This document shows, piece after piece, positions 1 to 64,000 of a stretch of 64,000 nt of DNA. The position numbers were made by a program, and so were the translations under genes. The stretch comes from an uncultured Ruminiclostridium sp. (lineage in GTDB: Bacteria > Bacillota > Clostridia > Oscillospirales > Ruminococcaceae). The stretch spans positions 119,398 through 183,397 of the forward strand of contig CANQXF010000004.1 in the NCBI GenBank assembly GCA_947627695.1, read 5' to 3'. Numbering within the stretch: position 1 is the first letter of the stretch; the number at the start of each line of letters is the position of its first letter. The notes beneath the pieces are model-generated. The model saw only the letters and a program-made list of their open reading frames with translations, was not told the DNA's origin and searched no databases.

Positions 1-713
1 AGGTAGTCGGAGGAGCCCTTGCGGAACGGGTCTATCCAGCGCCTGCCGCCTCTGTCGGCGTAGTTGTCCAGCCATGCGTAGCTGTCGTCCTTGAACCAAT
101 ACCCCGTATCAAGAACGCTTGCGGGGGTAAGGTGGTCCCTCAAAGCGGGGAGCAGAGCCTTTGCCTCAAGTCCCATTCCCTTTGCCATTGAAACGATTTG
201 CCCTGCGGGGAGCGTTCCCTTTACCAGATTGGTGTTTTTCAGATCGTCTACGGTTGTAGCGTAAAGCAATTCGCCCATATCGTTCTTCACGGGGATTATC
301 ACCTGAGTGAAGCCTGCGTTCTTAGCCGAGGAGAGCGCCTGAGTAAGAGCAGAAGCGCTGTTCAGCGCCGTTTCAGGCACGACGTAGCTTCCTCCCGACG
401 TCTCAGGTTCGGGAGCAGTGGTGGGCGGCGGGGTACTTTCCTCTGTGCTTTCCGAGCCTGACTGCTGGGGCGTGGTGTCGGAAGAGCTGCTTTCAGGGGG
501 AGTCCAGCCCTGGGGAGTGCTGTCGGTGTTGTTTCCTCCGCCGATGGAGTTGGACAGTCCCTTTGCTATGGAATAGCCCACGAAGATAAGTCCTCCTGCC
601 AGCAGGATAAGAAGTATCACTTCCGCTATCTTTCTGCCGGTGGACTTTCTCTTTTTGTAAAGGTGGTTTTTGCCGCGCTTTATTTTTATGCTTTTTCTTT
701 TGTAGTTTGACAT
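1..713 (-). CDS. Putative glycoside hydrolase (DUF4015/GH10-13-like) with N-terminal TM segment, truncated by window edge
   Basis: Reverse-strand reading from ATG at 713 is open to base 1: MSNYKRKSIKIKRGKNHLYKKRKSTGRKIAEVILLILLAGGLIFVGYSIAKG... then a Ser/Thr/Pro linker and 'ALSSAKNAGFTQVIIPVKNDMG...'. Absent from the ORF track because it runs off the edge. Confidence 0.6.
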   Translation of the reverse strand, partial: MSNYKRKSIKIKRGKNHLYKKRKSTGRKIAEVILLILLAGGLIFVGYSIAKGLSNSIGGGNNTDSTPQGWTPPESSSSDTTPQQSGSESTEESTPPPTTAPEPETSGGSYVVPETALNSASALTQALSSAKNAGFTQVIIPVKNDMGELLYATTVDDLKNTNLVKGTLPAGQIVSMAKGMGLEAKALLPALRDHLTPASVLDTGYWFKDDSYAWLDNYADRGGRRWIDPFRKGSSDY

Positions 714-776
714 TGTTAGTTCTCCGTGTCCTTGAGCAGGACGTGCTTTTTTATATTTCAACTTTTATAGTTTTTG

Positions 777-1249
777 CTTGATAAGGGAAAGGGTTGCTTT
801 TGGAAAAGGTTGTATCTTTTTGATTTTTATGTCTGCCTAATCGGGTGATGTTTGTAACGGTTTTGCACGGTACCGTGCGGTCGCGGCGCCGCCGCACCGC
901 TTAAAACCGCCTTTTTCGGAAAAGGCGGTTTTAAGAATTCCGGAAAAACTTCATTCTTAGCCTACCTTGCCAAATGGTCCAGCTCGACTTCTTCTCAATC
1001 AGCTGATTATAGCGTTCGCAATTGCGAGGTTTGGTCCCGCGCCCCTGCGGGTCGCTATCACAGGCGGGCAACGTGCGACACGGCGTTGTGCGGTCAGGGA
1101 AGGTCATTTACCAATGTTGTGAGAGTGATAATGCGGTGGGTTGGCTTTCAGTTTTGTGTTGTGCACACCAGCCTCACTTCTGCGTCCCGCCCGCTGTTTG
1201 CGGCAAAGCCGCAAAAACGCTTTCCCGCCCGCAGCTTTGCTCCTTCAAC
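777..1249 (+). repeat. Long intergenic repeat, family A copy 1 (inverted partner at 6664-7200)
   Basis: Shares GCACGGTACCGTGC palindrome, AAAACCGCC..GGCGGTTTT hairpin, GTTCGCAATTGCGAGGTTTGGTCCCGCGCCCCTGCGGGTCGCTA and GCACACCAGCCTCAC core with the reverse complement of 6664-7200. Confidence 0.9.
901..934. terminator. Hairpin AAAACCGCCTTTTTCGGAAAAGGCGGTTTT inside repeat A
   Basis: Perfect inverted repeat; same hairpin in the inverted copy at ~6976-7010. Confidence 0.6.
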
Positions 1250-1333
1250 CTTCTCTCCCCCTACCAGCCATTCCAATCCGTCCGCGAAGCGGACACCACA
1301 ACTGTCAACTGTCAACTGTACACTGTCAACTGC

Positions 1334-1915
1334 CTAGTTCCAGAACGCACTCAACGCCAACGAAATAACTCCCACATAGATAAGCGTTATAGGCATTCCT
1401 CTGAACGACGCGGGGACGGCGTCGGAGTTCAGGCGGTCGGAGGCGGCGCCCAGAAGATAGCCCGCCAGGAGAAAGCCCAAGCCCGTTCCAAGACCGTAGC
1501 CAACGTAGCTTGCAAAGGTGCCGCCTATATTGCTCTGGATAAACAGCGCGCCAAGCACGGCGCAGTTGAACACCGACAGGTGGACGTAACGCCTTGCCTT
1601 TTTGAACAGCGACGGCAAAAAACGCCACACCGCAAGCAGTGTCAGCAGGTATATTGCCGACATTATGAAAATATAGATAAAAGGCATCAGTATATTATAA
1701 TATTCCCAGGCGGAAAAATACCTGTCCGTAAGGCAGGTGACCATAGAGGTGAGAGTGGTGACGTAAATAACGCCGATGAATATCCCCACCAGGTTTTCCT
1801 TCCTGCGGGCGGTGTAAAGCAGGACGTTAACGCCAAGAGCGTGTTCAAATGCGGCGTTTTCAATGAATATGCCCAGCAGAGCCGCAGTCAGCATACGAGT
1901 GAATACCGTTTCCAT
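1334..1915 (-). CDS. RnfA/NqrE-like membrane subunit (divergent)
   Basis: 193 aa, multi-TM; 'VFNCAVLGALFIQSN' matches the RnfA NCAVLG region; adjacent to RnfE- and RnfD-like ORFs. Confidence 0.75.
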   Translation of the reverse strand: METVFTRMLTAALLGIFIENAAFEHALGVNVLLYTARRKENLVGIFIGVIYVTTLTSMVTCLTDRYFSAWEYYNILMPFIYIFIMSAIYLLTLLAVWRFLPSLFKKARRYVHLSVFNCAVLGALFIQSNIGGTFASYVGYGLGTGLGFLLAGYLLGAASDRLNSDAVPASFRGMPITLIYVGVISLALSAFWN

Positions 1916-2548
1916 TTACGCCTGCTCCTTTCCCGCTTTTCTGCGGCGAGGGCTGAAACGGTTGAACACCGCGCGGCAAAGTCCCGCCAATATTCCCACC
2001 AGAATGAACCCGCCGAACATTTTTCCCATAGAGGGGATCTGAAACGGCAGATTTACCCTTAAATTCCACAGCATATTGTCCGTGAGTATGTCCCTTATGC
2101 TCCCCACCAGTATGCAGGCAAAGTCAAAGCCCAGGGTGAAGCCTATGGCGTCCTTGAACATCTGCGGCACGGGGCGCAGGAAAAATCTGCTCTCCGTCTT
2201 TGAGAGGATAAGGGGATTGGCGACGGTTATGGCGAGATACAGCTGTATCTCGTTCAGCGCCTCCTCGGGGAAGATAAGCTGAGTCAGCATTATCACAGGC
2301 ACATACACGGCGGCGGCGATAAGCGCATACAGCACTATCCTCACCGCAAACGCCGCGCCCTTCGGGATTATCCTGCAAAGTCCAACGGAAAAAATCGTTA
2401 CCAGCGTGAACACAAAGCTCAGCGCCAGAGCATTGAGCAGGCCCGTCGCCGCACCGATGACAGGTCCTGCGAACAGCCCGCTCATCAGCACTGCGTTTTG
2501 CCGCACGATACCGTCGGATAGCCTTGCTTTTCTTTTTGAAACTGACAT
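1916..2548 (-). CDS. RnfE/NqrD-like membrane subunit (divergent)
   Basis: 210 aa, six-TM-like; 'YLAITVANPLILSKTESRFF' aligns with the RnfE 'IPLIVVNCIILGRAEAFA' region. Confidence 0.7.
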   Translation of the reverse strand: MSVSKRKARLSDGIVRQNAVLMSGLFAGPVIGAATGLLNALALSFVFTLVTIFSVGLCRIIPKGAAFAVRIVLYALIAAAVYVPVIMLTQLIFPEEALNEIQLYLAITVANPLILSKTESRFFLRPVPQMFKDAIGFTLGFDFACILVGSIRDILTDNMLWNLRVNLPFQIPSMGKMFGGFILVGILAGLCRAVFNRFSPRRRKAGKEQA

Positions 2549-2554
2549 TTTATA

Positions 2555-3883
2555 TCAACTGTCCTTTTTTGGATTTTCGGTTTTGTCTTTCTTTTCGGTC
2601 TTTGCTTTGCCGCCTTTTGGGGGAGCTTCGGTTTTCGGGGATCTTCCGCTTTTGTCTTTCTTTTTCTCCTTTTTCTTTTTTGAGGAGAACAAGCCGCCCT
2701 CCTTGCGGACGGGAACGTTATCCTTGCCCCTGACTATCTTGGGCGGCTTTTTCGCCGCCTTTATCACCTTGTTGTCAACGGCGGGCATATTATAGTTGAG
2801 AAGAGGTACAATAATCTCCTGGGTATCTCCCAGCGGCTTTGCGGGTTCGCCGCTTTGCGCCTCGCTTTTCACCTTTTCAAAGCTGCGGATATTTTTCAGT
2901 CTGCTAAAGCCGTTTTTGAAAAGGTCCGCCGTCTTTTCCGCAAAGCGGTCGATGTGTATGGAAAACGCGTTTGCAAGGAGCAGGACGAAAACGAAGCTGG
3001 TCTCGGTTTTTGTCAGATGTCTGAATATGACAAGCAATGCTCCCATAAGAATACCATAGTATATTCTTCCAAGTATGCTCTTTGGCATAGTCTGGGGGTC
3101 GTTTGCCAGAAACAGCAGACCGAACAGCAGGTTTCCGCAGATAAGCTCTATTACTATCGAGGCGTTTACGTTGTCAAAAGAGGGGAACAGGAACGAGCCC
3201 GCCATAAACACGCCAAGAGTTACCAGCGAAATGACGGGGGACAGCGCCCTTCTGAAAATAAGGCACAGCCCGCACACCACCAGTATCAGAACGTGAGTAG
3301 TGCCTATTGCGCCGAGGAAATTTCCCAGAAAAATGTCTGAAAGGGACAGCTCCTGCGCCGTGCCCAGCCTTACAAGATAGCTTTCCAGTCCGGAATAAAG
3401 AGTTCCGCTGTAATCTCCCCAGAGAGGGATATTCTCGCCCAATGCGGGGAACATCAATATCTGAGAGGGCCAGCTCACCGCAAGGAAAGCGTAGCTGAGA
3501 CATGCGGGGTTAAAAATATAGTTGTTTTTCCCGCCGAAGATATGCTTTATTCCCATAGCCAAAGCAGCGCCGAAAATAACGCAGGCATAGCTTACCGTTG
3601 CGGGCATAAGCAGTCCCAAGCACATACCGCTGACAACAGTGGAAAGGTCTTTGAAGTTATACGTTTTTTTAGTAAGACGGCAGCAAAGCCAGTCCGCCAG
3701 CATACTGACCGCCACGCTGACAAGGCAGACGGCAAAGGCTCTGACGCCCCAGCGCCACACGCCCATTATCAGCAGGGCGCAAAGGCAGATAAGCTGGTCG
3801 CCGTAAACGCTGCGGTATTTTCTTCCGAAAAAGCTGCGCTTTTTTTCGGCGGCGGTTTTGTCCGTTGTGTCCATTGTATCCAT
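2555..3883 (-). CDS. RnfD/NqrB-like membrane subunit with Lys-rich C-terminal tail
   Basis: 'ELSLSDIFLGNFLGAIGTTHVLILVVCGLCLIFRR' matches RnfD; likely start MDTMDTTDKTAAEKK at 3883; tail ...SSKKKKEKKKDKSGRSPKTEAPPKGGKAKTEKKDK. Confidence 0.75.
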   Translation of the reverse strand: MDTMDTTDKTAAEKKRSFFGRKYRSVYGDQLICLCALLIMGVWRWGVRAFAVCLVSVAVSMLADWLCCRLTKKTYNFKDLSTVVSGMCLGLLMPATVSYACVIFGAALAMGIKHIFGGKNNYIFNPACLSYAFLAVSWPSQILMFPALGENIPLWGDYSGTLYSGLESYLVRLGTAQELSLSDIFLGNFLGAIGTTHVLILVVCGLCLIFRRALSPVISLVTLGVFMAGSFLFPSFDNVNASIVIELICGNLLFGLLFLANDPQTMPKSILGRIYYGILMGALLVIFRHLTKTETSFVFVLLLANAFSIHIDRFAEKTADLFKNGFSRLKNIRSFEKVKSEAQSGEPAKPLGDTQEIIVPLLNYNMPAVDNKVIKAAKKPPKIVRGKDNVPVRKEGGLFSSKKKKEKKKDKSGRSPKTEAPPKGGKAKTEKKDKTENPKKDS

Positions 3884-3958
3884 AAATAAGACGATAAGCC
3901 TTTCCTTTCGTAATATTCCGTAAAGCGGCTGCTGCCGCAAAAATTTAGGGGGTAAAAT

Positions 3959-4522
3959 ATGAAAGCAGAAATGATATCAGAATCCACGCTCAAGGTGACG
4001 CTTACAGCGGAGGATATGAGCGTGCATAACCTTTCCTACGAGGAGCTGACCGCCAAGGGTGCTCAGTGCCGCAAAACGCTGGAAAAGCTGCTGACGGGGC
4101 TTGACCCGTCGAAAAACGCCATAGCCGCCGCAAGACTTCTGGGTGAGGAGCGCAGGCTGTTCGTGGAGGCGTTCCGCCGAATGGACGGCGGGTGTATGCT
4201 TTACGTCAGCGCCGCGGCCTCTCCAAAGCGGCAAAAGCCGTTGCTTGATGAAAGCCGTGAGGCGTCGCCCATACAGTTTCAGACCTTCTCCCAAAGCGCG
4301 CTGGAGCAGCTTCTCCGCTGTCTTGAAATGGAAAAGGAGCAGGGTGCGCTTTTCACCTCAAGGCTCTTCAGAAAGGGAGAGTGCTTTCGCCTTGCGGTGA
4401 TACCGCAGAATACCTGCCGCACCAGACTGCTGAGGATATTCAGCGAGTTCGGCGAGGCGATAACGGGAGAGCTTGCGGCAGCGTATACGGAGGAGCATTT
4501 TGAGTTGATAGTTGATAGTTGA
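3959..4522 (+). CDS. MecA-like adaptor protein
   Basis: 187 aa; N-terminus 'MKAEMISESTLKVTLTAEDMSVHNLSYEEL' resembles MecA family; divergent from the rnf-like genes. Confidence 0.5.
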   Translation: MKAEMISESTLKVTLTAEDMSVHNLSYEELTAKGAQCRKTLEKLLTGLDPSKNAIAAARLLGEERRLFVEAFRRMDGGCMLYVSAAASPKRQKPLLDESREASPIQFQTFSQSALEQLLRCLEMEKEQGALFTSRLFRKGECFRLAVIPQNTCRTRLLRIFSEFGEAITGELAAAYTEEHFELIVDS

Positions 4523-4576
4523 CAGTGCACAGTTGGCAGTGTACAGTGAAGAGTGCAGAGTGAAAAGTTATAGGGG

Positions 4577-4702
4577 AAGGGAAGGAGTCGTGGGGTGGGA
4601 GGGTGGGACGCAGGCGGGAAACTGATGTGCAGGACACAAAAGTGAAAAGTGGAGTTGAGTTGTCTGTTTAGCTCAACTTTTTAATCGAGTTCGTGAAAGA
4701 TA
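4577..4702 (-). repeat. Dispersed intergenic repeat family A, short form
   Basis: Reverse complement reads CTTTCACGAACTCGATT...CACTTTTGTGTCCTGCACATCAGTTTCCCGCCTGCGTCCCACCCTCCCACCCC. Confidence 0.8.
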
Positions 4703-4724
4703 AGGAAAAAACTTTGTTCATTAC

Positions 4725-4850
4725 CTTTCACTATCTCGGATTTACTGCTGTGCTTTTGGAGAGGTTTGGTCACCTTTCGTCACTTTTGTGTCCTGCACAT
4801 CAGTTTCCCGCCAGCGCCCCACCCTCCCGCCCCGTCCATTGCTCCTTCAA
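4725..4850 (+). repeat. Dispersed intergenic repeat family A, short form
   Basis: CTTTCACTATCTCGG...CACTTTTGTGTCCTGCACATCAGTTTCCCGCCAGCGCCCCACCCTCCCGCCCC...TCCTTCAA; inverted relative to 4577-4702. Confidence 0.8.
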
Positions 4851-4881
4851 ATTGAGCAACGTCCGAAACGGCAAGCCCGAC

Positions 4882-5541
4882 TTACCCTTTCTTCAGCTTT
4901 TCCACCATTTTCGACATATCTTCCGCCTTGAACAGACAGCTCCCGCTTACCAGCACGTCAGCGCCCGCCCTTATGGCAAGGGGAGCAGTTTCGGGATTTA
5001 TCCCGCCGTCCACCTGTATCATCAAAGAGGGATTTACTTTATCTGCGTACTCCCGTATCTGCGTTACCTTAGGCAGAGTAAAGTCCAGAAAGCCCTGCCC
5101 GCCGTACCCCGGCTCCACCGTCATCACCAGTATCATCTCAACCTTGTGAACGTAAGGCAGAACCGCCTCAGCGGGAGTATTTGGCTTTATTGAAAGCCCC
5201 GCCATTATCCCCGCGTCGTGTATCAGCCCGATAGTCTGCTCAATATCGCTGTCGCTTTCCGTGTGGAAGGTTATCATATTTGAGCCGCTTTCAGCGAAGA
5301 ACTTTATCTGCCTGTCGGGGCGGGACACCATAAGGTGCGTATCCCTGAAAAAATCCCCCTTCAACGCCTTCTGAAAAGGCGCGCCGTAAGAGATGTTCTC
5401 AACAAAGCTGCCGTCCATAACGTCAATGTGTATCCAGTCAGCTCCCGCTTTCAGCGCTCTTTCCGCCTCCTCGCCCGCTTTCGACAGGTCGCAGCTAAGC
5501 AGAGAGGCGCTTATTTTTATTTTGTTATCTGAAATTTCCAT
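4882..5541 (-). CDS. rpe: Ribulose-phosphate 3-epimerase
   Basis: 'ISASLLSCDLSKAGEE', 'DWIHIDVMDGSFV', 'MTVEPGYGGQGF', 'QVDGGINPETA' family motifs. Confidence 0.97.
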   Translation of the reverse strand: MEISDNKIKISASLLSCDLSKAGEEAERALKAGADWIHIDVMDGSFVENISYGAPFQKALKGDFFRDTHLMVSRPDRQIKFFAESGSNMITFHTESDSDIEQTIGLIHDAGIMAGLSIKPNTPAEAVLPYVHKVEMILVMTVEPGYGGQGFLDFTLPKVTQIREYADKVNPSLMIQVDGGINPETAPLAIRAGADVLVSGSCLFKAEDMSKMVEKLKKG

Positions 5542-5626
5542 AATTATCTCCTTAGCTTAAGAGATATACACATTTATTGTACCTCATTTTTGGAGTTTAG
5601 TCAAGCTAAATATTAGCATAATAATA

Positions 5627-5655
5627 TTGATTTTTTCGGTCAAAAATGGTATAAT
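5627..5655 (+). promoter_or_regulatory. Putative sigma-A promoter TTGATT-N17-TATAAT
   Basis: TTGATT 5627-5632 and TATAAT 5650-5655, upstream of the 5702 ORF. Confidence 0.65.
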
Positions 5656-5701
5656 CTGTTCATAACGGAAAATATTCTTCCGCAAAGCAAGGAGAACGCC
5701 A

Positions 5702-6115
5702 ATGACTTACCGCAAATATCCCGACCAAGCCGCCGTTGACCGCCATATCGCAGAAAAAGAGCCCCTTCTCATAGCCGTATCCTTTGACGGGGAAACGGTG
5801 CTGGTATCGCATATAGACGACAGCGTGGAACATCATATCCTGCTGTCCCATTTTGGACTGCCGCCGCAGGACATTGATAAATATTTCCGCATAGCGGTGG
5901 ACGAGGAAAGCGCAGAGTGGACTTTCGTCTGCCCGCCCGATTACAAGGGGATAACAGACAGGAAACGCCGTATAACCGAATTTTACAACGACGGGATAAC
6001 GGCGATATCCCGTGTGCTGTCGGATATAGGATACTTCTCCGACATAAGGATACCGAGGCGGTACAGACGGCATTTTGACGTGATAGGTGACGACTCGTCA
6101 TATCTGCCTTACTAA
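5702..6115 (+). CDS. Hypothetical protein
   Basis: 137 aa ORF with promoter and AAGGAGAACGCC RBS; no family recognised. Confidence 0.7.
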   Translation: MTYRKYPDQAAVDRHIAEKEPLLIAVSFDGETVLVSHIDDSVEHHILLSHFGLPPQDIDKYFRIAVDEESAEWTFVCPPDYKGITDRKRRITEFYNDGITAISRVLSDIGYFSDIRIPRRYRRHFDVIGDDSSYLPY

Positions 6116-6215
6116 TTCACAAAAATTTCACTTGCATTTTTCTTACAAACCCTGTATAATATTTCTTACAGCAAGACGCAAAGAAAAAACACGTAAAGGA
6201 AAGGAAATCAACATT

Positions 6216-6563
6216 ATGGATCTTCAGCTTCTGGTAGATACATCAAACGCAGCCGCCAACAACGGTCAGGCAAATATGTGGGTGACGCTGGCAACGACGA
6301 TACTCCCCATAGCGCTTATGGTGCTTATATTTTACTTTCTGCTTATCCGTCCCGAGAAAAAGCGCTCCAAGAAAATGAAGGAAATGCTGGACAATCTTCA
6401 GGTAGCGGACGAGGTTGTTACCACCGGCGGGATAATCGGCCGCGTTCTCTCCGTCAAAGAGGACACCGTCCTTATCGAGACAGGCAGCGACCGCACAAGA
6501 TTGAGAGTTCTCCGTTCGTCTATTGCGGAAAACAGAACGGTACACGACGATGTTTCAGCGTAA
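6216..6563 (+). CDS. yajC: Preprotein translocase subunit YajC
   Basis: MDLQLLVDTSN... 'FYFLLIRPEKKRSKKMKEMLDNLQVADEVVTTGGIIGRV'; RBS AAAGGAAAGG. ORF-track start 6087 is too early. Confidence 0.95.
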   Translation: MDLQLLVDTSNAAANNGQANMWVTLATTILPIALMVLIFYFLLIRPEKKRSKKMKEMLDNLQVADEVVTTGGIIGRVLSVKEDTVLIETGSDRTRLRVLRSSIAENRTVHDDVSA

Positions 6564-6578
6564 ATATCGTGAAAAAGA

Positions 6579-6605
6579 AAAAGCCCTCGGAAGAGGGCTT
6601 TTTTA
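6579..6605 (+). terminator. Rho-independent terminator of yajC
   Basis: AAAAAGCCCTCGGAAGAGGGCTTTTTT. Confidence 0.9.
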
Positions 6606-6663
6606 GTTGTTAATCGGATAGTAGTTAGTTTAATAGTAATTAGTAGCTGGTTGGAATAAATCT

Positions 6664-7200
6664 GAAGGAGCAAAGCTGCGGGTGGGAAAGCGTTTTTGCG
6701 GCGAAGCCGCAAACAGCGGGTGGGACGCTGGCGTGAAGCTGGTATCCACAGCACAAAACTGAAAGCCAACCCACCGCATTATCACTCTCACAACATTGGT
6801 AAACGACCTTCCCTAACCGCACAACGCCGTGCCGCACGTTGCCCGCCTGTGGTAGCGACCCGCAGGGGCGCGGGACCAAACCTCGCAATTGCGAACGCCA
6901 TAATTAGCAGATTGAAAAGAAGTCGAGCAGGCGAATTTGACAAGGTAGGCTAAAAATAAAGTTTTTCCGGAATTCTTAAAACCGCCTTTTCCAAAAAAGG
7001 CGGTTTTAAGCGGTGCGGCGGCGCCGCATCCGCCGTGACACTGGGGTCACAACCAACATTGCCTTATCAAGCGCCGCAAGATAAAAATTAAACCCGCACG
7101 GTACCGTGCAAAACCGCTATCAACATCACCCGATAAGGCAGACATAAAAATCAAACCCAAAAGGTACACATTTTCCAAAAATACAACACTGCCTTATCAA
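6664..7200 (-). repeat. Long intergenic repeat, family A copy 2 (inverted relative to 777-1249)
   Basis: Reverse complement of copy 1 with an extra internal segment; contains two direct copies of 'CAACAYTGCCTTATCAARCGCCGCAAGATAAAAATTAA' (about 7052 and 7185). Confidence 0.9.
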
Positions 7201-7311
7201 ACGCCGCAAGATAAAAATTAAGTCTAACTGTACACTTTTCACTGTACACTGTAAACTGTATAATTTTCCTCTGCCAAGCATACACTTGTATAAAAAACAG
7301 AGGAAAAGCCT

Positions 7312-7692
7312 ATGAAATCACTTACCATACATATCTTCCGCCCATTCCTTGTTTCCGTAGTGATAGGAATGTCAGCCTCCGTCGCCGCCCTGCTCCTGTT
7401 CTCGCTGATAATGTACGCCCTGCACCTGCCCGACAGCTTCAGCTACCCGCTGGGTCTTGCGTCCCTTGCGGCGGGGTGCTTCACTGCGGGTCGTATCTTA
7501 GGCGGAAAAAAGCGCCACAGCGGCATAAAGCAGGGTCTGCTCTGCGGCGGAGCAATGTTCCTGCTCTGCCTTCTGGGTGGATTTATCTTTGGCACCGTCA
7601 GCTTCTGGGGCGTGCTTGCCAAGCTGCTTATCTGCCTTGCCACAGGGATAAGCGGCGGAGTTTCAGGCGTGAACAGCAGAATAAAGCATTAA
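7312..7692 (+). CDS. Small multi-TM protein, TIGR04086-like
   Basis: 126 aa, Gly-rich four-TM pattern. Confidence 0.55.
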   Translation: MKSLTIHIFRPFLVSVVIGMSASVAALLLFSLIMYALHLPDSFSYPLGLASLAAGCFTAGRILGGKKRHSGIKQGLLCGGAMFLLCLLGGFIFGTVSFWGVLAKLLICLATGISGGVSGVNSRIKH

Positions 7693-7763
7693 ATACACAG
7701 TCATTCCTTCTTACTTCTGGAATAAAAAATGTAAATAAAATTTACATTTTTTTCAAAAATCCA

Positions 7764-7792
7764 TTGACAACCCCTGCCTTATGTGATATACT
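7764..7792 (+). promoter_or_regulatory. Putative sigma-A promoter TTGACA-N17-TATACT
   Basis: TTGACA 7764-7769, TATACT 7787-7792; upstream of the ABC operon at 7850. Confidence 0.75.
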
Positions 7793-7849
7793 CTTTCATA
7801 AAGAAACCCTTGAGAAAAAGGAAAAAATAAACCGAACAGGGGGCAGACA

Positions 7850-8761
7850 ATGGTAACCATAAGAAACCTGCAAAAAAGCTACGGCATATTTCAGGTGTTG
7901 AACGGGCTGGATATGGACGTAGCGGACGGGGAAATATACGGCTTTCTGGGGAAAAACGGCTGCGGAAAGACCACCACGATGAACATTCTTTGCAACGTTA
8001 TACCCAAGGACGGCGGCGATATACTGCTGGGTAACGGCGGCGAAAAGGTGAAGATAGGCTATCTTCCCGAAACTCCCTCCCTGTTCAGCTATATGAACGG
8101 CTATGAGTATTTGCGGTACATTGCCGCCTGCTGTAATTATCAGGGGAACGTGGAGTCCCGTGTTGGGGAAGTCCTTGAAACGGTGGGAATGGTGGAGGGC
8201 GCAAAGCGCCGCATAAAGGGCTATTCCCGAGGAATGAACCAGCGGCTGGGCATAGCGGCGGTTATGTTCGACCACCCGCAATTGCTCGTGCTGGACGAGC
8301 CTACCTCCGCCCTTGACCCCGAAGGGAGAGCAGACGTGATGAACATAATCACCCGCCTTTCCGAAACGGGCTGTACCATAATCCTCTGCACCCACATTCT
8401 TTCCGACGTGGAGAAATGCGCAAGCAGCATAGGCATAATGAGTGGCGGCAGAATGGCGGCTCAGGGGAAGATCTCCGACATAATGAACGAATATTCCCGC
8501 AACGAGGTGGAGATAAAGCTGTACGAAAACGACGAAAACAGCGTGAACGCCCTGCGCTCTCTGGAGGCGTTACCCGTTGTGGACAAGGTGGATTATTACG
8601 ACAAAACGGGAATTTTCGTAGTGCGCTCCACGGACACAAGGACTGCGTCGGGGGAGATAACGAAGCTGCTTGCGGAAAAGGGGATAACCCCTTACTATAT
8701 GAAGACCGTTACCGAAAGTCTGGAGCAGATATATCTGAAGGTGGTGAACGGAAATGCTTAA
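7850..8761 (+). CDS. ABC transporter ATP-binding protein
   Basis: Walker A 'GKNGCGKTT', signature-region 'YSRGMNQRL', Walker B '[12 protein letters not shown]'. Confidence 0.95.
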   Translation: MVTIRNLQKSYGIFQVLNGLDMDVADGEIYGFLGKNGCGKTTTMNILCNVIPKDGGDILLGNGGEKVKIGYLPETPSLFSYMNGYEYLRYIAACCNYQGNVESRVGEVLETVGMVEGAKRRIKGYSRGMNQRLGIAAVMFDHPQLLVLDEPTSALDPEGRADVMNIITRLSETGCTIILCTHILSDVEKCASSIGIMSGGRMAAQGKISDIMNEYSRNEVEIKLYENDENSVNALRSLEALPVVDKVDYYDKTGIFVVRSTDTRTASGEITKLLAEKGITPYYMKTVTESLEQIYLKVVNGNA

Positions 8762-9599
8762 AACAGGACTTAAAAAGGAGCTTATGTTCTTTACTCGCTC
8801 TTTCAAATTGTGGGGAGTTATCATTGCGGCGGTGGCATTCATGATACTTGACCCCGCCCTTATCAAACTGTCGGGCGTGCTTCTGGAAAGCATAGGAACG
8901 GAAACGGACAACGTACAGCAGGCTGACGTTATGGACATTGAGGACTACGGCGGCGATATGGATATGACGGAGATAATAACGCCTCAGCTTGGCGTAGTGG
9001 GAGCGTCAGGGGACATCTCAGGCACGATGATACTTATATTTATGCTGGTGACAATGTATACCGCAGGGGGCGAGCTGAAAAAGCGCTCAATGATAATCCC
9101 CCAGAATGCGGGACTTACCCCTCGGCTTTACATCACGCCGAAATTTATCGTTTACCCCATACTGGCGGGAGTGATTGCATTTGCGGCGATGATAGGTAGC
9201 TATCTCTTCTCCTTCTGCCTTTATGACAAGGTGGAGATGACCTTCGGCAGCGTGGCTATGGGCTCGCTTGCGGTGGCGGTATTCTGTATGTTTATGATAA
9301 CCCTTTATTTCACAATCGGGCTTTGCACCAAAAAGGCGGGTATCGCCGTTGTGATAATGTACGGGGGAAATATACTGTTCACCGCCTTGTTCCAGGCGTT
9401 CCGTGCGGACAAGTTCCACCCCTTCGTCCTCACCACACAGGCGCAGAACATTTTTATGGGCGAGGAAGCCGACCTGCTGAATTTCTGGGGCAGTATAGGG
9501 GTAACTGTGCTGCTGATGATATTATGCTATTTTGTGACGCTGTTCGTTATCTCGGCGGGGAAGGTGGATAACATAGGGGAAGAGGAAGCGATGTTGTAA
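8754..9599 (+). CDS. ABC transporter permease (ABC-2 type)
   Basis: 281 aa multi-TM, overlaps the end of the ATPase gene. Confidence 0.8.
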   Translation: MLKTGLKKELMFFTRSFKLWGVIIAAVAFMILDPALIKLSGVLLESIGTETDNVQQADVMDIEDYGGDMDMTEIITPQLGVVGASGDISGTMILIFMLVTMYTAGGELKKRSMIIPQNAGLTPRLYITPKFIVYPILAGVIAFAAMIGSYLFSFCLYDKVEMTFGSVAMGSLAVAVFCMFMITLYFTIGLCTKKAGIAVVIMYGGNILFTALFQAFRADKFHPFVLTTQAQNIFMGEEADLLNFWGSIGVTVLLMILCYFVTLFVISAGKVDNIGEEEAML

Positions 9600-9760
9600 T
9601 TTCTTTCGGCTTTGCCGAAAGAAATTACAGTTCACAGTGTAAAGTGTACAGTTGACAGTTGTGGTGATTTTTCGCCTTTGGCGAAAAATGGATTTAAAAT
9701 TCAGTTAAGAACGGCAGACAGTTTACAATGCACAGTGCAGAGTACACAATAAATTTAATT
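9600..9760. repeat. Intergenic repeat family B (ACAGTTGACAGT-type) with two short hairpins
   Basis: TTTCGGCTTTGCCGAAAGAAATT, AGTGTAAAGTGTACAGTTGACAGTTGTGGTG, TTTTTCGCCTTTGGCGAAAAATGGATTTAAA. Confidence 0.75.
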
Positions 9761-9778
9761 ATTACGTTTATTGTTGTG

Positions 9779-9905
9779 CTTTCACTATCTCGATTGAATA
9801 AGTTCTGACAAAAGCGGTGTTTCGGCACCGCTTTTCACTTTTGTGTCCTGCACACCAGCCTCACGCTAGCGCCCCGCCCTCCCACCCCCACCGTTTCCCC
9901 TTCAA
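9779..9905 (+). repeat. Dispersed intergenic repeat family A, short form
   Basis: CTTTCACTATCTCGATT...CACTTTTGTGTCCTGCACACCAGCCTCACGCTAGCGCCCCGCCCTCCCACCCCC. Confidence 0.85.
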
Positions 9906-9908
9906 CAC

Positions 9909-9945
9909 AAAAAAGCTGTGAGAGTCCTTTCTCACAGCTTTATCT
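9909..9945 (-). terminator. Terminator for the 11522-10040 minus-strand operon
   Basis: AAAAAAGCTGTGAGAGTCCTTTCTCACAGCTTT inverted repeat; T-run on the minus strand. Confidence 0.8.
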
Positions 9946-10039
9946 TATCTATCTTTCACATCACGGTATGATAATCAACTACCACTTTTTCTAATCGATA
10001 TGATTTTTTTGAACAAACTCATGATATTTCTCCGATGTT

Positions 10040-10450
10040 TTACACCTTCTTCAACCACACATCAAAGCATCCGTCCTCACATTTAACACGAATGTAGTCA
10101 ATGCCGAAAAATTTGATCCGGTAAATCTCACCTTTGTGGATAAAATCACCTGCGTATATTCCTATAGTATCTTCGGGTGGAGGATAATGCATAACAAAAT
10201 CTGTCCCGGGGGTATAAGCGACAAACAATGTTTCTGAACTATCATTTATTTTTATTGTTGCAGTAAAAGTTTCGGTGTCCAGAATAAAGCTTCCGTCTTC
10301 ATTTGCCCATCTTCCGTCAAAAAGTGGGGCTTCCTGCACAATAAAACACCATAATATCAAAAAGGCGCCAAGAACACTGCATAAAACGATAAGGGCTATC
10401 TTGCTTTTTTTATTAAATAAGATCACTATGTTTCTCCTATCTATCTTCAC
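10040..10450 (-). CDS. Hypothetical membrane-anchored protein
   Basis: N-terminal TM; GTG start overlaps the upstream TGA. Confidence 0.65.
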   Translation of the reverse strand: MKIDRRNIVILFNKKSKIALIVLCSVLGAFLILWCFIVQEAPLFDGRWANEDGSFILDTETFTATIKINDSSETLFVAYTPGTDFVMHYPPPEDTIGIYAGDFIHKGEIYRIKFFGIDYIRVKCEDGCFDVWLKKV

Positions 10451-11130
10451 ACCACAACATTATCGCCCTTCTGCGCCCTGAACTGCCTGTCATACTCCTC
10501 GCTGACTGCGATCATCTGACCGATATTTCTCCTGTACATCTTGTCGGTATCGTCGCTGTAACCGAAGAAAACGCCCCTGCGGTACTGCCCTATCTGCGAC
10601 TGAAGATAGCCCACGGCGTCGCCCTTCAGCTTTGCCGACAGGGAACAGCGCTTTCCGTCCATGCCGCAGATGACGGTGTAAGCGTCCTTTCCCGCAGGGA
10701 TAAATCCGCCCACGGTGGTGGTTATCTCCTGGCGGTATATCCACAGCGCCTCCCGCAAAGGATAGATGAAAAGCCGCCCCTTTGTGTAAAATACAGCGTC
10801 CTGCGTAACGCCAAGCCCGTCAAGGTTCGGTGCGGAAAGTATATCCCTGTCCAGCCTTTCAAGCTCTTCGGGGGTGAAACGTGAGAGGGACTTATATATA
10901 TTTCCGTTATTCATCGGAACTCTTATCCATAAAACTATGGCTGCTCCAAAAAACAGGAGCGTGATGAACATTATCACAGTGAATATGATATCGTCATAGG
11001 AAAACGCAGATGACACCGCAATTCCGACTATTGCCGCCAAAGTGGGTATCATTGCCGCAGTAAGGCCGTTTTTCAGCTTTTTTGAATATATCCCGTAAAG
11101 GTTTTTGTACGACTTTATGTCAATTTTCAT
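10447..11130 (-). CDS. Hypothetical membrane protein (YcxB-like appearance)
   Basis: Two N-terminal TMs plus soluble domain; ATG overlaps the preceding stop (ATGA). Confidence 0.65.
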   Translation of the reverse strand: MKIDIKSYKNLYGIYSKKLKNGLTAAMIPTLAAIVGIAVSSAFSYDDIIFTVIMFITLLFFGAAIVLWIRVPMNNGNIYKSLSRFTPEELERLDRDILSAPNLDGLGVTQDAVFYTKGRLFIYPLREALWIYRQEITTTVGGFIPAGKDAYTVICGMDGKRCSLSAKLKGDAVGYLQSQIGQYRRGVFFGYSDDTDKMYRRNIGQMIAVSEEYDRQFRAQKGDNVVV

Positions 11131-11522
11131 TTTTGCTCCCCACCGCACATAAGCTGCTCAAACTCCCCCGTATCCTTTTTGTTGAAGTAAAAGCGGAAGC
11201 CCGACAGCGTGTGCCCGTCCTTACAGCGCATTTCCCCGTTCAGCGTTACGGCGAAATAATAGGTCTTGAACAGCTTGCCCACGGACTTTTTCTCGCAGTC
11301 CGCCACGTCCTCGTGAAGCGTTACCGAGAAAATATTCTGATGATTGTCCACCACCAGCCGCTTGTTTGTCAGGGTAAGATTCGGCTCCACCCCGAGAGAA
11401 CGGTCGTCCTCGGCGGCAAAAATGTCGGGAACAGCGGTAAATATCACCTTTTCGTCGTTTTCCAGCTTTACGTTGTAAACGTTTATCGCAGGGGGAAGTC
11501 TGTCCAGCAGGTCCGTTTTCAT
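11127..11522 (-). CDS. Hypothetical protein, PH/GRAM-like
   Basis: 'LTNKRLVVDNHQNIFSVTLHEDV' resembles PH-like beta segments; translationally coupled to the next ORF. Confidence 0.5.
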   Translation of the reverse strand: MKTDLLDRLPPAINVYNVKLENDEKVIFTAVPDIFAAEDDRSLGVEPNLTLTNKRLVVDNHQNIFSVTLHEDVADCEKKSVGKLFKTYYFAVTLNGEMRCKDGHTLSGFRFYFNKKDTGEFEQLMCGGEQK

Positions 11523-11649
11523 TTCGTCAGCCCAACCTTTCGGATTTATGTATGTTTAAATACTATAATATACGAAAGGGATTGATTTGTCAAGAAAATA
11601 TGATAATTGTTGTGACGGTGGAAAAATTTTTGTAAAAACTATACAAAAA

Positions 11650-11684
11650 CGGAGTGGCAAATTCCTCTTACCACTCCGCTTTTC
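11650..11684 (-). terminator. Terminator downstream of the 11687-12442 operon
   Basis: CGGAGTGGCAAATTCCTCTTACCACTCCG with T-run on the minus strand. Confidence 0.75.
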
Positions 11685-11686
11685 GT

Positions 11687-11935
11687 TTACAGCGTTATCC
11701 TGATATGATCTCCGTCCGCGCTGTTTACCTCCACCAGCGGCCAGTCCTTGTGGCGGCGCTTGAATTTTTTCAGCGACCTTGCTACCTGCCTTGCCTGACG
11801 CGAGGTGATGTTTACCCCATTGCTTTTAAGAAAGCGGGAGAGGAACGAAGCGGCAAAGCTGTTTAATATCAGGGCGGAGGGCAATGTCAGGTGAAAGTCC
11901 TTCCTCTCCTCGCTGTCCTTGACGATGATTTTCAT
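11687..11935 (-). CDS. Small protein sharing the C-terminal domain of the adjacent XRE regulator
   Basis: Ends 'VEVNSADGDHIRITL', compared with 'VEVDSADGDKVRIFVE' in the neighbouring regulator. Confidence 0.65.
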   Translation of the reverse strand: MKIIVKDSEERKDFHLTLPSALILNSFAASFLSRFLKSNGVNITSRQARQVARSLKKFKRRHKDWPLVEVNSADGDHIRITL

Positions 11936-11938
11936 AGC

Positions 11939-12442
11939 TCACTCCACGAAAATGCGGACCTTGTCGCCGTCGGCGCTGTCCACCTCCACCAGATTTCCCA
12001 CAACGCCCTTGGCGGCAAGCTCAAGTATTTTTGAAATGTCAATGCTTTTCAGCATTTCGCTGCCGTTCACCTGAGGCATTTCCATTCCCGACTCAAGCAC
12101 CGTCTGTATAAGGGATATAGGCAGGTTCACCTTGACGGTGTCCCCGTCGGAGCTTTCCACCACTATCCTGAGTATCATATCTGACAGATCCTTGTGCTGT
12201 TCCTCAGGGAGCGCCGTCACCACGGGAACTATCTCCGCCTTGCCTGTCAGCAGCTCGTCCACCGTAACGCCCAGAATTTTCGCCAGCTGGGGCAAAATGC
12301 TTATATCGGGGCAGGAAAGGTCGTTCTCCCACTTTGAAACCGCCTGCGGGCTGACGTTCAGCATTTCCGCAAGCTCATCCTGCTTCAGCTCCTTTTCACG
12401 GCGAAGCGCCGCAATTCTTTTTCCTAAAGTATAGTTTTCCAT
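11939..12442 (-). CDS. XRE-family regulator with C-terminal SHOCT-like region
   Basis: N-terminal HTH 'LGKRIAALRREKELKQDELAEMLNVSPQAVSKWENDLSCPDISILPQLAKILGVTVDELL'. Confidence 0.9.
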   Translation of the reverse strand: MENYTLGKRIAALRREKELKQDELAEMLNVSPQAVSKWENDLSCPDISILPQLAKILGVTVDELLTGKAEIVPVVTALPEEQHKDLSDMILRIVVESSDGDTVKVNLPISLIQTVLESGMEMPQVNGSEMLKSIDISKILELAAKGVVGNLVEVDSADGDKVRIFVE

Positions 12443-12523
12443 AATTTTCTCCTTTTGTGTAACGTCCGTATGCCGCAGTTATACGGTCGGACTGTTTTGT
12501 TTGTGAATGTAAAGTCTTTTCAG

Positions 12524-12691
12524 TTATGCAACATTCGGCTCAGATGAAGACAAGTCCGATAAGAGTATCAAAAGCTGCGGGTTGCGTAAAGAAATGAAGT
12601 GTGAAGCCTCGCTTTCCTCCCATCTGACGTTTTGCTCCTCCTGTTCCGGCCCCTTCTCACGGCGCATTTTTTCTAAGATATAATTTTCCAT
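12524..12691 (-). pseudogene. Degenerate fragment of an XRE regulator 5' end
   Basis: MENYILEKMRREKGPEQEEQ... vs MENYTLGKRIAALRREKELKQDEL; both preceded by a similar leader (tttctcctttt / tttcctcctttt). Confidence 0.6.
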
Positions 12692-12830
12692 TATTTCCTC
12701 CTTTTAGAATAAATGTTCCTATATCCGACATTCAGCGAACGATCTTGCGCAATATCTTTCTCGCTGTGATAAGTATAACCGCAAAATGACGGAAAGGGAA
12801 GAGAATAACGGTTGTTTTAAGGCGATTTTG

Positions 12831-12869
12831 CTCAACTAAAGGTGGATTTTTCCCTCAACCAAAGGTTGG
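12831..12869. promoter_or_regulatory. Two direct CTCAAC(Y)AAAGGT(K)GG boxes, period 23 bp
   Basis: CTCAACTAAAGGTGGA at 12831 and CTCAACCAAAGGTTGG at 12854. Confidence 0.5.
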
Positions 12870-13079
12870 GTGGCGGGTTTTTATATAACTTGAAGTAAAA
12901 AATATATGAAATATAACAATTAGTATAAAAATAAAGCCGCACAACATTCATTGTAATCTGCTTATAATTTGCTATCAGAACCACTGCCATTGTAACATAT
13001 TTTCACCGCCGTTTCAAGCGGATTTGCCACAAGGCTTTCATATCAGACCAAACACGTCAAAAAATTTTTCTGCGTTCAC

Positions 13080-13108
13080 TTGACAAATCAACAGTACAGA
13101 GCTATAAT
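13080..13108 (+). promoter_or_regulatory. Putative sigma-A promoter TTGACA-N17-TATAAT
   Basis: Both hexamers consensus with 17-bp spacer, upstream of the TetR gene. Confidence 0.85.
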
Positions 13109-13160
13109 AAGAAACAGATGTTGCGAAACATACGTTGCTTTATTTCAGGAGGAAAAAGAA

Positions 13161-13733
13161 ATGCCGCCAAAATGTAAATTCACCCGGGAAGAAATAATTT
13201 ACGCCGCGCTATCAATCACTCGCACCGAGGGCGCTGCCGCCGTTACCGCAAGGGCGCTGGGCGCGAAGCTCGGCTCATCTTCCAAGCCGATATTCAGCGT
13301 GTTTGAAAATATGGAGGAAGTGCAGGCAGAAGTGCTGAAAGCCGCAAAAGCGCTCTACGCAGGGTATATCCAAGTCGGCTTAAAGCAAAACCCCGCGTTC
13401 AAGGGCGTGGGTACGCAGTATATCCTGTTTGCTATCAACGAGCCGAAGCTGTTCCAGCTGCTCTTTATGACCGAACAGCCGCAAAAGCCGTCAGTCTCGG
13501 GTATCCTCCCGATCATCGATGAAAGTTATGACAAAATTTTGCAGTCAGTGCGGGACGGATACGGTCTTGGTGAGAAAGACGCCGAAAACCTTTACCGCCA
13601 TTTGTGGATATATTCACATGGTATTGCGGTGCTCTGCGCGACAAATATGTGTTCCTTTACCGCTGAGGAAATCAGCGGTATGATGACCGAGGTTTGCAGG
13701 AGCCTGCTAAAAGAAATCAAAAGCAGCAAATAA
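13161..13733 (+). CDS. TetR-family regulator
   Basis: ATG at 13161 after AGGAGGAAAAAGAA; 'FTREEIIYAALSITRTEGAAAVTARALGAKLGSS'. ORF-track start 13080 lies in the promoter. Confidence 0.85.
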   Translation: MPPKCKFTREEIIYAALSITRTEGAAAVTARALGAKLGSSSKPIFSVFENMEEVQAEVLKAAKALYAGYIQVGLKQNPAFKGVGTQYILFAINEPKLFQLLFMTEQPQKPSVSGILPIIDESYDKILQSVRDGYGLGEKDAENLYRHLWIYSHGIAVLCATNMCSFTAEEISGMMTEVCRSLLKEIKSSK

Positions 13734-13749
13734 ATTTTTTAAAAAAGTC

Positions 13750-13780
13750 TTGCTTGTGACGCAGCGTAATGGTTTATACT
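13750..13780 (+). promoter_or_regulatory. MerR-type promoter TTGCTT-N19-TATACT with ACGCAGCGT dyad in the spacer
   Basis: TTGCTT 13750-13755, TATACT 13775-13780, 19-bp spacer. Confidence 0.7.
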
Positions 13781-13801
13781 GTTTGTCGGAGGTGAATTTC
13801 T

Positions 13802-14615
13802 ATGGAAAAATACCCAGCTATCCCTGACGGGTATATGACGGTCGGCGAGCTTGCAAAAAAAAATGGGAATCACAGTCCGCACTCTTCAATACTATGACAG
13901 GGAAAACCTGCTGAAACCGTCTGCGGTGAGCGAGGGCGGGCGCAGACTTTATACGGATAAGGATATGATAAAGCTGCACCAGATCTTATCCTTAAAGTCA
14001 TTGGGCTTTTCTTTGGAGGATATCAGGGGGCGGCTGATTTCTCTTGATACCCCCGAAGATGTGGCAAATGCGCTGGCAGGTCAGGCGGCAGACATTGAAA
14101 AGCAAATTCGTGTTCTTTCCGAGACTTTGGCGGATATCAAGGCGTTGCGGGAAGAAGTTTTACAGATGCAGACGGTGGATTTCAAGAGATACGCCGCTAT
14201 CATCACAAATCTTCAGATGAAAAACGAGCAGTATCATCTGATAAAGTATCTCGATGATAAGACGCTTGAGCATTGCAGCTCCGCCCTTGACCGTGAGAGC
14301 GCCGCCGAAATCATTGAAACATACAAGCGATTAAGCCGTCAGGCCGTTGAATATCAGACTTTGGGAGTGGAACCGAGCAGCGAAAAGGGCATACGGTTTG
14401 CAGAGGAATTCTGGAATATGATCGAGAAATTCACCGGCGGGGATATGTCCTTGCTCCCAAAGCTGATGGAAGTCGAAACGCTTGCTCATACCGAGAAAAT
14501 GCAGCAAAACCAAACGACCGCAAACCAATTTATTGGCTCGTCATTGGAGGCATATTTTAAAAAACTGGGAATTGACCCTTTCGGTATGAATTCCGACAAA
14601 GGAGAGAAAAAATGA
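13802..14615 (+). pseudogene. MerR-family regulator, 5' end frameshifted at an A9 run (or TTG start at 13851)
   Basis: From ATG 13802: MEKYPAIPDGYMTVGELAKKNGNHSPHSSIL*; the MerR HTH (KKMGITVRTLQYYDRENLLKPS) continues in the frame that would be in register with eight As. Confidence 0.75.
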
Positions 14616-15526
14616 AAAAAATTATTCAGATTGATCACCTTAGCAAAAGCTTCAGCGACGTAAAAGCGGTGCAGGATCTGAGCTTCAGCGTTCGTGAAGG
14701 CGAGCTTTTCGCATTCCTCGGAATAAACGGCGCGGGCAAATCGACCACCATCAACATTATGTGCGGTCAGCTGTCAAAGGACAGCGGTGATATTATGATC
14801 GACGGTCACGACCTTGATAAAGATTTGGATTCCATAAAGCGCAAGCTGGGCGTCGTTTTTCAAAATTCCGTCCTCGATTCGGCGCTTTCCGTCTATGATA
14901 ACTTGGAGAGCCGCGCCGCGCTGTACGGCATTGTGGGAAAAGATTTTCGGGAAAGACTTTCCGTGCTTTCAAAAACGCTTGGATTTGAGGACATATTAAA
15001 ACGGTCGGTAGGAAAGCTCTCAGGAGGACAGCGCAGGAGAATAGATATCGCCCGAGCTTTATTTCATAGCCCCAAAATCCTCATTCTCGACGAACCGACA
15101 ACGGGACTTGACCCGCAAACCCGAAAAACGCTCTGGAACGTCATCTCCGACCTTCGCAAAAACGAGAATATGACGGTATTTTTGACTACCCACTATATGG
15201 AAGAAGCCGCCGAAGCTGATTATGTCGTAATTCTTGACAGCGGAAAAATTGCCGCGGAGGGAACGCCGCTTGAGCTGAAAAACGCCTATACAGGGGATTA
15301 TATCACGCTCTACGGCGCAGGCGAAGCCGAGGTAAAGAGCCTCGGAACAGAATATGAGGCGATCAAAGACGCCTACCGTTTGTTTGTACCCAATACAAGG
15401 GCGGCAACGGAACTAATAATGAAAAACCCTGATATTTTCGACGATTACGAGATAACAAAGGGCAAAATGGACGACGTTTTTCTCGCGGTTACGGGAAAGA
15501 AGCTTACGGGAGGTGCTGAAAAATGA
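14612..15526 (+). CDS. ABC transporter ATP-binding protein (DrrA-like)
   Basis: 'GINGAGKSTT', 'LSGGQRRRIDIARAL', 'LILDEPTTGLDPQ'. Confidence 0.95.
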   Translation: MKKIIQIDHLSKSFSDVKAVQDLSFSVREGELFAFLGINGAGKSTTINIMCGQLSKDSGDIMIDGHDLDKDLDSIKRKLGVVFQNSVLDSALSVYDNLESRAALYGIVGKDFRERLSVLSKTLGFEDILKRSVGKLSGGQRRRIDIARALFHSPKILILDEPTTGLDPQTRKTLWNVISDLRKNENMTVFLTTHYMEEAAEADYVVILDSGKIAAEGTPLELKNAYTGDYITLYGAGEAEVKSLGTEYEAIKDAYRLFVPNTRAATELIMKNPDIFDDYEITKGKMDDVFLAVTGKKLTGGAEK

Positions 15527-16425
15527 GTATTGCGGCAATGCTTATAAAGAGAAATATAAAGCTGTTTTTCAAGGACAAGGGAATGTTCCTGACTTCGTTA
15601 ATTACGCCTGCTATCCTGCTTGTCCTTTATGTGACTTTTCTCGGGAAGGTCTATCACGATAGCTTTACCTCGAACCTGCCTGAATTTATTCACCTTTCCG
15701 ACGGCCTTATTGACGGGCTTGTGGGCGGACAGCTTATTTCGTCGATCCTTGCGGTATCCTGCGTGACGGTCGCTTTCTGCTCAAACTTTTTGATGGTGCA
15801 GGATAAGGCGAACGGCACGGTCAAGGATTTGAAAATATCCCCCGTCAGCTCCTCCACGCTTTCCATGAGCTATTATATCGCCTCTTTGGTCTCCACGCTC
15901 ATGATCTGTTTCGTGGCGACGGGTATCTGCCTTGCGTATGCGGCTTTTGTGGGGTGGTATATGTCGGCGGCGGACGTTGTTCTGCTGATTTTAGACGTTA
16001 TACTGCTCGCCCTGTTCGGGACTGCGCTTTCATCTATAATCAACCTGTTTTTGTCGACCCAAGGCCAGATTTCCGCAGTCGGGACTATCATCAGCGCAGG
16101 ATACGGATTTATTTGCGGGGCGTATATGCCTATCTCCTCTTTCGGAGCAGGGCTTCAGAAAGTTCTCTCGTTCCTCCCGGGGACTTATGGGACAGCTCTT
16201 GTCCGCAACCACGCCATGCAGGGCGCTCTTTCCGAGATGAACAGGCAGGGCGTTCCGATGGAAGTGATAAATGAGATCAAGGATTCTATGGACTGCAATC
16301 TGTACTTTTTTGGCAATCAGGTCGAAATTCCGTCGATGTATATTATCCTCGGTGTGACCGTTGTCATTTTAATTGGCGTTTACATACTGATAAACCTTCT
16401 TATGAACAGGAGAAAAGCGACATGA
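15523..16425 (+). CDS. ABC-2 type permease (DrrB-like)
   Basis: 300 aa; six-TM permease profile, coupled to the ATPase. Confidence 0.9.
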   Translation: MSIAAMLIKRNIKLFFKDKGMFLTSLITPAILLVLYVTFLGKVYHDSFTSNLPEFIHLSDGLIDGLVGGQLISSILAVSCVTVAFCSNFLMVQDKANGTVKDLKISPVSSSTLSMSYYIASLVSTLMICFVATGICLAYAAFVGWYMSAADVVLLILDVILLALFGTALSSIINLFLSTQGQISAVGTIISAGYGFICGAYMPISSFGAGLQKVLSFLPGTYGTALVRNHAMQGALSEMNRQGVPMEVINEIKDSMDCNLYFFGNQVEIPSMYIILGVTVVILIGVYILINLLMNRRKAT

Positions 16426-17114
16426 TCACAGTATCAGACATCACAAAATCCTACGGCACGGGCGGGAGCAAAAATCAGGTTCTGAAAGGTATCAGCCTGC
16501 AAGTTGGCGACGGCGATTTTACCGTTATCTTAGGCGCGTCAGGGTCGGGGAAATCCACATTTTTGAATGTAATTTCAGGACTGGAACGCCCCGACGGCGG
16601 GTGCGTTGTTTACGGAGATTGCGACATCACAAAACTTCCCGATAGCGAGCTGACGCAGTTCCGCAAGGACAATATCGGTTTTATCTTTCAACAGTATTAT
16701 CTGCTCCCGAATATGACTGTTGAAAAGAACGTGCGAATGGGAGCTGACCTTGCGGGCAATCGGGAATATAGCGAAATTATGGCCGCTGTAGGGCTTGAAG
16801 ATAAGTCAGGGAAATATCCGAGCGAGCTTTCGGGAGGTGAGCAGCAAAGAGTTTCCGTTGCCCGTGCGCTTGCGAAAAAGCCAAAGGTGCTGTTTTTAGA
16901 CGAGCCGACAGGCGCATTAGATGAACAAACAGGCCGACAGGTTCTTGACTATATCTGCAAACTGCATAAAGAATATGGCTTTACCATTGTGATGGTGACA
17001 CACAATCAGAATATAGCAGAAATGGCGAACACAGTTGTAAAAATGAACAGCGGGAAAATATCCGAGGTTTCTACCAACGAAAAGCAAAAGACCGCTTATG
17101 AGATCGGGTGGTGA
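16422..17114 (+). CDS. ABC transporter ATP-binding protein (MacB/LolD-like)
   Basis: '[12 protein letters not shown]', '[15 protein letters not shown]', '[15 protein letters not shown]'. Confidence 0.95.
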
Positions 17115-17118
17115 TGGT

Positions 17119-18258
17119 ATGGTTGTAGGAATGAAAGATGCGCTCAAACTGATTGGTATATCTATTATCGCTTGTTGCGCCGTTTTCGTATGCACGTTGT
17201 TTTTGGATTATAACATTGACATCGCAGCAATGAAAAACGAGATAACAGCGGCAGGCGGCGTCACAATGTATCATGCAATCATTTCTACGGGAAAGGTCGT
17301 TGCAGCCGTTTCGGGTGGTTGTTTAGCCATAACATCCGTCATTATGCTCCTGTTCTATGTCAAGAATTACATAGATATGCACGGCAAAGAACTCGGAATA
17401 CTGAAAGCTCTCGGATATTCTAACTTCAAAATCGCAAAGCACTTTTGGGTGTTTGGATTAAGTGTTTTCGTCGGCTGCGCTTTGGGATATGCGCTGGCAT
17501 TTCTCTATCTGCCGACTTTCTATGAATTGCAAAATGCCGAACACCTTTTTCCCGAAATCAAGGTGCAGTTTCACCCCCTTTTGGCATTTCTTTTGGTCGG
17601 TGTACCTGCAATGAGCTTTGCAGCTTTAGCAGTTATATATGCCTGTTTCAGACTGAAACAGCCCGTGTTTGATTTGCTGAAAGAAAAGCATGAGTATAAG
17701 GCAAAGACAAGCAAAAAGGAAACAAAGGATATGCCTTTTCTGAAAGAACTAACAAGGAGTACGGTAAGAGGCAGAAAATCACTTGTGTTCTTTATCGCAT
17801 TTTCGGCGTTTTGTTTCTCGGATATGGTGCAGATGTCAATGTCCATGAAAGATCTTTCGAGCGAAACAATGGCAATCATGATATTAACGATAGGCTTAAT
17901 CCTCGCCTTTGTGACCTTGTTTCTGTCCCTCTCCAGCGTAGTGAAAGGAAACACGAAGACCATTGCTATGATGAGGGTGTTCGGCTATAAACACAGTGAT
18001 TGCAGCAAGGCGGTCCTCGGAGGTTACAGACCGTTTGCCTATATCGGATTTGCGATTGGTACTATCTATCAGTATGCGTTATTAAAAATTATGGTAACTA
18101 TCGTATTTGCCGATGTGGGAAACATACCTGAATACAACTTTGATTTTACGGCGTGCGCGGTCACGTTGGGCTTATTTGTCCTCGCTTATGAAATTGCTAT
18201 GTACGGCTATTCGCAGCGGATAAAGAAACTGCCGATTAAAAGCATTATGTTGGAATGA
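17119..18258 (+). CDS. FtsX-like permease
   Basis: 'MHGKELGILKALGYSNFKIAKHFWVFGLSVFVGCALGYAL' FtsX module. Confidence 0.8.
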   Translation: MVVGMKDALKLIGISIIACCAVFVCTLFLDYNIDIAAMKNEITAAGGVTMYHAIISTGKVVAAVSGGCLAITSVIMLLFYVKNYIDMHGKELGILKALGYSNFKIAKHFWVFGLSVFVGCALGYALAFLYLPTFYELQNAEHLFPEIKVQFHPLLAFLLVGVPAMSFAALAVIYACFRLKQPVFDLLKEKHEYKAKTSKKETKDMPFLKELTRSTVRGRKSLVFFIAFSAFCFSDMVQMSMSMKDLSSETMAIMILTIGLILAFVTLFLSLSSVVKGNTKTIAMMRVFGYKHSDCSKAVLGGYRPFAYIGFAIGTIYQYALLKIMVTIVFADVGNIPEYNFDFTACAVTLGLFVLAYEIAMYGYSQRIKKLPIKSIMLE

Positions 18259-18325
18259 GGGAAACAGTTAAAAGGATAGCAAGCTCCTACTGCTCCGACC
18301 TGACAAACCTTTACAAATATCATAA

Positions 18326-18364
18326 AAAAATACGCTCCCCTATTCAGGAGCGTAAATTTTTTAT
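18326..18364. terminator. Hairpin TACGCTCCCCTATTCAGGAGCGTA with T-run
   Basis: Matches the inverted hairpin near 26240-26268. Confidence 0.8.
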
Positions 18365-18412
18365 ATTTGAAAATTTTGTCAACCGATTACAGTTTAAAAC
18401 AACAAAATTTTT

Positions 18413-18480
18413 ACCAAACTTCACAAGATTCAACCAAACTTCACAAACTTGTTGACAAGCAAGAACAATTATGCTAAAAT
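18413..18480 (+). promoter_or_regulatory. Two direct repeats ACCAAACTTCACAA (period 20) + TTGACA-N17-TAAAAT
   Basis: Boxes 18413-18426 and 18433-18446; -35 18452-18457; -10 18475-18480. Confidence 0.85.
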
Positions 18481-18527
18481 GGCGGCACAAAGCATACCTC
18501 AGCGAAAAATAAAAGGAGGAAAACACT

Positions 18528-19106
18528 GTGCCTGACGTTTTGATCCCGACAAATCCGCACGTATTGATAATTTTGATTTTAATACCTTTGATCCTTATAA
18601 CGATTTTTCTCTTTGCACGCAAGATCGGTTTAAAACAGCTTATTTGTGCAGTGCTTCTTTCTTCGGCGGCAATATTCTGGATAATGAGCTCGCTTGATGA
18701 GGATTTAGCTTGGCCGCCTACAACTGATTATATACATATATTTAATTTTGTGCCGTTTGATACGCTGTTTTTAAATCCCGACGGCGGATGGCCTGATACA
18801 CAGTCACATATGCTTTATATTACGCCGATCGTTTGGCTTTTTGCCTTGAACTTTGTCTTTGGTATAGTCTGGGGCGGCCTTGCGCCTGTTGTGTTTAAAA
18901 TAAATTCGACAGCAAAATACATTGTTTTAACAATATCGATTCTTTTACCGCTTCAGTTATTTATCAATATGACTTATATATTTTATGTTTCGATGAGTCG
19001 GCGCTTTGATATGGGGAATTATATCCTCCTGGCTCTCGGCTGCACTCTCGGACGCTTGATATTCAACGGGAAGGGATCACTCAGGAAAAGGAAACAGGAA
19101 CAATGA
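18528..19106 (+). CDS. Membrane protein, VanZ-like appearance
   Basis: 192 aa, multi-TM with 'DYIHIFNFVPFDTLF'. Confidence 0.6.
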   Translation: MPDVLIPTNPHVLIILILIPLILITIFLFARKIGLKQLICAVLLSSAAIFWIMSSLDEDLAWPPTTDYIHIFNFVPFDTLFLNPDGGWPDTQSHMLYITPIVWLFALNFVFGIVWGGLAPVVFKINSTAKYIVLTISILLPLQLFINMTYIFYVSMSRRFDMGNYILLALGCTLGRLIFNGKGSLRKRKQEQ

Positions 19107-19783
19107 TAACAGTTACCAATCTTACTAAAACGTATCAGACCGGCGAGAATATGAAAATAAAAGCATTGGATAATATGTCGCTCAGAATAAGCGACGGAGA
19201 ACTGCTTTTTATAATGGGAAAAAGCGGCTCAGGCAAGTCAACGCTGCTGCATATGCTGGGCGGGCTTGACAGACCCACTTCAGGCAGTATAAAGTATGAC
19301 GATACCGAGATAACAGATATGACAGAAAGCAAGCTGTCTGTTTTTCGCCGTGACAATGTGGGATTTGTATTTCAGGACTACAATCTTATACCCGAGCTTA
19401 CTGCGGAGGAGAATATAAAATATCCCGTTTTTCTCGCACGAAAAGATATAAACAAACAGCTTTGGGATTTTCTTATAGAAGCGTTACAGCTTAACGACCG
19501 CCTGTCTCATCTTCCGTCCCAGCTTTCGGGAGGTCAGCAGCAGCGTGTGGCGATTGCAAGAGCTTTATTGCCGGATCCTCAGATAATTTTATGTGATGAA
19601 CCTACCGGAAATCTTGATTCTGAATCTTCGGCAACAGTACAGAACGTTTTATTTCAACTGAACGATCACTTGAATAAAACAACAATAATTGTCACGCATG
19701 ATAATGAATTTGCTCAAAAAGGCGCAGGAAAACGGATCATCACCATAAAAGACGGCACGATAGATCGGGAGGAGATAAAATGA
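19103..19783 (+). CDS. ABC transporter ATP-binding protein (MacB/LolD-like)
   Basis: 'GKSGSGKSTLLHMLGG', '[15 protein letters not shown]', 'ILCDEPTGNLDSESS'. Confidence 0.95.
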   Translation: MITVTNLTKTYQTGENMKIKALDNMSLRISDGELLFIMGKSGSGKSTLLHMLGGLDRPTSGSIKYDDTEITDMTESKLSVFRRDNVGFVFQDYNLIPELTAEENIKYPVFLARKDINKQLWDFLIEALQLNDRLSHLPSQLSGGQQQRVAIARALLPDPQIILCDEPTGNLDSESSATVQNVLFQLNDHLNKTTIIVTHDNEFAQKGAGKRIITIKDGTIDREEIK

Positions 19784-22281
19784 GATCCCTGATATTCAGA
19801 TATGCCCTGAAAAACGTTATTTACAATAAGAAGAAAAGCTTTCTGACAGCATTTCTCTATTTTATCTCAACGGTATTTTTCATTGTGGAAGCCCTGTCCC
19901 TCTATAATTACCAGATAAGCAGCAGCCGTCGGTTGGATAACACGTTTGGAGTTCACGACGGTATTTTCTTATGCTCTGCTTCAGAATATACCGATACGAT
20001 AAAAAATAACAGCTGCGTTGCCGAAGCGGGAACGATCGCTGTCCGTGCCGAGGCGTTCAGAAACGAAAATTTTCAGGATAGGGAAATCATATTGGGTTAT
20101 CCTGATGAATCAGCTGTTTCTTTATGCCGTATTGACCTTATAGAAGGCGAGCTTCCGAAAAATGAAAACGAGATAGCTCTGGAACAGTCTCTTCTGAATT
20201 TTATTTATCCCGACGCAAATGTTGGCGAGGAAATTGAAATGCAGCTTTTTATGCCGCAAAGCGAGAGCAGGACCTTCAGGCTGACCGGGATAATGAACAA
20301 TATATCAGATTTACAGTGGGACGCTTCGGAAGGAACGCTGCCTATGATAAACGCCGTTGTATCTGCCGATTTTTTCCCTGATTCGGATATTTACAGTTTT
20401 GTAAGCATTGATTACACCGGAGATGCCAAACAGCTGGACACGTTTGTAAATTCCATGCTTCAGACTGAAGGCATTAGTGCATTCACAGGCAATCAGCGCT
20501 CTTTTTACGACGCGCTAGAGCTGATAGGCGGCAGTGATAATAAGGCGGGAATGATAGTCATCATAACTATACTTCTTGTATTCACTCTTTCGATTCTTTT
20601 AGCTGCGTCTTATATTTATAAACGAGGCAGCGGAGAAACGGTCGGACTTTTAAAAACCGCAGGCTTTTCGGTAAGCTCTGTTATGGCGTTTTTTGTCATA
20701 AAATTCCTAATACTGCTTATTCCTTCGGTACTTATAGGCTCATTCGCAGGGTTGGCTTTTTCAATGCTGGTCAGCGAATCTGTCATAGGCACAAATGAAC
20801 TTGAGGGAGTATTTGAAGTGCTGTCTGTCTGCGCAGCAGTGATCATCAGCTTCTCTCTTCTTTTTAACGTGCTTAATGCGGCGGCAGAATGTAAAAAACC
20901 GACCATAGAAAATCTCAGACCGACAAGCGACGTCAAAAGGCAAAAGCCTTCTTCTTATACCAGTACAGATCCTGTCCTGCTGTATTCTGTAAAGAATTTC
21001 ATTTTAAACGGCAAGGAGATCGCTGCTTCCTGTATTATGGTATTTTTAGCAGTGCTTGTAATGTTTACCAGTCTTGCCGTCACCTCGCAAATGCGCAGCA
21101 ATCTGGATATGATGGCAAGACCGTATGATCTGTATATGGCGTTTCCCGACACCGAGATCACTGCTCTCAGTGTGAAACTGAACAACGAGCTCGGTATCAG
21201 CGACAATGAGTATAATACATTGAAAGCAAGCCCGGACGCAGGAGATATTCTCGGATTAAAATGCTTCGACGTATATGAGCTTACAGCTGAAGAAACGGAT
21301 TACAGCTATATGACGCCAAGTACATACGATTTATTTATGAAACATAAGAAAATAATAGGCTTTCCAAGTGAATACAATTTAATTTACAACAGATTATACG
21401 GAGTAGACGATGACGTTCTGGAACGTCTGAAAAAATATCTTATCGCAGGTGAAATAGACGTTGATGCACTCAGGACAGGCGAAGAAATCATTTTGACCGT
21501 TGCGGACGGAGAACAGAAATTTAAAGTCGGTGACACGATAAGTCTTGCGCAGGGAGTAAACAGCGATCCCGACGATCCGTCCTTTGACAGTATATCATTA
21601 TGGCAGCATGAGGTGAAGATAGCTGCTTTGATATCTTACAGCGGTGAAAACAGCGACGACCCGCTGCTGAAGGAATGTCTTCACGGAATGATATGGCATG
21701 AGGACGCTTTTGAACGGGTGGAGCTTGATATGCATTATCGTGAGATATATGTGTCTGTTGCCGACAAAGAACAATATGATTCGTTAAGCGGACTTATAAA
21801 CGATCTGCGTCTTTATTACAGCAACGGTAGTTTTTCAATGCTCATAAATGATTTTCTTCAGGAATCCAAGGCATATGAAAGCTCGTACAGCTCTTTCAGG
21901 ACAATAACTGTAATAATTTCCGTCGGGCTGTTTATCTTCTCGCTCGTGTGCCTTGCTGCTGCGGTCACCGCAAAAATAACCAAACGCCGCAGGATATTTG
22001 GATTTTTAAGAGCTGTCGGATTGACGAGATACCGACTTTTCAGCATAATTTTTCTTGAAAACTTCATATCGCTTTTTATTGCTTACGTCCTTGGAACGTT
22101 ATGCAGTATCGGCTTAAGTTTTCTTTTCCTTTCAGGCTCGTCAGCAGGCATAAATTATCCTTTTGCTCAGTCAATACTGCTGTTTCTCATATATTTTGTT
22201 ATCACTGCACTGATATGCCTGCTCGCCGCTGTTTCAAATTACAGGCATACTATAATAGACTTGATCAGATATGCTGAATAA
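19780..22281 (+). CDS. FtsX-like ABC transporter permease
   Basis: 833 aa; two FtsX modules around an extracytoplasmic region; coupled to the ATPase. Confidence 0.9.
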   Translation: MRSLIFRYALKNVIYNKKKSFLTAFLYFISTVFFIVEALSLYNYQISSSRRLDNTFGVHDGIFLCSASEYTDTIKNNSCVAEAGTIAVRAEAFRNENFQDREIILGYPDESAVSLCRIDLIEGELPKNENEIALEQSLLNFIYPDANVGEEIEMQLFMPQSESRTFRLTGIMNNISDLQWDASEGTLPMINAVVSADFFPDSDIYSFVSIDYTGDAKQLDTFVNSMLQTEGISAFTGNQRSFYDALELIGGSDNKAGMIVIITILLVFTLSILLAASYIYKRGSGETVGLLKTAGFSVSSVMAFFVIKFLILLIPSVLIGSFAGLAFSMLVSESVIGTNELEGVFEVLSVCAAVIISFSLLFNVLNAAAECKKPTIENLRPTSDVKRQKPSSYTSTDPVLLYSVKNFILNGKEIAASCIMVFLAVLVMFTSLAVTSQMRSNLDMMARPYDLYMAFPDTEITALSVKLNNELGISDNEYNTLKASPDAGDILGLKCFDVYELTAEETDYSYMTPSTYDLFMKHKKIIGFPSEYNLIYNRLYGVDDDVLERLKKYLIAGEIDVDALRTGEEIILTVADGEQKFKVGDTISLAQGVNSDPDDPSFDSISLWQHEVKIAALISYSGENSDDPLLKECLHGMIWHEDAFERVELDMHYREIYVSVADKEQYDSLSGLINDLRLYYSNGSFSMLINDFLQESKAYESSYSSFRTITVIISVGLFIFSLVCLAAAVTAKITKRRRIFGFLRAVGLTRYRLFSIIFLENFISLFIAYVLGTLCSIGLSFLFLSGSSAGINYPFAQSILLFLIYFVITALICLLAAVSNYRHTIIDLIRYAE

Positions 22282-22287
22282 AAAATC

Positions 22288-22342
22288 GAACGCCTGCCTC
22301 AAGCGGAACCTGACGGTCCGTACAACGGCAGGCGTTTTGTTA
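22288..22342 (+). terminator. Terminator of the 18528-22281 operon
   Basis: AACGCCTGCC...GGCAGGCGTTTTGTT. Confidence 0.8.
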
Positions 22343-22547
22343 TGATCCCTTTTCCAAATTGATTTAAAATGAACGACAGATTCAAAACATCACAAAATCG
22401 GAAAAAGATTTACATAATTCAGCACATTTTGAATGGAACGTTCTCTGCTCAGAAAACATTTTTCAAGAATCTTATGAAATTCTGTGCTTTCGTAAGTATT
22501 CTGATAAGGTCAATAACATCGCTGTACTATTATAACTTTATATCGGC

Positions 22548-22585
22548 ACGGAAAATTTCTTTAAAAAATTTCCGTGCCCTAACGC
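22548..22585 (-). terminator. Terminator of the convergent minus-strand operon
   Basis: GGCACGGAAAATTTCTTTAAAAAATTTCCGTGCC inverted repeat. Confidence 0.7.
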
Positions 22586-22603
22586 TGCTTATCACCATAG
22601 CGC

Positions 22604-23245
22604 TCATTTCACCCTGCTCATCTCTCCCTTATCCATCTCCCACACCGTGTCGCACAACACATCAATATCCTCCGCACTGTGAGAAGCGATAAGTATCGTC
22701 TTCCCCTGTTCTTTCAGATCAAGAAGATATTTGCGCATATCCTTGACCCCGTCCTTGTCAAGTCCGTTCATAGGCTCATCAAGTATAAGCAGCTCAGGAT
22801 CCTCCATAATAGCCTGCGCAAGACCTAAGCGCTGGCGCATACCGAGTGAATATTTTCCCACCTTCTTTTTGTCATCAGGGTCAAGTCCTACGCTTTTAAT
22901 AGCATTCCTTATCTCTTCCTTGCCGATTTTATTGTTTATCGCAGCGAGAAATTTCAGATTGCTGTATGCGGAATACCCCGGCAGAAATCCGGGCGTTTCG
23001 ATTATTACGCCCACGTTTTTGGGAATATCCGTGTCCCTGCCGATAACTTTATCGTTGACGGTTATCTCTCCCGACGTCAGCGGCACGAGTCCGCAGATAC
23101 ACTTCATCAGCATAGTTTTGCCTGATCCGTTCCTGCCGATAAGACCGTGGACTTTTCCTTTTTCAAAGTCCACTGAGATATTGTTCAGAACGGTAACTTC
23201 CTTGAATTTTTTAGTTGCATTTTTTACAGTAATAACGTTCTCCAT
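22604..23245 (-). CDS. ABC transporter ATP-binding protein
   Basis: 'GRNGSGKTMLMKCICG', 'YSLGMRQRLGLAQA', 'LLILDEPMNGLD'; likely start MENVITVKN. Confidence 0.95.
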   Translation of the reverse strand: MENVITVKNATKKFKEVTVLNNISVDFEKGKVHGLIGRNGSGKTMLMKCICGLVPLTSGEITVNDKVIGRDTDIPKNVGVIIETPGFLPGYSAYSNLKFLAAINNKIGKEEIRNAIKSVGLDPDDKKKVGKYSLGMRQRLGLAQAIMEDPELLILDEPMNGLDKDGVKDMRKYLLDLKEQGKTILIASHSAEDIDVLCDTVWEMDKGEMSRVK

Positions 23246-23246
23246 A

Positions 23247-24104
23247 TTATTGTCCCCTGACGTCCATACTTTGTTTTTTGCCGAAAATGAGTATTCCTGC
23301 AATGAAAAGAGCTGTTGCTATAAGATAAAATGAAATGCAGTAGATGAAAGTGGGATTTTTTGTCAGACCTCCCACGTCTACCTGATCAAGAGTTATCCAG
23401 GAAACGGGAGAAAAGTAAAGCACCTGAGGATATCCCGTATCTACCAGTGCGCTTAAAACTATAAGTAAAGCCGTAACAGTTATCCCAACGAATTTTGTTC
23501 CTGTTGCAAAGTTGCAGAAAAAGATAATTACACCCAACATAGTTCCGCAAAGCCATGAAAGAATAAAAGTGAACCACACAGCGCTAAGCGGTGTAAAATA
23601 CGTAATGGTGATGTTTGAAAATACCACATACGGCGAACCGTAATATCCTGCCAAACCTGTGCCGGCAATAGTCGTTATTGCTTTACCCCACTGAAGGCTC
23701 ATTTCTCCGCCTGCGGCAGCAGAACTCAGAAGGCATACGACTATCAGGAACAGATAATATATTCCGCTTGCTGCGGTTACATATAACAGCTGTCCCAGAA
23801 GCCACCTGTTCCTTCCGCTTCTTATGTACACAAAATTCTGATTGCTGTCAATAAACGGAGCGTTGCAGAAAAGCAGTATTACAGGCAGGGTGAAAACCAG
23901 CTTCATATGAAATTGTGAAAATATAAACGGAAAGATCCATATGGGCATATCGGTGCCGATGTTTGCCACAACTCTGTTTATATCATCAACGTATATCCAG
24001 ACCATAACAATTGTTACAATACCTATCACCCAGATACGGTAGTCCGTTTTCCACTTCCGCAGATTTTGCATACAGATCGTTCCCACAGATTTAAGTAAGC
24101 CCAT
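23247..24104 (-). CDS. ABC transporter permease-like membrane protein
   Basis: 285 aa, six-TM pattern. Confidence 0.75.
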   Translation of the reverse strand: MGLLKSVGTICMQNLRKWKTDYRIWVIGIVTIVMVWIYVDDINRVVANIGTDMPIWIFPFIFSQFHMKLVFTLPVILLFCNAPFIDSNQNFVYIRSGRNRWLLGQLLYVTAASGIYYLFLIVVCLLSSAAAGGEMSLQWGKAITTIAGTGLAGYYGSPYVVFSNITITYFTPLSAVWFTFILSWLCGTMLGVIIFFCNFATGTKFVGITVTALLIVLSALVDTGYPQVLYFSPVSWITLDQVDVGGLTKNPTFIYCISFYLIATALFIAGILIFGKKQSMDVRGQ

Positions 24105-24858
24105 TTTGCACCTTCCTTTTCACAACAAAATAAAAAATGATTCCGCAAACAGCAGCTATTGCGGCAAAGATCCCGACGCAATACAAAAATCCCAGCAGGT
24201 CGCTGCCGTTAAAGAAAGATGCGGGAATATATGACGTAGCAAGGTTGTATAGATCCAACCAGGGAGAGCGCAGCGCTGTCGTTATACGCTCAATAACGTA
24301 GCTTGCCACAAAGGGCGTGCATATTGCCACGTATTTATTGGGGAAAAATGCGGACAGCAGCATTCCCGTAACCGCCCACGCTGCGCAGTCAGCGGAGAAT
24401 ACCGACGTTATGAGCAAAAGGTACAGATGTTCGTGCCCGTTATATTTAAGACCTTCAAAAATAAAAGCGTACGGATTATTGTCAACAATATTCCACGGTG
24501 CAGACAGAGAGTCAAAGCACATAAAAAGCCACATTCCCAGAAGAACTGTAAGCATTGTTGAGAACCAGCAAAACAACAGATTTGCTGCGGCGTATTTTTT
24601 GATATTCCTGCGTATAATGCATTCTTTGACTACACCGTTTGTCCATTCGTCGGCAAAATTTGCAGTGAACGGAAGCGCTCCGAACACGGCAACGGCTTTT
24701 CTGTATTTTGCCAGTCCGAGAAAGATCTCTATGTGATATACAACAGACCCATATCCGAAGCTGTTCAGAAATTCTGTGCTGCACAGGCACGCTATTCCCA
24801 ATATGCTGACGTACAAAAGGGGAGAACGGAATAATTTATATACGTAAGCTCTGAACAT
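24091..24858 (-). CDS. ABC transporter permease-like membrane protein
   Basis: 255 aa, multi-TM, overlaps the next ORF. Confidence 0.75.
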   Translation of the reverse strand: MFRAYVYKLFRSPLLYVSILGIACLCSTEFLNSFGYGSVVYHIEIFLGLAKYRKAVAVFGALPFTANFADEWTNGVVKECIIRRNIKKYAAANLLFCWFSTMLTVLLGMWLFMCFDSLSAPWNIVDNNPYAFIFEGLKYNGHEHLYLLLITSVFSADCAAWAVTGMLLSAFFPNKYVAICTPFVASYVIERITTALRSPWLDLYNLATSYIPASFFNGSDLLGFLYCVGIFAAIAAVCGIIFYFVVKRKVQNGLT

Positions 24859-24872
24859 TTTATTTCACCGCC

Positions 24873-26018
24873 TTACCAGATTATAACGCTTCCGCTTTGC
24901 GCATCAACAAACAAACAGTCATTTGTGCTCATAATATCACCTTGCATATATAATGAAGCACTTATTTCCCACATAGGGAGCAAAGTGAAATTTTTTTCAT
25001 CATGCTGTTCATACGGCACGTAAACAAGGCGGCAGTCCGTTATTGTAACGCTCTGCCCGTTCAGGTCAATACCGGCATAATACTCGGCGCCGATTTTAAG
25101 GGCATTTTCGCCGCTGCATTTTATACTGACGGTTTCACCTGTTTCATATTCAGGAGAAAACAGGTCGCAGGTCCTTAAAGAAAAAACTTTATCTTTTGTT
25201 ACAACAAAGTCTGAATACGAACCCACAAAATATCCGCCCTGACCGTGTCCCGTTCCGCTTACGTCATATGTGGTCACAGGAACGCCGTTATATTCAATAG
25301 GAAAACGCATAACATATACCTCTTCCTCCTCAGAGGTCCAGTCTGCATAGTTTTCATATTCATCATACATTTTTTCGTGCCATAATTGATTGACTTTATC
25401 TTTGGTGACAGCATAGACTGTTGGCTCTGAATAATTTGTCAAGCCTGCTTTTTCAAGAATATCGGTGCAGCTTTTTATTGCCTCATCTTTAGGCAAAATA
25501 CTTATGCTGTCGTCTGTGAAAAAATCGCTGTAATTCCAGAGGCTGAAACACGATTCCAGTGTTCCGTATCCGAAAGTGTCGCTTTGGCGGTATTCTGCCG
25601 TCAGGCGTCCCGGCTCATATGCTAACCAATATTTTTCTCCTTCCTCATAAATATGCATCATTTCGTCAGAAAACCAGTCGCACTGCCATTCCTCATAAGT
25701 AATATCCTACCTGCCTTCAAGAAAAAGGTCTTTTAATTTATCGTCATTCCACTCCATGACTCTGACGTTTATTTTCGGCAGCTCGCTGAAAGTGTTTTCT
25801 TCAGTTTGTATGTCTATATCAAGATGGTCATTTTCCGACACGATACTGTCTATCTGCTCCCTGACGTTTTCGTCGTCTTCAGTCAGCAGCTCCCCCGACG
25901 GAAAACACGCCGTCATCAAAGTCAGCGGCAAACATAACGCAAGCGCTTTTGCAAATTTCCTTTTTTGCATTTTCTTTCCTCCGTTCACGCGGTACTTTTT
26001 GTTCTCTATAAATAACAC
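24873..26018 (-). pseudogene. Lipoprotein gene interrupted by one in-frame TAG
   Basis: 25707-26018 (MQKRKFAKALALCLPLTLMTACFPSGE...FLEGR) and 24873-25661 share a frame; the join reads LEGR-TAG-DITYEEWQCDWFSDEMMHIYEEG. Confidence 0.8.
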
Positions 26019-26109
26019 GTTTCAGCACCCCGTTTGGTCAAAAAATTTTTAAATTTTTCACAGGCGGCGCAAATCCCGAAAAATGGCGCAGAGCCTGCTT
26101 TTTGCCGTC

Positions 26110-26177
26110 ATTTTAGCACAAGGGATCCGTCTTGTCAACAAGTTTGTGAAGTATGGTCGGATCTTGTGAAGTTTGGT
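26110..26177 (-). promoter_or_regulatory. Two direct repeats (ACCAAACTTCACAA / ACCATACTTCACAA, period 20) + TTGACA-N17-TAAAAT
   Basis: Minus strand: boxes 26164-26177 and 26144-26157; -35 26133-26138; -10 26110-26115. Confidence 0.85.
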
Positions 26178-26235
26178 AAAATTTTTGCTGTTTTAAACTC
26201 TGATTGATTGACGAATTTTTTAAATATCATAACAA

Positions 26236-26270
26236 AAAATACGCTCCCCTATTTGGGGAGCGTATCAATG
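26236..26270 (-). terminator. Terminator downstream of the HK/RR operon
   Basis: AAAAAATACGCTCCCCTATTTGGGGAGCGTA. Confidence 0.85.
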
Positions 26271-26279
26271 TGATCAAGT

Positions 26280-27614
26280 TTATTTTTTAGTAGTTTCTTC
26301 TCTTTGCAATTCCACACGGCAGATAAACATCAGACCTTCTTCAAAGAAATCGACTGTTCCGTTGTATTTTTCAGCGATGGAACGTATGGTCTTTATGCCA
26401 TAGCCGTGGTGGGAGGCGTCCTGCTTTGTGCTTTTGAGCTTTGGATTTTCTTCCAGAACAAAATTGCATATGCTGTTCTTTATGATAATGATGAGCTTGC
26501 TGTTTGCTGATGAGATATTCACTTCGATAAGGCGGGAATCGGGTTCACATTTTTCAGCGGCACTGACAGCATTGTCAAGCAGATTTCCCATAAGATTGCA
26601 TAAGTCTGTATTCTCAATTCCCGAAAGATCATTTTCAATGCTGCACAGAACGTCTATGTCTTTGGACCTTGCGAAAGAGAGCTTTGAATTTAAAATAGCG
26701 TTCAGGAAATCGTTGTCCACGTTTATCACTGTTTCGATTTTTGAAAAATCGTCCGTCTGCTCCTCGGCAAGCTTTTCAGCTGCTTCGGTCTTTCCGCTGC
26801 GGATAAGCGCAAGCATGGTGGCGGAATATTGTTTCATATCGTGACGCAGGCGGCGGGTCTGTTCGTACTGCTCCTTGACGGTCTGAGCGTATTGTCGGCT
26901 GTATTCGCTGTGCTTTTGCTCAAGAATGAGCTGTTCTTCTCTTCTGCGGGCGTTGTTCAGACGGGACGTCATATAAAGGCACAATATGTTTATAAATATT
27001 ATTCCAAGCTCAACCAGCATTAAAAGATTTCTGACATTCCTGCTGTTTTCTCCGCTGAGTATTATCAGATGGACTACGTTGAAAATAAGAAACGATATTC
27101 CCAGAACAGAAAGGATAAGAGTCCATTCCTTAGCGCTCAATGATTCCTTCCTGCCTTTGATGAACCGCAGCACTATCGCCAGAACGTACACAGTCAGCGA
27201 TATTCCCACAACCATATATATAAATCTTTCAACAGTACCTTCCTTGTAGAGCAAAGACTGGTCGCTACCGAATGCGGCTGACAATATATTTCCCGATACT
27301 GCCGCAGCGCTTATCAGACACAGAAGTATCAATAATGAAATGAATAATTTTTTTAAAACGTTCCCTCTCAGAAATATCAATGAAAATATAAACAGCACGC
27401 ATACATAAGCGATCCCTAAAAATCCTTCATACTCAGTTATCCGATTAAGTATGGTGATAGAAGCAGCAAAGCTCAGGATACCGATGAGATATACGCTTTT
27501 TGCTTTAAGAAATCTGAATTTTCCGTCAAAGGCTTTTATGATAAAATCTATGCAAAAAAAGGATTCAATAAGATTTGCCGCCAGCTCGAGCATCATCCAC
27601 AGCACGTTCTGCAC
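26280..27614 (-). CDS. AgrC/GHKL-type sensor histidine kinase
   Basis: 'RLRHDMKQYSATM' (His), 'NLLDNAVSAAEK' N-box, 'GYGIKTIRSI' G-box. Confidence 0.93.
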   Translation of the reverse strand: MQNVLWMMLELAANLIESFFCIDFIIKAFDGKFRFLKAKSVYLIGILSFAASITILNRITEYEGFLGIAYVCVLFIFSLIFLRGNVLKKLFISLLILLCLISAAAVSGNILSAAFGSDQSLLYKEGTVERFIYMVVGISLTVYVLAIVLRFIKGRKESLSAKEWTLILSVLGISFLIFNVVHLIILSGENSRNVRNLLMLVELGIIFINILCLYMTSRLNNARRREEQLILEQKHSEYSRQYAQTVKEQYEQTRRLRHDMKQYSATMLALIRSGKTEAAEKLAEEQTDDFSKIETVINVDNDFLNAILNSKLSFARSKDIDVLCSIENDLSGIENTDLCNLMGNLLDNAVSAAEKCEPDSRLIEVNISSANSKLIIIIKNSICNFVLEENPKLKSTKQDASHHGYGIKTIRSIAEKYNGTVDFFEEGLMFICRVELQREETTKK

Positions 27615-27627
27615 AGTAAAACCACTC

Positions 27628-28356
27628 CTAACTGAAATTTCTGGTATAGTTTAAATACGTTTCCTCAAACTCCTTTTTGCGGCCTCTGCTTATTATGATA
27701 AACTCACCGTTATCAAGTCTAATCTCCATATTGGGATAATCCACCCTGTCGATATGGCTCATATTCACGATATAGCGGTTGTGCGATCGTGAAAAGATAT
27801 ATGAATTTAAAGACCGTGAAACATCGTCAAGTCTTCCTCGCACCGACTGGGTCTTACCGTCGGTAAAATGATATTCAACGTTGTTTATGCTGCTCTTTAT
27901 ATACAAAATTTCCCTTGGCGAAACAAATCGTTTGTTGTCATAAGCGCCGACTATCATGATCTTTTCGTCTGCGGCAATACGCAAGGCAAGCTTTTTGATG
28001 ACGTATCTCAGCTTATCCTCGATTATCTTCGTCTTGCCTTTGGGAATGAAGTAAAACGGCTGAAAATCAAAGCTGTCGTATACCAGACTGCTCTCAGTGG
28101 TGATAAATATAATGTAAGTATCCTGTGAGATCTTTCTGACCTGTTTTGCGGCGTCAAATCCGTTTATTTCGGGCATAACGATATCCATAAATATAACGTC
28201 GAACGGACGTTCCTTATGGCTTTCAAGAAAATCGAGCCCTGAAGAAAAGGTGCAGATCTGATGTTCTATCCCGTTTTCTGAAAGAAGACAGTCTATCCTG
28301 CCTTTTAAAAAGTCAAGCATAGGCTTATTGTCATCGCATATCGCTGTGTAGATCAT
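27628..28356 (-). CDS. LytTR-family response regulator
   Basis: Receiver 'ICDDN..PFDVIFMDIVMPEINGF' plus C-terminal LytTR 'SRSHNRYIVNMSHIDRV'; likely start MIYTAICDDN. Confidence 0.93.
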   Translation of the reverse strand: MIYTAICDDNKPMLDFLKGRIDCLLSENGIEHQICTFSSGLDFLESHKERPFDVIFMDIVMPEINGFDAAKQVRKISQDTYIIFITTESSLVYDSFDFQPFYFIPKGKTKIIEDKLRYVIKKLALRIAADEKIMIVGAYDNKRFVSPREILYIKSSINNVEYHFTDGKTQSVRGRLDDVSRSLNSYIFSRSHNRYIVNMSHIDRVDYPNMEIRLDNGEFIIISRGRKKEFEETYLNYTRNFS

Positions 28357-28532
28357 TGTGTATATTTTCACTTCCGTTTCGTAAATGCGGGGTCGCTGAT
28401 TTTTAAAATAATAGTTCAACTGATAATTTTATAACATTTATTTTGACAAAAGTCAAGCACGGCGGAATTGTGCGGGTTACTGCGTGCTGCTTGAAGCTGC
28501 GCAGGATATAATGAGAAAAGCCGTGCCTTTCT

Positions 28533-28658
28533 CTTTCACCGTCTCGGCTTAAAAGCGGCGAAAACGGCGGGGAGGATTCTCCTTTTTTCACTTTTGTGTC
28601 CTGCACACCAGCCTCACAGGCGCGCCCCACCCTCCCACCCCATACGCCCCTCCTTCAA
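28533..28658 (+). repeat. Dispersed intergenic repeat family A, short form
   Basis: CTTTCACCGTCTCGGCTT...CACTTTTGTGTCCTGCACACCAGCCTCACAGGCGCGCCCCACCCTCCCACCCC..TCCTTCAA. Confidence 0.85.
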
Positions 28659-28841
28659 AATCAAACCACATTTCCCGTTTCGGAATATGCCCTTCATATC
28701 CACCTTTTTGCCATTTTCGCCAAAAACGCTGCCAAATCCGCAATGAGATCCCTTTCGGAGAAGATCGCTGATAAAATATTTATGTCGAATTTAAAGGCTT
28801 TTTGCGAATTGCACAGAAAAATCACAGAGAGGAAATCTGAT

Positions 28842-29123
28842 ATGAAATGGCCTTGGAAAAAGAAAAAGCTCTCCTTTGACGACGCGGCAAAATTCAACTG
28901 GGAATTGGATACCAACGCTGAATTGAGGCAAAAGCTGGACGAGCTTGCAAAACAGTATTCCGACCTGAGCGAAAGGGAATATAGGAGGAAGCTCCTGCTG
29001 CTGCTTCGCAAAAACGGTCTGGTCATTGATTCAGATCAGCTGGATATGCTTTTGCTTCTGAGGCGTAAAACGGATCAGATGTTACTGAGGCAAGAGGCGA
29101 ATAACGTCGAAGAAACGACGTAG
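28842..29123 (+). CDS. Small charged helical hypothetical protein
   Basis: MKWPWKKKKLSFDDAAKFNW...; RBS GAGAGGAAATCTGAT. ORF-track start 28596 lies in repeat A. Confidence 0.65.
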   Translation: MKWPWKKKKLSFDDAAKFNWELDTNAELRQKLDELAKQYSDLSEREYRRKLLLLLRKNGLVIDSDQLDMLLLLRRKTDQMLLRQEANNVEETT

Positions 29124-29172
29124 ACTTTGTTCCCGCTTGCGCCGTACCTGTAATTAAGGCGGCGCAGGAATA

Positions 29173-29280
29173 ATGGCTGACGAATTTCCCCTTATCTATG
29201 GAGGAAGCGGCAGCGATATCCCCATGGTGTCGGCAGATATCTGCGACTTTGATTATAGAGTGATCTGGAGCGTTTTATGA
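29173..29280 (+). CDS. Candidate 35-aa small protein, translationally coupled
   Basis: [35 protein letters not shown]; its TGA overlaps the ATG of the next gene (ATGA). Confidence 0.4.
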   Translation: MADEFPLIYGGSGSDIPMVSADICDFDYRVIWSVL

Positions 29281-32114
29281 TATACATACAACTTGGGCTG
29301 GCGGCCCTGTGTCCCGCCATAGTGTCCGCCCTGTTCTATCTGAGCAATAAAAAAGCGGGCTTTTCAAAGCTGCCCGAGAGAACAAAGCAGGTCGTTTACG
29401 GCCTGGTGTTCGGTCTGCTTGCAGTTTTAAGCACCGAGTTTGGCTCAGAGATCGACGGCGCCGTGATAAGCGCGAGGGACGCCGCGCCCTTATGCGCGGG
29501 ATTGATTTTCGGCGTGCCCGCAGGCATTTTGGCGGGCTTTATCGGCGGCGTATGGAGATTTCTTGTTTCGATATTGGGCGAAGGGGCATACACGGGTATA
29601 GGAGCGAGCCTCACGACACTTCTTGCAGGCTTGCTGGGCGCCGCGCTGAGAAAATGGCTGTTTGACAACAAGCGCCCATTCTGGTACTACGGGCTGGCGG
29701 CAGGGTCTGTGGTGGAAGTTGTAAATATGCTGATGGTGTTTTTGATAAATATGGAGGACGTTCACAGGGCGTTTGAGCTGGTGGAGAAATGCACGCTGCC
29801 GATGGTCGCCCTGAACGCAGGCGCGGTGACAATTGCAATGCTGGCGGTGTCCGCTTTGGCGGGTGAGCTGAAAAAATCAAAGGGGAAAACCAGATATCAG
29901 CTTGCGCAGACTTTTTCACGGTGGCTTTTGTTTTGCGTCGTTCTGGCATTTCTGGTGTCAAGTCTGTTTGTCTACGCGTTGCAGACAAGGCTTGCAGTGA
30001 ATGACGCACAGAATATGCTCTCGCTTTATATCGAAGACGTGAGGGCGGATATCAACGACGCCTCGGACGAAAATCTTTTGAAGCTCACACGGAAGATAAG
30101 GGACGATCTGAACGAGATCGGGAATTATGATAAATCGGTCCTTTTGCCGCTGCTGGAGGAAAACAACGTATCTGAAATAAATATCATCGACGAAAACGGG
30201 ATAATTATCGCAAGCACTACACCCGAATTTGTCGGATTTGATATGTCAGGCGGCGAACAGTCCAACGAGTTTATGGCGCTGCTTCACGGCAAAGAGGAGC
30301 TTGTGCAGCGCTATCAGCCTATTTCCCACGACTCGGGCGTTTCAATGAAATACGCGGGAGCCGTTCTGGATAACGGCGGCTTTGTTCAGGTGGGGTACGA
30401 TTCGGGAAGATTTCAGGCGGACATCGACGGCCAGGTGGTAGGACTCACAAGGAACCGCCATGTGGGCGAGGACGGATTTATGCTCATAGCGAATGAGGAG
30501 CTCCGCCTTGTGAGCGACCCGAGTGGCCATGAGGGAGCGTCTCTTGACGTTACGGGTATTTGCCTGACGCCGAATGAGGATAACTCTTCCTCCGAAAAAT
30601 ACGGGAGCGAATGGCAGGCGCTCACACAAACGGTCTTCGGTGAAAGCTGTTACGTGATGTACGGCGTCACGGAAGGATATTATATCATCGGAGTGCTGCC
30701 CCGGTCTGAGGTGGTTTTCAGCCGCAATATGCAGTTATATACCACGGTGTTTATCGAGATAATGGTATTTGCGGCTCTGTTCGTGCTGATCTACTTCCTT
30801 GTAAAGAAGCTGGTGGTGGAGAATATCCAGAAAGTAAACCGTTCTCTGGAGGAGATAACGGGCGGAAACCTTAATGTGACCGTTGACGTTCGGGGCAACG
30901 AGGAATTTGTATCGCTGTCAGACGACATCAACTCAACGGTCCACGCATTGAAGGGATATATCGCGGAAGCGGCCGCAAGGATAGACAGGGAGCTGGAATT
31001 TGCCAGGACTATCCAGTTATCCACGCTGCCCTGCGTATTTCCGCCCTATCCCGACAGGACGGATTTTGACATTCACGCGACTATGGACACGGCAAAAGAA
31101 GTGGGAGGAGATTTTTACGACTTTTATCTGCTTGATGAAAACCGTCTTGCATTTCTGATAGCGGACGTGTCTGGCAAGGGAATATCCGCGGCGATGTTTA
31201 TGATGAAGGCAAAAACGCTGATAAAAAGCCTTGCCGACAAGGAAAGCGACGTATCAAAGATACTGACAAGAGCCAACGAGGAGCTGTGCGAGAATAACGA
31301 GGCGGAAATGTTCGTGACCTGCTGGATGGGGATACTTGACCTCAGGACCCACACGGTGCATTTTGCGAATGCGGGACATAATCCGCCGCTTGTAAGACAT
31401 AGGGACGGAAAATTTGAATATTTCAGGACCCGCCCCGATTTTGTCCTTGCGGGCATGGAGGGCGTGAAATACAGAAGCGGCGAATTAAAGCTTATGCCCG
31501 GGGACGAAATATTCCTTTATACCGACGGGGTTACCGAGGCGGAGAACGCCGAAAACGAGCTATATGGCGAGGCGAGGCTGAAGTCCGCCCTTGACAGGCT
31601 TGAAGGCGCAAGCGCAAAGGATATATGCCTTGGCGTGAAGAAGGACGTAGACGCTTTTGTCGGGGAAACACCCCAGTTTGACGATATGACTATGCTCTGC
31701 ATTCGCCTTACGCAAAAATACAGCATAACCGTCGACCCGAGGGAGGATACCGCCGTGCAGACAGTGGCGTCGTTCGTTGAGGAAACGCTTGCTCAGGCAA
31801 GTGCGCCTGTGAAAATCGTGATGAAGATGAACATTGCGGCAGACGAGGTTTATTCCAATATCCGCCGTTACAGCGGCGCAACAAAAGCGCAGATTGAATG
31901 TGCTATCAGCGGGAACAATATCACTTTGGTATTTGCGGACGACGGGTTCCCTTACGACCCGCTGAATAAGAAAGACCCCGACACGACCCTTTCGGCTGAT
32001 GAGAGAGAAATCGGCGGGCTGGGCATTTTTATGGTAAAGAAAACGATGGACAACGTGGAATACGAGTATTCGGAGGGAATGAACCGTCTGACTTTGAAAA
32101 AGAGCTGGGCATAG
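29277..32114 (+). CDS. LytS-like 5TM receptor + HAMP + SpoIIE PP2C phosphatase + C-terminal HATPase
   Basis: N-term 5TMR_LYT-like; '[35 protein letters not shown]'; C-term '[18 protein letters not shown]...[13 protein letters not shown]'. Confidence 0.9.
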
Positions 32115-32134
32115 TCAGCCTGAAAGGAGAACGA

Positions 32135-35100
32135 ATGAATAAGAACGATAAAATTTTCAAAACGAAAGCGGTGATACGATTGAAGAAAATATTATGTCTT
32201 GCCATGTCCTTTGTGCTTATCTGCCTGCTGCTTGCGGGCTGCGGGAAAGACGGGAGCGAAGCTGTCACCGATATCCGTCAGCTTGACGGGCAGACTATCG
32301 GCGTAATGACCGGCTCCAGCTTTGACGTTCATACCGATAATCTGATCGAGGGCGCAGAAAAGCAGTATTACGACCGTATCACGGATCTGGCTCTTGCTGT
32401 TGAGCAGGGGAAGATTGCCGCTTTTTTGATGGACGAGCCTATCGCCCGTCTGCTTTGCAAGCAAAATCAAGCGGTGACCTACATTCCCGAGGTGCTGGTG
32501 CAGGAGAGCTATGCGGCCGCCTTTTCAAAAACACAGCGCGGCGCGGCGCTGAGGGACGAGTATAACGAATTTCTGGCGCAGATAAGGGCGGACGGCACGC
32601 TGGAGGAGATAGACAAGATCTGGATAGGCACGGACGAAAGCAAAAAGGTGGTTGAGGACTGGACGGCCTTCCCCGCAGAGAACGGCGTCGTCAGAATGGC
32701 GGTAAAAAACGACGTCGAGCCCTTCTGCTATATCAAGGACGGACGTATCGTCGGGTATGATATCGATATTATGGTACGTTTCTGCAAGGCCTACGGCTAT
32801 GGGCTTGAGGTGACGGGCGCAGAGATATCGTCTATTTTCGCAGGTCTTGCCACAGGTACATATGATGTATCGGCCAATGGTATGACCGTGACGGAGGAAC
32901 GTGCGGAAAGCGTTAACTTCGCCGAGCCGAACTACACAGGCGGCGTGGTGGCGGTGGTTGCAAATCACGGGCAATTTGATGTGCGCTTCAGAACGTTTCA
33001 GGATTTTGAGGGCAAAACCGTGGGCGTTATGTCAGGCAGCATTTCGGACCAGCTTGTCAGCTCCGTGGTAAGCGGCTGCGAATTTAAGTATTACGACGAC
33101 GCTTCTGCTTCGCTTCTTGCGCTTCAGTCGGGGGCGCTTGACGCGGTGGCGCACGATATGCCCGTTGCGCAGCTGGCGGTGGCAAGGCAGCCCGATCTGG
33201 CGATATTCCCCCAAACGGTATCCCCCGACACTTACGGCCTCGGTCTTCAGAAGGACAGCCCGCTGACGGATAAGATCAGCGCCATTATTGAGAGATATAC
33301 TGAGGACGGCACGCTGGACGCCCTGCGGGAAAAATGGCTGAGCGCCGACGAAAGCAAAAAGACCATAGACGTGGGCGAGTATGACGCGCCCAACGGCACC
33401 CTGCGTTATGCCCATGACTCAACGCTTGAGCCTATGAGCTATGTTGGAGGAAACGGTCAGTCCCTCGGCTATGAGGTCGAGCTGGTCTCGCTAATTGCCA
33501 AAGAGCTTGGAATGAAGCTTGAGATAACCCAAAGCACATTCGGTTCGCTGATACAGATGTTAAGCAGCGGCAGGGCGGATATCGTATCGGGCGCCATGAG
33601 CATAACCGACGAGAGGCGGGAGAGCATAGATTTCCCCACCACTCATTACGTGGGCGGTATGACGCTCATCGTTCGGGGCGAAGATATGGGAATGGCGGTT
33701 GAGACGGAAGAAACGGACTTCTGGACAGGGCTGACAAACAGCTTTTATAAGAATTTCATTCAGGAAAACCGCTGGCAGATGATACTTTCGGGTCTTGCCG
33801 TAACGTTTATTATCTCCGTCTTTTCGGCTTTGTTCGGAACGGTGCTGGGCTTTGGTCTGTGTATGGTGCGCCGCAGCCGCAACAAAATCATCTCAAAGAT
33901 AACGGCGGCATTTATCCGTCTGATACAGGGAATTCCCGTGCTGGTGCTGTTGATGGTGCTTTTCTACGTCGTGCTTGCGGGCGCAAGGCTCAGCGGTATC
34001 GTCGTGTCGATAATAGGCTTCTCTATCAACTTCGCCGTCTATGTTTCCGAAATGATACGCACGGGTATCAACGCCGTTGACGCAGGTCAGTGGGAGGCGG
34101 CTTCCGCTATGGGCTTCGGGCGGGTAAAGACCTTCACGAAAATCATCGCCCCGCAGGCGGCAAGGCACGTTTTGCCCGTATATAAAGGCGAATTTATCTC
34201 TATGATAAAAATGACGTCCGTGGTGGGATATATCGCGGTGCAGGATCTGACAAAAGCGACAGACCTTATCCGCAGCCGCACCTTTGAGGCGTTCTTCCCG
34301 CTGATACTGACTGCGGTTCTGTATTTCATACTGGCATGGTGCCTGACCTTTCTTCTGGGACTTGCGGAAAGGAAGATAGACCCCCACCGCCGACGCAGAG
34401 AGCTAAAGGGAATTAACAGGAATATTTCTCTGTCGGAAATTTCTGAGGAGCCGAAAGCCCCCCAAAGCGGGGAGCCTGTAATCGTGATTTCCCACCTGAA
34501 GAAGGCGTTTCCCAACGCAACTCCCCTGAAAGACGTCAACGCCGTCATAAACAGAGGGGACGTTATCTCCATCATCGGACCTTCAGGCACGGGCAAAAGC
34601 ACCTTACTGCGCTGTATCAACCGACTTGAAACGCCGACGGAGGGACAGATAGAGGTGTTCGGTCAGCAGGTCACAGGCGTGAAGATGTCGCAGCTTGGCG
34701 AAGTCCGCCGCCGTATGGGAATGGTATTCCAGAGCTTCAACCTGTTTGCGCATCTGACGGTCATAGAAAACATTATGCTCGGCCCCGTAGAGCTGCTGGG
34801 CTGTTCCCGACAGCAGGCCTATGAACGGGGAATGCGCTTGCTGGCAAGCGTAGGGCTGGCGGAAAAGGAGCTGAACTACCCCGACGAGCTTTCTGGCGGT
34901 CAGAAACAGAGAGTCGCCATTGCGCGCACTCTGGGAATGCAGCCCGAGATCGTGCTCTTTGACGAGCCCACAAGCGCGCTGGACCCCACTATGGTGGGAG
35001 AGGTTCTGGCGGTCATACACGGTCTTGCCCAGCAGGGGCTCACCATGCTTATTGTAACCCACGAGATGAAGTTTGCTCGTGACGTATCAACGAGGGTATT

Positions 35101-35563
35101 TTATATGGACGAGGGTGTCGTTTATGAGGAGGGAACGCCGAAGCAGGTGTTCGACAACCCGAAGACAGACCGCTGTCGGGCGTTCGTACGTCGCCTGAAG
35201 ACCCTCCGCCTCGATATTGCTTCCAAGGAGTTTGACTTCATCGGCGCGGCGGCGGATATCGACCGCTTTGCCCGCAAGCAGCTTCTGAGCGCGCGGCAGT
35301 CCCTCAAGTATCAGCAAATTTTTGAAGAGCTTTGCGTGACGAGCATTCTGCCGACCCTGCCGGACGACAGGTGCAGTCTTAGCTTTGACGCCCTTTGCAG
35401 TGAAGACGGAAGCGAATGTGAGGCTGTTATTCGTTGGAACGGGGAGGAGTTCGACCCGTTGACCCAAGGAGATGAGCTCAGCGCGTCCTTGGCTCTCAGC
35501 AGAACCAAGAGCAGCGCCCACGCCTATGCCGACGGGATAAACACTGTGACTATCGTATTTTAA
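32135..35563 (+). CDS. Fused amino-acid ABC transporter: binding lobes + permease + ATPase + C-terminal GHKL-like region
   Basis: Lipobox LLAGC; permease '[27 protein letters not shown]'; ATPase '[15 protein letters not shown]', '[19 protein letters not shown]', '[11 protein letters not shown]'. Confidence 0.92.
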
Positions 35564-35581
35564 AGCTTTTGAGGTGAAAAA

Positions 35582-37264
35582 ATGAACATCAAGACAAAAA
35601 AGAAAAAACAGCCGTGCATTTTGGCTGTCATACTTGCGGCTACGCTGCTTTTGGGCGGGTGCAATGCGAATGATAAGGCGCAAGCCGACGACATCATAAT
35701 TTTATACACCAACGACGTGCATTGCGCCGTTGATGAAGATATCGGCTACGCGGGGCTTGCGGCGTATAAGAAATGGTGCGGGGAAAATACCCCTTACGTC
35801 ACGCTGGTAGACTGCGGGGACGCTCTGCACGGGGACGTTATCGGCGCAGTTTCCAAGGGCGAATATCCCGCGGAGCTTATGAACCGCGCAGGATATGACT
35901 TTGCGGTGCTGGGAGACCAGGAGTTCGGCTACGGAATGGAACAGCTCGATAGGCTTATGGAGATAAGCGGCGCACAGTATCTCGGCTGCAATATTCGCTA
36001 TACGGGGACGGAAGACGTGGCGTTTCTCTCTCGGCTCCTGCCGTATAAGATAGTATCCTACGGCGAGGTAAAGGTCGCCTTTATAGGGGTGTCAACGCCT
36101 GAGAGCATAGTAAAATCCGTTCCGACCTACTTTTGCGACCAGAACGGAAACTATGTATATGACTTCTGCGGCGGAAGCGGGGAGGCATTATACAGCCGCG
36201 TTCAGGAGAACGTGGACGCCTGTCTGAAAGACGGCGCGGATTACGTCGTAATTCTTGCTCATCTGGGAACGGACGAGTCCTCCTCGCCCTTTACGTCCAC
36301 CGAGCTTATCGCAAATACAAGGGGGATAGACGCCGTGCTGGACGGCAATTCTCTGAGCGAAATTTCCTGTAACGTGGTTAAAAATGCGGACGGGGAAAAG
36401 GTGGTTTTGTCCTCCACAGGTATGGGGCTCAACAATATCGGCTGCCTCACCATAACCGCGAACGGGAATATACAGACGGGGCTTATCGAGAGCTATCCTG
36501 ATAAGGACAGCGAAATGTCAGGCTTTATAGAAAGCATTGAAAAAGAGCTTGAAGCCGAGCTGACGGAAAGCGTCGGCGTATCAGAGGTAACGCTTACGAC
36601 CGTTTCCGATTCGGGAATGCGCCTTATCAGGAACAGGGAGACCAATCTTGGGGATTTCTGCGCGGACGCGTACAAAGCCGTATCGGGGGCGGATATCGCG
36701 CTTGTGAACGGCGGCGGAATCCGCGGGGATATTCTTGCGGGAGAGGTCACCTATGGGGATATTCTCGGCGTGCACCCTTACGGAAATTCCCTGTGCGTGG
36801 TAAAGGCAACGGGGCAGGAAATACTCGACGCTCTTGAAATGGCGAGCCGCTTCTGCCTGCCAAACCCGAACGACGGGGAAAACGCAGTGGGGGAATGCGG
36901 AGGCTTTTTGCAGGTGTCGGGGCTTAAATATACAATAGACACCTCTGTTGGATCCACTGTGGAGACGGACGAGCAGGAGAATTTCCTCTCCTGCGGGGAC
37001 GATCGCAGAGTAAAGGACGTTATGGTCCTTGATGAGAACGGCAGCTATACGGAGCTTCAGCCCGACAAGATATATACGGTAGCGTCCCACAACTACCTTA
37101 TCAAGGAAGGCGGGGACGGACTGAATATGTTTATGGACAACGAGCTTACGATAGATGAGGGAATGACGGATTATGAGATACTTATGACCTATCTCACCGA
37201 CGAGCTGAACGGAACTGTGGGGAATGAGTACGCTCTGCCGCAGGGACGGATAGAGATCAGATAA
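35582..37264 (+). CDS. 5'-nucleotidase/UshA-like metallophosphatase lipoprotein
   Basis: 'LLLGGCNAND' lipobox, 'ILYTNDVHCAVD', 'VDCGDALHGD', 'LVNGGGIRGDI'. Confidence 0.92.
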   Translation: MNIKTKKKKQPCILAVILAATLLLGGCNANDKAQADDIIILYTNDVHCAVDEDIGYAGLAAYKKWCGENTPYVTLVDCGDALHGDVIGAVSKGEYPAELMNRAGYDFAVLGDQEFGYGMEQLDRLMEISGAQYLGCNIRYTGTEDVAFLSRLLPYKIVSYGEVKVAFIGVSTPESIVKSVPTYFCDQNGNYVYDFCGGSGEALYSRVQENVDACLKDGADYVVILAHLGTDESSSPFTSTELIANTRGIDAVLDGNSLSEISCNVVKNADGEKVVLSSTGMGLNNIGCLTITANGNIQTGLIESYPDKDSEMSGFIESIEKELEAELTESVGVSEVTLTTVSDSGMRLIRNRETNLGDFCADAYKAVSGADIALVNGGGIRGDILAGEVTYGDILGVHPYGNSLCVVKATGQEILDALEMASRFCLPNPNDGENAVGECGGFLQVSGLKYTIDTSVGSTVETDEQENFLSCGDDRRVKDVMVLDENGSYTELQPDKIYTVASHNYLIKEGGDGLNMFMDNELTIDEGMTDYEILMTYLTDELNGTVGNEYALPQGRIEIR

Positions 37265-37327
37265 AGACACAGCCCTGCTTGTTATATTTCTTTATGATCC
37301 GCTCGGAGCGCGAAACGGCATAAGCTC

Positions 37328-38614
37328 TCATAATGCTATCACCAGCTTGAACCAGCCGTCCTCTGCGCTGAAGGAATAAAAAGCGTTATACTTTTCGCAG
37401 AAAGCCGTGATGGAGCGTGTGCCGATACCGTGACCTGATCTGTCCGATTGCGGGAGCCCGTTTCTGCCGAAGGATATCTGCCCGCAGTATGGGTTTTCTA
37501 TCTCAAACATAAACTGCGGCTTATGAATACACCGAATTATGATTTTTCGCTGTTCTTTCGGAAGCATCTCACAGGCGTTTACAGCATTTTCCAGAGCGTT
37601 GGAAAAGCATATCGCAAGCTCGGCGGCGTCGACGGGCAGCTTTTCTGGTAGGGAAAGCCTCATTTCCACCTCAATGCCCGAGCGCTCAGCACGTCCTGAA
37701 TATGCGGCAAGCGTGGCGTTCAGGATAGGGTCGCCGCAATAGCGGGCAGATGCGGAGATGTCGTTTCGCTCATAGACCTCTTTTATATAATCAAGGATCG
37801 CTTCGGCATTTTCCTCCCGCGCAAAATCGGAGATTGCGGAAAGCGTTTGCCGAATGCTCCGCCTTGCGTTCCTTACCTCCTCCGCTTTCCTCTCGGCGTC
37901 CTTTGCCTGTTTTTTGTTGTTCTCTATTTGCAGCCTTAAAAGATCGCGGTCCTGCTCCTCCATTCGGTATCGGTATTGGAGCCGCAGGTATTGGAAAACG
38001 GCGTAGTAGATGATGAGGAGGACTGCGCCCGAGAGGGCAAACAGGACGGGAAAGGAGTCATTCTGCGTGTAATGCGCAGGGTACAGCGCAAGCACCATTG
38101 TAAGTATGAAAAAAGAGCAGGGTATCATAGCCAGTATCCCCCAGCCCCCGATGACCGTGTCCGCAATATTCAGAAAAACGTTTCGCAGGAAGAATGCCTC
38201 CGCAAAGATCACTATAAGGTAGGCGGAAAGAAGCAGCAGAAGATTTGTCCCGGAGCCGCCCCCAAGCAGTGTGTTTAGCTGCGTCACGCCGACAGTGAGG
38301 TAGAGGGACAGCAAAAGCTCAGACAAACAGCAGAAAATATGCCTTGAAAGGGACTCGTCCGCGATAAGAAAGGTTATGACGATTCCAGGCAGGGAGATAG
38401 TTAACACACAGCTGCGCAAAAAGGGCATAAAGCCCAGAAACCGTATGCAAAGGACGGAAAAAGCGATGGAATAAACCACGTATCCAATGATGATAAGCAG
38501 ATTTTTCCTTTTATTTTCCTTTATTCTGCTGATAGAAACGACCATACCCAGTGTGCCGAATATGCAGACAAGCACCCTTAATGTCTGATATACGGTATTA
38601 TTATCAAAAATCAT
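37328..38614 (-). CDS. AgrC-like kinase with ATPase domain but without the phospho-acceptor His
   Basis: 'NALENAVNACEML' N-box and 'GHGIGTRSI' present; DHp reads NARRSIRQTLSAI. Confidence 0.85.
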   Translation of the reverse strand: MIFDNNTVYQTLRVLVCIFGTLGMVVSISRIKENKRKNLLIIIGYVVYSIAFSVLCIRFLGFMPFLRSCVLTISLPGIVITFLIADESLSRHIFCCLSELLLSLYLTVGVTQLNTLLGGGSGTNLLLLLSAYLIVIFAEAFFLRNVFLNIADTVIGGWGILAMIPCSFFILTMVLALYPAHYTQNDSFPVLFALSGAVLLIIYYAVFQYLRLQYRYRMEEQDRDLLRLQIENNKKQAKDAERKAEEVRNARRSIRQTLSAISDFAREENAEAILDYIKEVYERNDISASARYCGDPILNATLAAYSGRAERSGIEVEMRLSLPEKLPVDAAELAICFSNALENAVNACEMLPKEQRKIIIRCIHKPQFMFEIENPYCGQISFGRNGLPQSDRSGHGIGTRSITAFCEKYNAFYSFSAEDGWFKLVIAL

Positions 38615-38678
38615 AGCTTGCCGCCTGTTCTGCCTGTGTTACAGATGGGCGGATTTTTATAGACCTCTGTACATACAT

Positions 38679-39563
38679 TCATTCCCGCGCTTCTCCTTTC
38701 TCATCTGACAGCTCCGCGGCATTATCCACAAAATCAAGTATCGCCTGCGTGTCGCCGCTTTCCGCCAGGGCTGCGACTGTGGAGAGAACGTGGCGCAGGT
38801 CGTGCCGAATGATCTTCGTTTGCTTTTCGAGCGCCTCAATATCGGCGTTTTCTTTTTTGATGTTTTCCAGCTGAAGCTCCATTATCTCCTCATTTTGCTT
38901 TGACTGAAGCCTGCGGTACTGCAAGGACAGATAGCTTCCTATGGAGAAGTATACGGCGATAATGACGGCGCCCAGCAGGTAAAGCGTGACAACGCTCAAC
39001 ACCCGATTCGTATAATGCTCAGGGTAAAGGGCAGTCGTCACGGAAAGGACGATGAACGCACAGGGGATAAGGGAAAGAACGCCCCAGCCCTTTTTGATTA
39101 TGCCGACAAAATCAAGCCATATGCGCCTCACAAAGTAAAAATCAAACAGCACCGCCAGAAAATAGGAAAGCAGGCGCAGCAGAATGTCAGAAAGCTCGTT
39201 TCCGTTCAGGGCGGTGTTTATAAGTGTAACTGTGGCGGCGATATAGAGAGATACAAGAATATGCGTCGCCCCTGTAAAGACGAGCTTTGAAAACGGCTCG
39301 TCAGAGAGCTTGCAGAAAAGAAGGACTGCGGGGCAGGATACGGTGAGGATAAAAATTCTCAGAAAGCTCTCATAACCGAAGCAGTAAATGATCAGAAAAG
39401 TTGAGAGGACAACAAAAACCGCACAGCCAGAAATCACCGCAATTCCTGCGGCTTTTTTCCGAATTATTTTAAAACGGGTTGTGGACGCCATCATAGCGAC
39501 CGTGCCCGCAAAGATTATCAGAAACTTCAGGACTAAAAAAACAAGGTTATCCTCAAAAAGCAC
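38679..39563 (-). CDS. AgrC-like kinase with DHp His but without ATPase domain
   Basis: 'KIIRHDLRHVLSTVAALAESGDTQAILDFVDN' then stops after ~20 residues; only 64 bp to the next start codon. Confidence 0.85.
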   Translation of the reverse strand: MLFEDNLVFLVLKFLIIFAGTVAMMASTTRFKIIRKKAAGIAVISGCAVFVVLSTFLIIYCFGYESFLRIFILTVSCPAVLLFCKLSDEPFSKLVFTGATHILVSLYIAATVTLINTALNGNELSDILLRLLSYFLAVLFDFYFVRRIWLDFVGIIKKGWGVLSLIPCAFIVLSVTTALYPEHYTNRVLSVVTLYLLGAVIIAVYFSIGSYLSLQYRRLQSKQNEEIMELQLENIKKENADIEALEKQTKIIRHDLRHVLSTVAALAESGDTQAILDFVDNAAELSDEKGEARE

Positions 39564-40299
39564 GGTATTTCCCTCCGTTCAGCCAAAAGGACGCCCATTC
39601 CTTCTTGACAGAGTCATATACGCGGCGGGGAATTGGGACCCGCAGATTTCCCGTTAAAACCATATCCGTTTTCGTTACCTCCATAACGTGAGCCAGATTT
39701 ACCACGAACGAGGAGCCGACAAGGAGCATTTCGTTATGAGAGAGAAGGTCTGATACCGCGTCGGTAAAAGAGCCGTTGAACGTAATGCCCGCTATTATCC
39801 TGCCGTCAGCCATATAGTAGCAGATACGTTTTCCTGTGCGCTCCGCATACCGAATTTCTGCAACGGGGAGGATACGGACGCTGTCCGCGGTCTTGACTGA
39901 AACCGTCTCCTGCTTTGTTCGGGAAAGAGAGGAGAACGCTTTGTCGAGGCTTCGGAAGAACAGCGGCTTGTCCACAGGCTTTAAGAGGTAATCAAGAGCG
40001 TCCACCCGATAGGAGTCAAGCGCAAAGTCGGGAGATACGGTGAGGTAGATGAACATTCCCTGATCGTCACGCCTGCGCAGCGCCGTTCCAAGCTCAATGC
40101 CGTCCATCTCGGGCATAATGCAGTCGAAGATATAAAGGTCGAAGCCCCCGTATTCGTCCACGTGGTTCAAAAGCTCTTTTCCGAAGCAAAAGGACGACAG
40201 CGAAAGCGAACGGTCAGGATTTGCCTGTTTGTACTGCCCGATAAGATCTTTTATCGCTTCGCGGCACGATCTTTCATCATCGCATAATGCAATCTGCAA
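39553..40299 (-). CDS. LytTR-family response regulator
   Basis: Receiver 'IALCDDE..LYIFDCIMPEMDGIEL..DYLLKPVDKP' plus LytTR-like C-term; probable TTG start at 40299 after AAGGGGCGAAAACC. Confidence 0.9.
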   Translation of the reverse strand: MQIALCDDERSCREAIKDLIGQYKQANPDRSLSLSSFCFGKELLNHVDEYGGFDLYIFDCIMPEMDGIELGTALRRRDDQGMFIYLTVSPDFALDSYRVDALDYLLKPVDKPLFFRSLDKAFSSLSRTKQETVSVKTADSVRILPVAEIRYAERTGKRICYYMADGRIIAGITFNGSFTDAVSDLLSHNEMLLVGSSFVVNLAHVMEVTKTDMVLTGNLRVPIPRRVYDSVKKEWASFWLNGGKYRAF

Positions 40300-40494
40300 G
40301 GTTTTCGCCCCTTTTCTGATACAAACACGGCGGTGTTTGGATATCCTTATATTAAAAATCTGCACATCAACAGCTCTGTTCTCGCCTTATCCGCTGAAGA
40401 GCCGATTTGTTCTATAATCGAATTATATCAAGCGCAAAAGAAAATGTCAATAAAATTCAGACAGCACATTGTGTTTGGTGTCACGCTGTTGTGA

Positions 40495-40738
40495 TATGGT
40501 GACCAAAAAGATTTTTGGTAATGAACCGTGTTTTGGAGTATATTGAAGCGGCTCAGCGGCTGTGTGCTGTGACCAGATAGATTTTTTGGCGATGAACATA
40601 AAAAATACGCCCCCGTGTTTTGGGAGCGTGTTGAAGCGGCTCAGCGTTTTGTGTTGTGACCAAAAAGATTTTAAAGTGACAGAGCATAAAAATACGCTCT
40701 CAGTTTCCTGGGAGCGTGTTGAAGCGGCTCAGCCGCTG
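40495..40738. repeat. Tandem ~107-bp repeats (two clear, one degenerate) with terminator hairpins, 3' of tRNA-Leu
   Basis: Recurring GTTGAAGCGGCTCAGCGKNT...GTGACCARAWAGATTTT...AAAAATACGCYCYC...GGGAGCGT. Confidence 0.8.
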
Positions 40739-40823
40739 GTGCCGGTGGCGGGGGTCGAACCCGCACGGTATCGCTACCACCGGATTTTGAGTCCGGCACG
40801 TCTGCCAATTCCATCACACCGGC
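40738..40823 (-). tRNA. tRNA-Leu(CAA)
   Basis: GCCGGTGTGATGGAATTGGCAGACGTGCCGGACTCAAAATCCGGTGGTAGCGATACCGTGCGGGTTCGACCCCCGCCACCGGCACCA; loop CTCAAAA; class II variable arm; encoded CCA. Confidence 0.97.
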
Positions 40824-40936
40824 ATCTGCACTGAAAGCAGATAAAATTATACCATTTTCCGCAGTAAAAGTCAAGGCAAAGAACACTTTATAAAAAAATA
40901 TTTTTTTAAATTTTGTATATTTGTCCTTAAAAAGTA

Positions 40937-40965
40937 TTGACAATTTGTCAATAATGCATTAAAAT
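40937..40965 (+). promoter_or_regulatory. Promoter TTGACA-N17-TAAAAT overlapping palindrome TTGACAATTTGTCAA
   Basis: -35 40937-40942, -10 40960-40965; upstream of rny. Confidence 0.75.
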
Positions 40966-41207
40966 GATACTTGTGGAATAAGCTGACAAATTATGCCTTA
41001 AGGCAGATTTGTCCGCATCACGGTATATTTTTATTCACGCTTCGGCGTTTTAGGTTACATATAATCCCCTTAACATTTTACGCGCAGTTGTTTTTCGGCT
41101 GTGCTGATATAGATGCGATGAAGCCGCCGTTCATGAGCGTCCCGCTTAAAGGTCGGTTTATTTGGGATTTTTCGGGTAACCGGACAATTTAATAGGGAGG
41201 AAACGCA

Positions 41208-42806
41208 ATGGAACCTTGGTTGGTTATTGTGCTTTGCGTTGCGGCATTGATAGTCGGTGCGGCTGTTTCCGGCTTGATAATGTTCAAAATGGGAATAGAA
41301 CACCGCAGAAAGACCGCAGAAGCACAGATCGAATCGGCTGAAAAAGAAGCTGCCAGGATCCTGGCAGAGTCAAGGGAAAAAGCCTCCACCGCAAAAAAGA
41401 CCGCGCTTCTGGAGGCGAAGGAAGAAATTTACAAGCTGCGTGAAAATGCAGAAAAGGACGCGCAAAAGCTGCGCAGTGACACTGAACGGGAATTGAAGGA
41501 GCGCAGGGCGGAGGTAACGAAGTCCGAACGCAGACTTCAACAAAAGGAAGAAAACTTAGACCGCAAGACAGACAAGCTGGAAAGAATGGAGGAAAGCCTT
41601 ACAGCAAAAACCGAAAATGTGAAGAAAAAGCTGGCGGAGGCTGACGAGTTAAAAGAACAGCAGCAGGCAAGGTTAGAGGAGATAAGCGGCTACACCGCAG
41701 AGCAGGCGAAGGAAGTCCTGCTCACTCAGCTGGACAGCGAGCTTGTCCACGAAAAAGCGGTAAGACTGCTGGCTTATGAGCAGAAGTTAAAGGACGAAAG
41801 CGACGACAAGGCGCGCTCGGTCATTGCACTTGCAATTTCAAGGCTTGCCTCGGAGACCGTTTCTGAAATGACGGTATCCGTAGTTCCCCTGCCAAACGAC
41901 GAGATGAAGGGCAGGATAATAGGAAGAGAAGGACGAAACATCAGAACGCTTGAACAGCTTACAGGCGTTGATCTTATAATCGACGATACTCCCGAAGCTA
42001 TAACCCTTTCAAGCCACGACAAGGTAAGGAGAGAGATAGCAAGGATAGCGCTGGAAAAGCTGATACAGGACGGACGTATCCACCCCACCCGCATAGAGGA
42101 AACGGTGGACAAGGCGCGTCGGGAGGTAGAGCAGAAGATAAAGAGAGAGGGCGAACACGCTTGCCTGGAAACAAACGTGAACGGTCTCAGCCCCGAGCTT
42201 GTAAAGCTGCTTGGGCGCTTGTATTACAGAACCTCTTACGGTCAGAACGTGCTTGCTCATTCCATTGAGGTGGCTCACCTTGCGGGAATTATGGCAAGCG
42301 AGCTGGGAGTTGACGCCGCCCTTGCAAGAAGGGCAGGACTGCTCCACGATATAGGAAAGGCGCTGACCCACGAGATAGAGGGAAGCCACGTTGAAATAGG
42401 CGTTGAGGTTTGCAAGAAGTACAAGGAAAATCCCGAGGTCGTACACGCAGTTGAAGCTCACCACGGAGACGTTGAGTGCCGCACCGTGATAGCCGCGCTG
42501 GTCCAGGCGGCAGACGCAATAAGCGCCGCAAGACCCGCCGCAAGAAGCGAGAACTACGAAAACTACATCAAGCGCCTGCAAAAGCTTGAGGAGATATGCA
42601 CCGACTATGAGGGCGTTGAAAAGTCCTACGCTATCCAGGCGGGCAGAGAGGTACGCATACTCATCAAGCCCGAAGTGGTTAACGACGAGCGTATGACCGT
42701 CATCGCCAGAGAGATAGCTCAGCGCATTGAAAAGGAAATGGAATATCCAGGTCAGATAAAGATAAATCTGATAAGAGAATCAAGAGTCGTGGACTACGCG
42801 AAGTAA
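41208..42806 (+). CDS. rny: Ribonuclease Y
   Basis: N-term TM, long coiled coil, KH '[31 protein letters not shown]', HD '[12 protein letters not shown]'. Confidence 0.98.
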
Positions 42807-42850
42807 AAAAATTCCGTGCTGATTAAAATCAGCACGGAAATTTTTTTAGT
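42806..42850 (+). terminator. Terminator of rny
   Basis: AAATTCCGTGCTGATTAAAATCAGCACGGAAATTTTTTT. Confidence 0.9.
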
Positions 42851-43039
42851 GTAAAGTGTACAGTTGACAGTTGACAGTTGTGGAATTTTCGGCTTTGCCG
42901 AAAATAGATTTGAAATGACAGGTGATGATTTGCAGGCGGCAATCCTAAATCAATCGCCGCAGGCGATACCACAACTGTGCACTGTACACTGTCAACTGTC
43001 AACTTGAATTCAAAAATCAGCTTTGCTGATTTTTGAATT
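42848..43039. repeat. Intergenic repeat family B with internal and terminal hairpins
   Basis: AGTGTACAGTTGACAGTTGACAGTTGTGG...CCACAACTGTGCACTGTACACTGTCAACTGTCAAC arms; TTTTCGGCTTTGCCGAAAAT, ATCGCCGCAGGCGAT and GAATTCAAAAATCAGCTTTGCTGATTTTTGAATTC hairpins. Confidence 0.8.
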
Positions 43040-44660
43040 CATCATACGTCATACTTGCATTAGTAAACGTCTTGTTATTTTTCTTGCATAGCTTCATAAC
43101 AGCCTCCGCCTGCTCCATAGCCTCGTCGAATTTTCCGTCTGCGCCCATTACTGCGGAGGAGGAAGCGCAGAGATTTACGTTGATCATTTTTCCGTCAATG
43201 TTCACAGGTGCGGCAAAGTGGCGCATAACCTTATCTATCTGCGCACGGGGAGTGTCAACCTCCGTCACCTTGAGCATAACCACCGCAAAGGTGTCGTTGT
43301 CCATTCTGCCAACCTTGCAAAGCCCCTTCTGATTTTCCCACAGAGTAGTGACAAGGAACATCAGCACCCCGTCGCCCACCTCAAAGCCGTACTCGTTGTT
43401 GATAAGGCGGAAGCCGTTTATGTCAAACAGCACCACGCACCGCTTGCTGTCGCCGATGGCGGGATTTTCAAATTCCTTGGACAGCGCCGTGCGAAGCATA
43501 GCTCCTGTAAGACCGTCGGTATGCGTGTGGAAAAGCTGGAACGCCTCCCGCTTTTTCGTTTCGTTGATGTTGGTTATCCTGCCTATTACCTTCTTCACGC
43601 TTCCGCCCGAATCGGAAAGCACCTGCACCTGATGCTCCACCCAGATGTATTCTCCCGCGCTGTCCTTTATGCGGTATTCGTAGGTCATCTTTTTGGAGGG
43701 AAGCACCATCATATGATTGTAGTTGAAGAAGCGGTCCACAAAGCCCTCTCTGTAATCAGGGTGAATGTTGTCCCAGTAAGAGCGCCGCTGTCCGTCAAAG
43801 TCCGACATATCCTCAATTCCGAAGGTCTCCTTTGACGCCTGGGGATTAAGGCTGGTGAGCTTGTTTTCGGGAACGTCAACTTCATAAATCATATCCTGGT
43901 CGGTGCGCAGCAGGAAGGCTGATTTTATCTTTTCCGCCGCAAGCTGTTCGGACAGGGATACCCTCGTTTCAATATCACGGATAAGCCCTGCTACAAGCAC
44001 CTCTCCCGTGCCCTCCTGCAAAACGCTGCGCCCCTTTATCCTGACTCTCACCGATTGCAGGGGAGAAAGCTCCAGCACGCCCGCAAAGCTGAACTGCGTT
44101 CCAACGTGGCGAAGCACCTCTTTTACCATTTTGCCCAGCTCTATCCTTGTGGGGAGGGAAAGCAGGTCCCTTATATCCTTTGCGCTGTCCAGAAGCGTTT
44201 CGCCGTAGGTGCGCTTCCAGTATTCGCTGTACGTCACACGGCAGCCGTTTTCAGAAAGCTGCCAGAAAATGTCGTGGGAAAGCTCGGTGAAGCAGCGTGA
44301 CACCGCCGCCCTGTCGTTGAACCGATAAGCCACCGCCGTCTGAGTGCATATCCATTCCGCTATCTGGTCGGGGGAAGGCTCTCCGTCGCTGAGGCGCTTC
44401 AGGGCGTTCACGTCCTCGGGTGCAAAGGAGGAAAGTATCTTGTCAAACGCCTTTTCATAGCGCTTTTGCTGTCTGAGATAAAATATGATGAACGCCGCCG
44501 CCGCAATTCCGCACAAAACCAGCATTATGGGAACGAACCACCACAGCACGCTCATATCCGCCTTGCTGAAAATTATCGTTCCCGCCGTGCCGCAGCATAC
44601 CACTGCAAAGAACAGCACCATAACGATCGCAGCGTTTATCAGCTTTAACTTGTTTCTCAT
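43017..44660 (-). CDS. PAS-GGDEF membrane protein with degenerate GGDEF
   Basis: PAS 'YEYRIKDSAGEYIWVEHQVQVLSDSGG'; GGDEF domain 'TDGLTGAM...VGRMDNDTFAVVML'. Confidence 0.85.
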   Translation of the reverse strand: MRNKLKLINAAIVMVLFFAVVCCGTAGTIIFSKADMSVLWWFVPIMLVLCGIAAAAFIIFYLRQQKRYEKAFDKILSSFAPEDVNALKRLSDGEPSPDQIAEWICTQTAVAYRFNDRAAVSRCFTELSHDIFWQLSENGCRVTYSEYWKRTYGETLLDSAKDIRDLLSLPTRIELGKMVKEVLRHVGTQFSFAGVLELSPLQSVRVRIKGRSVLQEGTGEVLVAGLIRDIETRVSLSEQLAAEKIKSAFLLRTDQDMIYEVDVPENKLTSLNPQASKETFGIEDMSDFDGQRRSYWDNIHPDYREGFVDRFFNYNHMMVLPSKKMTYEYRIKDSAGEYIWVEHQVQVLSDSGGSVKKVIGRITNINETKKREAFQLFHTHTDGLTGAMLRTALSKEFENPAIGDSKRCVVLFDINGFRLINNEYGFEVGDGVLMFLVTTLWENQKGLCKVGRMDNDTFAVVMLKVTEVDTPRAQIDKVMRHFAAPVNIDGKMINVNLCASSSAVMGADGKFDEAMEQAEAVMKLCKKNNKTFTNASMTYDEFKNQQS

Positions 44661-44693
44661 ATAAAAACCTTTCCTTTCCGACTTGCGGGGAAT

Positions 44694-47600
44694 TTATTCC
44701 ACCGATTTCAGCGCCTCTATCATATCTATCCTTTTCAGCCGCCTGTGCATATACAGCGTTACTATCAGGCTGAACAGCAGGGTCATTGCGGCGGAAATAA
44801 AGTAGCTCAGCACACTTATGTCCCGCCCGAACATCACAAGGTCAATTTCCGCCGTCTGAATGATGAACTTTGCAAGGAACGTCCCGCCGAACAGCCCCGC
44901 CGCTATTCCCATAAGAGTAAGTATGAGATTTTCACGGAAAATATAGCCGTCCACCTCTTTGTCGTAAAAGCCCATTACCTTCAGCGTAGCTATTTCCCTT
45001 ATCCTCTCGGTGATATTTATGTTCGTGAGATTGTACAGCACCACGAACGCCAACGCCCCTGCGCTGACTATCAGTATAAGGATTACCGAGTCCAAGGCCT
45101 CCATCATCTTTGTCATAGTGGTCATAAGGCTGTCCTTGTAGCTGACGGTAAGCACCTTTCCGCTTTCCAGCAGAGTCCCCGCAAGCTCGTCCTCCGACTG
45201 ACCTCCTGTGCTGAAAGCGAACATATTGTATTCGGGAGCTTCACCGAACAAATCCTTGTACATCTCCTCCGTCATATAGACGTAGTGCTGGGGATAATTT
45301 TCCACACATTCGCCTACCATTACGGTATGAATATCCGTTTCGTCGCTGTAAAGCTGAACCTCATCTCCCGCCCTTATCCCAAGGAGCAGGGAGCTTTTTT
45401 CGTCTATCAGGATATTTTCCCGTTCAATGGAAAATTCCTCATGCGTGTTTCTGTCACGGAAAAGATAGTATTTTCCGAATTTTTCCGTATCCCTCGGCAC
45501 TATCAGATAAGCGGTGACGTTTTTCCCGTTATAGGAAACGGTGACGCTTTTCTGGAAGTACACCGCACCGTCCCCGCCGTTTTTGGTGAGAATGTTGGTT
45601 ATCTCCTTTTCGTTTTCCTCTCCGCTTTCAAATGCCAATAATCCGTCGTAAAACGTGAGCTGAGAAAACTGCTTTTCCACAATGTCGCTGATAGAATCCT
45701 TCAGCGCAAAGCCTGTCAGTGTCAGCGCCGTACAGCCCGCTATCCCCACAACGGTCATCAACATTCTTCTCTTGTATCTGAAAAGGTTGCGGGCGGTGAC
45801 TTTTCCGTTGAAGCTCACTTTTTTCCAGAAGGGCAGCTTGTCAAGGAATATCATCTTTCCCGCCTTAGGCGCTTTCGGGCGCATAAGCTGTGCGGGACAT
45901 TCCGCCAATGCGCTTTTACAGCAGGCGAAAACGGTAAGAGCGACCGCCGCCGCAGATACCGCCAGGCAAACCGCAGTCAGCGCCCAGTCCATAGGAATGA
46001 CCATTGCGGGCATCGTGTAAAGCATACCGTAAGCGGTGATTATCGCAAAGGGGAACAGCTTTTGCCCGAATGCGGCCCCCGCCAGCGCTCCCGCAATAGT
46101 TGCGGTGAGAGCGTAAAACATATATTTGAAAATTACCTGTCCGCTGGTATAACCAAGCGCTTTCAGCGTTCCTATCTGTGAGCGCTGTTCCTCCACCATT
46201 CGTGTCATAGTGGTAAGGCACACCAGCGCCGCCACCAGAATGAAAAACACAGGGAACACGGAGGCGATGTTGTTTATCCTCTCGGCATTTTCGCCGTATT
46301 CGGAGTAGCCGGGATTGCCGCTTCTGCCGAAAACGTACCAGCTTGGCGGCTCTAAATCATCTATTTCCGCTTTTGCGTCCTCTATCTCCTGCTGAGCGTC
46401 CGCTAATTCCTTTTCAGCGTCCGCCTTGCCCTTTTCATATTCCTTTACCCCGTCCTCATACTCTTTTCTGCTGTCGGAAAGGGTCTTTTCCGCTTCCTCA
46501 AGCTCCTTTACTCCCTGATTATAGGCTTCCAGTCCCTCGTTATACTGTTCTTCTCCCTCTTCAAGCTGCGCAAGGCTGTCGTTGAGCTTTGCACGCCCCT
46601 CCATTTCCTGCTCAAGCAAAGTCAGCTTTCCTGAGTAAAGCTGTATCCTGCCGCTGTCAAGCTGTCTGCGGGAGGAATCGAGGGTCTCCTTTGCGCTGTC
46701 TAATTCCGCCTTTGAGCTTTCAAGAAGCGCTGCGGTCTCGTCCAGCTTTATCTTTGCCTCTGTAAGCTGGGCTATCTGCTCCTTCGTTTCCTCGTCAAGT
46801 CCTATAAGGGAATCTATGTATTCGATGACTTCGGGGGGAAGCTCGCCCTCCTGCTGTTCGATCCTGTCTGCTACTAAGTAGTATATCTCCACAGCCCGAA
46901 GAATAACTTCATAGTTGGGAGCCTGCTCCTCCAAAGCGGCAACGGCGGCGTCATACTGCGCCTTGCCGTCATTGTATGCGGCAAGCCCGCTTTCGTACTG
47001 CGCCAGTCCCTCCTCATACTGCTTTTCGCCGTCGTCAAGCAGTTTTTCCTGCTTTTCTATCTCGGCTTTTCCGTCGGCTATTCCTTTTTCAAACTGGGCA
47101 AGCCCATTTTCATACTGGGCTCTGCCCTCGTCTAACTGCTTTTTGCTGTCCTCTAAGAGAATGCGGGAATTTTCCAGCTCCGCCTTTCCGTCGGCAAGCT
47201 CCTTTTCTCCGTCCTCTAAGGCTATCCGCCCGTCCTCTAACTTTTCCCACGCCTCGGCAAGCTCCTTATCTGCGTCCGCTTTAGCCTCGTCCAGCTCCTG
47301 CTGTGCGTCGGCTATTTCCTGACGGGCTTCCTCCTTTACCTCCTCAAGGCGCAGATCCTTGCGCTTGTCGCCTGTGGCTTCCAATGCGTCAGTCAGCTTT
47401 TCCTCAATGCTCTCATAGCCGTCGGAATATGCGTTTTCCGCCGCAAGCTCGTCTGCGGTGACGTAAAGCTCGGTATAAGCCTTTGTTTCAAAACATTCCT
47501 CGGGAATATAGATTATTGCGCTGATACTGCCGTTTCCCACGGTGGTGCTGCCCTTTGTGGACTTGTCTATGTAGGTGGGAGAGGTGAATACGCCCGTCAC

Positions 47601-48113
47601 GTCAAATTCAGTGGTATTAAGCGTTTGCGACAGGTCGTCCTCGCCGTCCGCCAGGAGAGTTATGTGTTCCCCCACCTCACGGCTGGCACGAAAGCCCGTG
47701 CCGTCAATGATACATTCGTTTTTTTCCTGCGGGAAACGCCCTTCCGTCAGGGAAAGACGGTTCACCTCGTTGCTCTCGCCGTACGCTTTCAGCGACATCA
47801 CCCTCGCCGTTTCCTCCGTTTCGTCGGAGGCGATGAGAACGTCGGTGAAATAGGCGGGATAAACGGTTATCCCCTCAATGCCCTCCAGCGCCTCCACGTC
47901 CTTGTCTGAAAATCCAAGCGTGGACACCAGGCGGAAGTGGGACAGGTTGGTTTCTTTATAATAGCTGTCGGCGGTCACCTTCATATCGGGGGAGGAAACC
48001 TTTACCCCCGCAAAGAACGCTATACCGATAGCCACAATGCAGAATATGGAGAGAAAGCGGCTTTTCGTCCTGAATATCTCAGTCACCGCATTCTTTCTCA
48101 GTGCGCTTTTCAC
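44694..48113 (-). CDS. FtsX-like ABC permease with long periplasmic coiled coil
   Basis: 1139 aa; FtsX modules plus long repeat of Y-x-x-G-L-A-Q/E-type coiled coil. Confidence 0.92.
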   Translation of the reverse strand: MKSALRKNAVTEIFRTKSRFLSIFCIVAIGIAFFAGVKVSSPDMKVTADSYYKETNLSHFRLVSTLGFSDKDVEALEGIEGITVYPAYFTDVLIASDETEETARVMSLKAYGESNEVNRLSLTEGRFPQEKNECIIDGTGFRASREVGEHITLLADGEDDLSQTLNTTEFDVTGVFTSPTYIDKSTKGSTTVGNGSISAIIYIPEECFETKAYTELYVTADELAAENAYSDGYESIEEKLTDALEATGDKRKDLRLEEVKEEARQEIADAQQELDEAKADADKELAEAWEKLEDGRIALEDGEKELADGKAELENSRILLEDSKKQLDEGRAQYENGLAQFEKGIADGKAEIEKQEKLLDDGEKQYEEGLAQYESGLAAYNDGKAQYDAAVAALEEQAPNYEVILRAVEIYYLVADRIEQQEGELPPEVIEYIDSLIGLDEETKEQIAQLTEAKIKLDETAALLESSKAELDSAKETLDSSRRQLDSGRIQLYSGKLTLLEQEMEGRAKLNDSLAQLEEGEEQYNEGLEAYNQGVKELEEAEKTLSDSRKEYEDGVKEYEKGKADAEKELADAQQEIEDAKAEIDDLEPPSWYVFGRSGNPGYSEYGENAERINNIASVFPVFFILVAALVCLTTMTRMVEEQRSQIGTLKALGYTSGQVIFKYMFYALTATIAGALAGAAFGQKLFPFAIITAYGMLYTMPAMVIPMDWALTAVCLAVSAAAVALTVFACCKSALAECPAQLMRPKAPKAGKMIFLDKLPFWKKVSFNGKVTARNLFRYKRRMLMTVVGIAGCTALTLTGFALKDSISDIVEKQFSQLTFYDGLLAFESGEENEKEITNILTKNGGDGAVYFQKSVTVSYNGKNVTAYLIVPRDTEKFGKYYLFRDRNTHEEFSIERENILIDEKSSLLLGIRAGDEVQLYSDETDIHTVMVGECVENYPQHYVYMTEEMYKDLFGEAPEYNMFAFSTGGQSEDELAGTLLESGKVLTVSYKDSLMTTMTKMMEALDSVILILIVSAGALAFVVLYNLTNINITERIREIATLKVMGFYDKEVDGYIFRENLILTLMGIAAGLFGGTFLAKFIIQTAEIDLVMFGRDISVLSYFISAAMTLLFSLIVTLYMHRRLKRIDMIEALKSVE

Positions 48114-48149
48114 ATCATACCCCCCTTTTCCGTGAAATTTTCAGAAAAA

Positions 48150-48851
48150 TCACCATTCTATGTTTTCCACGGGAGTGGGATCTTTGTTTATGTCAATGCT
48201 GCCCACCCTGCTGTTGCGCAGGTGTATCACCTTGTCCGCCATAGGGGCGAGGGCGGAGTTGTGGGTAACGATTATAACGGTCATTCCGTTTTTGCGGCAG
48301 GTATCCTGCAATAATTTCAGTATCAGCTTTCCCGTATTGTAGTCAAGCGCGCCCGTAGGCTCGTCGCACAGGAGCAGCTTCGGCTTTTTCGCCAGCGCCC
48401 TTGCGATAGCCACACGCTGCTGCTCGCCGCCCGAGAGCTGAGAGGGGAAGTTGTTCAGCCTTTCGCCCAGCCCCACCTGCTCCAGTATCTCCGTTGCGGG
48501 GATAAAGTCGTCGCAGGTCTGCGCCGCCAGCTCCACATTTTCCTTGGCGGTAAGATTGGGGATAAGGTTGTAGAACTGGAAAACGAAGCCTATCTCGTTC
48601 CTGCGGTAGCTGATAAGCTGTTTTCTGTCATAGGCGGCAACGTTGCTCCCGTCAACGGAGATAACTCCCCCGTCGGCAGTGTCCATTCCCCCCAGCAGGT
48701 TCAGCACCGTGGTCTTCCCCGACCCTGACGGTCCCAGGATTATGGCAAGCTCGCCCTTTTCTATCTGAAATTCAATGCTGTCGGCGGCGGAAATGGTTAT
48801 CTCCCCCACCTTATAGCGCTTGCAGACATCTTTAAGTTCAACAAAGCTCAT
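48150..48851 (-). CDS. ABC transporter ATP-binding protein (MacB/LolD-like)
   Basis: '[16 protein letters not shown]', '[15 protein letters not shown]', '[15 protein letters not shown]'. Confidence 0.95.
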
Positions 48852-49029
48852 ACGTCGACCTTTCTATTCCTCAACACATTTATATGTAAATTTCTATCTG
48901 TAAAATATGAACAATATACCAATGTACAGTATAACATATTTGAGCAAAAAAAGCAATATTGAAATAGTCCTTGTTTTTTCCCGCAAAAAATGTTATAATA
49001 AGAAAAATAAATTTCAAGAGGACGTTCAG

Positions 49030-49581
49030 ATGGATTATTACAACGAGCAACTGATAACAAAAAAGACCGACGGCAGGGACATTCTGCTGAGGGTTTTGAT
49101 AGGACTGGCGACTGTGGCGGTGCTGGCTCTGATAGTCATAGGACTTATTATGTTCAACTTCCTGCCGCTGATAGTTATTGCGGCGGGCGCGCTGTACCTT
49201 TCCTACCTGCTTTTCACGGGGACGTTTACTGAATACGAATATATCGTCACCAACAACGACCTTGACATAGACAAGATAAGCGGCAGGCGCAAGCGCAAGC
49301 GCCTTATCACCGTAAAGCTGAACACCGTCACCCAATGGGGGGAATATAACGGCGGAGAGGGAAGCGGCGTTGACGCTACCGTTATGGCAAGCGACGCGTC
49401 GGGTTACAACGCCTGGTATCTTTTAGCGGAAACGGAAAAATACGGCAAGGTAATGGTAATTTTCACTCCAAATGAAGAAACGGTCTACAACATAAATCAC
49501 GGCGTTCCCTTTGCCGCCAAGAAAAAGCTGGCGGAAAGGAATGAGGACGGCGAAGAGGAAAGCGACGAAACGGCGGAATGA
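49030..49581 (+). CDS. Hypothetical membrane protein
   Basis: MDYYNEQLITKKTDGRDILLRVLIGLATVAV..; ATG after AGAGGACGTTCAG. Confidence 0.75.
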   Translation: MDYYNEQLITKKTDGRDILLRVLIGLATVAVLALIVIGLIMFNFLPLIVIAAGALYLSYLLFTGTFTEYEYIVTNNDLDIDKISGRRKRKRLITVKLNTVTQWGEYNGGEGSGVDATVMASDASGYNAWYLLAETEKYGKVMVIFTPNEETVYNINHGVPFAAKKKLAERNEDGEEESDETAE

Positions 49582-49593
49582 CTTGCAAAAAAT

Positions 49594-49619
49594 AAAAGCG
49601 GCGGCAACGCCGCTTTTTT
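49594..49619 (+). terminator. Rho-independent terminator
   Basis: AAAAGCGGCGGCAACGCCGCTTTTTT. Confidence 0.9.
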
Positions 49620-49699
49620 GACTGCTTAAAAATTTTTTCACAAAAATTGACCTGCGGTAATCTTGAAACGTGTTATAAGTGAAAGGGGTGGAAATCGGA

Positions 49700-50164
49700 A
49701 TGGAGAATTTATCAGCCGGCATGATAGAATTCGCCGTGGACACATATTCCGATATGCTGTTCCGTATCTGCTTCGTATCTCTGGGAAACCGTGAAGATGC
49801 GGAAGATGCGGTGCAGGACACCTTCCTTAAATATATACAGAAGGCTCCCGATTTTAACGGCAGTGAGCACGAAAAGGCGTGGCTTATACGGGTGGCGATA
49901 AACAGGTGCAGGGATATCAAGCGTACGCGCCGACCAAAGGTGGATTTTGATTCCCTTGAGGAATACATAGCCGCCCCCGAAAGCAACGAGGCGCTGACCG
50001 CCCTTATGTCTCTGCCCGAAAAATACCGCACCGTGCTGACCCTCAAATGCGTGGAGGGTTACAGCGTCAAGGAGATAGCGGGTATGATCGGAAGGACCGA
50101 GTCCGCTGTGAAAATGCGGCTGAAAAAGGGACGGGAGCTGCTCCGACAGGCTTATGAAGAATGA
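49700..50164 (+). CDS. ECF-type RNA polymerase sigma factor
   Basis: 'NREDAEDAVQDTFLKYI', 'AWLIRVAINRCRDIKR', 'YSVKEIAGMIGRTESAVKMRLKKGRELLRQAYEE'. Confidence 0.95.
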   Translation: MENLSAGMIEFAVDTYSDMLFRICFVSLGNREDAEDAVQDTFLKYIQKAPDFNGSEHEKAWLIRVAINRCRDIKRTRRPKVDFDSLEEYIAAPESNEALTALMSLPEKYRTVLTLKCVEGYSVKEIAGMIGRTESAVKMRLKKGRELLRQAYEE

Positions 50165-50192
50165 CTGTGATTTGTAGAAAGGATCTTTTACA

Positions 50193-52604
50193 ATGGAAGA
50201 AAAATTTCTTAAAAACGCCGTTAAGAATATAAAGCTCTCCCCTGAGAGCAAGGAAAAGATAAAAGCCGCCTGCCTTGACGCAAAGCCCGCGGAGAAAAGG
50301 AAGCTTTCCCTGAAACCTGCGCTGGTCACCGCCTGCGCCTGTCTTGTAGTGGCGGCGGTGGGAGCAGGTGCGGCGGCTCTCATTAACTTCGGCGGAGCTG
50401 ACGTGGTAGTTATGCCCCAGGTAAGCGACACCTCCTCCCCGCTGGTAAACGGCGATCCCTTGCCCGAAAGCAGAATAAACGTCGTTGAGATAGCCTATGA
50501 GGATTGGAGCGCCCTCAGGTCGGACGCAGTCGAAAATGCGGAATTTTACCCCATGACCGAGGTGGAGCTGATGGATTATTACGGCATAAATATTTTTGCG
50601 CAATTTCCCTCAGACCTTGTGGAAAACGTTAAGTCAGGGGAATCCAGAGGCCTTTATAAGGACGCAGACGGGAACGTTGTGGGGGAAAAATGCTCGTACT
50701 GCTACCAGACCCTCACAGGCGAGCGCACTATCACCGTCAGTTTTTCCAAGGACTGCATACAGGACGGGATAAAGAATATGTGGGACGCACCCTCGAAGCT
50801 GTCCTACATCAGCGGTACGCCCGCCGTGATACTCCACACTAAGGAGCAGGACAACGATTATTATGAGATACAGTTCATGCTGGAGAATGTGGGCGTTTGC
50901 ATAGACAGCTACGGCGGAGTTTATCTTGATGAAATGGTGAAAACGGCAGACTCCCTTATTTGCAGGGGCTCTTCTATTTACCCGGACCATATCCGATACC
51001 TGCAAATGTCTATTGCCGAATTTTTTGACGTGAACAGGCGTGAATCTGCGGATATCCGTGATTTTGTCCCTATGACCGAGGAGCAGCTTAAAGAGTATTA
51101 TGTAGTCAACGTGATACCCTCCCTCCCCGACGGAATGAAGGGGGGCTTTGTCTCTGACGTGGGCGTTTTCGAAAACAGCGACGGCAAGATATACAACAGC
51201 GCAAATAAGTATGAGGCTTACAGCGAAACGCAGGATAAGCATGTGGAGCTTTGGGTAAGCAAGGACACCGACGCTTACGGCGACGATATGGAATTTTTGT
51301 CAGGTCACGCCGCCACCATATGGGGTCATACCGTTATGCTCTATAAGGACATAGACGATGAAAACATCAGCGCGGCGCAGTTTTACAACGGCGACGTGTA
51401 TTTTGACCTGATGGTTTCAGGCTTTACCGAAAGCGAGTTGCTGGACATGGTGCGCTCACTGCTGAGGGAGGGCAACGACGGCTTTAGCTACAGCGGCGGA
51501 GAGCCCCTTACCGTAAGCGAACTTTTGCAGATAAAGGAGCAAAAGGGCGAAAATCTCACCCTCGGCGACTTTAAAGGATATAAAGGCGTTGACTTATTAA
51601 CCTCAGGAACTTACAGTGCGGTATGCGACGTGGAGGGAGAATATACGCTTTTTTTGACGGGCTCATCTGAGATTGATCGACTCACCCTTTCTTGCAAAGA
51701 AGACGGCGCAGATATTGACCTGCTGAAAAGCGACTTTGTTACCGTCTGTGACTTTATCTCGGCGCGCACCCCTGAGCTGATGCAGCCGCTTACCGTTTAC
51801 AAGATACTCAGCTTAAAGGCAGCCAAGGGCGAGGACCTTACCTGGAGCGACTTCGGACTGTATCAATGCGAGAATACAGGCTCAGGGCTTTACGTACTGC
51901 AATATGACGTGGAGGGAGAATATACGCTTTTTATAGGCGGCGGCGATAAAAGAGAAAAGCCTGATTATATCGTGCTTGATTACAACATATACGACAGCGC
52001 ATATATCGATCTGCTGCAATACGACTTTGTTACCGTCCGCGACTTGATCTCGGCGCGAACTCCCGACCTGCTCCTGCCCGAGGGCTATGAGGGCGGGGAT
52101 ACCGACCCCGCCGTTCAGCTGCAAAAGGCGCATGACGTAATGGTGCGCTGTGCCGCCGAGGGCGTTTCGACGGATACGATGGTGCAAATGCTATTTGAAA
52201 TTTACTTCCGCAGCGACCGCATAGCGGTATACGCCGACATCGACAGCTTTGCCGCAGGTATTGAGATAACAGGCGGCAGGACCGTTGAATCGGGAATGAT
52301 GGTACGCATTACTGAAGGCGAGGACAGGACAGAGCTTGTCGTCCCCGACGTGAGCGATTATATAGTTTCCGTCGTGAACAACTTCCTTATCAATGAAAAC
52401 ACGGTAGCAGCGCTGAAAACCGCCCTGACAGACGTTATCCCCACCGCAGAAATATCCGTCTTTGTCGACAGCGACGGCGGAATATATGCGGACGACGCCG
52501 ACGCGGTGAGACAGGGGCTTGTGGTTGACGTATGGTGCGGAGAGCATCATTACATAGTCCACACCTCGGAGCTTCCCCTTAACGCGGAAACGGAGGAAGG
52601 CTGA
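50193..52604 (+). CDS. Putative membrane anti-sigma-like protein with repeated extracytoplasmic modules
   Basis: Cytoplasmic N-term, single TM 'PALVTACACLVVAAVGAGAAAL', large C-term with repeats; directly downstream of the sigma gene. Confidence 0.65.
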   Translation: MEEKFLKNAVKNIKLSPESKEKIKAACLDAKPAEKRKLSLKPALVTACACLVVAAVGAGAAALINFGGADVVVMPQVSDTSSPLVNGDPLPESRINVVEIAYEDWSALRSDAVENAEFYPMTEVELMDYYGINIFAQFPSDLVENVKSGESRGLYKDADGNVVGEKCSYCYQTLTGERTITVSFSKDCIQDGIKNMWDAPSKLSYISGTPAVILHTKEQDNDYYEIQFMLENVGVCIDSYGGVYLDEMVKTADSLICRGSSIYPDHIRYLQMSIAEFFDVNRRESADIRDFVPMTEEQLKEYYVVNVIPSLPDGMKGGFVSDVGVFENSDGKIYNSANKYEAYSETQDKHVELWVSKDTDAYGDDMEFLSGHAATIWGHTVMLYKDIDDENISAAQFYNGDVYFDLMVSGFTESELLDMVRSLLREGNDGFSYSGGEPLTVSELLQIKEQKGENLTLGDFKGYKGVDLLTSGTYSAVCDVEGEYTLFLTGSSEIDRLTLSCKEDGADIDLLKSDFVTVCDFISARTPELMQPLTVYKILSLKAAKGEDLTWSDFGLYQCENTGSGLYVLQYDVEGEYTLFIGGGDKREKPDYIVLDYNIYDSAYIDLLQYDFVTVRDLISARTPDLLLPEGYEGGDTDPAVQLQKAHDVMVRCAAEGVSTDTMVQMLFEIYFRSDRIAVYADIDSFAAGIEITGGRTVESGMMVRITEGEDRTELVVPDVSDYIVSVVNNFLINENTVAALKTALTDVIPTAEISVFVDSDGGIYADDADAVRQGLVVDVWCGEHHYIVHTSELPLNAETEEG

Positions 52605-52606
52605 AT

Positions 52607-53575
52607 ATGAACAAAAACTGCGGTGCGCCCGATATTTTTCGGTGCGCTGCGGCTGTTCTGGTGATAATGATACATGCCCTGCCATTTGAGCAGATAAATA
52701 TGGGACTGAACTTTTTCACCGTTCACGTCCTTGGCAGGATAGCCGTGCCGTTCTTCTTTATGGTGACGGGGCAGTTCACAGACTTTTCCTCCCCTTGGAA
52801 ACATCTGAAAAAGACCTGCGTTATGTACCTTGCGGCGACTGCGCTGTATATCCCTTTGGCAGTAGGTGGAGGAGCGCTGAACGACCCCTGGGATATACCG
52901 AAAGCCATTTTTATCGACGGGATATATTATCATCTATGGTATTTTCCCGCAAGCATTTTCGGGATAATCCTGCTTTACCTCCTGCAAAAGCGGCTTTCCT
53001 CGGATAAAATATTTATAGTCTGCACAGCGGTGTACGCTCTGGGACTTCTGGGGAACAGCTGGTTCGGGCTGGTGGAAAGCGTACCCATCCTGTCGGATAT
53101 TTACAACGAGATAAACAGCAGGATACTTATGGCTCCCCTTTTTATGGCTATGGGAATGGCGGCGGGAAGAAAGGAGCATTTCCGCCCCAATATCTGCCTT
53201 ACGGGATTTCTCACAGGCTTTGCCCTGATGACTGCCGAGGCGGTACTGCTGAAAGGCTTTATCTCCGACGTGGAGGCGGACAGGCACAGTATGTATTTAT
53301 TCCTGCCCATAACGATGTGGTTTTTGTACGGACTGCTTAACGCCTATGAGGTAAAGCAAAGACCGTACCTGCGTAAGATAACTGCTGTCGTCTACATAAT
53401 CCACCCTGCGGTGATAGGTCTTGCCCGCCGTATTCCCATAGGATTCATTTCACAGAACAGCCTTGTAAGATTTATTTTTTCCGTCCTTGCGTCATTTGCC
53501 GCAGGCGCGTTGATACATCTGGCGTATCAGAGGCTCCCTGCGCTGCTCGTTTCCTGCGGGAAAAAGAAAAGCTGA
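52607..53575 (+). CDS. Membrane acyltransferase (acyltransferase 3 family)
   Basis: 'DIFRCAAAVLVIMIHALPF..GRIAVPFFFMVTGQF' and multiple TMs. Confidence 0.85.
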   Translation: MNKNCGAPDIFRCAAAVLVIMIHALPFEQINMGLNFFTVHVLGRIAVPFFFMVTGQFTDFSSPWKHLKKTCVMYLAATALYIPLAVGGGALNDPWDIPKAIFIDGIYYHLWYFPASIFGIILLYLLQKRLSSDKIFIVCTAVYALGLLGNSWFGLVESVPILSDIYNEINSRILMAPLFMAMGMAAGRKEHFRPNICLTGFLTGFALMTAEAVLLKGFISDVEADRHSMYLFLPITMWFLYGLLNAYEVKQRPYLRKITAVVYIIHPAVIGLARRIPIGFISQNSLVRFIFSVLASFAAGALIHLAYQRLPALLVSCGKKKS

Positions 53576-53604
53576 TGGTTTCACTCCTCTCACGTTTTTT
53601 ATAT

Positions 53605-53642
53605 ATAGAAAGAGAAAGCCTTGGTTGGGGCTTTCTCTTTCT
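53605..53642. terminator. Terminator, possibly bidirectional
   Basis: AGAAAGAGAAAGCCTTGGTTGGGGCTTTCTCTTTCT. Confidence 0.8.
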
Positions 53643-53672
53643 TTAATGAATATTAAAACAGATGTGATAAAT

Positions 53673-54050
53673 TTAAAGCTGGTGTTCCAAAATCCATTGA
53701 AACAAATCGCTGAACGACAATTCCCCTGCGGCGATTTTCCAAAAGACGTCCGACAGTTCTTTTTGCGTATATTCAAGCTCTATCCCGTTCAGCGCAAGAA
53801 ATACGAGCATAACGTGCGCACCTGTTCTTTTGTTTCCGTCAACAAATGCATGGTTGGAAACGAGCCCGTATCCCAGCCGTGCGGCTTTTTGCTGTATTGA
53901 CGGAAAGCTCTCCACGCCGTCAAAGGTTTGGAACGGTGCGTTCAGCGCTGATTCCAGAAGTGCGTCGTCCCTTAATCCCTGCGTGCCGCCCGTTTGTTCA
54001 ATAAGCTGAGAATGGAGCGCAATAACCTGTTCTTTGGAGAGAATTATCAT
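53673..54050 (-). CDS. doc: Doc/Fic-family toxin
   Basis: 'HAFVDGNKRTGAHVMLVFLALNG' Doc motif; overlaps the antitoxin gene. Confidence 0.92.
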   Translation of the reverse strand: MIILSKEQVIALHSQLIEQTGGTQGLRDDALLESALNAPFQTFDGVESFPSIQQKAARLGYGLVSNHAFVDGNKRTGAHVMLVFLALNGIELEYTQKELSDVFWKIAAGELSFSDLFQWILEHQL

Positions 54051-54289
54051 TTTGACAGCTCCTCATAAGCCTCACGGTTCTTTTCAATAAGCCGCTTTGA
54101 GATATCAGACAGCTTTTCATCGTCCGCAAGCTGTTCTTCCTCGGCTTTTTCAAATTCCACAAGAAGATAACGAGGGACGTTGTTTTTAAGGATAATTACC
54201 GAGCCGTTCTCGTCCACCATTCTGGCAACACGGGAAAAATTCTGATTAGCCTCGGTTATCGATACAAGATTTTTCGTATTAACGTTCAT
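54047..54289 (-). CDS. phd: Phd/YefM-type antitoxin
   Basis: 'MNVNTKNLVSITEANQNFSRVARMVDENGSVIILKNNVPRYLLV'. Confidence 0.88.
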   Translation of the reverse strand: MNVNTKNLVSITEANQNFSRVARMVDENGSVIILKNNVPRYLLVEFEKAEEEQLADDEKLSDISKRLIEKNREAYEELSK

Positions 54290-54382
54290 AAGAGGAACCT
54301 CCTTTTTTGTAATAATATTATAACACAAAAATAGGAGAAATTCAACCTATTTTCAAAAATTCCAACTATCCACTATCAACTA

Positions 54383-57300
54383 TCAACTATAAACCTTCAA
54401 GAACTCCTCCATACTCTCCAACGCCCCTTCCGCACCGACAGCGACTTTTATATTCACCCGCCCTGTCATATTAAGGCTCACTCTGTCGGGGAGCTTTTCT
54501 GCGGCTTGGCTCATTTTCTCTAAATCAGGCTTTTCAGTGTAAAACAGCAGATTTTCCCCGCTTTGCACTATCTCGTCTATCCCCGCTTTTTCCGCCGATT
54601 TGCGCAGCAGCGCCACCTGGATAAGCCCATATACCGACTTGGGAACGTCCCCGTAGCGGTCGATAAGCTCGTCTGTCACGTCCATAGCGTCCTGCTGTGT
54701 CTTTATCATAGCTATCCTGCGGTAGCAGGTTATCCTTTGGGCGGAGCTTGGAACGTAGCTTTCGGGAATGTAGGCGTTTATCTTTATATCTACAAGACAT
54801 TCCTTGGGAGCAGCTTCCTCCGCGCCGTCGCGCTCCTTTACCGCCTCGTCAAGGAGCTTCAAATACATATCGTACCCCACTGCGGTAAGGTGTCCCGACT
54901 GGCTCGCCCCCAAAATCGAGCCTGCGCCCCTTATTTCCAGGTCACGCATAGCTATCCTGAAACCGCTGCCAAATTTTGTAAATTCCCGTATCGCCTCAAG
55001 GCGCTTGGAGGCGATCTCCGACAGCTCCTTTCCTCTTTTGAAGGTAAAGTAGGCGTAAGCGCGGCGGTTTGTGCGCCCCACGCGCCCTCTAAGCTGGTGG
55101 AGCTGTGCCAGCCCCATATTTTCCGCATTTTCGATTATCAGCGTGTTCACATTGGGAACGTCAACGCCTGTTTCAATTATGGTAGTGCAGACCAGCAGAT
55201 TTATTTCCCCACTGAGCAGTCTGCCCCACACCTGTAATAATTCCTCCTCGTCCATCTTCCCGTGAGCAATACCGATAGACGCTTCGGGAATAAGTTCGTG
55301 CAGCTTTGCGGCACAGGAAACTATGCTTTCCACCCTGTTGTGAATATAGTATACCTGCCCGTTGCGGCGCAGTTCCTTGTTTATCGCAGAGGCGACTATC
55401 CCCCAGTCATGCTCCATAACGTAGGTGGTTATAGGCTGTCTGTCCTGCGGCGGCGTTTCAATAACGCTCATATCCCTTATCCCCGTCATCGCCATATTCA
55501 GCGTTCGGGGGATAGGCGTTGCGGAAAGCGTCAGAATGTCCACCCCTGCGAACATCTCCTTGAACCGTTCCTTGTGAGCAACGCCGAACCGCTGTTCCTC
55601 GTCGATTATCACCAGCCCTAAGTCCTTGAACACCACGTCCTTCTGTACAAGGCGGTGTGTTCCAATAACTATATCTATAATGCCTTTTTTCAAGTCCTCA
55701 AGGACTTTTTTCTGCTCCTTGGGAGTGACGAAGCGGGAGAGCAGGGCTATTCTGAAGGGATACCCCTCCATTCTCCTGAGAACGGTCTGATAATGCTGCC
55801 AGGCAAGCACCGTCGTGGGACAAAGCAGGGCGCATTGTTTTCCGTCCATAACGCACTTGAACGCTCCCCGCAAAGCGACTTCCGTCTTGCCGAAGCCCAC
55901 GTCCCCGCAAAGCAGTCTGTCCATAGGCGCTTCTCGCTCCATATCCGATTTTATCTCGGCGGAACAGCGTAGCTGGTCGTCCGTTTCAACGTAGTCGAAG
56001 CGGTTCTCAAACTCGTCCTGCTCAATGCTGTCGGGGGAAAAGGCAAAGCCCTTGCTCCTCATTCGCTTGGCGTAAAGCTCCGCCAGCTCTGCCGCCATTT
56101 CCTTTGCGGCGGCTTTGGCTCTGGTTTTGGTCTTTTGCCACTGGTCGGTGTGGAGCTTTGACAGCTTCACCGTGGTTGCGTCCGCACTTCCGATATAGCG
56201 GGAGATCATATCAAGCTGTGTGACGGGAACATAAAGCACGTCAGTCCCCGCATACTTTATCCTGATATAATCCTTTGCAACGCCGCCGTCGCGGATATTC
56301 TGCACTCCCTCAAAAACGCCGATACCGTAGGTGTTGTGTACCACCAGATCCCCCACCGCTATTTCGTCCAGTGAATTGATTATCTCCGCTTTCTTCCGCC
56401 TTGGAGCAGCTTTTTTTATGCTGGTCACCGCCGTGTGGGAAATGCACAGGTACTTTGCGTCGGGATAGTCAAATCCCGCCGACAGCATTCCGGGAATAAC
56501 GTAGACCTTGTTCCTCACAGGCTTTTGGGGATTTGTGGAGAAAACGGCGTCAAAGCCGTCCTTTTTCAGGTCGTCGGAAAGGGTCTTCGCCGCCTTTTCC
56601 GTCCCCGCAAAAACAGCGGCGGCGTAGCCCTGTTCAAGATAGTCGGTGAGCTGTTCGTTCAAGACGGCATATTCCCCACTCCAGAGAGAAACGGAGTTCG
56701 CCCTTACGGGAATGATGTTTTCCAGCTCTATCCCGCCGCCCCGCAGGAAATTGTCAAGATAAAGGCGCAGCTTTGCGATGAGCTTTTCGCTGTATTCGGG
56801 GCGGGTGAGGTAGTATTTGTCCAGCCCCTTGCAGATAGCCCCCTCCTCAAGCAGCAGCTTTAAGTCCTCGTTATGCTGTGACAATGCCCCTTTCAGCGTT
56901 TCGTTGCAACCCGAATTTTCACACACCACAACGCAGTTGACGTAATCAAAAACGCTTGCAGGGTTCGGGACGTACAGCGGGAAAAATTTGTCCCCCGTAG
57001 GCGTTATCCCGCCCTTAATGCGGGAAAGATCCCTGTTCAAGTTTTTCTTGACCCTGTCGGCATTTTTCCCCTTTTGCTTTGCGATAAGCGCTTCAAGCCT
57101 TTCCGCAAGCTCCTCCGAGGTGCAGAGCATTTCCGTGCAGGGAGCGATGTGAAGCTCGTCTATGCTGTCGGTGCGCCGCTGTGTTTCTATATCAAAATAG
57201 GAGAGCGTGTCTATCTCGTCCCCCCAGAACTCTACCCGCACAGGCTTTTCGCTGTTCACGGGAAAAACGTCAAGGATAGCCCCTCGGCGGGAAAACTGCC

Positions 57301-57814
57301 CTCTACCCTCAACTGCGTCAAAGCGGGAAAATCCCGAAGCGGCAAGTGTTTGCGTCAGCCCATCAAGAGAAATTTCCTCCCCCTGCTTTAAGGTCACACA
57401 ATGCGCTTTCAGCATTTCGGCGGGAACGGTGAGCTGCGCCGCCGCGTCAGGCGAGCATACCGCCATAGGCAAGCTCCCGCTGAGCAAGCGGTAAAGCACC
57501 TCTATCCTGCGCCCCGTGTAGTCCCCCGTGGTCGCCTCCACCTGGGTCAAAGTCAGGTCCTTTGCAGGGAACAGCATAGCCGTTTCCCTGCCGCTGAAGG
57601 TGTTTATGTCGGCGGTAAGGCGGGCGGCGTCCGCCTCGCTTTTCGTTATAACCAGCACGGGCGCCTGCCCGCTGTACGCCAGCCTTGACAGCAAATGCGC
57701 CTTGTGTATTCCCGCAAGTCCTGTCACCATCGAGGGGCGGGCGGGATTTTTCAGCGCCTTTTCGGCTCTCACAAATTCGGGGATATTCTGCGCCGCTGCG
57801 GAAAAGAAGTCCAT
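54383..57814 (-). CDS. mfd: Transcription-repair coupling factor
   Basis: 1143 aa; 'LLCGDVGFGKTEVALRGAFKCV', 'VIIDEEQRFGV', 'TLSATPIPRTLNMAMTGIRDMSVI', RID 'VGDLVVHNTYGIGVFEGV'. Confidence 0.98.
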   Translation of the reverse strand: MDFFSAAAQNIPEFVRAEKALKNPARPSMVTGLAGIHKAHLLSRLAYSGQAPVLVITKSEADAARLTADINTFSGRETAMLFPAKDLTLTQVEATTGDYTGRRIEVLYRLLSGSLPMAVCSPDAAAQLTVPAEMLKAHCVTLKQGEEISLDGLTQTLAASGFSRFDAVEGRGQFSRRGAILDVFPVNSEKPVRVEFWGDEIDTLSYFDIETQRRTDSIDELHIAPCTEMLCTSEELAERLEALIAKQKGKNADRVKKNLNRDLSRIKGGITPTGDKFFPLYVPNPASVFDYVNCVVVCENSGCNETLKGALSQHNEDLKLLLEEGAICKGLDKYYLTRPEYSEKLIAKLRLYLDNFLRGGGIELENIIPVRANSVSLWSGEYAVLNEQLTDYLEQGYAAAVFAGTEKAAKTLSDDLKKDGFDAVFSTNPQKPVRNKVYVIPGMLSAGFDYPDAKYLCISHTAVTSIKKAAPRRKKAEIINSLDEIAVGDLVVHNTYGIGVFEGVQNIRDGGVAKDYIRIKYAGTDVLYVPVTQLDMISRYIGSADATTVKLSKLHTDQWQKTKTRAKAAAKEMAAELAELYAKRMRSKGFAFSPDSIEQDEFENRFDYVETDDQLRCSAEIKSDMEREAPMDRLLCGDVGFGKTEVALRGAFKCVMDGKQCALLCPTTVLAWQHYQTVLRRMEGYPFRIALLSRFVTPKEQKKVLEDLKKGIIDIVIGTHRLVQKDVVFKDLGLVIIDEEQRFGVAHKERFKEMFAGVDILTLSATPIPRTLNMAMTGIRDMSVIETPPQDRQPITTYVMEHDWGIVASAINKELRRNGQVYYIHNRVESIVSCAAKLHELIPEASIGIAHGKMDEEELLQVWGRLLSGEINLLVCTTIIETGVDVPNVNTLIIENAENMGLAQLHQLRGRVGRTNRRAYAYFTFKRGKELSEIASKRLEAIREFTKFGSGFRIAMRDLEIRGAGSILGASQSGHLTAVGYDMYLKLLDEAVKERDGAEEAAPKECLVDIKINAYIPESYVPSSAQRITCYRRIAMIKTQQDAMDVTDELIDRYGDVPKSVYGLIQVALLRKSAEKAGIDEIVQSGENLLFYTEKPDLEKMSQAAEKLPDRVSLNMTGRVNIKVAVGAEGALESMEEFLKVYS

Positions 57815-57849
57815 TTTCTCTGTCCTTTCGGAAATTATTTCGGAAACGA

Positions 57850-57880
57850 CAACAGGGGCGTAAAATCGCTTTACGCCCTG
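57850..57880 (-). terminator. Hairpin between ECF S-component and mfd
   Basis: CAGGGGCGTAAAATCGCTTTACGCCCTG. Confidence 0.7.
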
Positions 57881-57915
57881 TCGTTATTTGGTTTTTTGCG
57901 GGATAATGCGGTGAT

Positions 57916-58530
57916 TTACGCCGCTATTTTCTTCTTCACCAGATTTATGATAGCAACTATCACGGAAGAAAGCACCATATTTATGGCAAGCTCTACAAGG
58001 AAGTTAAGTCCCACCATGCCTATAAAAATGTATGCAAACGCATTCTGAAATCCTGCGTCAACGCCCCACTGCTCAATAGTGGGGAGGAAAAATACAAGGC
58101 AGCCGAGAATAAATATTCCCGTGTTCACAACAGGAGCAGTAACGCCTGAGGCAATTACCGCCACAAGCTGATTTTTCCTGCTTATCGCCCTGTAAACGAG
58201 CCCTGCGGCAATGCCCGCCACAGTGCCTTTAAGTATAACGGTGACGATAGTGCCGGGAATATTCACCGCCAGAAACGCCGCCGCGTCCCCTGTCAGCAGA
58301 ACAACTACGCTGAACACAAAGCCCAGCCACGCTCCCGCTTTCCAGCCGTATAATGCCGCTCCGACTATTATCGGCGCCAGGACGAGAGTAATGCTGAAAG
58401 GACCGAATTTTATGCTGACCGCAAGCCATTGTAAAACAACGATTATCGCCGTCAGCAGCCCCATACCTACAACGGTAAAGGTCTTGTCCGAGCTCCAGCT
58501 CGAACCTTTTTTTGTTTTTGTTTCTTCCAT
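57916..58530 (-). CDS. ECF transporter S component (possibly pantothenate)
   Basis: 204 aa six-TM; 'ITLVLAPIIVGAALYGWKAGAWLGFVFSVVVLLTGDAAAFL' ; next to coaX. Confidence 0.75.
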   Translation of the reverse strand: MEETKTKKGSSWSSDKTFTVVGMGLLTAIIVVLQWLAVSIKFGPFSITLVLAPIIVGAALYGWKAGAWLGFVFSVVVLLTGDAAAFLAVNIPGTIVTVILKGTVAGIAAGLVYRAISRKNQLVAVIASGVTAPVVNTGIFILGCLVFFLPTIEQWGVDAGFQNAFAYIFIGMVGLNFLVELAINMVLSSVIVAIINLVKKKIAA

Positions 58531-58555
58531 TTGGAACTCCTTTGCTGAAGCCGGA

Positions 58556-58925
58556 GTTGGCAGTTGACAGTGTACAGTGCACAGTGCATAGTTATGGTGT
58601 CCGCTTCGCGGACGGATTTAAAGAAAGGGGGTACTGATTTTTACCGTTTAACTTTAAAATTCCTTTTGCGAAGCAAAAGCACCTTAACTTTTCACTTTGC
58701 ACTCATAACCGTTAACTGTATTTCCGTGCCTCGCGGGTTTTATATTAACGGCTTACGCCGTGAACCCCGAATGACAGTGTAAAGTGTACAGTGCATAGTG
58801 CACAGTTATGTAGACGGATTTAAAGTAACAGGTATTGATTTGCACCTGTCAATCCTAAATCTGTCGCCGTAGGCGACACCACAACTTTTCACTTTGCACT
58901 CATAACTTTTAACTGTTTTTCCTGT
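58556..58925. repeat. Cluster of intergenic repeat family B units with hairpins
   Basis: Repeated CAGTTGACAGTGTACAGTGCACAGTGCATAGT; hairpins GTCCGCTTCGCGGAC, CCTTTTGCGAAGCAAAAG, GTCGCCGTAGGCGAC. Confidence 0.8.
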
Positions 58926-59682
58926 TCTTGTTATAGATTATCCTCATTCCCTCCATCACCAACTGCGGATCCACCGCAAAATCGTGACGGCAGTAGTCCC
59001 TGAGTACGGAGATAAACCCTCCCGTACCCACTACCGAGGCGTCTTCACCTAACTTTTCCTTGAACCTGTCAATAAAGCTGTCCAGCATGCCCGCATGACC
59101 GTAAAGCACGCCTGAGCGCATACAGTCAACGGTATTCTTCCCTATGACCTCGGTCTTACCCTCAAGGCTTATCATAGGCAGACTTGCAGTGCCGCCTGCC
59201 AGCGCCTCAAGTGATATCTTCACTCCGGGAGCGATAATGCCACCTATCATAGCGCCGTTCTTGTCCACGGCGTACACCTTTGTTGCAGTCCCTAAATCTA
59301 TTACTATGCAGGGCAGAGGATATAATTCCTTCGCCGCCGCCGCTCCGCAGGCAAGGTCCGCACCGAGAGAGGACGGGTCGTCTATGAGAATGTTCAGCCC
59401 CGTCTTTATCCCTGCGCCCACCATAAGGGGAGTTATCCCCAAAAGCCTTTGTACAGCAATTTTAAGCTGGTCGGAAACGGGCGCAACGACTGAGGAAATA
59501 ACTGCTCCGTCTATTTTTTTCTTATCGATTTCGTACAGGTAGAATATCTGCTCCAGCATCACCGAATACTGGTCCGCCATACGGCGGCTGTTGGTGTCGG
59601 CTCTCGATTCAAACAGCAGCTTTTCCCCGTCGAACACGCCAAAAACTATATTAGTATTGCCTATATCAACTGCAAGTATCAT
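58909..59682 (-). CDS. coaX: Type III pantothenate kinase
   Basis: 'MILAVDIGNTNIVFGVFDGEKL', 'DLACGAAAAKELYPLPCIVIDLGTATKV', 'GGIIAPGVKISLEAL'. Confidence 0.97.
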   Translation of the reverse strand: MILAVDIGNTNIVFGVFDGEKLLFESRADTNSRRMADQYSVMLEQIFYLYEIDKKKIDGAVISSVVAPVSDQLKIAVQRLLGITPLMVGAGIKTGLNILIDDPSSLGADLACGAAAAKELYPLPCIVIDLGTATKVYAVDKNGAMIGGIIAPGVKISLEALAGGTASLPMISLEGKTEVIGKNTVDCMRSGVLYGHAGMLDSFIDRFKEKLGEDASVVGTGGFISVLRDYCRHDFAVDPQLVMEGMRIIYNKNRKNS

Positions 59683-59688
59683 TGTAGC

Positions 59689-62600
59689 TTATTCGTCCTC
59701 TCCGCCGTCGCCTTCGGCTTTGTCCTCATCTTCGCTTTCCTCGTCGGAGTCTTCCTCCTCAAAGACCTCCTCGTCGATATCGTCGGTATCCTCGTCGTCG
59801 ATGTCGTCAATATCCTCGTCCTCATCGTCGGGGAGCAGCTCCTCGTCATTTCCAACGCCGAGGGTCTGTATGGTTATTATCTCGCCGTCGTCCTCGTCCT
59901 CGTCGTCGCCGTCCGCAATGCGTCTTTGCCTGCGCTCCTCCTTGTCGGCATTTATCTGCTGAGTGAGCAGCTGTATAGCCTCACCGCTGTAAATTCTGCG
60001 CAGATGCGCCCTGCGCTTTGCCCTGTCAACGGGATTGCGCTTGAGCCAGAGAACGATAAGTCCAATGAATATCAGAACGCCCGCCGCCGAAAGCATTAAC
60101 GCCTCGGGATAGCCCGCAGTGGTGAACTTCATCTCAACGGTATGCTTTCCCGTTGAAAGGGGAACTGCGATAAGGGAATCAAGCACCTCAAAATGCTCTG
60201 TCTTTACCCCGTCGACGTAAACCTCCCAGCCCTCTTCCTCGGGAATAGTGGTGAAGAAGGTCTGGTCTGCGCCGCAGTTTACCTCCGTCACTATGTCGGT
60301 GGTGGACTTTTTGTAGCAGTTGGTCTCGGCGTTCATCTCGTTCAGCTTTGTGAGCGCCGCTTTCATCTCTTCCTCGTCGCCCACGGCAAATTCCGCCCTG
60401 CGGAAGTAGAGATTGTCCTTTGTCAAGGTCATAATGACGGTGATATCTTCGCCCTCGGCAAACTCGCCGAAATCTCTCATATAGTTGTTGTCGCCCTCAA
60501 AATACTGCCCCTCGTCCTGACCGTTCACCGTCAGCTTTATAGTGCGCTCGTAGGTGGAGGGCAGGTACATATAAAGATGTCCCGCCTTGGGCATCTTAAA
60601 GGTGTAGGTAAGACTTGCGGTCTGACCCGCCGTCGCTACCTTAAAGCTGTAATGGTCGTCGCTGGTGTGACCCTGCGTCAGGTTGTGCATATCCATATCA
60701 GGGTCGTCTACCATAGTGTAATATTGATGTTCCTCGCCGATAAGGGCGTTGAGCAGCTGGGTCTGTGCGGCAAACGGGTCGTACTGCTCCAGCTCCAGAT
60801 CCTGTATATCGTTGCTCACCATATAGTTTATGGGAAGAGCGTACTGATTTTCGTTTACGTTTATATCCATACCGGTCTTTACGTCGCCTGTGGTGTTGTT
60901 CACCGTGGTAAGCTCGTACTTAACGCCGAAAATGCTCTTAGTTATCAGCGTTGCGCCGCTGTATCTGGTGTAGTGGCTCCTTGCGGTAAAGCCGAGGCGT
61001 TTCAGCAGCTCGATAGGCTTTGCGTTCAGGGTGGAGGAGGAGTGGGAAAGACCGTAAGCTCCGATAGCAAGCGGGTCGTTCACCGTGCGGAACATCAGCT
61101 TTTCTATCCTGTAAAAGCCGTCGTCCTTTGCCTTTATCTCGTTCACCTTGTCCCTCAGCGGGATTATAACGTCAACGTAGCTGTCGTGGTTGGAGTAAAC
61201 TATGTCCCTGTCCTGGGTGTGTATCTGTCCCACGGTGTTATACATAGCTTCTCCGCAGATAACTACCAAAAGGACTATTGAAAGCACTCTGGTGCGGTTG
61301 CGCCGCAGATCGTAGTTAAAGCCCTTGCGAAGCTGCAAAAGTATCGCCGTAATGGTAAATGCGATAAGCATAGCGGGAAGAATTACCGAGAAGTTGTCCA
61401 GCGTATCTCTGCCGTTGTTAAGGTCGGCAACGAAGTTGTCCACGTTCTCCTGATATATCATCACCGCTATCCATGCAGCGCAGGTGCCGCCGATAACGCC
61501 TGTGGACGCCTTTTTCAGCTTGTCGAAAGCGGAGGCGGCGCAGACTATCATCAAAAACGACAGAATGAAGGAATAGCGGTAGGGGAGCCAGTTAGGCATC
61601 TGACCGCCGTGCCACATCATATCAACGGGGCGGATATACATACAAAGCACAAGTAAGAGCATTACCGCCGCATAGCCTATCTTTTCCCCCCGCCTGATAT
61701 TTTTATGCAGGAAGTAAGCGGGGAGCAGCAGGATAGTAATTACTCCGCAGTAGATGAAGGGCAGCCCCGTCATTCTCACCGTGTCATAGCTGTTGGGAAG
61801 AATTTTGTCGAAAAGCTCGATAAGCGGGAAGTTTTCCACCAGCTCATAGTTGGGGGTGGAGAACTCGAATTTTCCGTAGGAAAGGGAAACGTAGACGGGG
61901 ATAAGCATGAAGCAGGATATCATCACTGCCGTTACGCCGAGCCCCAGCGCACCGAACATTTTTTTGAAGAAATGGTCTCTCGCCTCTTCCTGCCTTGTGA
62001 TTATCATATAGAACAGGAAGTAGATTATGGAGAAGATAGCCAGCATAAATCCGATGTAGAAGCAGGTGACGAAGGCGTACACCCAGGCTACCACCAGCAG
62101 GCGGAAGCGTCCCTGGTCGATGAACCGTTCAAGCCCAAGGCAGATTATAGGCAGAGCCATAACGCCGTCCAGCCACATAGGGTTCATAGTCTGGACTATC
62201 GTGTAGGCGCAAAGGGCGTAGCATATGCTGAACACAATGACGGTCAGCTTTTTCATCTTCTTTGCCCTTGAAAGGTAAACGGACATACAAAGACCGATAG
62301 CGCCCACCTTGACGCACATCATAGTGAGCAGTCCCTCAAGTATGCAGTTCCTGGGGAACAGCCATACTATCCAGTTGAACGGACTTCCCAGATAATAGCC
62401 GATAATGCCCATCCACTCGCCCGAAAGGTTCCTGCTCCAGGAGTAAAACAGGCTCTCTCCGCCGTAGATGACGTCGTACATATGGTCGTAGTAGTAAACG
62501 TACTGCCCGTTCAGGTCAAGGGAAAGCACGCTTTCCGCCCCAAAGGGCCACACGCCGAAGATGAAATAGCTTACAAGCAGTATCAGAGCAGGCAGGAGAA

Positions 62601-62769
62601 AGGACAGCCACATCTGATTTTCATTCATCAAAAAGTACCTTACGCCGTTTCTGGCGTAGGTCCAATGCTCCTTCACCCAGGAAACGAAAGCGTTTTGCTT
62701 TTTCGGCTTTGTTTGCTTTTTTTCAGGCTTTGCTTCGGTTTTTGCGGGAGCTGCGTTAGTTTCACTCAT
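59689..62769 (-). CDS. YfhO-family membrane protein with acidic C-terminal tail
   Basis: 1026 aa, many TMs; 'NLSGEWMGIIGYYLGSPFNWIVWLFP'; tail DEDEDIDDIDDEDTDDIDEEVFEEEDSDEESEDEDKAEGDGGEDE. Confidence 0.88.
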   Translation of the reverse strand: MSETNAAPAKTEAKPEKKQTKPKKQNAFVSWVKEHWTYARNGVRYFLMNENQMWLSFLLPALILLVSYFIFGVWPFGAESVLSLDLNGQYVYYYDHMYDVIYGGESLFYSWSRNLSGEWMGIIGYYLGSPFNWIVWLFPRNCILEGLLTMMCVKVGAIGLCMSVYLSRAKKMKKLTVIVFSICYALCAYTIVQTMNPMWLDGVMALPIICLGLERFIDQGRFRLLVVAWVYAFVTCFYIGFMLAIFSIIYFLFYMIITRQEEARDHFFKKMFGALGLGVTAVMISCFMLIPVYVSLSYGKFEFSTPNYELVENFPLIELFDKILPNSYDTVRMTGLPFIYCGVITILLLPAYFLHKNIRRGEKIGYAAVMLLLVLCMYIRPVDMMWHGGQMPNWLPYRYSFILSFLMIVCAASAFDKLKKASTGVIGGTCAAWIAVMIYQENVDNFVADLNNGRDTLDNFSVILPAMLIAFTITAILLQLRKGFNYDLRRNRTRVLSIVLLVVICGEAMYNTVGQIHTQDRDIVYSNHDSYVDVIIPLRDKVNEIKAKDDGFYRIEKLMFRTVNDPLAIGAYGLSHSSSTLNAKPIELLKRLGFTARSHYTRYSGATLITKSIFGVKYELTTVNNTTGDVKTGMDINVNENQYALPINYMVSNDIQDLELEQYDPFAAQTQLLNALIGEEHQYYTMVDDPDMDMHNLTQGHTSDDHYSFKVATAGQTASLTYTFKMPKAGHLYMYLPSTYERTIKLTVNGQDEGQYFEGDNNYMRDFGEFAEGEDITVIMTLTKDNLYFRRAEFAVGDEEEMKAALTKLNEMNAETNCYKKSTTDIVTEVNCGADQTFFTTIPEEEGWEVYVDGVKTEHFEVLDSLIAVPLSTGKHTVEMKFTTAGYPEALMLSAAGVLIFIGLIVLWLKRNPVDRAKRRAHLRRIYSGEAIQLLTQQINADKEERRQRRIADGDDEDEDDGEIITIQTLGVGNDEELLPDDEDEDIDDIDDEDTDDIDEEVFEEEDSDEESEDEDKAEGDGGEDE

Positions 62770-63706
62770 CGCCTTTTTCCTTTCTGTTTTTTCGCTGATT
62801 TGTGTCGTAGGAGAGGATATAACGCGGTCTGCACTTTATTTCCTCATATATCTTGCTGATATAATATCCGATAATTCCGAGAGCTATCATAATGAACGAG
62901 CCTGTCAGCAGGATAAGCAGAATGACGGTGGAAAAGCCCTCCTGCGCAGTTCCCGTGAAAAATTTCACCAAAGTCTGAATCCCGATAACTATGGCGGCGA
63001 TAAAGAAGATAATGCCTGTCACGGTGACTATCTGCATAGGCACGTTGGTGAAGCTGGTAAGGTTGGACATAGCGAATTTGAACAGCTTTTTAAAGCTCCA
63101 CTTGCTTTTGCCCGCATTTCTCTCCGCCACGTTGAACTCTATCTTGGCAGTTTCAAAGCCCACCCAGCTTGACAATGCGCGGAAAAAGGTTATCCTTTCG
63201 GGCAGCTCGTTGAGGGCGTCCACCACCTGCCTGTCCATCAGCTTGTAGTCGCTGGCGCCGTTCATATCTATTCCTGAGGAGCCCTTCATAAGTCCGTAAA
63301 AGCATTTGGCGAAGGTCTTGTAGATAAAGCCCTCTTTTCCTCTTGAAGCCTTTACCGCCTCCACCACCTTGTAGCCCTGCTTCCACAGGTTGTACATTTC
63401 GGGGAGGAGCTGAGGCGGGTGCTGCAAGTCGCAGTCGATAACGGCGGCGCAGTCGCCGAGGCAGTTTTTCAGCCCTGCGAAGATAGCCCCCTCCTTGCCG
63501 AAATTGCGGGAGAACTTCAGCCCTCTTATATTATCCTTTTCACGGGAAAGACGGTCGATCAACTCCCAGCTTTTGTCCTTGGAGCCGTCGTCCACGAAAA
63601 TTATCTCGCAGTCGATACCGTTTTCCTCCATTATCCCGCCGATGACCGAGGCGGTCTTTTCAATATTTTCCTCCTCGTTGTAAGCGGGGATTATTATTGA
63701 CAGCAT
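62762..63706 (-). CDS. Family 2 glycosyltransferase (GtrB/DPM1-like)
   Basis: 'MLSIIIPAYNEEENIEKTASVIGGIMEENGIDCEIIFVDDGSKDKSWELI', 'DCDLQHPP', two C-terminal TMs. Confidence 0.95.
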   Translation of the reverse strand: MLSIIIPAYNEEENIEKTASVIGGIMEENGIDCEIIFVDDGSKDKSWELIDRLSREKDNIRGLKFSRNFGKEGAIFAGLKNCLGDCAAVIDCDLQHPPQLLPEMYNLWKQGYKVVEAVKASRGKEGFIYKTFAKCFYGLMKGSSGIDMNGASDYKLMDRQVVDALNELPERITFFRALSSWVGFETAKIEFNVAERNAGKSKWSFKKLFKFAMSNLTSFTNVPMQIVTVTGIIFFIAAIVIGIQTLVKFFTGTAQEGFSTVILLILLTGSFIMIALGIIGYYISKIYEEIKCRPRYILSYDTNQRKNRKEKGDE

Positions 63707-63873
63707 AAATTTTTCCTTCCTTGCAAAAATACTTCCATATATAAAACGTATTTCAAAGGGAAAAAGTATCAATCATCAAAAAATTTTTTTGCATACTTAT
63801 TTAATATATCACAACAAAGCCTGTATGTCAAGACTTTGGGGGCGGCAAGCCCGCAAAGAATGTCGTTCTTTTC

Positions 63874-64000
63874 CTTTCACGGTCGCGGTTTACACTGTCG
63901 TGCCGTCGGCGGAGCTTTTTCACCCCTTTTCACTTTTGTGCCTGCCCTTCAGCCTCACGCCAGCGCCCCACCCTCCCGCCCCGCCCCTTTTTTCCTCCAC
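63874..64000 (+). repeat. Dispersed intergenic repeat family A, short form (runs to window edge)
   Basis: CTTTCACGGTCGCGGTT...CACTTTTGTGCCTGCCCTTCAGCCTCACGCCAGCGCCCCACCCTCCCGCCCC. Confidence 0.85.

Follow-up and report, generated by a model that had tools for sequence, protein, structure and literature searches.

Two adjacent paralogous genes of an uncultured Ruminiclostridium sp. appear to divide the working parts of one histidine kinase between them. The genes lie in the window, the whole 64,000-nucleotide stretch of DNA analyzed here, and their products are referred to as HK1 and HK2. HK1 has the phospho-acceptor histidine without working ATPase motifs, and HK2 has these motifs without the histidine, which is the sequence pattern of a split kinase. 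HK1 and HK2 are probably the halves of a single membrane-bound kinase of the AgrC type (GHKL, HATPase_c_5), in which HK2 would phosphorylate HK1 and the phosphoryl group would then pass to a LytTR regulator. A more far-reaching reading is a receptor kinase of the membrane that works only as a heteromer and carries two different sensors, one for the catalytic half and one for the phospho-acceptor half. It would have arisen by duplication and complementary loss and would act as a coincidence detector or a ratio sensor. We consider it plausible without quite favoring it. The original prediction already spoke of an obligate heteromeric kinase that phosphorylates in trans. We infer these properties from the complementary sequences: the two proteins would form a complex, phosphate would move from HK2 to HK1, and neither protein would work without the other. 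The target genes suggested below are likewise inferred.

The locus is a minus-strand operon in which the regulator gene comes first, followed by HK1 and then HK2, and all three open reading frames lie where they had been placed before. The regulator (39553..40299, 248 aa, TTG start) was predicted to be a LytTR protein beside the kinases, and Pfam bears this out with matches to Response_reg (51 bits) and LytTR (25 bits). It has both parts of a LytTR response regulator, a receiver with a phospho-acceptor aspartate and a LytTR DNA-binding domain. The aspartate (Asp59), the acidic pocket, and the receiver threonine and lysine are kept at all seven loci where the pair was found. HK1 (38679..39563, minus strand, 294 aa) begins with a GTG codon just inside the 3' end of the regulator gene, so that the two genes overlap by 11 bp. 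HK1 is separated from HK2 (37328..38614, minus strand, 428 aa) by a 64-bp gap (38615..38678). The two kinases are paralogues with 33% identity over 293 aa, which run from residue 1 through the DHp domain, and the alignment ends where the ATPase domain starts.

HK1 consists of a multi-pass membrane sensor, a linker and a DHp domain. Its phospho-acceptor, His254 (codon 38802..38804, minus strand), lies within the motif RHDLRH. As predicted, the protein has this histidine yet stops before any ATPase domain, and a Pfam search of the window HK1 gave no credible ATPase match. The claim that no hidden remnant of the domain fits 3' of HK1 also held: the gap is only 64 bp, and the domain is cleanly missing in an alignment of the junction. 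An error of sequencing or assembly does not explain the short HK1, because the same truncation is common to three diverged genomes (84-96% identity). HK2 combines a paralogous membrane sensor with a DHp domain that has no histidine and with a complete GHKL (HATPase_c_5) domain. In the alignment, HK1 His254 pairs with HK2 Arg252 (codon 37859..37861, minus strand), and the phospho-acceptor site reads RRSIRQ in HK2. Arginine or glutamine occupies this position in 7/7 HK2 proteins, and none of them has a histidine anywhere in residues 206-290, which cover the linker and DHp. The catalytic ATP-binding domain (CA) of HK2 was placed at 37331..37741 by Pfam and conserved boxes; its N box (37586-37600), G1 box (EIENPY, 37487-37504) and G2 box (GHGIG, 37421-37435) are all on the minus strand. 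The HATPase_c_5 score of the window HK2 is 55.9 bits, and scores across the loci are 49.9-55.9 bits, all above the curated PF14501 cut-off of 22. HK2 therefore belongs to the AgrC/HATPase_c_5 family by its domain. In this family the DHp histidine and the ATPase domain share one polypeptide, but the HK2 proteins have arginine or glutamine at the histidine position, and thus neither HK1 nor HK2 by itself is a complete AgrC-type kinase.

The pair was expected to recur in other genomes if it is functional, and it does so in the order regulator, HK1, HK2 at seven loci, each in a different genome. These are the window and loci L037 (genome G068), L038, L039, L040, L041 (G223) and L087 (G550). L037-L041 come from metagenome assemblies with isolate names (Lapin-) that suggest a rabbit-gut origin, and L087, which belongs to a different family within the order, was added by whole-genome searches. 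The phospho-acceptor histidine is present in 7/7 HK1 and 0/7 HK2. The next residue is aspartate in every HK1, as opposed to S, N, D or G in HK2; this aspartate matters for the chemistry of this kinase class. All seven HK2 proteins retain the N-box asparagine, the G1 asparagine and the G2 His-Gly-x-Gly. The HK1 ATPase domain is deleted in three of the seven (window, L037 and L039). The other four (L038, L040, L041 and L087) have a full-length HK1 of 426-431 residues with a catalytic-like domain, the junction alignment showing about 137 codons beyond the end of the window HK1 that encode a degenerate ATPase domain. The G1 asparagine is lost in 4/4 of these proteins (TYP, AYP or ACP replaces ENP), as is the GHGxG (G2) box, and the N-box asparagine is lost in one (L087, NMLESA). 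Their HATPase_c_5 scores are 14.7-24.8 bits against 50-56 for HK2, and pass the cut-off only in L038 and L041; the truncated HK1 proteins give no HATPase_c_5 match. To judge from these motifs, ATP binding has probably been lost in the HK1 of all four relatives.

The original prediction had named two complete kinases in related genomes as the finding that would make the split a local decay. Since the ATP-binding motifs of HK1 are already missing in all four relatives with the longer protein, local decay from two complete kinases is ruled out. The histidine and all boxes are intact in each of 15 kinases outside the pair, 14 of them homologues from other genomes and one from the regulator-kinase-cstA operon of the window genome. 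Set against these, the complementarity at the seven loci is therefore ancestral to the pair. One locus among the single kinases fetched, L063, has a tandem kinase pair with both copies complete, and tandem kinase genes alone thus do not mean splitting. Two complete kinases of this group also lie near each other in other family members (L063 5671-9260, L066 6082-11514). One such kinase has a different membrane domain and a nearly identical catalytic part, as if by sensor exchange or gene conversion of the catalytic half. The HK1/HK2 pair is rare, occurring in 2/71 genomes of the genus and 1/10 in the family of G550, and sampling of the class turned up no additional pair beyond the order. Given this rarity and the relatedness of the seven loci, the complementary losses probably represent a few events and not seven.

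In a maximum-likelihood tree, the seven HK1 proteins form one clade (100/100) and the seven HK2 proteins another (100/100), and the two join in a clade (100/98) apart from the other kinases, with a midpoint root only. This fits a single ancient duplication that predates the divergence of the loci. Pairwise dN/dS values (Nei-Gojobori) are 0.04-0.31 in every domain, truncated HK1 included, indicating purifying selection throughout. The three truncated HK1 genes have values of 0.10-0.19 in the sensor and 0.04-0.20 in the linker and DHp, and the HK2 CA has values of at most 0.17. The degenerate CA of full-length HK1, with values of 0.13-0.22, is still under purifying selection and hence has some role, which the split-kinase model does not explain. 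Amino-acid differences were also compared as an HK1/HK2 ratio over the same species pairs, a comparison from which time and tree drop out. The two sensors evolve at equal rates (0.99, 0.78-1.29), and the DHp core of HK1 is about half as variable as that of HK2 (0.45, 0.24-0.74). For the CA, HK1 is the copy that tends to vary more (1.37, 0.99-1.90, an interval that touches 0.99). The strongest constraint in each protein thus seems to fall where its working residues remain, a pattern that fits a division of labor.

The following sequence of events can be proposed. A complete kinase would have been duplicated in tandem to give HK1 and HK2. HK2 would then have lost the phospho-acceptor histidine and retained the ATP-binding catalytic domain. 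HK1 would have retained the histidine, losing its nucleotide-binding motifs first and, in the window lineage, the whole catalytic domain later. That motif loss preceded deletion is the simplest reading, an order that the truncated copies themselves cannot show. In the present-day complex, HK1 and HK2 would join through the membrane, the linker and the DHp helices, and the HK2 catalytic domain would phosphorylate HK1 His254 in trans across the heteromer. The phosphoryl group of HK1~P would then move on to the LytTR regulator, at Asp59. In AgrC-type kinases one subunit of the dimer phosphorylates the other, as a one-to-one heterodimer would also require. For the models of HK1 and HK2 alike, the best PDB fold match is the cytoplasmic region of AgrC; the models are of low confidence (mean pLDDT 59, CA near 80) and were used for the CA fold only. 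A sequence search for a relative of solved structure found none, and the membrane sensors of HK1 and HK2 gave no match to a known ligand-binding family.

Other readings of the locus have to be weighed against a split kinase. HK1 could be a membrane-bound phosphotransferase of the Spo0B kind, or a response regulator phosphatase, fed by other kinases, with HK2 reduced to a regulatory role as a pseudokinase and its ATPase domain inactive towards HK1. We regard this as unlikely. Membrane-bound forms of Spo0B do exist (PMC12826061), the window genome has other GHKL kinases that are possible donors, and the degenerate yet conserved CA of HK1 in four relatives resembles the state of Spo0B. The combination that defines Spo0B, a DHp histidine with a GHKL-like domain unable to bind ATP, may occur in those relatives, where the motifs are lost and the fold is kept in a low-confidence model; the domain is absent in the window. 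HK2 is probably catalytic, because its catalytic motifs are fully kept and constraint on its CA tends to exceed that on the HK1 CA. HK1 and HK2 are always adjacent, each is without exactly what the other keeps, and a Spo0F-like single receiver protein was not seen in the operon.

A further reading, in our estimate less probable still, has HK1 alone bind the regulator or remove its phosphate, as a sequestering partner or a DHp phosphatase, with no phosphoryl transfer. ATP binding by HK2 would be an allosteric switch of HK1, and the output would be control of regulator dephosphorylation instead of kinase activity. A strictly conserved HK1 DHp would be needed here as well, and CheA3 of R. sphaeroides has a CheY6-P phosphatase activity separate from the CheA4 kinase. 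However, the histidine and following aspartate shared by all HK1 proteins are what phosphotransfer would lead one to expect, and the regulator would still require a source of phosphoryl groups. That both copies of a duplicated kinase pair are degenerating without function, as the truncation of HK1 and the stepwise loss of its ATPase motifs might suggest, is very improbable. Frames are open in all seven genomes and the active-site residues of the regulator are intact. Values of dN/dS are well below 1 in all domains, even in truncated HK1, and pure decay is ruled out on that ground.

The surroundings of the split kinase offer a guess at its role. A 5'-nucleotidase-like gene (35582..37264, plus strand) is convergent with the kinase operon in the window. 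The transporter gene cstA adjoins HK2 at five of the seven loci (L038, at 4931-6370; L039; L040; L041; L087), and at all of these except L039 it is recorded as convergent with HK2, between HK2 and the rest of the convergent cluster. The window and L037 retain the kinase pair but have no cstA between HK2 and the 5'-nucleotidase gene (37265-37327 in the window). The gene after cstA is the 5'-nucleotidase gene in L038, L040 and L087 and a purine-type permease in L041. The 5'-nucleotidase gene is followed by an ABC transporter gene in L038 and L040; in L087 a purine-type permease lies between these two genes. The sole cstA of the window genome is on contig C1, in a second operon of LytTR regulator, complete GHKL kinase and cstA (L045 4102-7726; about 33.1-36.7 kb on the contig). 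A large 5'-nucleotidase-like protein is encoded next after that operon. In E. coli, the LytTR system BtsSR is described as sensing pyruvate and controlling a CstA-family transporter (PMC10653868, PMC5552118). Given this precedent, the cstA and transport neighbors in the relatives and the second LytTR-cstA operon of the window genome, a role of the pair in nutrient uptake is a reasonable guess.

The transport block as a whole combines an ABC transporter, a 5'-nucleotidase, a purine-type permease and cstA in varying combinations, is convergent with the regulator and the two kinase genes (window 32135-40299; L037-L041, L087) and is patchily distributed across the bacterial order. Its flanks differ: the window and L037 have an RNase Y gene there, L038 a recombinase gene and L040 a murD-like gene. 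The patchy distribution and the different flanks suggest horizontal transfer of the transport block and the three signaling genes as a unit. An origin from a mobile plasmid was considered and set aside, no close plasmid homologue having been found. Within the block, a 1142-aa open reading frame (window 32135-35563, plus strand; also in L037), judged by eye, is an apparent fusion of several amino-acid-type periplasmic binding domains with an ABC permease and an ABC ATPase.

Classical experiments established that a copy of a histidine kinase without the histidine and a copy without ATP binding can make up for each other's defect when paired in a heterodimer. At this locus, such an arrangement seems to have become fixed by evolution in a membrane receptor. 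Three stages are visible: a complete kinase in the outgroups, a crippled second ATPase domain in the relatives and a deleted domain in the window. If the reading is true, the locus shows a homodimeric receptor becoming an obligate heteromer with two sensory inputs.

A paralogous AgrC-type pair of this kind was not found in the open-licence literature on heteromeric or pseudo histidine kinases, and several known systems share parts of the arrangement. CheA3/CheA4 of Rhodobacter sphaeroides is a biochemically proven split histidine kinase, and EnvZ stays active with its DHp and ATPase domains on separate polypeptides (PMC3591291). A survey reported that 3.66% of HisKA proteins have no HATPase domain and that 1.7% of HisKA proteins are possibly split and bifunctional (PMC3591291). 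As in CheA3/CheA4, the histidine and the ATP-binding domain are on two proteins with complementary losses, and neither half is expected to autophosphorylate alone. CheA3/CheA4, however, is of the CheA class, belongs to a cytoplasmic chemosensory cluster and has its histidine on an HPt-type P1 domain, whereas HK1 and HK2 are both AgrC-type membrane sensors and the histidine protein has a true DHp domain beside a LytTR regulator. Hik36-Hik43 of Synechocystis, a split kinase with a two-hybrid interaction (PMC7656254), likewise divides a kinase between two genes with one shared regulator. Unlike HK1/HK2, it is of the CheA type, its genes are far apart, and its two proteins are not paralogues that each carry a sensor.

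Rv0601c/Rv0600c of Mycobacterium tuberculosis resembles HK1/HK2 in its adjacent genes, with the DHp histidine on one and the ATPase domain on the other, and in its single regulator. It is one kinase gene broken in two and hence has one sensor, in contrast to the two duplicated full sensors of HK1/HK2. The two proteins cooperate with TcrA (PMC9274095). AgrC/AgrA of Staphylococcus aureus and other HATPase_c_5 kinases have the same multi-pass membrane sensor, DHp, GHKL domain and LytTR regulator, but AgrC is a single complete kinase. Spo0B, a dimeric histidine phosphotransferase, is believed to descend from a kinase whose ability to bind ATP was lost (PMC12826061). The HK1 proteins of L038, L040, L041 and L087 are like it in combining a DHp histidine with a catalytic domain that has probably lost ATP binding. 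Spo0B takes its phosphate from Spo0F~P, whereas HK1 adjoins a paralogous catalytic partner and retains its sensor. Split kinases were thus already known; what is new here is that each half is a membrane receptor with a sensor of its own, that the two are paralogues of the AgrC-type class, and that an intermediate with a degenerate ATPase domain is present in living relatives.
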